DNA of 32,014 bases from a virus, in IMG/VR virus record IMGVR_UViG_3300046747_000131, positions 1 to 32,014 of that record; one strand, 5' to 3'. The notes below the pieces were generated by a model that searched no databases, was not told the DNA's origin, and saw only the letters and a program-made list of their open reading frames with translations. This document shows positions 1-32,014 of this stretch, piece after piece (positions within the stretch are counted from its first letter, which is position 1; each line of letters opens with the position of its first letter). Made by a program: the position numbers and the translations under genes.

Positions 1-239
1 CCAAAAAATCGGGAACCAGGATCGCCGACGCTCTCGACGGCGTTGCGGAGATGATCGCTTACAAGGGCTCGCCGAGTGACCCGGACGCGTCGGGCCGCGG
101 TGATCGCGGGGTGCTCGAGGAGCAGTCCGGCGCCGTGGTGCGCGCGATCCTCGCGATCAGTGAGGCTCAACTTAAACGCATTGCCGACGAGTGTTCCCGC
201 ACGAACGCAACGCCTCGCGAGGAGCCGGCCACCCCGTGA
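1..239 (+). CDS. C-terminal part of an unidentified protein, cut by the window edge
   Basis: The frame is open from base 3 to a TGA at 237-239, giving about 78 residues, and no start is needed inside the window because the reading continues through the left edge. An ATG at 51 exists but the residues before it (ADALDGVAE) read as natural protein in the same frame, so I treat the gene as truncated. It is acidic in the middle and ends in a short helix (AQLKRIADEC) and a Pro-rich tail. The stop overlaps the GTG start of the next gene as GTGA, which implies translational coupling. I do not recognise a family; the position before a recombination-type gene set suggests an early phage gene. Confidence 0.55.
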   Translation, partial: KKSGTRIADALDGVAEMIAYKGSPSDPDASGRGDRGVLEEQSGAVVRAILAISEAQLKRIADECSRTNATPREEPATP

Positions 240-805
240 GCAACGAGCCCCCCAAACCCCTCAAAAAACCGGCCGACTGGGACGAGCTTTACCCGGGCCG
301 TTTTTTGAAGGCCGGACAACTCGGCGATCGCAAACCCACGTTGACGATCTCGAGCGTCGACGTCGAGCGCATGCTCGACGACAAGGGGCAAGAAAAAGTG
401 AAGGGTGTGATCACGTTTCACGAGGTGCCCTATCAATGGGCACTCAACAAAACGAACGGGATCGTGTTGCGTGAGGTGCTCGGCCGCTCGCTCGAGGGGT
501 GGGTCGGCCGCCGCGTCACACTGTACCGCGGTGCCGTCGAGAGCGGCTCACAACGCGGCGAGCCGGCCGTGAGGGTGTGGGGCTTTCCCGAGCTCGAGCG
601 AGACCGTCAGATCTCGATCTCGCTCTCGCGTAAAAAACCGTTCACGATCACGGTGCACGCGGTGCAAGCTCGAGACGCACAACGCCGGCCCGAGGTTGCT
701 CGGCATCCCACCGAGCCACCACCGTCAACGCCGGCACCGTCGGCCGCTCCCGAGCCCGCTCTCGAGGAGCGCGCACCCGACGGCGGCCCGGCCCGGCCGT
801 TCTAA
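236..805 (+). CDS. Conserved-looking phage protein of unknown function, early region
   Basis: A 189-residue protein. I chose the GTG at 236 because it overlaps the upstream TGA (GTGA), the arrangement used by many genes here; an upstream in-frame start at 191 would lie wholly inside the preceding gene. Residues about 13-140 contain the pattern 'W-x-ELYPGRFLKAGQLGDR...LTISSVDVE...LNKTN...GWVGRRVTLY', which I recall from hypothetical phage proteins that sit near recombination and nuclease genes. From about residue 145 the chain becomes a Pro/Ala-rich tail ending in F, reminiscent of single-strand-binding-type tails but without the usual acidic tip. A DNA-metabolism role is inference from neighbours (an exonuclease follows two genes later). 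Confidence 0.75.
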   Translation: MSNEPPKPLKKPADWDELYPGRFLKAGQLGDRKPTLTISSVDVERMLDDKGQEKVKGVITFHEVPYQWALNKTNGIVLREVLGRSLEGWVGRRVTLYRGAVESGSQRGEPAVRVWGFPELERDRQISISLSRKKPFTITVHAVQARDAQRRPEVARHPTEPPPSTPAPSAAPEPALEERAPDGGPARPF

Positions 806-817
806 CCACGGGGTGAT

Positions 818-1102
818 ATGTCTAGTCCGACGATCTATGTTTGCCCGCACTGCACCGATCTCGCTCTCACGTTGCACGCGTGCGGCGGCGTGCTCGAGGC
901 AACGAGTCAACATCACGCTATGGCCCTCATTCGCGCGATGCACCTCGAACACCGGCCGCTCGAGGAGGTGATCGAATTGTTGCGCCTGCTCGAGCACGCA
1001 CCCGATCTCGTGCCGCCACCCGACGAGCCACGCACCGCGCGCAGTGTCACGCACCCGGGTTTGTTCCCGCTCGCCGCGCCGGTGCCGCCATGCTCGATCT
1101 AA
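818..1102 (+). CDS. Small protein with a Cys/His N-terminus, function unknown
   Basis: 94 residues, ATG at 818 preceded by GGGGTGAT as a plausible ribosome site. The N-terminus holds a CxxC pair followed by a third Cys and a His (CPHCTDLALTLHACGG), suggesting a small metal site, then a helix rich in Leu, Glu and His (EEVIELLRLLEHAPDL) and a Pro-rich tail. It ends inside the next gene: the two overlap by 13 bases in different frames, so they are probably coupled. No family recognised. Confidence 0.6.
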   Translation: MSSPTIYVCPHCTDLALTLHACGGVLEATSQHHAMALIRAMHLEHRPLEEVIELLRLLEHAPDLVPPPDEPRTARSVTHPGLFPLAAPVPPCSI

Positions 1103-1815
1103 CGGTGCCGTGGTGGCAATACCCGATCGTGATGTTTGACTTTGAGACTACCGGCGTCGACACCGCGTCGTGTATGCCCGTGAGCGTCGCCGCCGTGAGG
1201 TTCGAGCAAGGGATCGAACGCGAGGCGTTTTACTCGTTGCTACGGCCCGGCGTGCCCATACCCGAGGGTGCCGCCAAGATCCATGGCATCACCGACGAGC
1301 AAGTGCGCGACGCTCCCGAGCTCGTCGACGTTGCCGCCGAGTTGGCTAACGTGGCGTTCGGTGCCGTGCCGGGTGGGTACAACGGCGAGACGTACGACAA
1401 GCCTATCCTTCACCGTTTCATCACCGGCACCGACTGCCCCTTGTTCGATCCCGATCAGGTATGGATCGATCCGCTCGTTATGGTGCGCTCGATCGATCGC
1501 TACGCGGCCGGCTCGGGCCGCCACCGGCTCGCACACGCGTGCACCCGGTGGGGTGTGCCCATGCTTGACGGCGAGGCACACAACGCGCTCGGTGACGTGC
1601 GCGCGTTAGGCCGCCTGCTCGCTCGCCTGGTTGAGCTCGGCAAGGTGCGCACCGACACGACGCTCGGCCGGTTGCTCGAGTACACGGCGATCAAACGGGC
1701 CGAACAACAACGCGAGTTCGCGGCGTACCGCGCACGCATGGCGGCAAAGCAAACCACGCTCCCGTTGGACGGCGAGCCGAAAGCAGAGGGGCAACATGGC
1801 AACGGCAATAGTTGA
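1090..1815 (+). CDS. DnaQ-like 3'-5' exonuclease (DEDDh family)
   Basis: 241 residues from the ATG at 1090. The three exonuclease motifs are all visible: ExoI 'FDFETTG' at 16-22 (D17, E19), an ExoII-type region 'YNGETYDKPIL' at 97-107 (D103), and ExoIII 'HNALGDVRA' at 164-172 with the DEDDh histidine H164 and D169. 'KIHGIT' at 63-68 is the usual substrate-side motif of the epsilon/DnaQ fold. The family removes nucleotides from DNA or RNA 3' ends using two metal ions. The length fits a stand-alone exonuclease with a charged C-terminal tail of about 60 residues. It lies in an early gene cluster without a polymerase in the window, so a role in recombination, repair or host DNA degradation is possible. 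Its 3' end overlaps the next start by about 20 bases. Confidence 0.9.
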   Translation: MLDLTVPWWQYPIVMFDFETTGVDTASCMPVSVAAVRFEQGIEREAFYSLLRPGVPIPEGAAKIHGITDEQVRDAPELVDVAAELANVAFGAVPGGYNGETYDKPILHRFITGTDCPLFDPDQVWIDPLVMVRSIDRYAAGSGRHRLAHACTRWGVPMLDGEAHNALGDVRALGRLLARLVELGKVRTDTTLGRLLEYTAIKRAEQQREFAAYRARMAAKQTTLPLDGEPKAEGQHGNGNS

Positions 1816-2473
1816 CGTCGACGAGTTCACGACTCCCGTTATGGTTCCCGAACCCGGCGACGATCGCACCGCGCAAAGTGTGCGCACCGCATTCCAAGCG
1901 CTCTCAAACCGCACGCGGCACGCGCAAGGGTTGCTCGACGGGTTCGAGGGCCGCGATCACGTTTGGACGGGGCAAAACGTGTTCGAGGGTGATCTCGCTA
2001 TGGGTGCCGGGATCGAGCCGCGGTACCTGTACTTGACGCCGCGCAAGGTAATGCACTCACTCAGGCCGGCGCAACAACCGGCCGACTGGACCTTTGCGTA
2101 CGCACCCGGGCCGACTTGGGTTTGTTCCACGGGAACCGTGCTCCCGTTTTTCCTCGGGCCGCAAGATCTCCCGAGCGGTGCGACGCTCACCGGGGTGCGC
2201 GCTCTCGTTGATACGGCCGTGCCGGTAACGCTCACCCTCGATCGCATTACGTACGACACCACGGGCACCGCGATCCCTACTGACGGCGGCGACGTTACCG
2301 AGTCGTTCACGCCGACGGGAACACAAGCGCACATTTTCAACCTGGCCATGTCCGCACTCGTCGACAACGCGAACAGTCTTTTTCGGTTGATCCTCGATCC
2401 GGCGAGTGGTGGCTCGTGCGTGTTGCGCTGGATCGAGCTCGCCTTTTCCGATCCCGGGCCGCGCAACTTTTGA
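1796..2473 (+). CDS. Unidentified protein resembling a virion or adhesin component
   Basis: 225 residues, ATG at 1796 with a good AGAGGGG ribosome site six bases upstream, overlapping the exonuclease end. The N-terminal 60 residues look helical (QALSNRTRHAQGLLDG), followed by a beta-rich, Thr/Gly/Asp-rich part with 'TPRKVMHSLRPAQQPADW' and a C-terminal stretch of alternating hydrophobic and polar residues that reads like a jelly-roll or fibre domain. This composition is like the tail-periphery proteins at 12-15 kb rather than its DNA-processing neighbours. I do not recognise a family; virion association is inference from composition only. Confidence 0.7.
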   Translation: MATAIVDVDEFTTPVMVPEPGDDRTAQSVRTAFQALSNRTRHAQGLLDGFEGRDHVWTGQNVFEGDLAMGAGIEPRYLYLTPRKVMHSLRPAQQPADWTFAYAPGPTWVCSTGTVLPFFLGPQDLPSGATLTGVRALVDTAVPVTLTLDRITYDTTGTAIPTDGGDVTESFTPTGTQAHIFNLAMSALVDNANSLFRLILDPASGGSCVLRWIELAFSDPGPRNF

Positions 2474-2477
2474 GGCC

Positions 2478-2699
2478 GTGCCCGTGCCCCTCGTCGTCGT
2501 GCTCGATCTGTTCGTCGCCGCGGTGATCGCGATCGGGTACGCATGCTCGCCGGCCTCGTCGCCGGATCGGTGGTACGCGCTCGCGGCCGTGTACCTCACC
2601 GTCGAGGCGCTCGCGAACCTGCTCGAGTGGCGGCGTCGAGTGCGCCGTCGGCGGCGTCGTGCACTGATCCACCGGTGGACTAGTGAACGGGTGGACTAG
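2478..2699 (+). CDS. Two-helix membrane protein with Arg-rich C-terminus, holin candidate
   Basis: About 71-73 residues. Two GTG starts compete, at 2478 and 2484; the second has a GAGG eight bases upstream and is slightly better placed. Two hydrophobic segments are clear: roughly residues 4-22 (VVVLDLFVAAVIAIGYAC) and 32-50 (YALAAVYLTVEALANLLEW), followed by nine or more arginines. Small size, two membrane helices and a strongly basic cytoplasmic tail match class II holins, but no endolysin or spanin gene lies next to it, so the lysis role is inference. The stop codon is inside box array A, and the GTG start of the next gene overlaps the stop by one base. Confidence 0.6.
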   Translation: MPVPLVVVLDLFVAAVIAIGYACSPASSPDRWYALAAVYLTVEALANLLEWRRRVRRRRRRALIHRWTSERVD

Positions 2700-2701
2700 T
2701 G
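2662..2701. repeat. Box array A: five tandem 8-bp palindromic boxes
   Basis: Read in steps of exactly eight bases: CACTGATC, CACCGGTG, GACTAGTG, AACGGGTG, GACTAGTG. The first is degenerate. The array covers the last codons of the membrane protein and the GTG start of the methyltransferase gene, so a protein bound here would block transcription or translation start of that gene. It has the same period and consensus as arrays B to E. Confidence 0.85.
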
Positions 2702-3463
2702 CAACAACGCAACGGCCGGCGCGGTGCAGTGTTCTCGGTGCGCGTCACCGACGAGGAGCGCGAACAACTCGAGGCTATGCAACGGCAAGGGGGTGGCCCT
2801 CGTTCGCTCGGCCCGTGGCTCAAGTGGCGAGCCCTAAAACCCAATGAAATCGGGGCCGATCGACCAGGTGAGGTAGTACCGACGGCCCGAGCGCGCGTTT
2901 TGCCGGACTGCTCGACGCGCGTGATCCTCGATCTGTGCTCGGGTTCGGGTTCGTGGTCGGCACCGTATGCCGCCGCGGGGTACGACGTGCGGCGCGTCTC
3001 GTTGCCCGAGTGTGACGTGCGCACGTACGCGCCACCGGCCGACGTTTGGGGGGTGCTCGCCGCGCCGCCGTGCGATCAGTTCTCGCTCGCTCGCAACGGC
3101 CACGCGTCGCCGCGAGACTATCTGCGCGGCCTCGAGATCGTGAGCGCGTGCCTTCGTATCGTCGCGACGACGCAACCGCTATGGTGGGCACTAGAGAACC
3201 CCACGGGGCACTTGTCCAAGTGGCTCGGCACGCCGCGCGACGTGTTCGATCCGTGCGACTACGGCGATCCTTGGACGAAACGCACCGCGCTATGGGGTGC
3301 GTTCACGATCCCGGTGCGCGGGCCGTACGTGGTGCCGCTCGGTGGTGGGCCGATCTGCACCGAGTGCACGGCCCCACGCGAAACCACGTGGTGCAACTCG
3401 GCCGCGCACCGAGCGATCACCCCGGCCGGGTTCGCGCGCGCGTTTTTCGAGGCGAACCCGTGA
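2699..3463 (+). CDS. Ribbon-helix-helix domain fused to a C5-cytosine-type DNA methyltransferase
   Basis: 254 residues from a GTG that overlaps the previous stop (TAGTG). Residues 10-46 (FSVRVTDEEREQLEAM...LGPWLKWRAL) look like an RHH DNA-binding domain of the mobilisation-protein type. A linker (51-70) leads to a methyltransferase: SAM-binding motif I 'DLCSGSGSW' at 78-86, catalytic loop 'PPC' at 123-125 (candidate nucleophile C125), motif VI-like 'ENP' at 166-168, 'WTKRTALWG' at 192-200 and a C-terminal 'ITPAGFARAFFEANP', which fits phage C5 methylases. C220, C223, C232 and H237 could bind zinc. It is shorter than bacterial C5 methylases (usually over 300 residues). Likely role: marking phage DNA against host restriction, or regulation. 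Its start lies within array A. Confidence 0.8.
   Translation: MQQRNGRRGAVFSVRVTDEEREQLEAMQRQGGGPRSLGPWLKWRALKPNEIGADRPGEVVPTARARVLPDCSTRVILDLCSGSGSWSAPYAAAGYDVRRVSLPECDVRTYAPPADVWGVLAAPPCDQFSLARNGHASPRDYLRGLEIVSACLRIVATTQPLWWALENPTGHLSKWLGTPRDVFDPCDYGDPWTKRTALWGAFTIPVRGPYVVPLGGGPICTECTAPRETTWCNSAAHRAITPAGFARAFFEANP
2857..2880. repeat. Copy 1 of the AGGTAGTACC element, inside a coding region
   Basis: The 20 bases ending at 2880 match the copy at 13391-13410 at 18 of 20 positions. Here the element encodes the linker between the RHH and methyltransferase domains (residues around 54-61). The other copies have TAG where this one has GAG (at 2870-2872), so the sequence is sense here. Confidence 0.7.
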
Positions 3464-3509
3464 GCGGTTCACCGGTGGGCCGGTGGACTAGTGCACCGGT
3501 GGACTAGAG
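3462..3509. repeat. Box array B: six tandem 8-bp boxes between convergent genes
   Basis: Boxes in order: GAGCGGTT (degenerate), CACCGGTG, GGCCGGTG, GACTAGTG, CACCGGTG, GACTAGAG (degenerate). It fills the whole gap between the methyltransferase stop at 3463 and the zinc-ribbon stop at 3504. A site between two gene ends is a poor operator, which favours a structural role such as a centromere. Confidence 0.88.
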
Positions 3510-3701
3510 CAGGCGGCCGGCGTCGTCGAGGCGGCGAAACGCGGCCGGATCGCAGTGCGAGCACACGACGCCGCCACCGTCGACCACGGTGTACCGGGTG
3601 AAATGCCCGCACGCGGTGCACGTGTTGAGCTCGAGGCACTCGGGGCACACGTCGTGCGCGTCGACGGGGCCGGCCTCGCCGCATAGCGTGCACACCGTCA
3701 C
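3504..3701 (-). CDS. Small zinc-ribbon protein with four CxxC pairs
   Basis: 65 residues from a GTG at 3701 that overlaps the upstream stop (GTGA). Eight cysteines form four CxxC pairs at C4/C7, C19/C22, C28/C31 and C47/C50, enough for two zinc sites. The rest is short loops and a charged C-terminal helix. It is the last gene of the minus-strand operon and its TAG stop is built from the final box of array B. Phage proteins of this kind often bind nucleic acid or host polymerase, but nothing in the sequence tells which. Family not recognised. Confidence 0.7.
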   Translation of the reverse strand: MTVCTLCGEAGPVDAHDVCPECLELNTCTACGHFTRYTVVDGGGVVCSHCDPAAFRRLDDAGRLL

Positions 3702-3988
3702 GGCTCCTCGGGATCGCACGTGCACCACTCGGCGAGCCGCTCGCACCGTGGGCAGCCCTCGCCGGCCGTCGCTTGCGTGACGATCGTGCGTGCGCTCAAC
3801 CGTTGCGTGAGGCCGAGCAAGTCACCGGCGCCGACGAGCTCGCCGACGAGCTTTACCGCGGCCGTGTGCGTGAGGCCGGGATCGGCCCTCAACTCGTCGG
3901 CGCACTTGCGCACGGCGTTGAGGCACGTCATGTAGGCCGCTCCCGTGTAGTCCTGCAACGCGCGCGCGATCTTCTTTTCGCGGCTCAC
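3698..3988 (-). CDS. Small helical protein with C-terminal Cys cluster, unknown function
   Basis: 96 residues, GTG start at 3988 overlapping the preceding TGA. The N-terminal third (KKIARALQDYTGAAYMTCLN) has the 'alpha-helix, TG-x-xY-x-xCL' look of small proteins that recur in actinobacteria and myxobacteria, usually annotated as hypothetical. The middle is helical, and the tail carries CPRC plus CTC near residues 84-93. It is coupled at both ends to its neighbours. No function can be assigned. Confidence 0.7.
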   Translation of the reverse strand: MSREKKIARALQDYTGAAYMTCLNAVRKCADELRADPGLTHTAAVKLVGELVGAGDLLGLTQRLSARTIVTQATAGEGCPRCERLAEWCTCDPEEP

Positions 3989-4794
3989 GGCGCAACCCGC
4001 ACCGTGCCGCACTCGTTGCATTTGAGGCGGCCGGCCACGTCGACGCGGCCGTCGGGTGTGACGTCACAAAACACGAGCGTGCCGGGGCAGTGCGCGCACC
4101 GTTGAAAATCGCGCTCGTGTTCGGCAAGGCACTCGGCGCACACGAGCCACGGTTCGCCGTCGACCACTTGCTCGACGAGGTGCCCCCCCTTGCCCCGGCC
4201 ACAATCGCAACACCGCGGCCTATCGCCGCGCTCGGTGCCGGCACGTTGCACGAACGCGAGCAACGACGCGGCGGCGAGCTCGGCCGGCTCGAGCGCGCGC
4301 TCGTCGTCGTGCTCGTACTGGCACACGCACCCGAGGCAATCCCAAGTGCCGTCGGTGAGCCGAACGTTTGTGCACGGCGACGCGCCGCACGCGCCGCACG
4401 CGTCGTCGGTGTTGTAGTCGGCGTCAACCAGATCGATATGGTCGGCCGTCCACGGCTCGAGGTGCGAGTAAGGCACCCCCTCGGTTTGCGGCCCGTCCGG
4501 CCATTCCCCGAAAGCCTGCTCGAGCCAACCCCGTTCCCACGCACCCGGCCGGCGCAACCCGTCGGCGGCACTGTGCACGAGATACGAAACAACATCCTCG
4601 AGCGTGCCGTGAGGCACCGGCACCGAGCGGGTGAGCGCGCGCAGATACGACGCGGTGCGCGCGTCGACGGTGATCGAGATCGTGACGTCGTCGGGGCCGA
4701 CGAAACGAGGGCACCCGTTGAGCATGCCGGGGCTACCGTGCTCGGCCCGGGTACAGTTGCAATTCGCGCACACGGCCTCGTTGCGGGCCGTCAC
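3985..4794 (-). CDS. Large multi-zinc-ribbon protein with a possible RHH segment
   Basis: 269 residues from GTG at 4794 (GTGA overlap with the upstream gene). Cysteine pairs recur along the chain: an N-terminal CANCNC, then CGACGASPC and CLGC near the middle, CCDCG, CAEC, CAHC and a final CNEC, consistent with three to five zinc ribbons. Between the first two groups, 'VTISITVDARTASYLRALTRS' followed by 'TLEDVVSYLVHSAADGL' has the strand-helix-helix pattern of an RHH domain. The combination suggests a nucleic-acid-binding regulator. Together with its two downstream neighbours it forms an operon unusually rich in CxxC motifs. I recognise no named family. Confidence 0.75.
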   Translation of the reverse strand: MTARNEAVCANCNCTRAEHGSPGMLNGCPRFVGPDDVTISITVDARTASYLRALTRSVPVPHGTLEDVVSYLVHSAADGLRRPGAWERGWLEQAFGEWPDGPQTEGVPYSHLEPWTADHIDLVDADYNTDDACGACGASPCTNVRLTDGTWDCLGCVCQYEHDDERALEPAELAAASLLAFVQRAGTERGDRPRCCDCGRGKGGHLVEQVVDGEPWLVCAECLAEHERDFQRCAHCPGTLVFCDVTPDGRVDVAGRLKCNECGTVRVAP

Positions 4795-5111
4795 TTGGAC
4801 ACCAACACGTGATCGCACGTGATCTCGCACTGCGCGGCGTGCTCGTCGCGCACGACGTCGACGGCATCGCGCAAACGCCGGTGCCGGGTACCGTAGCGGG
4901 CCGCGTACGCGCACACGTCACGAAACGCGGCCTCGCCGAGCCCTCGACTGAAATACGCGCCGCCCTCGACGTTAGAGGTTGTCCATTCTGCGGCCTTCGT
5001 GTCGACGTGCACGACGATGTAAAAGCGGGGTGCGACGCGTACGACGTGCGCGCCGTCGAGTTCGAGCACGACGCGAGGGGCTCGAGGGGTAGACTGTAGA
5101 TAGCTCGGCAT
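4791..5111 (-). CDS. Unidentified 106-residue protein, first gene of the minus-strand operon
   Basis: The ATG at 5111 is chosen because GGAG lies nine bases upstream and because the in-frame sequence before it is of lower coding quality. A beta-rich N-terminal half (RVVLELDGAHVVRVAPRFYIVVHVD) is followed by an alpha-helical part with 'FRDVCAYAARYGTRHRRLRDAVDVVRDEH'. Two cysteines near the end are not in a ribbon pattern. Being promoter-proximal in an operon divergent from parA, it may be an early regulator, but this is inference. Confidence 0.65.
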   Translation of the reverse strand: MPSYLQSTPRAPRVVLELDGAHVVRVAPRFYIVVHVDTKAAEWTTSNVEGGAYFSRGLGEAAFRDVCAYAARYGTRHRRLRDAVDVVRDEHAAQCEITCDHVLVSK

Positions 5112-5349
5112 TGGGTAAGGCTCCGATGTTGAGTGAGATGGCCGGCCACGCGTTGCGCACGTGGTCGGCCTTCGTTTTGCGATTATCAGGCACCCGGGGC
5201 AAGCGTGCAACGGCGCGCAAGGGGGGGAATCCCGCGCGCAAATGGGGTGCCGCGCGCTTACCCCGGGATCACGGCAACACTAGTGCGCCGGTGCACTAGT
5301 GGTCAAGTGCACTTGTGCACTAGTGCACCGGTGCTACCCTCGCCAACAT
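5112..5349. promoter_or_regulatory. Divergent control region between the Cys-rich operon and parA
   Basis: About 240 bases separate the two divergent starts. The parA-proximal side is occupied by box array C (5278-5333). The rest contains GC-rich segments including two GCGCGC runs about 12 bases apart (5234-5258) that could form a hairpin. I cannot point to convincing -35/-10 pairs. A 62-codon plus-strand reading frame runs through part of it and ends inside the array; it has no ribosome site and I do not call it a gene. Promoters for both directions must lie here or overlap the array. Confidence 0.5.
5278..5333. repeat. Box array C: seven tandem 8-bp boxes upstream of parA
   Basis: Boxes in order: CACTAGTG, CGCCGGTG, CACTAGTG, GTCAAGTG, CACTTGTG, CACTAGTG, CACCGGTG, with no spacer. 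The array ends 16 bases before the parA ATG. This is where a partition operon operator or centromere is expected, and it links the boxes to the ParA/RHH pair. Known comparison: MetJ (8-bp met boxes) and the omega protein of pSM19035 (7-bp heptads) are RHH proteins that coat such contiguous arrays. Confidence 0.9.
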
Positions 5350-6096
5350 ATGGCCACTCAACACCGTTACGTGATGCCGCTTATCATCGCGCTCGCCGGC
5401 CAGAAGGGCGGCGTCGGTAAGTCGACGCTCGCGATCTCGATCGCCGCCGAGTGGCACCGTCGAGGCGTTCGGGTGCTCCTCGTCGACGCCGACGACGAAC
5501 AACGCACCGCGGTAACGTGGGCCGAGGTTGCCGCCGAACACGGCCTCGACGCGCCGCGGTGCGTGCCCATGGGCGACAACATTCGCACCGAGTTGTTACG
5601 CGTGATCGGCGCCGAACAGTACGACGTGGTTATCGTCGACACCCCGGGCCGCGTCGGCACGCGCACCACGTACGCGCTCGGTGTCTCGCACGTGGCGCTA
5701 TTGCCGTGCGGCCCGAGCGGCCCCGAAATATGGGCAATGGCCGGCACGCTCGAGCAGGCCGCCGACGTCGCCGCGGTGACGGGGCTCGAGGTAGCGATTC
5801 TAATCACGCGCCGGCAACCCGGCACGGTGCTCGGCCGCCGCGTGCGCGTGGTGCTCGACGACGATACCGAGGTAACGGTACTCGACACCGAGCTCGATCA
5901 ACGGATCGCATATGCCGAGGCGATCACGGGAGGGCACGGCCCCACCACGTACGACTCGACGAGCGACGCGGCACGCGAGGTGCGTCGGTTGATCACCGAG
6001 CTCGAGGTGCGGTTCGAGGTGCAATCAATGACCGTGAGCGCAATGGGCCGCCGCGTGGCGCGTCGACTCGGGCTCACGAACGGGAGGAAACGCTAA
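5350..6096 (+). CDS. parA: ParA-type partition ATPase
   Basis: 248 residues from the ATG at 5350; an ATG at 5374 (giving MPLIIALAGQKGG) is an equally credible start, and neither has a clear ribosome site, so the message may have a very short leader. The deviant Walker A 'GQKGGVGKST' (17-26) contains both the signature lysine K19 and K24. Walker A' is 'LLVDADDE' (43-50) and Walker B is 'VVIVDTPG' (93-100, D97). There is no N-terminal HTH extension, so this is the small type Ib form that pairs with RHH centromere-binding proteins. Such ATPases bind DNA non-specifically in the ATP state and move plasmid copies apart. The RHH gene follows after two bases. Its presence suggests the element replicates as a plasmid in the host. 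Confidence 0.93.
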   Translation: MATQHRYVMPLIIALAGQKGGVGKSTLAISIAAEWHRRGVRVLLVDADDEQRTAVTWAEVAAEHGLDAPRCVPMGDNIRTELLRVIGAEQYDVVIVDTPGRVGTRTTYALGVSHVALLPCGPSGPEIWAMAGTLEQAADVAAVTGLEVAILITRRQPGTVLGRRVRVVLDDDTEVTVLDTELDQRIAYAEAITGGHGPTTYDSTSDAAREVRRLITELEVRFEVQSMTVSAMGRRVARRLGLTNGRKR

Positions 6097-6098
6097 CT

Positions 6099-6440
6099 AT
6101 GGCAAGCAAGAAACCGACGACGACACTACGCCGGCCGAAAAAGGCGGCAACTGCTCGAGAGCAAAACGCCGCGCTCGAGCGCGTCGCACGCAAACACCAA
6201 CGGCCACACGCCACCGTCGAGGAGCCGGCACCGCGCGGCGTCGTCAAGCGCGCCGGCCGCTCGTTCGCAAACGGCACGAGCACCCCGGCCGGTGAGGCTC
6301 GACGGCTCACCGTGTACATACCGCTCGAACTGTTCGACGAGCTCGAGGCGCGCGCACGTGGTGGCCGGCAAACGCTCTCGCACGTCACGGCCGCGGTACT
6401 CGCCGAGGCGTTCGGCGTCACGTTGAAGGCCGTAGGATGA
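6099..6440 (+). CDS. Ribbon-helix-helix protein, probable centromere-binding partner of ParA
   Basis: 113 residues; ATG at 6099 with a strong GGGAGG ribosome site 11 bases upstream. Residues 1-65 are basic, Lys/Arg/Pro-rich and probably disordered. Residues 68-110 show an RHH fold: strand 'RLTVYIPLE', helix A 'LFDELEARARGG', helix B 'LSHVTAAVLAEAFG'. This layout (flexible basic arm plus C-terminal RHH) is that of omega- and ParG-like partition proteins, whose arm stimulates the ParA ATPase. It directly follows parA, and the five arrays of 8-bp palindromic boxes are the natural candidates for its target because RHH dimers bind palindromic half-sites in tandem. It is not homologous to the HTH type of ParB. 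Function is inference from fold, gene order and sites. Confidence 0.85.
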   Translation: MASKKPTTTLRRPKKAATAREQNAALERVARKHQRPHATVEEPAPRGVVKRAGRSFANGTSTPAGEARRLTVYIPLELFDELEARARGGRQTLSHVTAAVLAEAFGVTLKAVG

Positions 6441-6703
6441 CAGCGCCGAAAGTCGAGGTGATGTACGTCATACACGTTACGATCGACGGTCAAGCGCAGG
6501 TGATCGGTAACCTCGGTGTCGAGCGCGGCGGCCGCGGTTGGTTCGTGGTGAGCACCGTCGGCGATGGCTGGTCTGGACAAGCGCGGTGCCGCTCGCGCAA
6601 GCAAGCTCGAGCCGCGTGCGCGAAGATGCGAGCGGAGATGAACGCAGAGTGGGCCGCGGATCCTTTCACACGCGGTTGTCGTGCCTCGCCGGTGCCGCCG
6701 TGA
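6437..6703 (+). CDS. Unidentified 88-residue protein in the partition operon
   Basis: ATG at 6437 overlaps the RHH stop as ATGA. The N-terminal half is beta-rich (VEVMYVIHVTIDGQAQVIGNL and GRGWFVVSTV), the second half is a basic helix (CRSRKQARAACAKMRAEMNAEW). It resembles small single-domain proteins of the type 'antiparallel sheet plus helix' but I recognise no family. Position as third gene after parA makes co-expression likely; a role in partition is unproven. Confidence 0.68.
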   Translation: MTAPKVEVMYVIHVTIDGQAQVIGNLGVERGGRGWFVVSTVGDGWSGQARCRSRKQARAACAKMRAEMNAEWAADPFTRGCRASPVPP

Positions 6704-7101
6704 GCCCCGTGTGTTTCACGTGCGGGCAACCGGCCGAGCTCGGGATCACGGCGCACACGCTCGGTGTGATCCCGCTATGCCTCGAGTGCGCGTCGAGGAT
6801 GGCCGTCGAGGAAAGCTTGCCGAGCCTCGCCGCGGCCGTCGAGCACTACAAAGCCACCCGGTTGCCACCGACGCCACCCGGCATGTTCGCGGTTCGCATA
6901 CGGCCCGGCGTCGAGCGCGACGAGGCCGGCCGGTGGCGGCCGATCTGCCACGTCACCGACCCCACCGGCACGGTGCACGAGTACCCCGGCGAGTGGCTCG
7001 AGGGTGACGGGGCCGAGCACCGGGCCGAGGCGATCGCGCGTGAATACGCCGCCGTGATTCGACACGAGCTTGCGTTGCTTGCCGGGTTCCGCGGCGAGTA
7101 G
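6700..7101 (+). CDS. Zinc-ribbon protein of unknown function
   Basis: 133 residues, GTG at 6700 overlapping the previous TGA. The first 30 residues hold a CxxC pair (CFTCGQ, C5/C8) and a second pair (CLEC, C27/C30), a classical treble-clef or zinc-ribbon spacing. A helix follows (ESLPSLAAAVEHYKATR), then a beta-rich part (FAVRIRPGVERDEAGRWRPICHV) and a helical end. It is the last gene of the parA operon, and its TAG stop is formed by the first box of array D. Confidence 0.72.
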   Translation: MSPVCFTCGQPAELGITAHTLGVIPLCLECASRMAVEESLPSLAAAVEHYKATRLPPTPPGMFAVRIRPGVERDEAGRWRPICHVTDPTGTVHEYPGEWLEGDGAEHRAEAIAREYAAVIRHELALLAGFRGE

Positions 7102-7135
7102 TGCACCGGTGCACCCGTGCACTAGTCCACCGGTG
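7096..7135. repeat. Box array D: five tandem 8-bp boxes between convergent genes
   Basis: Boxes in order: GAGTAGTG, CACCGGTG, CACCCGTG, CACTAGTC, CACCGGTG. A sixth, AACCGCTC at 7136-7143, is too degenerate to count. The array includes the stop codons of both converging genes (7101 and 7122), so the boxes double as coding sequence for the last residues of each. Confidence 0.87.
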
Positions 7136-7367
7136 AACCGCTCGACGCCGACACGAGGGTGCGGCCCTCGGCCTCGAGCTCGTCGACCAGGCCGGCGAGA
7201 TCGGGATCGGCGTCGACGGCGATATGTCGCTCGAACGCGGTTGCCTCGTCGCGCACGACGAGCACGCGGCGGCCTGCTCGATCCCGGTACACGGCGACGT
7301 CGCCGCGCTCGACGGCGGCACGCGCGCGCCGCTCCCGTTTCGTTGTACGTGGCGATCGCTTGCTCAT
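7122..7367 (-). CDS. Small basic protein, unknown function
   Basis: 81 residues from the ATG at 7367; a longer reading to 7448 is possible but its N-terminus is Arg/Pro-rich and looks like upstream DNA. The chain starts with a strongly basic segment (KRSPRTTKRERRARAAVERG), continues with short strands (VAVYRDRAGRRVLVVRDE) and ends with an acidic helix. This could be a small DNA-binding or toxin-antitoxin-type protein, but no family is recognised. It is a lone minus-strand gene, divergent from the next gene and ending inside array D. Confidence 0.6.
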   Translation of the reverse strand: MSKRSPRTTKRERRARAAVERGDVAVYRDRAGRRVLVVRDEATAFERHIAVDADPDLAGLVDELEAEGRTLVSASSGSPVD

Positions 7368-7634
7368 ATGACCGGCCGTGAGCTTACCCCACGCACTCGA
7401 GGCCGGCCGGCGTCGAATTCGGCCCGACGGATCGCCGACGATCGCCAACTTGTGACGATATGGGGCAGTGACACCACGTAAAAACCGAAGGGTTTCGTGA
7501 GGCCGCGTTGCCGCAAAGTTGCGCGCACTGTGCGGGCTAGCGTAGTTGTTCCCGCACGACGCAAACCAACTAGACGGAAAAGGAAAAGCCGGTGGGTCAT
7601 AGGGCCACGAACCCTCGCCACCGGCTCAACCAGG
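7368..7634. promoter_or_regulatory. Divergent intergenic region with a long hairpin
   Basis: About 270 bases between two divergent starts. It is locally less GC-rich than the genes (for example GTAAAAACCGAAGG near 7480 and GACGGAAAAGGAAAAG near 7573), consistent with promoters. It contains GCAAACCAACT at 7561-7571, which recurs at 8801-8811 ahead of another gene. The hairpin at 7587-7626 closes the region just before the next start. Confidence 0.45.
7587..7626 (+). other. 40-base hairpin with an internal second stem
   Basis: AGCCGGTGG at 7587-7595 pairs perfectly with CCACCGGCT at 7618-7626; inside, AGGG at 7601-7604 can pair with CCCT at 7612-7615. There is no U run after it, so it is not a standard terminator. 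It ends eight bases before the proposed ATG at 7635 and might cover the ribosome site or belong to a small RNA. Confidence 0.55.
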
Positions 7635-8148
7635 ATGCCGCAACCTATTACGGGTAGCGTGCACGCGCAACATTCTTGCGCGCTCACGACGCCGCCAAAA
7701 ATACCGACGACGCTCGACGCGCGCTTGCGCGCTTTCTATGCCGAGCACGACGCCGCCAACCCGTGCCGCCTATCGGTGCCCGAACTCGCCGCACAGTTCG
7801 CGCCGGGGTGCAAACCGGCGAACGGCGAACGGGAGATCCTCCGCGCTCACGGCCGGATCCGTCGCACGCACCGCGATCAGTTTCACGAACGCCGCCAGTG
7901 CTACGGCCGCGCACCCGTTGCGACGGCCCGGTGGTGGACAAAAGATCCGGGGTGTAGTGGGCGATCGGTCGTTACGTCATCGAGCGAGGTTGATCTCCGA
8001 ACTGGACAGATCGATCAAACGGCAAGTGCAGATCGCGCGTGCGCGCGGCCCGTTGCCCCTCGATCTACTCGCCGGGTTGAGAAACGAGAACCGAGCGGCT
8101 CGGGAGGGCCGGGGTTTCCTCGCCGCCGCGCGGTGCCGCACGGGGTAA
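7635..8148 (+). CDS. Unidentified protein whose reading frame appears to change near 7950
   Basis: From the ATG at 7635 the frame reads natural-looking protein (LDARLRAFYAEHDAANPC, LSVPELAAQFAPG, then QCYGRAPVATARWWTKDP) to about 7949. Beyond it the same frame turns into Ser/Arg/Pro-rich sequence of low quality, while the frame one base further on gives a convincing helical protein (SLRHRARLISELDRSIKRQV, then LDLLAGLRNENRAAREG) ending at TAA 8146-8148. The switch falls on GGGG at 7949-7952, and skipping one G would give '...KDPGVVGDRSL...'. So this may be one 170-residue gene with a +1 frameshift or indel, or two genes (the second from GTG 7957). The first frame stays open to 8711, so a single 358-residue gene is another reading. 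Confidence 0.4.
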
Positions 8149-8177
8149 CGAATCCTCGACTGCTCGAGGTTGCCCCG

Positions 8178-8711
8178 GTGTCGCTCGAGGGGCTCGCCGC
8201 GGTGCACGCGCGGTACCCGGTGGCGTTCGACGAGCTCGCCGACGAGCTACGCCGCGAGCGCTATCACGAGCACCCGCTCGAGGCGTGCCGGGCCGTGCGC
8301 ACCCTCGGGGTGCGCGACACCGACACCCCGTTGCGCTTGCTACGGCACCTCATGAGGCAAGCGCTCGAGGGTGACTTGCTATGCGACGCACCCGACGACG
8401 GGGCCGCCACCGTCGAGGCCGAGCAGGCCGCACGACTCGCGTACGCGTGGGATCCTGACAACCCGTTGACACACTGGCCGGACGAATTGCACCTCGCCGG
8501 TGCACCTCGGCCGCCACCCCGGCCGCCGTCGGCCGAACAACTCGAGGCGCGTCGGCAAGCTCGTGAGCGTCGCGAACTCGAGCGGATCGAACTCGAGGCG
8601 ATAGCGCGAACCTGCCCACCGAGGCCGACGGATCCCGCTATTGGGGCCGCGTTTCTCGCCGCGCTCGAGGAGCGGGAACGAAACAAAAAAATGTGCGGTT
8701 CACCTGGTTAG
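8178..8711 (+). CDS. Unidentified Glu/Arg-rich helical protein
   Basis: 177 residues from the GTG at 8178 (GAGG nine bases upstream). Good coding quality throughout: 'LAAVHARYPVAFDELADELRR', 'CRAVRTLGVRDTDTPLRLLRHLMRQALEGDLL', a Pro-rich hinge (RPPPRPPSAEQLEARRQA) and a long charged helix, probably coiled coil, near the end. The middle part could be a winged-helix-like unit, but no motif is decisive. It could be the C-terminal part of a longer protein, because the frame is open upstream as far as 7635. The TAG stop lies in the AGGTAGTACC element. Confidence 0.62.
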   Translation: MSLEGLAAVHARYPVAFDELADELRRERYHEHPLEACRAVRTLGVRDTDTPLRLLRHLMRQALEGDLLCDAPDDGAATVEAEQAARLAYAWDPDNPLTHWPDELHLAGAPRPPPRPPSAEQLEARRQARERRELERIELEAIARTCPPRPTDPAIGAAFLAALEERERNKKMCGSPG

Positions 8712-8722
8712 GTAGTACCGCG
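8699..8722. repeat. Copy 2 of the AGGTAGTACC element, at a gene end
   Basis: Core AGGTAGTACC at 8710-8719, preceded by CCTGGTT. The TAG of the core is the stop codon of the upstream gene (8709-8711). Bases after the core (GCGCGG) match the copy at 29940-29965. The core is a near palindrome, GGTA-G-TACC. Confidence 0.7.
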
Positions 8723-8827
8723 CGGAAAAAGCGCGGCGAGCGGCATACCACGCGGCGTTATAACGTAGCGTGGTGTCCGCGGCTCGGTTTAGAACGTGGT
8801 GCAAACCAACTCAAATAGGGGGGCACC
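8712..8827 (+). promoter_or_regulatory. Intergenic region with two stem-loops
   Basis: Stem-loop 1: CCGCGC (8718-8723), loop GGAAAAA, GCGCGG (8731-8736). Stem-loop 2: ACCACGC (8747-8753) with GCGTGGT (8768-8774), whose loop holds the perfect palindrome CGTTATAACG (8756-8765). The TATAAC in the centre could serve as a -10 box. GCAAACCAACT at 8801-8811 repeats the sequence at 7561-7571. This could be the terminator of one gene followed by the promoter and operator of the next. Confidence 0.55.
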
Positions 8828-9139
8828 ATGTCTGCACTCGCAAAAAAGGCTCGAACGACGTACCCGGATCACGACTACGCCGACGATCACCGACTACTCA
8901 AGGCACGCGCTCAACTACCGGCACGCCGCAAGTTGCGAGACGCGGCCGAGATCCGGCCGTGCGGCGAGGTTGCTTGCGAACGGATCCGCGAGTTCGCGTG
9001 GGACGTCGGGGCCGAGCTACGCGAGGAGCAACCTAACCGATGGATGGCGCCGATCGCGCGTGAGGTGCCCGCGTTTGGACGCCGGCCGAGCGACGTCGAG
9101 CGATCAAGGCGTACAAAACTCGCGGCGAGCGGCCGGTAA
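8828..9139 (+). CDS. Unidentified 103-residue protein
   Basis: ATG at 8828 with GGGGGG starting ten bases upstream. Sequence is charged and helical (LLKARAQLPARRKLRDAAE, ERIREFAWDVGAELREEQ) and ends 'APIAREVPAFGRR...' before a low-complexity Ser/Arg tail. From about 9067 a different frame carries a clear HTH (next feature), so the last 20 residues of this gene may be spurious, with the real product running on into that frame. I recognise no family for the first 80 residues. Confidence 0.6.
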   Translation: MSALAKKARTTYPDHDYADDHRLLKARAQLPARRKLRDAAEIRPCGEVACERIREFAWDVGAELREEQPNRWMAPIAREVPAFGRRPSDVERSRRTKLAASGR

Positions 9140-9471
9140 AGGAGATCGCCGCCGAGCACGGGGTATCGCAACCGGTGCTCTATTACTGGTTGAAACGCGA
9201 GGCCGACGGCACCCTCGACACGACACCGGGTAAGACTCGCAAGGCACCGTCGACGGCGATCACGGCCTCGAGCCCGGCACCGATCGAACGCCGCCGCGGT
9301 GAACAACTCGAGCTCGAACGCCTCGAGCCGATCGTGATCACCTCGACAACCAGGTCGGCGGCACCGCTCTCGCCTTCGGAACACGACGAGCTCGTGTTAC
9401 TACGGGTTGAGGTGCGTCGGTTGCGGCGCGCGTTGCTCGCGTATGCCGAGCTCGAGGAGGGGCCGCCGTGA
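9064..9471 (+). CDS. Helix-turn-helix protein without a normal start codon
   Basis: The open frame begins after a TGA at 9061 and runs to TGA 9469-9471. It reads 'VWTPAERRRAIKAY...', then 'KEIAAEHGVSQPVLYYWLKRE', a textbook HTH of the transposase/Hin-like type (helix 2 'VKEIAAEHG', recognition helix 'SQPVLYYWLKR'). The only standard start in frame is GTG 9175, which would cut the HTH in half, so translation probably enters from the 8828 gene by a -1 shift around 9070, or uses a non-standard start, or the sequence has an indel. The remainder has a Ser/Thr/Pro linker and a C-terminal leucine-rich coiled coil (DELVLLRVEVRRLRRALLAY), suggesting a dimeric DNA-binding regulator. It ends with a GTGA overlap onto the next gene. 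Confidence 0.55.
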   Translation, partial: GARVWTPAERRRAIKAYKTRGERPVKEIAAEHGVSQPVLYYWLKREADGTLDTTPGKTRKAPSTAITASSPAPIERRRGEQLELERLEPIVITSTTRSAAPLSPSEHDELVLLRVEVRRLRRALLAYAELEEGPP

Positions 9472-9824
9472 CACGAGACGAACACAACGACGCGATCACC
9501 GCGCTCGCCGGCAAGCTAACGCGCGTGGTCGACGAGGCGCGTATCGAGTGGTTCGAGCAGTACGGCGGCCTCACCGGGTTCGACATGCTCGAGGCCGCGG
9601 CGTTTACCCGCGCGCTCGTTGGCTCGATCGTCGCCATGTACCGACGCGCGCACGGCACCCGGCCGGCGTTCGAGCACCTCGTGAGATCGATCGAAAACTA
9701 CCCGGCGTTTGCCACCGTCGAGGCCGCCATGTTGTACGGGGTGCCGATCGTGCCGGTGTCGGCCGAGGTGTTCGACGAGCTCGAGGCACGCGGCCGGGGT
9801 GCGCCGCGCGGGCCGGTTCACTAG
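9468..9824 (+). CDS. Unidentified 118-residue helical protein
   Basis: GTG at 9468 overlaps the HTH gene stop. Mostly alpha-helical: 'DEHNDAITALAGKLTRVVDEAR', 'FDMLEAAAFTRALVGSIVAMYRR', 'FEHLVRSIENYPAFATVEAAM'. A moderately hydrophobic segment near residues 45-65 is not strong enough to be a membrane helix. Coupled to an HTH gene, it could be a partner protein, but nothing identifies it. It is the last plus-strand gene; its stop TAG is within box array E. Confidence 0.65.
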   Translation: MTRDEHNDAITALAGKLTRVVDEARIEWFEQYGGLTGFDMLEAAAFTRALVGSIVAMYRRAHGTRPAFEHLVRSIENYPAFATVEAAMLYGVPIVPVSAEVFDELEARGRGAPRGPVH

Positions 9825-9874
9825 TGGACTAGTCCACCGGTGCACTAGTGGACGGGTGCACCGGTGGACTGTCG
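9811..9874. repeat. Box array E: eight 8-bp boxes at the convergent boundary
   Basis: Boxes in order: GGCCGGTT (degenerate), CACTAGTG, GACTAGTC, CACCGGTG, CACTAGTG, GACGGGTG, CACCGGTG, GACTGTCG (degenerate). The six core boxes run 9819-9866 without spacing. It is the longest array and sits between the last plus-strand gene and the end of the whole minus-strand virion operon, where no promoter is needed. About 45 bases of AT-richer sequence follow to the hydrolase stop at 9920; I see no clear terminator there. Confidence 0.9.
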
Positions 9875-9919
9875 AAATAGGCTAGAAAACAAGGCCGGTA
9901 CGAGCTCGAGCGGCGCGGG

Positions 9920-11236
9920 TTACGGCTCGCCGCCGTCGTCAAACGGCCTCATGATCCGGCGTTGCGGCCGTGCCTTGCGAAAGCGGTGCACGGCGAGCCC
10001 GATCAGGATCGCGACGAGTACAGGGGGAATCGTCACGAGCACGTAATCTTGCCATCGCCAATTCGTCGGCGTCGGAAACACCGACGCGGGCCGAGCGCGT
10101 GCGTGCCACTGCCCGACCATCGTGCCGCCGAACGTCGTAAGGTTCGCCGGCTCGATCGAGGCCGTGCTCGTGTCGTACACGTGGCAAAAGCTATTGTTCG
10201 AGCACTTGGCATTACTCAAGTCGTTGTCATCCCACGACCAGGAAAGCCACCCGATCCCGTTTTGCTCGGCCACGTGGATCACGCGCTCGGGAGTGATCAA
10301 CGTCGGCGACGGCCCTATGTTGCGGCCGGGGCCGAACTCACCGACGACGACGGCGAGCCCGGTGCCGTGTAGTGCGGCGAGCGTCGGCGCGAGATCATGT
10401 TGACCGTTCCAAGCTGGCGGCACCCCACCGGCCGTATCGTTCCAGTTGCCGTAAACGTGCACGTCGAACAGTGTGTTCTGCTCGACGTCGGCGGCGAACA
10501 CTGCGCGGCCGTGGTTGATAATCGCCGTCGCATTTTGCCCGCACCCGGGAGCGTCAACCATGATCGCGCCGTGCCACCCGGCCGCGCGGATCCTCGGTAT
10601 CGCCGACACATACGCGTCGCGCCACTTGATCGGATCGTCACCCCACTCATTCGCGATGTTGAGGATCATGAGCCGCTCGATCTGAGCGTACTTTTTCGCG
10701 TCTCTTACCCACCGATTGACCATCGTCTCAAACGAGCCCGAGTCTGATTTACAGGTACCATCCCAATACCCCGGCACGGCGACGGCCCTACCGAACGTGG
10801 TCGATCCTCCGATGTTTGGCGATTGCATGTCTGCAATAGTCCGATCGGGATCGTTTGAAAAATGCACGAGCCAACGAGTCGTGTTTGACGCGGTGTGGCC
10901 TAATCCTTGGGCCCAGTTATCCTGATGTGTTTTATTCGTTCCGCGTGGCCGAAACTCGACGCCGTTGCCGTCGAACAACTCGGTACCGACGACATAGAAC
11001 CCTTGCCCCTTACTCGCGGGAGGCCGGTTTGACGTCGGTGGCGGCCCGGCGTCGACCACGGGTGGCGGCCCGGCGTCGGGCACCGGTACACCGGCGTCGG
11101 CCTCGGGTAGTGCGCCACCGTCGACGACGATGATCGGCGGCCCATCGGGGCACGTGAGCGACACGGTTGCCGTTTGCGCGACGGCGACGAACGCCGGCAC
11201 GAGCACCGCGAGCAGGATCAACGCTAGAGCTTTCAT
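9920..11236 (-). CDS. Secreted, membrane-anchored GH5-type glycoside hydrolase
   Basis: 438 residues from the ATG at 11236 (GAGG eight bases upstream). A signal peptide (1-20, hydrophobic core LALILLAVLVPAFVAVA, cut near AQTA) is followed by a linker with repeated DAG units (about 45-72), a TIM-barrel catalytic domain (about 78-380) and a C-terminal membrane helix (about 399-418) with a basic cytoplasmic tail. GH5 hallmarks: acid/base in 'NIANEWG' (E197), 'DVHVYGNW' (H260, Y262) and nucleophile in 'VVGEFGPG' (E300), plus 'WLSWSW'. Clan GH-A enzymes of this sort cut beta-mannans or cellulose; which one cannot be told. It ends the virion operon, so may act on host surface polysaccharide late in infection or alter the envelope of a lysogen. 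The DAG linker is typical of Polyangia secreted proteins, pointing to acquisition from the host. Confidence 0.82.
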   Translation of the reverse strand: MKALALILLAVLVPAFVAVAQTATVSLTCPDGPPIIVVDGGALPEADAGVPVPDAGPPPVVDAGPPPTSNRPPASKGQGFYVVGTELFDGNGVEFRPRGTNKTHQDNWAQGLGHTASNTTRWLVHFSNDPDRTIADMQSPNIGGSTTFGRAVAVPGYWDGTCKSDSGSFETMVNRWVRDAKKYAQIERLMILNIANEWGDDPIKWRDAYVSAIPRIRAAGWHGAIMVDAPGCGQNATAIINHGRAVFAADVEQNTLFDVHVYGNWNDTAGGVPPAWNGQHDLAPTLAALHGTGLAVVVGEFGPGRNIGPSPTLITPERVIHVAEQNGIGWLSWSWDDNDLSNAKCSNNSFCHVYDTSTASIEPANLTTFGGTMVGQWHARARPASVFPTPTNWRWQDYVLVTIPPVLVAILIGLAVHRFRKARPQRRIMRPFDDGGEP

Positions 11237-11263
11237 TGCGCGCACCTCACTTTCTTGCGTGGA

Positions 11264-12733
11264 CTAAGCAAACGCGCACTGCGCGATCGAGTCGGTGCCG
11301 GCGTAGTTGCGCTCGGCATACCAAAGTGTTCGGCCGTCCGGCGAGAGCGCGATCCCTTGCGTACCGTTCGGCGTTGCACGCGGCAAGCGACGCACCTCGA
11401 CAAAACCCGCGCCGTTCCAAGCGTACACGTCGAGTAACTCTTGATCGTAGATCTCGTGAACGTTGCAGTAAATCAGGCCGTCAACCCACACGAGGCCGTC
11501 GTACCCGGTGCCGGCGCCGTACCCGCCGCTCGAACCCGTGATGGTAAAGGTAAGGGGGTACGCCGCGATCTGATTCCAGTCGGCGTCATACCGGACGATC
11601 TCTTTCGTCGCGTGAAACACGGCCCACCACGTGCCGGCATAGAACGCGAGCGCCTCGGAAAAGCGATCGCCGGGTAGTTGCCGGTGCGTCTGATATGCGA
11701 GCGTGTTTGCGTCGTACTGCACCACGTACGACGTCGCGAGGTTCGCCACGTACTTTGCGGCCGACGCGTACAACACGCCGCCGCGCAGTGCGAGTCCGTT
11801 GATCTGTTGTTTGTCGGTGGGGTTGTCGCCGCTCACGTTGCGCGACGTCACGAGCGCGCCGGCCACGGTGTATTTGTAGATCGTCGACGAGCTCGAGAAC
11901 CATACGTGCACACCGTCGGTAACGATCCCTTGCGCGTCAGCACTAACGCCGGCCACCGTGAACCGCGAGACGAACCGAGGAGCCGGCACCCGCGGAAACG
12001 CCGACGACGGCACCGGGTACGCGCCGGCACCGGGGTAGCGACACACGCCGCGTGTGACGCGCAGATCGTCGATCTTACCCTTGAACCACCGGGGTATCCC
12101 GAAACCGTTTATGGGGCTAAGCAGGCCGACGCGCGCGGCCGTGTTCGGAAAGTTGCCACGCGTGCCCGTCATTGCGGCCGACGCGACGACAACGCCGTTG
12201 ACGCGGGTGCGTGCCGTCGTGCCCTCGACGGTGAGCGCTACGTGCGTCCACGTTGCCACCGGCACCGCGCTCGCCGGGGTGTTGTAATCACAGTTCGTCG
12301 CGCTCCCGGTGCGGACACTCGATCGCAACGAGCCGTCGACGTTCGTCTCAAACAGGATCTCGAACGACGAATAGTTTCCGGCCTGATCCGACACACAAAA
12401 AATAGAGTGATCCGACGCGTGATCGGTGACGTAGATCCACGCCTCGACGGTGAAGTCGGCGACACCGCATAGATCCGCGCGGATGATCTCGAGGTAGTCG
12501 CCGGCCCCGTCGAACGCGATCGAACCGGCTCCGAACTTCGGCCCGGTGGTTGTGATCTGAGCGTCTCCCAAAACCGTCCACGCATACCCGGAGCTGTCAA
12601 CGATCGCCTTTGACGTGTTGGCGCCGTCGCCGTGCAAGAGTACCGACACGCTCGAGTAACTCGGATCGTCGGCGGCGATCGAGGGCCGGCGTGGTGGCGG
12701 CGTTTGCGCGCTCGCGGTGATGCCGGCGATCAC
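11264..12733 (-). CDS. LamG domain plus beta-propeller-like protein, probable receptor-binding or fibre protein
   Basis: 489 residues from a GTG at 12733 that overlaps the preceding stop (GTGTGA). Residues about 20-235 form a LamG/concanavalin-like lectin domain ('SVSVLLHGDGANT', 'FGAGSIAFDGAGDYLEI', 'FTVEAWIYVTD', 'TWTHVALTVEGTTARTRVNG', 'KIDDLRVTRG'). Residues about 250-489 show repeated short strand motifs ('GIVTDGVHVWFSSSSTIYKY', 'LALRGGVLYASAA', 'GLVWVDGLIYC', 'GIALSPDGRTLWYAERN'), as in six-bladed propellers. Such domains bind carbohydrate. Position after the gpI-like and poly-Gly proteins, in the usual place of tail fibres, suggests host recognition. Confidence 0.75.
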   Translation of the reverse strand: MIAGITASAQTPPPRRPSIAADDPSYSSVSVLLHGDGANTSKAIVDSSGYAWTVLGDAQITTTGPKFGAGSIAFDGAGDYLEIIRADLCGVADFTVEAWIYVTDHASDHSIFCVSDQAGNYSSFEILFETNVDGSLRSSVRTGSATNCDYNTPASAVPVATWTHVALTVEGTTARTRVNGVVVASAAMTGTRGNFPNTAARVGLLSPINGFGIPRWFKGKIDDLRVTRGVCRYPGAGAYPVPSSAFPRVPAPRFVSRFTVAGVSADAQGIVTDGVHVWFSSSSTIYKYTVAGALVTSRNVSGDNPTDKQQINGLALRGGVLYASAAKYVANLATSYVVQYDANTLAYQTHRQLPGDRFSEALAFYAGTWWAVFHATKEIVRYDADWNQIAAYPLTFTITGSSGGYGAGTGYDGLVWVDGLIYCNVHEIYDQELLDVYAWNGAGFVEVRRLPRATPNGTQGIALSPDGRTLWYAERNYAGTDSIAQCAFA

Positions 12734-13377
12734 ACTGACACCGTTTGGCCGAGCAGGCGAAACGCGTTGACGGCCACGCGTTTCAACGTGACAACGCCGT
12801 TTTGGGGCACGACGAGCGAGCCACCCGAGGGGGGCAGGATCGACACTCCCGAGCCGGCCACGAACGTTGCGGCACCGGCCCCCCACACGTCGAAGTGTTG
12901 CTCATAGTCGGCCGGCAACGCCTCGCCGGACGCCGGGCCGACGGTGATCGTTTTGCTACTCGTCGCCGTCAAGCGGCGATACTTGTTCACGTCGGCCGCA
13001 AGTACCGTGTACGTGGTGCCGACATGATCGACGACGACGGCGAGCGACGTGCCACCGGGTGCGGCCTCGAGCGCGTCGAGCCGGCCGTCGTACGCCGTGA
13101 GCGTTGAGGCCGTCGTGTCGGCCCGCGAGTCAAGCCCCGTGAGCGCGTCGGTGACGGTGGCACCGGCCGCGGCCGACTCGTTCGATACGTCGTCTGAGCT
13201 CGTCGCGCCGCCGCCGCCGCCGCCACCACCCGCGCCGATCGTAATGTCGGTGCGTAGCGATCCGGGGTTGTCGACCACGGTAACGTCGCCGATGAAATTC
13301 AAGATCTTGCGCGTCGGATCAACCGGTGTGCCGGCCTTGAAAATGCGGTTCAAACCGATCAAGTCGAGCAGACTCAT
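12730..13377 (-). CDS. Tail fibre/tip-like protein with a poly-glycine hinge
   Basis: 215 residues, ATG at 13377, GAGG closely upstream. N-terminal 'FKAGTPVDPTRKILNFIGDVTVVDNPGSLRTDITIG' resembles the small virion attachment sequences found in phage fibres. Eight glycines follow, then a helical, possibly coiled-coil segment (SRADTTASTLTAYDGRLDALEAAP) and a beta-rich C-terminal half (SLAVVVDHVGTTYTVLAADVNKYRRLT...SKTITVG), which looks like the trimeric shaft or tip domain of fibres. Overlaps the next gene by a GTGA. Fibre identity is inference. Confidence 0.65.
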   Translation of the reverse strand: MSLLDLIGLNRIFKAGTPVDPTRKILNFIGDVTVVDNPGSLRTDITIGAGGGGGGGGATSSDDVSNESAAAGATVTDALTGLDSRADTTASTLTAYDGRLDALEAAPGGTSLAVVVDHVGTTYTVLAADVNKYRRLTATSSKTITVGPASGEALPADYEQHFDVWGAGAATFVAGSGVSILPPSGGSLVVPQNGVVTLKRVAVNAFRLLGQTVSV

Positions 13378-13390
13378 AAAACCTCACCGT

Positions 13391-13410
13391 CGACCAGGCT
13401 AGGTAGTACC
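13391..13410. repeat. Copy 3 of the AGGTAGTACC element, in an intergenic gap
   Basis: The full 20 bases match copy 1 except for two positions. It lies in the 37-base gap between two minus-strand genes, 14 to 33 bases upstream of the start at 13377, and read on the minus strand is GGTACTACCTAGCCTGG. This is a fitting place for a promoter or operator. Confidence 0.7.
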
Positions 13411-13414
13411 CGGT

Positions 13415-14593
13415 TCATGTCTCAACCGAGATCGTGATCTGAATGCCGCCGACGTCTCCCGAGTCGAGATCGATGTACCCGATCGCGTGCGCGTTGTTCC
13501 ACTCCCGAGGCACGACGCGAATGTCGCGAATGAGTTCGGCCGACATATCGGTGTCCCACACGCCGCCGTCATCCCACGTACCGGGATCGGACCATATCCC
13601 GTCGGCCTCGATCGGCGTCGGCCACTTGTAAAACAGGGTCCATTTCGCCCATTGCGGATCAACCGCTCCAAAGTCGACCCACAAGCGCTCAACCGAACCC
13701 GAGGCCGGATCGAGCACGAACATACGGCCATTCTCGTAGATCAACGTGATCGGAAAGTTGTCCGGCGCATAGAACGCGTGCACTTGCGCGAGCAGTGCGT
13801 AGGGGCCGCCGCGCACCCGGTGGTGATCGAGCCACGGGATCAACCGCGTCGCGTACGTCTCCTCGGTTTCGACGCGGCCTCGACGGATCCGGCGTTCACG
13901 GCCGATCAACGGGAGCGATTCGTTCGAGTAATACCCCGGGAAACGAGTCTTTACGCCGCCTCGCAACGCGTCGGCGAGGCCGTCGGTTACTGCACCGATC
14001 GCATATAGGATCGAGCCACCGATCGGCCCACGAAGCCACCACGGCGAGATCTGACGGATCGCGTCGCGAAACGTTCGGAGCACCGTTTGCGGGTACCCCG
14101 TCGCCGGCCCCGGTGCGGTGCCGGCCGGCGAGAACACGTACGCGAGCCGGGTTGCGTTGCCGCCCTTGTCGAACGCCGCAACGTCGATCGTGAACGGGGC
14201 CGCGGCATACCACCCGGCCGCGCGCCGGATCGTGAGTACCGCGCTCGTGAGCGTGTACACCACCGAGCTCGTGCCGTAGTCCGGCGTGAACGTCGAGCCG
14301 TCGTACACGACATGATCACCCGAGTACACGAGCACGAACCCGATCGCCTTGTCGTCGACGGCCTCGACGGTGATCGCGTCGTCGGGCATCACGGCGCCAC
14401 CGGGAGGCGTGATCGTCAACGTCGGCGGCACCGTGTCGGGCACTGCCCCGGCGTCGGGTGCGCCGAACAGCACCGCGGCGTCGTCGTCAACAAACACCGC
14501 GGCGTTCGAGTCGTCGAGGCCGCGCGCGTCCGGCTCACCGAACAACAACGGTGGTTCGTCTACAGGAAAAAGCGCGTCGGTAAAATCGGCCAT
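13415..14593 (-). CDS. P2 gpI-like tail protein with an N-terminal Ig-like insert
   Basis: 392 residues from ATG 14593. The C-terminal part (from about residue 170) has the pattern 'ESLPLIGRERRIRRGRVETEETYATRL', then 'WLDDHR..GGPYALLAQ' like 'WLDHHRVRGGPYALLAQVHA', which I know from phage tail proteins annotated with gpI (baseplate periphery). Residues about 55-165 instead look like an Ig/fibronectin-type beta sandwich ('PPTLTITPPGG', 'ITVEAVDDKAIGFVLVYS', 'FTIDVAAFDKGGNATRLAY'). The first 40 residues are acidic with an Asp-Ala-Gly-type segment. So an extra adhesion domain has been joined to a baseplate protein. gp25, J and I in this order are the usual baseplate set. Confidence 0.75.
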   Translation of the reverse strand: MADFTDALFPVDEPPLLFGEPDARGLDDSNAAVFVDDDAAVLFGAPDAGAVPDTVPPTLTITPPGGAVMPDDAITVEAVDDKAIGFVLVYSGDHVVYDGSTFTPDYGTSSVVYTLTSAVLTIRRAAGWYAAAPFTIDVAAFDKGGNATRLAYVFSPAGTAPGPATGYPQTVLRTFRDAIRQISPWWLRGPIGGSILYAIGAVTDGLADALRGGVKTRFPGYYSNESLPLIGRERRIRRGRVETEETYATRLIPWLDHHRVRGGPYALLAQVHAFYAPDNFPITLIYENGRMFVLDPASGSVERLWVDFGAVDPQWAKWTLFYKWPTPIEADGIWSDPGTWDDGGVWDTDMSAELIRDIRVVPREWNNAHAIGYIDLDSGDVGGIQITISVET

Positions 14594-14594
14594 G

Positions 14595-15611
14595 TTACGG
14601 CGACGTCAACGGGGCAATGTTCGTCCACGGAAACAACAAGTGCCCGAGTGAGAGTCGGGGTTGCGCACCGGCGAGATCGTACGTCGACGGGTAGTCGCGT
14701 GAAACTTTGTTGAGATAGACAAGATCGACCTTGCCCACGTGCCGGTTGCCGACCGTCGGGTGCACGATAAACGGCCGTTGCGTGCGCCACTTGTTGTCGG
14801 TGCCGAGCTGTTGATACAACGGCGGCGACGAACCGACGCCGGAACACGTCAAGTGTGAGATCGACGAGACGGCCCACGCGTTGCCGCCTCGCCACGTCGC
14901 GCCGGTGCCAGCGAGGCCGCCGTCGCCGAGCCCCGGCGTGCCGAACACGTTTACCCATGCTCCGGCGCCGGCAAGGATGTTGTTTGTTACACCCGGCTCG
15001 AGATCGACGAGGGGCAACCAGAACGCGCCACCACCCCGGGTGTTATTCGTTTTGTTCCAGATCGCAAAAAACCACGGGCTCACGTTGCCGGGTAGCACGG
15101 CGTTCTCGGCGCCGATCTGCAACCATTGCTCGGTCGTCGACGAGTACGACATTTCGGATCCGGTACTGAGATACATTGACGTGCCGAGAACTGCGTAAGG
15201 GCCGACCATCGCGGGAGGTGCCGTCGCGCTTGCGCCGGTAGTGGCCACGGCGTTTCCGGCCCATACGTTCGAAGTCTCGGCACTCGAGCTCGTCGTGCGT
15301 TGCACGACGTACACGCGTCCGCTAGCGATCTCCTCGAGCACAAACCACGCGCTCGTGTTCGAGATCGAGTTCGGCCACGCGTTGAAGTTGCCGCCTCCCA
15401 ATGCCCACTGCGGCGACTTGGTGAACACGTCGAACGAACCGGCCACACCCGCGGTTTGCCCGCGCAACTGAAACGCGGCCTTACCATCTCCCGAGCCGAT
15501 CAGTTGCCACCGGCCCGACGCCAAAAGCGCATCCTTTACCGAGATCCAGATCTTACCGACCTTGTCTGACAGGGTCGGTAACAACACGTTGGTATTGAAC
15601 GCGAAAGCCAT
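14595..15611 (-). CDS. Putative tail structural protein of unknown family
   Basis: 338 residues from the ATG at 15611, chosen because GGGAGG precedes it by nine bases; an upstream start at 15650 would overlap the J gene. Rich in Gly, Thr, Ser and Trp with short strands ('WQLIGSGDGKAAFQLRG', 'WFVLEEIASGRVYVVQRT', 'QWLQIGAENAVLPGNVSPWFFAIW'), typical of beta-rich virion proteins. The C-terminal segment is 'KVDLVYLNKVSRDYPSTYDLAG'. It sits between J and the gpI-like gene, a position usually empty, so it may be a baseplate-associated fibre or spacer. Family not recognised. Confidence 0.7.
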   Translation of the reverse strand: MAFAFNTNVLLPTLSDKVGKIWISVKDALLASGRWQLIGSGDGKAAFQLRGQTAGVAGSFDVFTKSPQWALGGGNFNAWPNSISNTSAWFVLEEIASGRVYVVQRTTSSSAETSNVWAGNAVATTGASATAPPAMVGPYAVLGTSMYLSTGSEMSYSSTTEQWLQIGAENAVLPGNVSPWFFAIWNKTNNTRGGGAFWLPLVDLEPGVTNNILAGAGAWVNVFGTPGLGDGGLAGTGATWRGGNAWAVSSISHLTCSGVGSSPPLYQQLGTDNKWRTQRPFIVHPTVGNRHVGKVDLVYLNKVSRDYPSTYDLAGAQPRLSLGHLLFPWTNIAPLTSP

Positions 15612-15630
15612 GGTTAGATCCTCCCGGTGA

Positions 15631-16818
15631 TCATGGTGCAGATCCTTCACTCGGCGGCACCTGAGTGATCGCGAGCGGTGTCACGGTGCCGAGCGTCGGC
15701 ACTTGGTTGATCGTTAGTACGACGTCGGCGGCCGGCACCTCAACGACGACGTGAAATATCTGCGGAAACGTCGAGCCGATCGCCGTGCGAATCGCGTCGA
15801 CGAACACCTTGCCGGGATCGGCACTCACGACGTTGCCGCCGATAGGCTGCCCCGACATGAACTCGACGAGTCGCAGTGCGATCGTTTCGGCGATCTCGGC
15901 CTCGGTTAGCCCGCTCGTGTTGTACATCCACACGCGGTACGACACCGCGATCGCGAGCGGCGTTGCGCTCACTACCCACGCGTTGACGGCGAGCGGTGCC
16001 GCCTTTGTTTGTATCGCCTCGTCGACGCACCCGAGGTCGGTGTCGAGGTTGTCGACGGTGCCGGACACTGCACCGGTTGCCGTCGCTACGTACGTCGTCA
16101 CGTTGCCGAAACCATCCTTGATGGTGCGCACCCGCGTCACGCCGATCACGGCCCCGTCGAGGCGTGTAGCGTTGCGCGCGGCGTAGCTGTACGCGTCCCA
16201 CGGCCCCATGGGCGAGAGCGACCCGAGTTTTTCAGAGCATCGCGCGCGCAGTGCCGGATCCTCCTCGTCGTCACTACCGACGATCGACACCGCGTTGTCG
16301 ACGGTGACGCCGAGTAGTGGAGTAATGAACACGACGACGGTGTGCGGTGCCGCCGTCGACGCCGAACCGGCCTCGAGCGCTTGCACGGCAACAGTAAGGG
16401 TGGCGAGCGCGCCGAGTGAGATCGCCTCGACGTTGCGGTATTGCTTGCCCGTGTCGGGGTTCGCGACGACGAGATCGCCCACGTCGAGGATAAAAATCCC
16501 GCCCCCCGTGTTGACTAGCGTGACTTCGCCGGCCGCGAACGTCGCGTATTGCTTCTCGACGCCGTACACGTACCACGCAACGAGAGCGAGCCACGAACCC
16601 GACGCTAGTTCGAGATACCCACCCCGCGCGATCAACGCGGTGAGCTCGCTAAACGCCGACAGGATGATCGAACACGCGGTGATGATCGTGCGTGCGACGG
16701 ATCCCGGTTTCCACGATGTGGTGGACGTGCCGACGGCCGCGATCACATCGTAGATCTTGGTCTGCACCTCGTCGCGGGTGAGTGGCGTCGTGAGTTGCGC
16801 GAGCGAGAATATAGCCAT
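15631..16818 (-). CDS. Baseplate J-like protein
   Basis: 395 residues from ATG 16818; a TTG at 16824 is an alternative. The region 'KPGSVARTIITACSIILSAFSEL' and 'GGYLELASGSWLALVAWYVYGVEK' is the typical J-family N-terminus, and 'DDEEDPALRARCSEKLGSLSPMGPWDAYSYAARNA' is the central helical part that this family shares. A C-terminal domain 'GNVVSADPGKVFVDAIRTAIG' follows. J subunits form the baseplate wedges of contractile tails. Overlaps or abuts the gp25-like gene, as expected. Confidence 0.88.
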   Translation of the reverse strand: MAIFSLAQLTTPLTRDEVQTKIYDVIAAVGTSTTSWKPGSVARTIITACSIILSAFSELTALIARGGYLELASGSWLALVAWYVYGVEKQYATFAAGEVTLVNTGGGIFILDVGDLVVANPDTGKQYRNVEAISLGALATLTVAVQALEAGSASTAAPHTVVVFITPLLGVTVDNAVSIVGSDDEEDPALRARCSEKLGSLSPMGPWDAYSYAARNATRLDGAVIGVTRVRTIKDGFGNVTTYVATATGAVSGTVDNLDTDLGCVDEAIQTKAAPLAVNAWVVSATPLAIAVSYRVWMYNTSGLTEAEIAETIALRLVEFMSGQPIGGNVVSADPGKVFVDAIRTAIGSTFPQIFHVVVEVPAADVVLTINQVPTLGTVTPLAITQVPPSEGSAP

Positions 16819-16820
16819 GA

Positions 16821-17297
16821 TCAACCGATCGCCTCGAGCACGGCCGCACCCGAGGTAACGGCGAACGTGAGGGTAAAGGGTGCCAGTGTTGGATCGGCCG
16901 CGGTGATCACCACCGAGATCGAGAGCGCCGAGCCGTTCGCGTCACGAGTCACCGTCACCCGCGCCGACTCGATCCGATCGTCTTTTGCGAGCTCGAGTGC
17001 GCACCGGCCGCCGAGTTCGGCGAGTTCGGCGAGTGTGGTGCCGCGGTTGCAGTAGGCGCGCACGTCGATCCCGTAGTCGCGATCGTCGAGGAGCGCGGCG
17101 CGGGCCGTGGTGAGGCGACGGATCGCGGCCTCGCCGATCGCTTGCATGCTGAACGGATCAACCTCGTCGAGATCGACAGTCAGATCCGACACGCACGACA
17201 GATCGGAACCGTACCCGAGCGGTTCGCGCGGTTGCGGCACGAGCCGCACGAGCTCGGCGATCTGAGTGTCGATCGATGTTCCTACGGTTTCGTTCAC
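16821..17297 (-). CDS. gpW/gp25-like baseplate wedge protein
   Basis: 158 residues from GTG 17297, which has GAGG eight bases upstream; TTG 17303 is an alternative. The middle part 'RRLTTARAALLDDRDYGIDVRAY' followed by 'LGGRCALELAKDDRIESARVTV' matches the gp25 family in which an alpha-beta domain joins the sheath to the J wedge. Position directly before J supports the call. The N-terminal 30 residues are a divergent helical extension. Confidence 0.82.
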   Translation of the reverse strand: MNETVGTSIDTQIAELVRLVPQPREPLGYGSDLSCVSDLTVDLDEVDPFSMQAIGEAAIRRLTTARAALLDDRDYGIDVRAYCNRGTTLAELAELGGRCALELAKDDRIESARVTVTRDANGSALSISVVITAADPTLAPFTLTFAVTSGAAVLEAIG

Positions 17298-17307
17298 GGA
17301 CAAAACC

Positions 17308-17835
17308 TCACGGTTCCGTTTTGAGGATCGTGGCGAGTGCGGCCCACGTGGCCGGCACCGTCGTCAAAAACGCGATCGCGTTGCATGCGTCGGCCGGTGG
17401 TATGCCGGCCGCGAGGAGCCGGCCTTGCACCTCGGCACCGAACGAGCTCACCGGGCCGGCGTACGCGACGAGGTGCACCCCGGCCGCGGTAAGTGCCGAC
17501 TGAAACGAGACGATGATCGCGAGTTGTGCCTCGAGGCTCGCAACTTGCCCCTGCAACGAGGCGACGAGCGCGGCGACGTTCGCGATCTGGCCGAGGATCG
17601 ACGGTGGCTGCACCCCGGCCGTGATCGACGCTTTGATCCCGGTGATCATTGCCTCGAGCGTCGAGAGTTGCGCGGCGTAGGTGATCGGCGTCGGTGCCCA
17701 CGCGAGCAACGCCTCGATCTCGGCGAGCAAGTCGGGCAACACGAGGTTGATGCCGGCCGCCCCTGCAACGCCGACGGCCGCCGCTCCCGGCATGGTGCCG
17801 CCGATCGTGAGCGAGCCGAGGTACGTGGCCGTCAC
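17308..17835 (-). CDS. Unidentified tail or baseplate protein with coiled coil
   Basis: 175 residues from GTG 17835, overlapping the hub gene stop (GTGA). An Ala/Gly-rich N-terminus (GAAAVGVAGAAGINLVLPDL) is followed by a long heptad-type helix region (LGQIANVAALVASLQGQVASLEAQLAIIV) and a Pro/Ala-rich end. It is placed between hub/spike and gp25, where some myoviruses carry short hub-associated proteins. I do not recognise a family; membership in the baseplate is inferred from position. Confidence 0.65.
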   Translation of the reverse strand: MTATYLGSLTIGGTMPGAAAVGVAGAAGINLVLPDLLAEIEALLAWAPTPITYAAQLSTLEAMITGIKASITAGVQPPSILGQIANVAALVASLQGQVASLEAQLAIIVSFQSALTAAGVHLVAYAGPVSSFGAEVQGRLLAAGIPPADACNAIAFLTTVPATWAALATILKTEP

Positions 17836-19013
17836 GGTGCCACCTTGACGACGCTCGAGCCGCTCGTGATCAGGCCGAGCCCTTTGGCCGGCGTGAACGT
17901 GATCAACCCGGTGGCCGGCGAGCCCCCGATCGTGCCCGAGAACTGCCCCGGTGGTAGCTGCACCTCGACGATATCGCCTTGTCTGGCACACGGTGCGCCG
18001 GCCGGGCCGCCGAGAACGAGCGAGACGGGCACGAACCCGGGGCCGTCGAGGCCGGCGAATGCGAGGGCCACCGGTTGCGCGCGATCACCCTCGACGAACG
18101 CGATCAACACCTCGGTGCCGGGTGTGAGCACCGCGTGAGCCCCGGCGATCCCCGGCATCACCGAGATCGGGAGCAAGTCGGGTAGCCCGGCGAGCTTGTG
18201 CACGGCCTGCAACTCGAGCCGCTCGCCGGCCATGCGCACGAGCCGGTACCGGTAGTGGCCGTGTAGCGCGCCGTCGGTGGTGCGCTCGACGATCGACCGA
18301 ATGAGGCCGGCGAGGTACCCGGTACCCGAGGCCGAGCCGGCGCACCACGCGAACACGCGAGCCTCACCGGCCGTTACCCGCACCTCGAACGAGCGCACGA
18401 TCTGCGGCCCGTCAACGGCGAGCATGGAACCGATCGCCATGCGTTCGGGTGCGTCCATGGCGAGTGTCGCGATCCGCTCACGAGGATCGTACGCGAGCAC
18501 GGTGTAGGCCGTGGGATCGAGCGACACGGGAGCCCGCACGCCGCCGTGCGTCACCCCGGCGTAGTCGACCCACCACGGCACCCCGCCGGCGACGTTTTCG
18601 AGCACGCGCGCGGCCGGGCCGGTGTTGCGTACGTAATCCTTGCCGAGCCGTTCGACGGCCGGCACGAACGCGCCGAGCTGTTCGCCGACGGCGCGCGCGG
18701 CATCGTCGGCAACGAGGTGCGCCTTCACGCCGGCATCGTTGTGATACTGCTTTGCCGGCACCGCGTCGGCCCACGCACCCGCGCCGGCAACGATACGCGC
18801 GCGGCGTTGCAGGCCGTACACGCCTCCCGAAAGCTTGCTGATCGTGCCCGAACACTTGAGCGCACCGATCACGAGCTCGACGCGGCCCGAGAGTTTCGGG
18901 TCCGACTCAAAGTCGCAATCGGCGATCCACGGGCCGCCGTTCGACACGACGAGCTTGACGGCCGTGAGCCGTTGCCCGTTGACGCCGACGTATAGATCAC
19001 TCGCCACGGTCAC
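17832..19013 (-). CDS. Baseplate hub and spike protein (gpD/gp5-like fusion)
   Basis: 393 residues from GTG 19013 (GTGA overlap). Residues 1-245 resemble hub proteins of the late-control gpD type: a beta-rich start ('LYVGVNGQRLTAVKLVVSNGG'), 'HNDAGVKAHLVADDAARAVGEQLG', then a helical part and more strands. From about residue 250 'GHYRYRLVRMAGERLELQAVH...PISVMPGIAGAHAVLTPGTEVLIAFVEGDRAQPVALAFAG' is a clear OB-fold of the gp5/VgrG type ('G-V-L-x-P-G-x-E-V-L-x-x-F'). The tail beyond may be a short spike. This forms the piercing tip of a contractile tail. Confidence 0.82.
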   Translation of the reverse strand: MTVASDLYVGVNGQRLTAVKLVVSNGGPWIADCDFESDPKLSGRVELVIGALKCSGTISKLSGGVYGLQRRARIVAGAGAWADAVPAKQYHNDAGVKAHLVADDAARAVGEQLGAFVPAVERLGKDYVRNTGPAARVLENVAGGVPWWVDYAGVTHGGVRAPVSLDPTAYTVLAYDPRERIATLAMDAPERMAIGSMLAVDGPQIVRSFEVRVTAGEARVFAWCAGSASGTGYLAGLIRSIVERTTDGALHGHYRYRLVRMAGERLELQAVHKLAGLPDLLPISVMPGIAGAHAVLTPGTEVLIAFVEGDRAQPVALAFAGLDGPGFVPVSLVLGGPAGAPCARQGDIVEVQLPPGQFSGTIGGSPATGLITFTPAKGLGLITSGSSVVKVAP

Positions 19014-19549
19014 TCACTCGCGAGCCGCTCGAGTTGCAGCTCGGCCGTTAGGGGTTTGATCCACTCCTCCTCAATCGGATCGAGCACCGGGGCAGCGTCG
19101 GCCCCGTCGGGTTTGGCAAGCGTGTATTTCGGCCGGCGAAACTCGACGAACTTGATCTCGATCGCCCATTCACCGTCGCCGACTTGCTCGGGTTGCATCA
19201 CCTCGGCAACGGCAACCGCTTTGATGTCAAGTTGCTCTAGCAACGGGTGCCAGATCGAGAGCGCGCCGGAGTCTTTGCCCTCGCCACCACGTTGCGACGG
19301 GAGCTTGTCGACCACCGGTTTCCACGCAAACCAGTCAGACCAGTCTTGCGCGCTGCACAACTTGAGGATCACCGAGAAGTGTGCGAGCCCTCGGCCTTTG
19401 AACAGTAAGACCGCGCCCGAGATGCCCACCCCATCTTGCTCGTCCCATTTGCGCGGCGAGCTCGCGCCGCGCACCTCGGCGAGCCCCGGCGACTTGTTGC
19501 CGGCGAGCGTGATGTAGTCGCACGGCGAGACGATCGGATCCCACGTCAT
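19010..19549 (-). CDS. Tail or hub protein of unknown family
   Basis: 179 residues from ATG 19549 (ATGA overlap with the tape measure). Beginning 'WDPIVSPCDYITLAGNKSPGLAEVRGASSPRKWDEQDGVGISGAVL' is a distinctive sequence that I associate with tail proteins between tape measure and hub in other contractile phages. Later 'VVDKLPSQRGGEGKDSGALSIWHPLLEQLDIKAVAVAEV' and a Pro/Glu-rich end. No LysM motif is visible. It probably links the tube to the hub; this is inference from order. Confidence 0.7.
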   Translation of the reverse strand: MTWDPIVSPCDYITLAGNKSPGLAEVRGASSPRKWDEQDGVGISGAVLLFKGRGLAHFSVILKLCSAQDWSDWFAWKPVVDKLPSQRGGEGKDSGALSIWHPLLEQLDIKAVAVAEVMQPEQVGDGEWAIEIKFVEFRRPKYTLAKPDGADAAPVLDPIEEEWIKPLTAELQLERLASE

Positions 19550-21435
19550 GCCGGCACCCGGGGCAACATTGCGCCGAGCTGAATGGCGATCCGCTCGAAC
19601 ACGGGCACGAGTTCGCGCTCGACGTCGGCCGCAATGTCGCTCGCCTGATCACCCGCACCGGCGTTGATCGTGATGCCGCCGACGTCGATCGTCACCGAGC
19701 CCGACGCTTGCCCGCGCGGCGCTCCCGGCACGCCGACGAGGCCGTCGACGGCGCTCTGAGTGTCGCCCTTCCCGGCATCGATGCCGGCCGCGACACCTTG
19801 CGGGATCGCAATGCCGAGTTGCGCGAACGCTTTGGAAGGGCTCGCAATGCCGAGCGTGCTTTTGAGCGCGTCGAGCGCACCCGTGCCGAGCTCGTTCACC
19901 GTATCGGTCAACCATTTTGCACTCGCCTTGATCCCGTTGACGATACCGTCAACGATCGCCGTGCCGAGCGAGGTCCAGTCGATCTCTTTCCACAGTTGGT
20001 ACAGCTGATAACCGGCCGCGATGAGTGCACCGACGGCAACGGCGGCGAGAATGAACGGCGCGGCGAGGATCAACCCTTGCACCGCGAGTGCACCGACGGC
20101 GGCAACCGCGGCCCAAAGGAACGGTGCGGCAAACACGAGCACGGCGACGATCGCGCCGAACGCGAGCAGCATTGCCGCCGCGAACAGCCCGACGGCCGCC
20201 ACACCGGCGAGGAGTGCGGTCTTCATGAGGGCCGCTTGACTGATCAGCTCGCCACCCCCGAACGTTTCGCGGAAATAGCGCCGCAACTTGAGCACTGCGA
20301 TCGACACGAGGAGCGCGCCGACGATGATCCCTTGAAAAAAGCGCTTCGCTATCGGCGCGACGTACGTGATCGCGTCAACGAGCGGTTGAAACACCGTTTC
20401 CATGATCGCTTTGAGCGCTTGCCCGCTCCTCGTGCTCTGTGAAAACAGCGCGGTGATCGAGTTGATCCCCTCTAACAACTTGTCGATCCCGAGATCGGCG
20501 AACAGTGCGGCGAAACTCTCGTGAAGTTTCTTGGTTTGCACGTCGAGATCGAGCAACTGTGCCGCCGCGATGCCGCCGAACCGGGCTTTGACATCGTCTG
20601 TCAAGCGCTGCACCGACTTGCCGGCGCGTGCTGCACCCGCGGCCCACTGTCCGAACGCTTTTGCACCCTCGTCGCCGACTACCGCACCCTTGATCGCCAT
20701 TCCTTCGAGGGCCGAGTCGAGGTTTTTGCCGCGCAACCCCATCTTGTAGAGTTCGGCCGTGTATTCGCCGAGCTTGTCGCGGCCGAGGGCCGTCGTACCG
20801 CTCACGCGATCGATCGACGCTTGCATTTCTTTCGCGTTGCCGGCCGCGAGGCCGAACACGTTGCGCATCTTGGTAAGGCTTTCGAGGTGCAACGCCTCGT
20901 TGCGGCGAGCGTTCGCACTCGAGATCCCAAACTTGAGGAGCGCGGCCGTTGCGGCCACGGCGGCAACCGCGACGGCGACGAGCACGGCCGCGACGGCGAC
21001 GAGCCCACCGACGAGCGCGCCACGCGACACGATGCCGGACAAGGATTGTAGTTGCCCGACGACGCCCCCCACGGGGCCGGGTAACCCCTTTGCCGTTTGG
21101 CCGAGCTCGCCGAGCCGCTCGACGAACGAGCGCGCTTTCTTTTTCGACGCCTCAAAGTTGCCGCCGAGTTGCAGGTAGCTTGATTGCGCACCGGCGATCG
21201 CTTGCTTTTGCGCCTCGATCCGTTTCGAGAGCTCGGCGATCTGCGAAACGTTCGGCGTGGTGGCGCCTTTGAGGTTGCGCAGCGCCTTTTGCATTTGCCC
21301 GAGTGCCGTCGTGTCCGCGACGATCTTTTTTTGCAGGTTCCCGAGTGCGACGGCCGCGGCCTCGGCCGGGCCGCTCGTCCCATCCTCAAGATTGACGGCA
21401 AATGTAGCGGTCTCGTCGGCGGCGTTTGTTGCCAT
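19546..21435 (-). CDS. Tape measure protein
   Basis: 629 residues, the largest gene in the window. The N-terminal 130 residues are coiled coil (NLQKKIVADTTALGQMQKAL, then IAELSKRIEAQKQAIAGA). A first hydrophobic block lies at about 139-168, and a long block of several membrane-like helices at about 400-500 (LLAGVAAVGLFAAAMLLAFG, then APFLWAAVAAVGALAVQGLI), as expected of a protein that can enter the host membrane during DNA ejection. The central part has 'RRNEALHLESLTKMRNVFGLAAGNAKEM' and the end has 'LGIASPSKAFAQLG', a motif widespread in tape measures. At about 1.5 angstrom per residue the tail would be some 95 nm. It follows the chaperone gene in the usual order. Confidence 0.92.
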   Translation of the reverse strand: MATNAADETATFAVNLEDGTSGPAEAAAVALGNLQKKIVADTTALGQMQKALRNLKGATTPNVSQIAELSKRIEAQKQAIAGAQSSYLQLGGNFEASKKKARSFVERLGELGQTAKGLPGPVGGVVGQLQSLSGIVSRGALVGGLVAVAAVLVAVAVAAVAATAALLKFGISSANARRNEALHLESLTKMRNVFGLAAGNAKEMQASIDRVSGTTALGRDKLGEYTAELYKMGLRGKNLDSALEGMAIKGAVVGDEGAKAFGQWAAGAARAGKSVQRLTDDVKARFGGIAAAQLLDLDVQTKKLHESFAALFADLGIDKLLEGINSITALFSQSTRSGQALKAIMETVFQPLVDAITYVAPIAKRFFQGIIVGALLVSIAVLKLRRYFRETFGGGELISQAALMKTALLAGVAAVGLFAAAMLLAFGAIVAVLVFAAPFLWAAVAAVGALAVQGLILAAPFILAAVAVGALIAAGYQLYQLWKEIDWTSLGTAIVDGIVNGIKASAKWLTDTVNELGTGALDALKSTLGIASPSKAFAQLGIAIPQGVAAGIDAGKGDTQSAVDGLVGVPGAPRGQASGSVTIDVGGITINAGAGDQASDIAADVERELVPVFERIAIQLGAMLPRVPA

Positions 21436-21441
21436 GTCGGA

Positions 21442-21636
21442 TCACTCGGGTGCGGTGAGTAGTTTGGCGATGTGATCGAGTCGTCGGAGCCCACGCACGA
21501 GAAGTAGGGCACCGGTGTAGCGTCGTGCGGTTTCCTCGTCGGTGGTTTCCTCGTGCATGTCGATCCCGAGCACTGCGAGCAAACACGCGGCGGCGATCGA
21601 GTCGTCGCGCAACGAGTCGGCGCGCAGTGCTGCTAT
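21442..21636 (-). CDS. Frameshift extension of the tail assembly chaperone (T-like)
   Basis: The frame has no start codon of its own but reads natural helical protein from the point where the upstream frame ends: 'IAALRADSLRDDSIAAACLL...', 'ETARRYTGALLLVRGLRRLD', ending APE at TGA 21442-21444. It is in the -1 frame relative to the chaperone and starts directly at the slippery heptamer (21636-21642). Fusion would give a 155+64 = 219-residue protein, like G-T of lambda. The stop is seven bases before the tape measure ATG. The short frame is otherwise easily missed. Confidence 0.8.
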   Translation of the reverse strand: MAALRADSLRDDSIAAACLLAVLGIDMHEETTDEETARRYTGALLLVRGLRRLDHIAKLLTAPE

Positions 21637-22100
21637 TTTCCCTGCACCTCCTCGACGACGAGGCCGGCGAGTTTCGCCGCCGCGTTAGCGACGTGTTCGA
21701 GCAACGCCGGCTCGGCTTTGAGGATGCGTTCAAACCCGAGCTTGTCGGGGTGCACAAGGCACTGATACGAGAAACGCTCGTTGATGGTGGAGAGCGGCAA
21801 CTTACCGGCCGACACCGAATCGATCATGGCGCGGTAACTTGCGTGCGTCGGCCGCTTGACGATGATCACCCCGTGCCCACGCGATTGCGTGACGCCGATA
21901 TCACGGTCGATCGGCCCTAACTCGCACTCGGCTTTGGCGATCGCCTCCTCGTCGGCGATCGCGAGTTTCATCCGTTCGAGCTCGTCGGCCGCGGCGCGTG
22001 AGGCCGTGCGTTGCTCTCGACTCTCGACGAGCCGCGCGCGCTCGGCGCGGAGCTGTTCGAGCTCGCTCACGGCCGGAACGGTAGTGCCGTCGTCGCTCAC
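21633..22100 (-). CDS. Tail assembly chaperone (G-like, 0-frame product)
   Basis: 155 residues from GTG 22100, overlapping the tube gene stop (GTGA). N-terminal coiled coil (LEQLRAERARLVESREQRT, then AADELERMKLAIADEEAI), then 'DRDIGVTQSRGHGVIIVKRP', 'YRAMIDSVSAGKLPLSTI', 'CLVHPDKLGF', and the end EVQGK. Placed between tube and tape measure, where the chaperone pair always lies. The pair coats the tape measure before tube polymerisation; it is not part of the virion. The slippery site at its end makes the identification firmer than the sequence alone. Confidence 0.82.
   Translation of the reverse strand: MSDDGTTVPAVSELEQLRAERARLVESREQRTASRAAADELERMKLAIADEEAIAKAECELGPIDRDIGVTQSRGHGVIIVKRPTHASYRAMIDSVSAGKLPLSTINERFSYQCLVHPDKLGFERILKAEPALLEHVANAAAKLAGLVVEEVQGK
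21636..21642 (-). promoter_or_regulatory. Programmed -1 frameshift slippery site, G GGA AAA
   Basis: On the coding strand the seven bases are GGGAAAA in the 0-frame phase G GGA AAA, the canonical X XXY YYZ heptamer, and the 0-frame stop TAG follows immediately. Slipping back one base carries ribosomes into the extension frame. Such sites between the two chaperone genes are known from lambda-like, P2-like and Mu-like phages. Confidence 0.85.
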
Positions 22101-22588
22101 GGTGCCCCCTGGCTCGAGTCAAACAAGGTTTTGTCATTGCGACGGATCAACATGCAATCAAGCTCGATCTCCTCTTTGAGGGGATCGGGCGACTCCTCGT
22201 CGCTCGAACTCGTGCCCGTGTACACACACCCGACGAGCTCGACAATCAGATCCTTATCGCCGTCGGGGCCGCCTCCCGTGACGTACTCGACCACGATCTC
22301 GAACACGACGTTTCCGTAACTTTTTTTGTCCGGCGAGAGCGCGGCGAGGTGATCGCGCAGTGCGTTGATCGTGCCTTTGGGGCCGCGTAGCTTGACGGGA
22401 TCGGTGGTGTACTTTCCGAGCGAACGGCCGCGCGGCGCGTGGTGGCGGCCCATGCCATAGACTTTGACGCGCTCGCGTTTGTCGGCGAATGCGATCTGGT
22501 CGAACCCGTAATAGCGCTCGCCTTGGATCTTGACGATGATGTGGCCCCACGATGCGATCGCGCCGTTGACTCTGATCTGATCGGACAT
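22097..22588 (-). CDS. Tail tube protein
   Basis: 163 residues from ATG 22588. The N-terminus 'IRVNGAIASWGHIIVKIQGERYYGFDQI' with 'FADKRERVKVYGMGRHHAPRGRSLGKYT' is a pattern I recall from myovirus tube proteins. The following 'GTINALRDHLAALSPDKKSYGNVVFEIVVEY' fits a tube fold (beta barrel with one helix). Polymerises into hexameric rings inside the sheath. It lies directly after the sheath gene, with only two bases between, and overlaps the chaperone. Confidence 0.82.
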   Translation of the reverse strand: MSDQIRVNGAIASWGHIIVKIQGERYYGFDQIAFADKRERVKVYGMGRHHAPRGRSLGKYTTDPVKLRGPKGTINALRDHLAALSPDKKSYGNVVFEIVVEYVTGGGPDGDKDLIVELVGCVYTGTSSSDEESPDPLKEEIELDCMLIRRNDKTLFDSSQGAP

Positions 22589-22590
22589 GG

Positions 22591-24039
22591 TTACACCGCC
22601 TGAACTTGCAGCGCCGGGTTGTAAAACCCGACAGTAAGGGTCACGAACTCCGGGTATGCGAGCGGCACGATCCGCGCGTCACCGGTGACGGTTTTTGTCG
22701 CGAGTAGGTTGTCGTAACGCGACAACAGAAACTGCACCGCGCTCGCCTTGGGTTTGGCGAGGAGCACGCTTGCCATTGCGTTGCGCGCACCCGACTCGAT
22801 CTCGAGTGCCTCCTCTTCGAGGATAAACCCCGTCGTCGAGTTCACGAGGATCGGGCGGTTGAGCCGGCGAATGAAGTACGCGCGCAACGCACCCTCGCCG
22901 AGGTTCATTACGCGACGGTGCGGCATGAGTTGAAAGTCAGATCCGGCCGGCGAGAACACGCGCGGCCGATTGACGTACACGCCGCCGAACCCTTCCCACG
23001 TGCGCAACACCGTGAAACGCGCGTCGTCGAGGCCGGGGTTTAGAGACTCGTCGTGTTCGTCGGGGTTGCCGTTGTCGTCACGGATCGACACGCCGACAAG
23101 CGGGCCGAGGTTGACGTCGGCGATATCAACCTCCTCGCTCGACGTTGCCTCCCGTGCGGCGATCACGAAGCTCACCGGCCGGCGATACTTGCGGCCCGAC
23201 ACGCTCGACACGAGCTTGCACGCGCCGGCCGACAGTTGGCCGTGTAGCGATGCCTTCGAGCCAAAGTTGCCGGCAAGCGCGGTGAGGTACGCCGACTCGC
23301 TCTCGCCGACGTTCGGCGTACGCGCACCACCCGACCACGCGCGGTACTTACCGGCCGCGGCGAGCGCGGCGATCTTGAGTTCGAGGGTGTCGAACGTCGT
23401 CGGCACAATGGGGCCGACGGGCTCGACGATCTCCCAATTGATCGCCGACGCCGCGAGCGCGTCGAGGCCGAGCCCGAGGTCGGCCGGCGAGGATGCCGGG
23501 GCCGTGGTGCGCGTCGTGACGACGTCACCGTCGAGCGCGGTGCCCGCCGCAAAGTTGAGTACCATCGTTCCACCGGCCGGGATCGGGAACGTCAACCCGC
23601 TCGCCGTCGTCGTCGGTGGCGACCAGTTACGGCCGCCGTCGAGGCTCCATTGCACCGACATTCCCGGCGTGCCGACGGTGCCGCCTTTGAGCACTTTGAA
23701 CACGAGCTCGTAGTCGTCGTCGGGCTCGCCGGTGACGGTGACGACGCTCGTGCCGTGCCACCCGGTGGTGTCGATCACGCCGGGTGAGCCGGCCACTGTC
23801 GCCGCGGTGCGCACGACGACGACGGGCCGGCCGTAGCGCTCGATCGCGTGTGCCGCGGCCTCGACGAGCGGGCCGCCCCCGTAGTTGGTTACGAGATCTT
23901 TCACCCTGCCAAACGCCGCGGGCAGGTTGAGCGGGCCGATTGTCGACGGGCCGACGAGTGCGAGCAGGCGGCCGGCCGACTCGGGAGTAACACCGAGCGC
24001 GCCGTCGAGCTCGGTGATCGATACATTGGGCTGACTCAT
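22591..24039 (-). CDS. Contractile tail sheath protein
   Basis: 482 residues from ATG 24039 (AAAGGAG eight bases upstream). Start 'PNVSITELDGALGVTPESAGRLLALVGPSTIGPLNLPAAFG' is typical for sheath N-termini, which hook into the neighbouring subunit. The C-terminus has 'RRVMNLGEGALRAYFIRRLNRPILVNSTTGFILEEEALEIESG' and 'ARIVPLAYPEFVTLTVGFYNPALQ', the conserved sheath end domain. The middle (about 120-230) is a variable surface domain. The sheath shows that the tail is contractile. Confidence 0.9.
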   Translation of the reverse strand: MSQPNVSITELDGALGVTPESAGRLLALVGPSTIGPLNLPAAFGRVKDLVTNYGGGPLVEAAAHAIERYGRPVVVVRTAATVAGSPGVIDTTGWHGTSVVTVTGEPDDDYELVFKVLKGGTVGTPGMSVQWSLDGGRNWSPPTTTASGLTFPIPAGGTMVLNFAAGTALDGDVVTTRTTAPASSPADLGLGLDALAASAINWEIVEPVGPIVPTTFDTLELKIAALAAAGKYRAWSGGARTPNVGESESAYLTALAGNFGSKASLHGQLSAGACKLVSSVSGRKYRRPVSFVIAAREATSSEEVDIADVNLGPLVGVSIRDDNGNPDEHDESLNPGLDDARFTVLRTWEGFGGVYVNRPRVFSPAGSDFQLMPHRRVMNLGEGALRAYFIRRLNRPILVNSTTGFILEEEALEIESGARNAMASVLLAKPKASAVQFLLSRYDNLLATKTVTGDARIVPLAYPEFVTLTVGFYNPALQVQAV

Positions 24040-24052
24040 GCGAACGGCTCCT

Positions 24053-24610
24053 TTAAACGACGGGTGGCGGGATAACGATCACGTCGGTTGCCTCGAGCTC
24101 GTGCACCTCGATCTCGGCACCGGTGTCGAGCGGTGCCGCGGTGACGGCCGTCGGTTCGTCGACGATCGGGGCTTGAATGGAGAACACGACGAGGAGCGAG
24201 GCACCGGCTCGCCGCGTGCGATCGCCGCCGACCCACTGAGATCCGACAATCAGGTACGTGCCGTGAGCGGCGAGATCGACGGCGCGCAACCACGCGTCGA
24301 ACAGCTCGCGAACGATCTGGTACTGCGAACGCTCGACAGTCCGTTGCGCCGGATCGAACGCGTAGATCTCGACGGTGCACAGTTCGAGCAACGTCGCGAT
24401 CTGTCGCGTCGGCATGCCGACGTATTTCGGCGGCCCGAGTGCGCCGAGCACCCCGTTTTTATCGCCGGGTGTCCACGTGATCCGCGCGTTCGTCCGCATT
24501 TGCTCGGCCGGCGCGAGCCACCCGAAAAACTGCTCGGCTTGCGTGCCGTCGGCCGCAAACTGCGCGACGACGCGATCAAACAAGCGCGGCAACGCGAACT
24601 CCACGGCCAC
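24053..24610 (-). CDS. Tail terminator-like protein
   Basis: 185 residues from GTG 24610, directly abutting the previous stop. 'ALPRLFDRVVAQFAADG...FGWLAPAEQ' is a helical N-terminus, then strands 'RITWTPGDK', 'LLELCTVEIYAFDPAQR', 'AAHGTYLIVGSQWV' and 'ASLLVVFSIQAPI'. This matches the general look of gpU/Gp37-type tail terminators, which cap the tube and bind the head. The Pro-rich C-terminus PPPVV is probably flexible. The call rests on gene order before the sheath and on the secondary-structure pattern. Confidence 0.68.
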   Translation of the reverse strand: MAVEFALPRLFDRVVAQFAADGTQAEQFFGWLAPAEQMRTNARITWTPGDKNGVLGALGPPKYVGMPTRQIATLLELCTVEIYAFDPAQRTVERSQYQIVRELFDAWLRAVDLAAHGTYLIVGSQWVGGDRTRRAGASLLVVFSIQAPIVDEPTAVTAAPLDTGAEIEVHELEATDVIVIPPPVV

Positions 24611-25009
24611 TTACTCACCCTCCCTTACCGTCTCGTCGAAGTGTCGAACGAGCACGGCCCGGATCCGGTGCGTGAGCGTCGGAGTAAGGTGCGTCGGGAT
24701 GATCCCGCGAATCACGCCGCCTTTAGCGGTGCCGAGATGGTGTTTTGCCTCGGCCCCGTACACGCGAGCGAAGATCCGTGTTCCGAGCGGCGCGACTTTC
24801 ACCGCGCGCGCCGCGTTTTTCAGGGGCCGCGAACCATCCTCTTTGCGAGGTGCCCACGGCTTGCCGTCACAGTCGGTGCCCGCGCCGATCGTCTCGCGGA
24901 TCGTGCGCAACACCTCGGCCGCGGCGTCGGGTGCCGCGTTTTTGGCGAGGTTCGGGATCGCGCGGATCCTCGCGATCATATCGTCCATTTGCTCGGCCCC
25001 GGCCATCAC
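24611..25009 (-). CDS. Virion morphogenesis / tail completion protein (Mu gpG, P2 gpS type)
   Basis: 132 residues; GTG 25009 followed by ATG 25006, either may be used, and the start overlaps the upstream TGA. N-terminal helices are followed by 'GKPWAPRKEDGSRPLKNAARAVKV', the signature 'W-x-P-R-K-x-D-G-S-x-P-L' of the virion morphogenesis family. Then 'RIFARVYGAEAKHHLGTAKGGVI' and a final helix. These proteins finish the head-tail joint. The order portal, protease, capsid, DUF1320, gpG-like is that of Mu. Confidence 0.82.
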   Translation of the reverse strand: MMAGAEQMDDMIARIRAIPNLAKNAAPDAAAEVLRTIRETIGAGTDCDGKPWAPRKEDGSRPLKNAARAVKVAPLGTRIFARVYGAEAKHHLGTAKGGVIRGIIPTHLTPTLTHRIRAVLVRHFDETVREGE

Positions 25010-25482
25010 GAGCCCCGGCCGTTTGCATCCTCGCGACGGCCGCGGGTGCGTTGAATGGACAACCCCACGTAAGGGGATGCCTCCGAATACGCGCGCGTGC
25101 CGCCGTACTGCACCGGCGCGATCGACTGATCGCTCGGCGCGAGATCGATCAGGCCGAGGTTGCCGTCGGCGGCTTGCTTGATCTCATCCTCGGCGCGGCG
25201 TGCGTCGGCGTCGATCGCCTCGCGTTGCTGATCGCTCGCCGGGAACCCGTGCGCGGCGTACGCGTTCGCCGTGACGATCCGCGCGAGCCACGCCGGCACC
25301 ATTTTCGGGTAAGGCGTTTTGAAAGGCACCGTGTACCGCTTTGACAGGTACATATCGATCCAACTCGACACGCTCTCGAGTTGCGACTCGAGCCACCCCG
25401 GCGAGAGCGTAAGGAGCTGATCGACTTGCTCGTGAGGCATGAGCGATCGAACCCGAAACGCCGCGACGTCGAGGTAACTCAC
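25006..25482 (-). CDS. Head-tail connector, Mu gp36/DUF1320-like
   Basis: 158 residues, GTG start at 25482, AAGGGAG ten bases upstream. 'LTLSPGWLESQLESVSSWIDMYLSKRYTVPFKTPYPKMVPAWLARIVTANAYAAHG' has the DUF1320 layout: helix, 'YL-x-KRY-x-x-P', then a helix with 'A-x-x-A-x-Y'. A later 'YGGTRAYSEASPYVG' is Gly/Tyr-rich and probably faces the tail. Located directly after the major capsid gene as in Mu. Confidence 0.8.
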   Translation of the reverse strand: MSYLDVAAFRVRSLMPHEQVDQLLTLSPGWLESQLESVSSWIDMYLSKRYTVPFKTPYPKMVPAWLARIVTANAYAAHGFPASDQQREAIDADARRAEDEIKQAADGNLGLIDLAPSDQSIAPVQYGGTRAYSEASPYVGLSIQRTRGRREDANGRGS

Positions 25483-25486
25483 GGTG

Positions 25487-26521
25487 TCAGACTCCCTTGA
25501 CCTTGAAGATCAGGAACGGGTGGCCGGCAGCCATCGCGTTGCGGCCCTTGCAATGCCACTCGAGATCGTCGGCACGGTTGAGCACCGCGTCGGTTTGCGG
25601 GCCGTAGTAGTTGATGCGGAACGGCTCGCGATCGACGTAGATCAACCCTCCGATCTCGGTGTCGGTGATCTGTTCGCACACGGCGAAGTAGGTCTTGTCT
25701 CCCTCGAACCCGGCGAGCTCGTCGGCCTGAATGGGCAGTGCGAAACCGAGCGACGCGATCAACGCCTCGACGTCACCGACGGCCGCGCCACCGGTTGCCG
25801 CTTGCGCGATGAATTTCGCCTGAGTGAGTTGCACCGCGCGGAACAACAGCGCGGGGGGAACGACCAGGTATTTCAGCCGCAATCGCCGCGGTTGCGTGCC
25901 GTTCGGCATTTTCATGCTCGCCACGTACGCAACGAGCTTTTGCAGATTCTGCAACGCCACGTCGACAGTTACAGACTCGTCGATCGGGAGCTTGCCGGGG
26001 CTCGTCGCCGTCGCAACGCCGGTGAACAGGTTGGTAAACGTTTGGATCGGACGGTACGGGTTGAGCGGGTGATCGACGGCAAAAAATGCCTTTTTGTCGT
26101 ACGCGCGTACCTTCATGACGTCTTCGCCGTTCATGAGTAAGGCCGTGGCCAACTCTTGCGGCCAATACGCCATTTGCGCGCCGATCTGACCGGACCACGC
26201 GGCGGCGAGGTTGAGCCCCTGCCCGTCGGTATCCTCGAACTGTGCTCGCGTGAGCTTGAGCCCGTCACCGGCGAAACGCGGCTCGATCTCGGTGGTTTGC
26301 GAAACGAGATCTTCGAAGATCAGGTTTCCACCCTTGCCGAGATCATGGATCTTCGCCGTCGAAAGCAACCAGGACAGGATCTCCTTACCCGCCCCCGTGT
26401 TTCTGACTTTGGTAACGGTCGGCCACCAAACGCCCTGACTTAGGCGCTGATATTCGTTTTCCGTCACGGTCGACATGTTCGTTTCGAGCGTGACTAGGTT
26501 CGTCGGTGTGAGAGCGGGCAT
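25487..26521 (-). CDS. Major capsid protein, Mu gpT-like
   Basis: 344 residues from ATG 26521, with GGAAGGA as ribosome site. N-terminus 'LTPTNLVTLETNMSTVTENEYQRL' and the central 'RRLRLKYLVVPPALLFRAVQLTQ' (the 'P-x-x-LVVPP' motif), then 'GDKTYFAVCEQITDTEIGGLIYVDREPF' and 'TDAVLNRADDLEWHCKGRNAMAAGHPFLIFKV' are those of the gpT family, an HK97-fold shell protein. There is no obvious N-terminal delta domain, consistent with a separate scaffold (see the nested gene). Confidence 0.88.
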   Translation of the reverse strand: MPALTPTNLVTLETNMSTVTENEYQRLSQGVWWPTVTKVRNTGAGKEILSWLLSTAKIHDLGKGGNLIFEDLVSQTTEIEPRFAGDGLKLTRAQFEDTDGQGLNLAAAWSGQIGAQMAYWPQELATALLMNGEDVMKVRAYDKKAFFAVDHPLNPYRPIQTFTNLFTGVATATSPGKLPIDESVTVDVALQNLQKLVAYVASMKMPNGTQPRRLRLKYLVVPPALLFRAVQLTQAKFIAQAATGGAAVGDVEALIASLGFALPIQADELAGFEGDKTYFAVCEQITDTEIGGLIYVDREPFRINYYGPQTDAVLNRADDLEWHCKGRNAMAAGHPFLIFKVKGV

Positions 26522-26554
26522 TGTCCTATTCCTTCCCTGAGTGTTCGTGCCCGC

Positions 26555-26995
26555 TCACGGGAGCGCGGGTGCCGGGAGTGCCGAGAACGCGAGTTTTTCG
26601 ACGGCAACGCCGAGCACGGGATCGACGTGCCAAACGCGGCCGGCGATCGGGCCGGCTCCCATCGTCACGGTCTGATCGTCGAGGAAGTTGCACAGTGCAC
26701 CGACGTCCGCGGGATCGACGGCCGTGCCGGTGTCGTTCGCGTACCGACGCAACTCGATCTCCATTCCGAGATCGACTTGCACCGGCCACTCGGCCCCGGT
26801 GGCGTCGAGATCCTCGTCGAACGTACCGATATGCACGAGATCGACGAGGCCGGCGGCCATCGGCTGCACCTTACCGGTCAAGGGATCGAGGCCGCACGCG
26901 GCACCCTTCCACGCTCGCGTACCGACGAGGAGCGGGAACAAATGGTGCGTCCACCGTTCGATGATCTGTTGACGTTGATTGACAGCGGCGGTCAT
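26555..26995 (-). CDS. Head decoration or capsid-associated protein
   Basis: 146 residues from ATG 26995, overlapping the protease stop (ATGA). N-terminal helix 'NQRQQIIERWTHHLFPL', then 'KGAACGLDPLTGKVQPMAAGLVDLVHIGTFDEDLDATG' and 'VQVDLGMEIELRRYAND', 'NFLDDQTVTMGAGPIAGRVWHVDPVLGVAVEKL', which match small structural proteins found between protease and capsid in Mu-like phages (decoration or stabilising proteins). It is beta-rich in the second half. Assignment to decoration rests mainly on position. Confidence 0.72.
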   Translation of the reverse strand: MTAAVNQRQQIIERWTHHLFPLLVGTRAWKGAACGLDPLTGKVQPMAAGLVDLVHIGTFDEDLDATGAEWPVQVDLGMEIELRRYANDTGTAVDPADVGALCNFLDDQTVTMGAGPIAGRVWHVDPVLGVAVEKLAFSALPAPALP

Positions 26996-27696
26996 TCGGC
27001 CGCTCCCTTCTCGCCGACGGTGCGCGGCGTGACTTGACGTTGTGCGGACTGTTGACGCGCACGAGCCGCGCCGGCCGCGTCGAAGATCAGCGAGGTGCCC
27101 TCACGCTTGATCCCGTTGTTCGACACGTCGATCTTGCCGAACGCTTTGGCGAACGCCTTCTCGTCGGCCGACATTGCCGTCGACGGTGGGGCCGTCGTCG
27201 GATCGATCTGAGTGTTGCCGCGCGTGGCGGCGACCACGGTTCCGGCCGCCTTGTCGGCCTTGCTCGGCGCGGCCGGTTTCGGCATCTTGTCGACGATCGC
27301 TTTTGCGTCGGCGTACGGCATCGTCGCGAGGTGCGCGGCGAGTGCCTTGCCGAGATCGGGCCGCGACGCGAGGAGTGCCTTGCTCGCTAGCGAGTCCTTT
27401 TCTTTCTCGAGCGCGGCGAGTCGCTTGCCTTGCGCCTTGACGACGTTGGCGAGATCGGCGGCCGAGCTCGCGCTTACGCTCGCGGCACCGCTTGCCGCAC
27501 TGCGCTCGGCGTCGGGCTCGTCGTCGTCGGGCTTCTCCTCGTCGTCGTCACCGGGTGGATCCTCGGCGAGCGCGGCGAGCGCAAGTTGCGCTTTCTCGTT
27601 GCCCTCGGCCGCCGCGCGTTCGAGTGCGGCGCGAGCCTCGTCGATGTCTTTCGAGGAGCTCGTCGGTTGCTCCTCGTTGTCCTGATCGTCTGCCAT
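26992..27696 (-). CDS. Nested scaffold protein, in-frame internal start
   Basis: 234 residues from ATG 27696 within the protease gene. The coding strand has AGAAAGGA, then six bases, then ATG, the best ribosome site in this region although it lies in mid-gene, and the start falls exactly where the protease domain ends and the acidic coiled-coil part begins ('MADDQDNEEQP'). This is the known arrangement of lambda C/Nu3 and Mu I/Z. The C-terminus (KIDVSNNGIKREGTSLIFDA) may bind the capsid protein. Confidence 0.75.
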   Translation of the reverse strand: MADDQDNEEQPTSSSKDIDEARAALERAAAEGNEKAQLALAALAEDPPGDDDEEKPDDDEPDAERSAASGAASVSASSAADLANVVKAQGKRLAALEKEKDSLASKALLASRPDLGKALAAHLATMPYADAKAIVDKMPKPAAPSKADKAAGTVVAATRGNTQIDPTTAPPSTAMSADEKAFAKAFGKIDVSNNGIKREGTSLIFDAAGAARARQQSAQRQVTPRTVGEKGAAE

Positions 27697-28443
27697 ATCG
27701 GGTCCTTTCTTGAGGAGCTCGAGGAGCTCGTCGAAACTCGCCACACGATCGGCGAGCCCAACCTCGACGGCCCGCGGGCCGTGGAAAATGTCGGCCTCGA
27801 ACGCGCGCACCGCGTCGGTTGCGAGGCCGGTACGCAACGAGGAGACGAGCTCGAAAAACAGCTCGGCGAGCGCGTCGCACTGCCCCTGCATTGCCTCGAG
27901 TTCGGGCACGGTGAGCGACGAGTGCGGGTGGCCGTCGGCCTTACGCTTGCCCGAGGCGACGAGCGCGAATCCCACACCCTCGCGTGCGTCACGAACAGTC
28001 AGATCGACGCGGGTGATCAGGATGCCGATCGAGCCGGCGTACGCCGTTTCGCTGATCACGATCTGTTCGGCCGAGCACGCGAGCGCGTACGCCGACGAGC
28101 ACGCGCACCCCTCGACGTACGCGACGAGCCGCTTACCCGCGGCCTTACACCGAGCACGGATCGCGCGGGCCGCGTCAAAGCACCCGAAAAGCTCTCCACC
28201 GGGTGAGTCGATCTTGAGCACGATCGCCGACGCGGTGCCGGCACACGCCTCGGTGACGCGATCGAGGATCGACTCGTACGAGTCGCACCACCACCCCTCG
28301 TGATGCTCGAGCGGCCCGCGGATCGTGATCACCGCGTTGCCGTCGGCCGTCTCAACCTCGCTCGACTCGGGCTCGACGAACAGCTCGAAAAACGCTTGCG
28401 GGTACAGCGCAAGGATCCCTTGACGATCGTAGCGACGTCGCAT
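26992..28443 (-). CDS. Head maturation protease, S49/ClpP-type, with C-terminal scaffold domain
   Basis: 483 residues, ATG 28443, overlapping the portal stop by one base (TAATG). Protease domain at 1-245: 'DSPGGELFG' (79-87), nucleophile region 'CACSSAY' (113-119; S116 likely), 'YAGSIGIL' (135-142) and the lysine motif 'SGKRKADG' (164-171, K168), together the Ser-Lys dyad of SppA-like peptidases. From 250 an acidic, Ala/Ser/Glu-rich region with coiled coil follows (DIDEARAALERAAAE, LANVVKAQGKRLAALEKEK), as in scaffolds. As in Mu gpI/gpZ, the protease cuts scaffold and capsid during maturation. An internal start gives the scaffold alone. Confidence 0.87.
   Translation of the reverse strand: MRRRYDRQGILALYPQAFFELFVEPESSEVETADGNAVITIRGPLEHHEGWWCDSYESILDRVTEACAGTASAIVLKIDSPGGELFGCFDAARAIRARCKAAGKRLVAYVEGCACSSAYALACSAEQIVISETAYAGSIGILITRVDLTVRDAREGVGFALVASGKRKADGHPHSSLTVPELEAMQGQCDALAELFFELVSSLRTGLATDAVRAFEADIFHGPRAVEVGLADRVASFDELLELLKKGPDMADDQDNEEQPTSSSKDIDEARAALERAAAEGNEKAQLALAALAEDPPGDDDEEKPDDDEPDAERSAASGAASVSASSAADLANVVKAQGKRLAALEKEKDSLASKALLASRPDLGKALAAHLATMPYADAKAIVDKMPKPAAPSKADKAAGTVVAATRGNTQIDPTTAPPSTAMSADEKAFAKAFGKIDVSNNGIKREGTSLIFDAAGAARARQQSAQRQVTPRTVGEKGAAE
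27703..27710 (-). promoter_or_regulatory. Internal ribosome-binding site for the scaffold
   Basis: AGAAAGGA on the coding strand, six bases ahead of ATG 27696. It encodes part of 'ELLKKGPD' in the protease frame. A purine-rich site at this spacing is unlikely by chance in a GC-rich coding sequence. Confidence 0.7.
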
Positions 28444-29861
28444 TACGCGGCCTCCCGCACGAGGCGCGGCCCCGGTTTGTTGGCGTCGGTGTTGCCGTCG
28501 GTGTCGCCGTCGGTGGCGTTGTCGAGCGCTTTGCCGGCCGCGTCGGAGGGATCGACTTGCACCCCACTCACGCCGCCGACGGCACCACGGATCGGGAGCC
28601 GGAACCGAGCGGCGAGCGCGTCGACGTCGAGCTCGCGGCCGTGCGCGGCAAGCGCGGTAGTGAGCTGTTCGATCCCTTGTGCGATCGTGACGATGCCTTG
28701 CGCCTCGACGTTGCGATCACTCGGCGGCGTCGTGTCCCATTCGACCACCGGACTACGATCGAGCGCGTCGGCACCGTACCGAGCCTCGACGAACGACGGG
28801 ATCCCCTGAGTGTTGAGCGTGTGCGCGAGATCGTCGGCCGTGGCTTGGATCAAGTCAGATCGGATCGCCGAGTGAATGTCGGAGTTTTGAAACCCCGCCC
28901 CTCCCGTCGTCGTCACGGTTTGCCCCGCGACGCAAATGGTCATCTCGACGTTTTGCGCCTCGATCGTCTTGAGGAACGACTCATAACCGCGGCCGTTCGA
29001 CTCGAGTAACTTGATCTCGTAACCGGGTGTCAGACCGAAAACCGTGTTGACGCCCCATGCCATGACTTGCTGAAAAAAGGTTTCCTTTTGCGCCTCGACG
29101 CTCCCGCTCGGCGCGTACGCGACGCGCGCCGGGTTCGCGAGTTTCGCCTCCCATTCGTCTTTGTACAGACTCGCGTGATCCTTGCGGATGTACGCGCGGC
29201 CGACGGCTCGCCACAGAGCGTTTTGCCACGGTGCAGTACGGCCACCCGGCGTGTGCAGGATCCACCGGCCGTCACCGGGAGTGATCGGGAGCGGACCCGC
29301 GTTCGAGAGGAAATACCACCGGCTCTCGCTCCACCGGTATTGCAGGAATTGCGGATCGAGGCGGCAAAACACCGGGTAGTCGCGGCCCACCACCGGCACG
29401 AGCTCGCCGACGCCGACACCGAGCAACATCCCGTCGGCCGCGAGCGAGGCAAGATCGCTCGCCGGAAACATCTCGTCGAACACCGAGCGCGCCACGTCGT
29501 GCCCGAGTTCGAGTGCGGCAATGATCTCGGGATCGCCGCGAAACTTTTTCGGCAACCGAACGAGCCCACCGGTTCGCGTCGAGAGCACGCCGGACAAGAC
29601 ACCGTCGGATCGCGCCGTCGACATGAGCTCGGCGGCCCACGACAGATCGCCTTGGTTGGCCATGAACACGGCCGTTTCGAGATCAGCGAGGTACCACCGA
29701 GCGCGCTGATACGGGATCGGTTGCAGGTTGCCACCGAGCACGCGGCGAATACGTTCGACCTGTTCGGTGCTCGGCCCCGACACCGCGCTCGACGGTGGCG
29801 CGTACGTCGAGATCCCGAGGAGTGCCGCCGTTGCGGCCAACAGTCGATCGCGTGCTCCCAT
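28443..29861 (-). CDS. Portal protein, Mu gp29/DUF935-like
   Basis: 472 residues from ATG 29861 (MGARDRLLAAT); a reading from 29942 would add a Cys/Arg-rich segment that looks non-coding. 'GDLSWAAELMSTARSDGVLSGVLSTRTGGLVRLP', 'FCRLDPQFLQYRWSESRWYFLSNAG', 'ALWRAVGRAYIRKDHASLYKDEWEAKLANPARVAYAPSG' and 'TVTTTGGAGFQNSDIHSAIRSDLIQATADDLAHTLNTQG' follow the DUF935 portal pattern. The C-terminus is acidic with GDTDGNTD repeats. The portal forms the dodecameric DNA channel and docks the terminase. It lies after the small HTH gene. Confidence 0.85.
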   Translation of the reverse strand: MGARDRLLAATAALLGISTYAPPSSAVSGPSTEQVERIRRVLGGNLQPIPYQRARWYLADLETAVFMANQGDLSWAAELMSTARSDGVLSGVLSTRTGGLVRLPKKFRGDPEIIAALELGHDVARSVFDEMFPASDLASLAADGMLLGVGVGELVPVVGRDYPVFCRLDPQFLQYRWSESRWYFLSNAGPLPITPGDGRWILHTPGGRTAPWQNALWRAVGRAYIRKDHASLYKDEWEAKLANPARVAYAPSGSVEAQKETFFQQVMAWGVNTVFGLTPGYEIKLLESNGRGYESFLKTIEAQNVEMTICVAGQTVTTTGGAGFQNSDIHSAIRSDLIQATADDLAHTLNTQGIPSFVEARYGADALDRSPVVEWDTTPPSDRNVEAQGIVTIAQGIEQLTTALAAHGRELDVDALAARFRLPIRGAVGGVSGVQVDPSDAAGKALDNATDGDTDGNTDANKPGPRLVREAA

Positions 29862-29947
29862 TGCGATCGGTGTTTCGCACGCGGCCCTGAGTGTCGTCGC
29901 GCAAGTACGGTTCGCGTGCGTGCGTCCACACGTGGACGGCAAACAGG
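29862..29947 (-). promoter_or_regulatory. Portal leader with a 16-bp inverted repeat
   Basis: Between the HTH gene stop and the portal ATG lies CGTCCAC-AC-GTGGACG (29923-29938), seven paired bases with a two-base centre, followed by about 60 bases without a clear ribosome site. The repeat touches the AGGTGGTGCC element on its far side. Given the HTH gene next door, this could be an operator for it. Confidence 0.5.
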
Positions 29948-29965
29948 CTAGGTGGTGCCGCGCGA
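29940..29965. repeat. Copy 4 of the AGGTAGTACC element (variant AGGTGGTGCC)
   Basis: Core at 29950-29959, preceded by CAGGCT as in copy 3 and followed by GCGCGAGAA, like GCGCGGAAA after copy 2. The stop codon of the small HTH gene (29948-29950) lies in the element, again at a gene end. Confidence 0.6.
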
Positions 29966-30193
29966 GAACGATCCCCGCCTCGAGTCGAGGTCACTCGTTC
30001 GCATTTCCCACGATTCGCGCGGGATCTGACAGTGCTGTTCGAGCGCCACGCGCGCGCGGTAGCTCGGGAGCCATTGTCCCGCGGCCCACCGGCTCACGTT
30101 CGACTCGTGCACGTGCACGCGCAACGCCACTTCGCGCGCGCCGATCACTTGGATCACAGCGAGGAGACGTCGGCGGCCCGCTAACGCCGCCAC
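29948..30193 (-). CDS. Small XRE/Cro-like HTH protein between terminase and portal
   Basis: 81 residues from GTG 30193, overlapping the terminase end by 13 bases in another frame. 'RRRLLAVIQVIGAREVALRVHVHESNVSRWAAGQWLPSYRARVALEQH' has the five-helix Cro/C1-type layout: helix 2 'AREVALRVHVH', recognition helix 'ESNVSRWAAGQ', then 'P-S-Y-R-A-R-V-A-L'. The end is basic. An XRE regulator in the middle of a structural operon is unusual; it might control the promoter region in front of the portal (inverted repeat at 29923-29938) or act as a DNA-binding accessory for packaging. Confidence 0.75.
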   Translation of the reverse strand: MAALAGRRRLLAVIQVIGAREVALRVHVHESNVSRWAAGQWLPSYRARVALEQHCQIPRESWEMRTSDLDSRRGSFSRGTT

Positions 30194-31845
30194 TTTGCCG
30201 CCGCGGCGTAGGGATCGAGGCGCGTTGTTTGTTGCGGCACGGTGGAGATCGGGCCGGTGCCCGTGTATTCGCGCAACGAGAGCGGTTCCCACGTGGCGAG
30301 CGCTAGTGCGTCGTACCGATCCGGCGAGCGGCCGAGGAGCTTGCGCAACGTCTCTTTGTCCGTGACTTTGGCCTGACCGTTCGGCAAGAGTCGCCACTCG
30401 AGCGAGTGCAGATCGCGTGCGAGCTTGGCATCCTCGACAATCGCACCACCCGAGTCAAACCACGCCGCGAGCGAGCCGGCGAGCGCGTCGCGCATCCTCG
30501 CGTACAGCTCGGGTTGTCGCATGGATCGATCCGACGCACGCACCGACACTACCTCGAGCTCGCCGGGGTGATCGTCGGCGTAGTCGCGGATCGCGCGGTT
30601 CACCTTGCTACCGATTTCACCCTCGCGATCGACGACGACGACGACGGTTTCGCGCGGTTGCCGCAACCGTTGCACGATCCGTAACAGCTCGGCCAGGTGC
30701 CCGATCTCGTCGAGGCCGCGCCGCGCAACGAGCTCAAGCAACTTGAGGCCGCGACGCGGTGCGAAAATGATCTCGTCGCCTCGGCCGCGCTCACCCGCGG
30801 GATCGAGCCCGATGTAAAGTCGGCCCTCGGCCGGTGTCTCGCTCCACCGGGTTTCGGCCTCGGCGATCGTGTGCAGTGCGAAGATCTTGCCCTCCTCGTG
30901 TTCCGCGAACTCGCCTTTCGCGCGCACGAGGTACAGCGCGCTTTTCTCCCCCCATTCCTCCTTTTTCTCGTCGATCCATTCACGCGTGGCGAGCCCCGGG
31001 ATCAGTCGTTCGCCGCTCACGACGTTCGGCGTTTCCTCCGAACTCACCGTGACGCAGTGGTAAAAGCGATCCTTTTTCGAGTGAAACGCGTCGTAAAACT
31101 CGCCTTCGTTTTTCGTCGGGTTGCCGAACAGCACGAGCCGCGCACTACCCGCGCGATTGCCCTCGATCGCCTCGTAGATCTCTTTCGGTACGCCGCTCGC
31201 CTCGTCGACGATGTAAAGGACGTTCTCGCCGCTGATACCGGCAACCGCCTCGCCTTGTTTCGCGGTGAACCCGACGATCTCCCGAAAGTCGTCACTCTTG
31301 AAACCGGTTCGTGCGAGATCGCCGAGATCGCCGTCGACGAGGCTCGAGTGCGGACACGGCCGCGGGATCCGTGCCGCGGGGTTGTCGAGGAGCTCGGCCT
31401 TGCAGTCCACGCACCGGCCTGAGCGCGCCAACATCATGCGCAGTTCGCGCCACAAGATCTCGTCGACTTGCCGGCTCGTCGTCGACGTCATGACGACGCG
31501 AGCGGCGTCGTACGCGCAGTAAAACCAGAGTGCTAGTTGCGCGGCCGAGTGCGACTTACCGACTTTGTGCCCACTCTTGATCGCAACGCGCGGGTGATCG
31601 CGCACGGCCTCGAGTATCTCAACCTGTTTGTGCCACGGCTCGACGCCGAGGATCTCGCGCGAGAACCGCACCGGATCGGCGAGGTAGATCGGTGACGGGA
31701 ACGTGATCCCGAACGACGCGTGCAACGCCGGGAAAAAGTCGGCCGCAAAGTCGCCGATGAATGTCGGCAACGGCTCGTCGCGTTTCGGCGGCCGGCCGGG
31801 GCCGCGCCGTTTTTGGATCTCGAACGCGAGCGAGCTCGTTGCCAC
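30181..31845 (-). CDS. Terminase large subunit (ATPase and nuclease)
   Basis: 554 residues from GTG 31845, four bases after the preceding stop. ATPase: Walker A 'SGHKVGKS' (91-98), Walker B 'VLYIVDEA' (209-216; D214, catalytic E215) and coupling motif 'LFGNPT' (239-244). A CxxC...CxH group at C145/C148/C164/H166 may hold zinc. RNase-H-like nuclease: 'GLDPAGE' (D348), 'VVVVVDREGE' (D406) and 'SPDRYDALAL' (D509, D512). Together these cut the concatemer and drive DNA into the head. C-terminal residues 520-554 are variable and probably bind the portal. Length and motif spacing are normal for the Mu-like/T4-type family. Confidence 0.92.
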   Translation of the reverse strand: MATSSLAFEIQKRRGPGRPPKRDEPLPTFIGDFAADFFPALHASFGITFPSPIYLADPVRFSREILGVEPWHKQVEILEAVRDHPRVAIKSGHKVGKSHSAAQLALWFYCAYDAARVVMTSTTSRQVDEILWRELRMMLARSGRCVDCKAELLDNPAARIPRPCPHSSLVDGDLGDLARTGFKSDDFREIVGFTAKQGEAVAGISGENVLYIVDEASGVPKEIYEAIEGNRAGSARLVLFGNPTKNEGEFYDAFHSKKDRFYHCVTVSSEETPNVVSGERLIPGLATREWIDEKKEEWGEKSALYLVRAKGEFAEHEEGKIFALHTIAEAETRWSETPAEGRLYIGLDPAGERGRGDEIIFAPRRGLKLLELVARRGLDEIGHLAELLRIVQRLRQPRETVVVVVDREGEIGSKVNRAIRDYADDHPGELEVVSVRASDRSMRQPELYARMRDALAGSLAAWFDSGGAIVEDAKLARDLHSLEWRLLPNGQAKVTDKETLRKLLGRSPDRYDALALATWEPLSLREYTGTGPISTVPQQTTRLDPYAAAAKWRR

Positions 31846-31848
31846 CGA

Positions 31849-32014
31849 TCAACCTCGCCGAAACGGGTAGGTGTCGGGCCGCTTGAGCGTCGGTTCGTCG
31901 TCGGCGTCGACGAGCCGCGACGCGGGCCGTGCGAGCACCACCGGCACGACGTCGAGCGGCAATAGGCCGGTGATCAAGTCGTGCGCGAGCATGAGGCCGC
32001 GCGCTTGCCCCACC
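31849..32014 (-). CDS. C-terminus of a gene cut by the right edge, possibly terminase small subunit
   Basis: 55 codons in frame up to TGA 31849-31851, reading 'GQARGLMLAHDLITGLLPLDVVPVVLARP...' and 'DEPTLKRPDTYPFRRG'. It ends three bases before the large terminase GTG. That position is where a small terminase subunit is expected, but the visible part has no diagnostic motif. Moderate hydrophobicity in 'LITGLLPLDVVPVVLA' is not a membrane helix. Confidence 0.5.
   Translation of the reverse strand, partial: VGQARGLMLAHDLITGLLPLDVVPVVLARPASRLVDADDEPTLKRPDTYPFRRG

Follow-up and report, generated by a model that had tools for sequence, protein, structure and literature searches.

What is a mannanase-type hydrolase with a signal peptide and a membrane anchor doing at the end of a phage virion operon? 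The question is raised by a bacterial virus from soil, IMGVR_UViG_3300046747_000131, of which positions 1 to 32,014 were analysed (the whole 32,014-nucleotide stretch, hereafter the window); the contig belongs to lineage A and does not span a complete genome, roughly 4 kb of the early region being unseen in the GH5 carriers of that lineage. A sequence-only reading of the window had described an open reading frame at 9920-11236 with a signal peptide, a DAG linker, a glutamate pair (E197 and E300) and a C-terminal helix at the end of the virion operon, the strand being unstated. All of these features are confirmed here. The frame is real, lies on the minus strand (9920..11236), starts with an ATG at 11236, closes with a stop codon ending at 9920 and encodes 438 aa. 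It is the final gene of the virion operon, with a gap of 27 nt to the last tail gene (11264..12733, minus strand), which encodes a LamG-domain tail or receptor-binding-type protein (Pfam PF13385) and marks the left edge of the slot discussed below. The right edge is a convergent gene on the plus strand (9468..9824) that lies 95 nt past the end of the GH5 gene and whose homologue (G010_2) adjoins the amidase cassette of the related genome G010. Nested, 8-bp-spaced inverted repeats lie between the convergent genes (9813..9876), with perfect 15-nt arms at 9831-9845 and 9856-9870; they possibly form a two-way terminator or a binding site.

The protein combines features of export and of membrane retention. 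Residues 1-20 (11177..11236, minus strand) form a signal peptide by hydropathy and by an AxA cleavage motif followed by Q or E; the site is AVA ahead of Q21 in the window protein, and AxA before Q or E is present in all nine relatives. Residues 21-73 (11018..11176, minus strand) align as a conserved TVxLTC stretch, in which C29 is invariant, and a DAG/Pro-rich linker whose DAG repeats cover residues 30 to 73 or so. Beyond the catalytic domain, a hydrophobic segment at residues 398-416 (9989..10045, minus strand; mean Kyte-Doolittle 2.5) constitutes a C-terminal membrane helix that is kept wherever the C-terminus is present; two rows of the alignment (L002 and L009) are cut at that end, and a third (L003) begins inside the signal peptide. 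The basic C-terminal tail (residues 417-438; 9923..9988, minus strand) is predicted to be cytoplasmic and, by the positive-inside rule, places the catalytic domain on the predicted outer side of the inner membrane. Inspection of the sequence ahead of the helix revealed no LPXTG or MYXO-CTERM sorting motif. The architecture is not a product of chance: in 14 related phage contigs, with 298 called proteins 200 aa or longer, hydrophobic segments at both the N- and the C-terminus are confined to the GH5 proteins. All three phage lineages that carry the gene retain, where readable, the full series of signal peptide, linker, GH5 domain and C-terminal helix.

The catalytic domain (residues 79-338; 10223..11002, minus strand) was delimited by Pfam, a phmmer search of the PDB and Foldseek. 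Pfam PF00150 scores 67.9 bits against a family cut-off of 23.5, and the best solved relative is a Bacillus endo-beta-1,4-mannanase (1wky; E 1.8e-31 over residues 73-339). An AlphaFold2 model built from the ten sequences of the family is weak (pLDDT 53); Foldseek with this model ranked GH5 mannanases first. GH5 is the sole domain, neither Pfam nor PHROG finding a peptidoglycan-hydrolase domain, and the protein has no PHROG match. The nearest GH5 type is that of the subfamily-8-type beta-mannanases (1wky, 3jug, 2whj and 2whl), with best identities of about 28-34%, and the two groups are alike in the TIM-barrel GH5 fold, the catalytic Glu pair and the active-site Arg, Asn, His, Tyr and Trp. The predicted acid/base, E197 (10646..10648, minus strand; in NIANEW), is invariant in 10/10 phage sequences, and the predicted nucleophile, E300 (10337..10339, minus strand; in GEFG), in the nine that reach the position; both align with the mannanase residues, and R121, N196, H260, Y262 and W333/W335 likewise match non-phage relatives.

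The canonical GH5 active site comprises eight residues (Arg, His, Asn, Glu, His, Tyr, Glu and Trp), seven of which are kept. The eighth, the His ending strand beta-3 (EVHDATG), is His in the six non-phage and the PDB relatives compared, whereas W158 (10763..10765, minus strand) takes its place in every one of the ten phage sequences. The phage clade also differs from the mannanases in C232, which replaces a conserved Trp (Tyr in one relative), in R305, which replaces a His found in most relatives compared, in extra cysteines (C162, C345 and C351), and in the N-terminal DAG linker and C-terminal membrane helix. Judged from the alignment, the phage protein is a divergent GH5 enzyme whose membership of the family stands. 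Its specificity for mannan is in doubt, W158 substituting for the beta-3 His in all phage members; probably the retaining-type chemistry has been kept and the substrate has changed.

Homologues of the gene, at 65-96% identity, are encoded on nine IMG/VR contigs, and a tenth (G018) holds only the start of the gene at its end. Together with the window, these contigs fall into three unrelated phage lineages that have the GH5 gene as their sole common gene. Lineage A (the window, G001 and G008) is contractile with Mu-like head genes; lineage B (G002, G005, G006, G007, G009 and G018) is contractile with genomes of 61-66 kb; and lineage C (G003 and G004) features an SU10-type adaptor and an integrase. 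The gene is under purifying selection (dN/dS about 0.1-0.4). In a tree with six non-phage sequences, each lineage forms one monophyletic GH5 branch, which indicates that the gene is kept rather than carried as passing cargo, and the phage clade is separated from the non-phage sequences by a stem of 2.54 changes per site. This branching pattern and the length of the stem indicate a gene that is old in these phages and was not recently captured from a host. The sequence-only reading had considered host origin likely, and this view lost ground: given the length of the stem, the presence of the gene in three phage lineages and the absence of any close GH5 relative from 84,980 bacterial and archaeal genomes searched with short peptide patterns (derived from the single protein and from the alignment), a recent host origin is not supported. 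The sole match in a phage collection, MT835572 (L050; labelled Bacteriophage sp.), was rejected as a phage relative because bacterial-type housekeeping genes surround the match in the stretch read; it is probably a mislabelled bacterial fragment. Terminase and polymerase searches against named phages returned no relative close enough for naming a host.

Position provides the most direct indication of function. In lineage-A relatives that lack GH5, a holin and endolysin cassette follows the tail genes where the window has its GH5 gene. The complete circular genome G010, with a terminase 83% identical, has homologous tail genes on one side of the slot and the homologue of the convergent gene on the other, and between them a holin (PF09682, E 1e-4; phrog_6918) followed by an Amidase_2 endolysin (E 5e-18). 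G011, also complete, ends its tail with a receptor-binding module that has its homologue in lineage B; an Rz/holin-like gene and an amidase come next. In lineage B, the last gene of this module has a 4-nt overlap with the GH5 gene at the start codon, and the homologue of that last gene, G011_8, lies immediately ahead of the holin-like gene and the amidase in G011. Similarly, G027 (complete) and G028 belong to lineage A by backbone and carry the same receptor-binding module, after which come genes for a holin-like protein, a probable small lipoprotein and a CHAP endolysin. Set against the window and lineage B, these four genomes indicate that one slot holds Amidase_2, CHAP or GH5. The GH5 gene thus occupies an endolysin's location, the lysis slot at the end of the late operon, with lineage C as the exception: there it lies in the replication strand close to the integrase, outside the late operon. 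The slot is not always a lysin slot, as two distant relatives (L089 and L090) have no recognised lysin beside it. Downstream of GH5, lineage B carries varied cargo (e.g., L006:11375-12538). Pfam identifies a TnpB-type transposase in G005; inspection by eye suggests asparagine-synthase-like and methyltransferase genes for G006, and for G009 genes of ABC/GNAT and formyltransferase-like type.

Gene content follows the same division. Six-frame searches found Amidase_2 in G010 and G011 only and CHAP in G027 and G028 only, all four being without GH5; Phage_lysozyme and SLT were absent from all twelve contigs searched. No peptidoglycan hydrolase was among the Pfam matches listed for the called genes of the window and of G001, G005 and G003, which represent lineages A, B and C, respectively, and a Pfam rescan of most late candidates at E 0.05 likewise gave none. 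No contig carries both GH5 and a recognisable peptidoglycan hydrolase, complete circular GH5 genomes included. G003, G009, G010, G011 and G027 end in exact terminal repeats of 127 bp, as is typical of closed circular assemblies, and G005 in a near-exact one of 150 bp. Overall, the slot never combines the two types in the nine GH5 contigs and four endolysin contigs, a contrast among related contigs that represents few independent events rather than a formal test. Within the known peptidoglycan hydrolase families, the GH5 genomes offer no other endolysin candidate. Searches of the GH5 contigs for a holin or spanin identified none, yielding weak two-helix candidates only. One of these, a small membrane protein at 2484-2699 of the window (G000_6), weakly resembles lineage-B G005_3 (1 of 2000 shuffles reaches the score); the pair was rejected as a pinholin-like partner because the similarity is too weak and the placement differs.

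We propose that the GH5 gene is a phage lysis or release hydrolase that has replaced the usual endolysin cassette by a non-homologous gene, and we put the probability of this reading at roughly 0.55. With the slot held by holin and endolysin genes in close relatives, the product is probably an exit enzyme rather than a gene for digesting the food of the host. Three roles had been suggested from the sequence alone: changing the surface polysaccharide, protecting the infected cell from further phage, and helping release. The last fits best, the gene lying exactly where relatives keep their holin and endolysin genes. Under the proposed mechanism, the GH5 gene would be transcribed last in the virion operon and its product exported by the host Sec system by means of the signal peptide. 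The C-terminal helix would then halt the protein in the inner membrane, with the catalytic domain outside and the basic tail inside, where the retaining active site could cut a glycan of the envelope, be it peptidoglycan or some other polysaccharide of the periplasm or wall, and so let the progeny out. This reading is supported by the exchange within the slot, the mutual exclusion, the architecture kept under purifying selection in three lineages, the single GH5 branch of each lineage and the precedent of anchored endolysins. Counting against it, the nearest characterised relatives cut beta-mannan, and we know of no GH5 peptidoglycan hydrolase. The holin and spanin result, the lineage-C gene outside the late operon and the lysin-free slot of L089 and L090 count in the same direction, and an endolysin of an unknown family may lie elsewhere in the GH5 phages.

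The main alternative, which we regard as possible if somewhat unlikely, is a surface-polysaccharide enzyme or a host-benefit auxiliary gene: tethered in the membrane, the product would trim exported capsule, O-antigen or slime in the infected or lysogenic cell, lysis would fall to an unrecognised gene elsewhere, and the shared slot would reflect a general hot spot for insertions where the tail operon ends. GH5 genes of soil viruses are as a rule classed among the auxiliary metabolic genes that serve carbon breakdown. The mannanase type of the catalytic domain suits such a role, yet the mannanase cleft residues are replaced, and an enzyme aimed at soil polymers would hardly be expected to carry a membrane anchor. 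A soil-virus GH5 enzyme with proven endomannanase activity (PMC6786970), the temperate or plasmid-like appearance of these phages (integrases in B and C, ParA/ParB-like genes in A and B), the varied cargo just downstream in lineage B and the lineage-C gene near an integrase are all compatible with it as well. What it accommodates poorly is the exact swap with holin and endolysin cassettes and the want of a recognised peptidoglycan hydrolase in the GH5 contigs, complete genomes included. The domain is of cellular type, as an auxiliary metabolic gene might be, yet each lineage has kept the gene stably, and its place is the lysis slot.

Protection from further phage, by an enzyme that removes or blocks a glycan receptor and so stops adsorption, would draw on the same export and anchoring, on the apparently temperate nature of the phages and on the tail-fibre homologues, and probably the hosts, that lineages A and B have in common. 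We consider it improbable: a gene in the late virion operon of A and B is at the wrong time for prophage immunity, and the displacement of the lysis cassette would be left unexplained. Least probable is a virion-associated depolymerase used at entry. The gene adjoins tail genes, but its product has a signal peptide and a membrane anchor, stands alone without fusion to a tail protein, has no tail PHROG and does not resemble the large GH5-bearing tail proteins found in Klebsiella and Erwinia phages. The sequence-only reading had likewise set aside a tail depolymerase, naming closest similarity to phage tail proteins as one finding that would overturn it; the catalytic domain proved far closer to cellular mannanases (E 1e-31), and the nearest viral folds, large tail-spike GH5 proteins, share 12-16% identity with it at fold level.

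The lysis or release reading can be placed among known lysis systems. SAR endolysins such as P1 Lyz carry a weakly hydrophobic N-terminal anchor that is able to leave the membrane. Like these and other signal-peptide endolysins, the protein described here would be Sec-exported and tethered on the outer face of the inner membrane (a predicted topology in our case), whereas its anchor is C-terminal and strongly hydrophobic rather than N-terminal and releasable. It has a cleavable-type signal peptide with AxA together with a strong C-terminal helix, and no weak N-terminal signal-anchor-release domain, so it does not qualify as an SAR endolysin. The Amidase_2 and CHAP endolysins of G010, G011, G027 and G028 occupy the same slot, by inference with the same role, and differ in belonging to non-homologous peptidoglycan amidase/peptidase families with holin-like genes alongside. 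A catalytic domain followed by a C-terminal transmembrane domain is known from the endolysins Enc34 and M4Lys (PMC8943055, PMC7143992), of which Enc34 was first recognised by its position and the absence of another candidate. Their domain is the lysozyme-like PHA02564 and they lack a signal peptide, in contrast to the GH5 domain and cleavable-type signal peptide here. That a soil virus can carry a GH5 gene of mannanase type is itself already known: Emerson et al. 2018 showed mannan cleavage by the GH5 product of an uncultivated soil virus and read it as polymer degradation (PMC6786970). Going by its description, that enzyme shares with ours the GH5 family and a soil-virus source, whereas the gene described here lies in the lysis slot and encodes a membrane-anchored product. 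In the open-licence PubMed Central papers searched, we found no GH5 protein with this architecture in an endolysin slot.

A bolder version of the proposal is offered tentatively, at somewhat less than even odds: a mannanase-fold GH5 protein, Sec-exported and tethered to the inner membrane, would have taken over from holin and endolysin as the lysis glycosidase of at least two unrelated lineages of soil tailed phages, possibly of a third, and would represent a new catalytic class of endolysin. If true, the GH5 family would be added to the phage lysis enzymes, among which none such is known to us, and the unusual order of signal peptide, catalytic domain and C-terminal anchor could dispense with a pore-forming holin for export. 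Virus ecology would also have to be more cautious, since part of the GH5 genes that soil viruses carry and that are read as “carbon-cycling” would in that case serve lysis.

Between the window and G001, the GH5 gene has a dS of 0.11, against 0.32-0.52 for the backbone genes compared, which suggests that the GH5 segment was exchanged recently. The tail-fibre gene at 14595-15611 of the window is 57% identical to lineage-B G007_26, and the G001 fibre allele resembles a different lineage-B gene, G002_60; with fibres swapped between lineages A and B, their hosts are probably shared. A ParA-like partition gene at 5350-6096 of the window has homologues in lineage B, where ParB-like and integrase genes are present as well, so that a temperate or plasmid-like life is possible for these phages. 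A Hint/intein-like domain occurs in a gene of the lineage-B head region (L018:3-647; end of G005).
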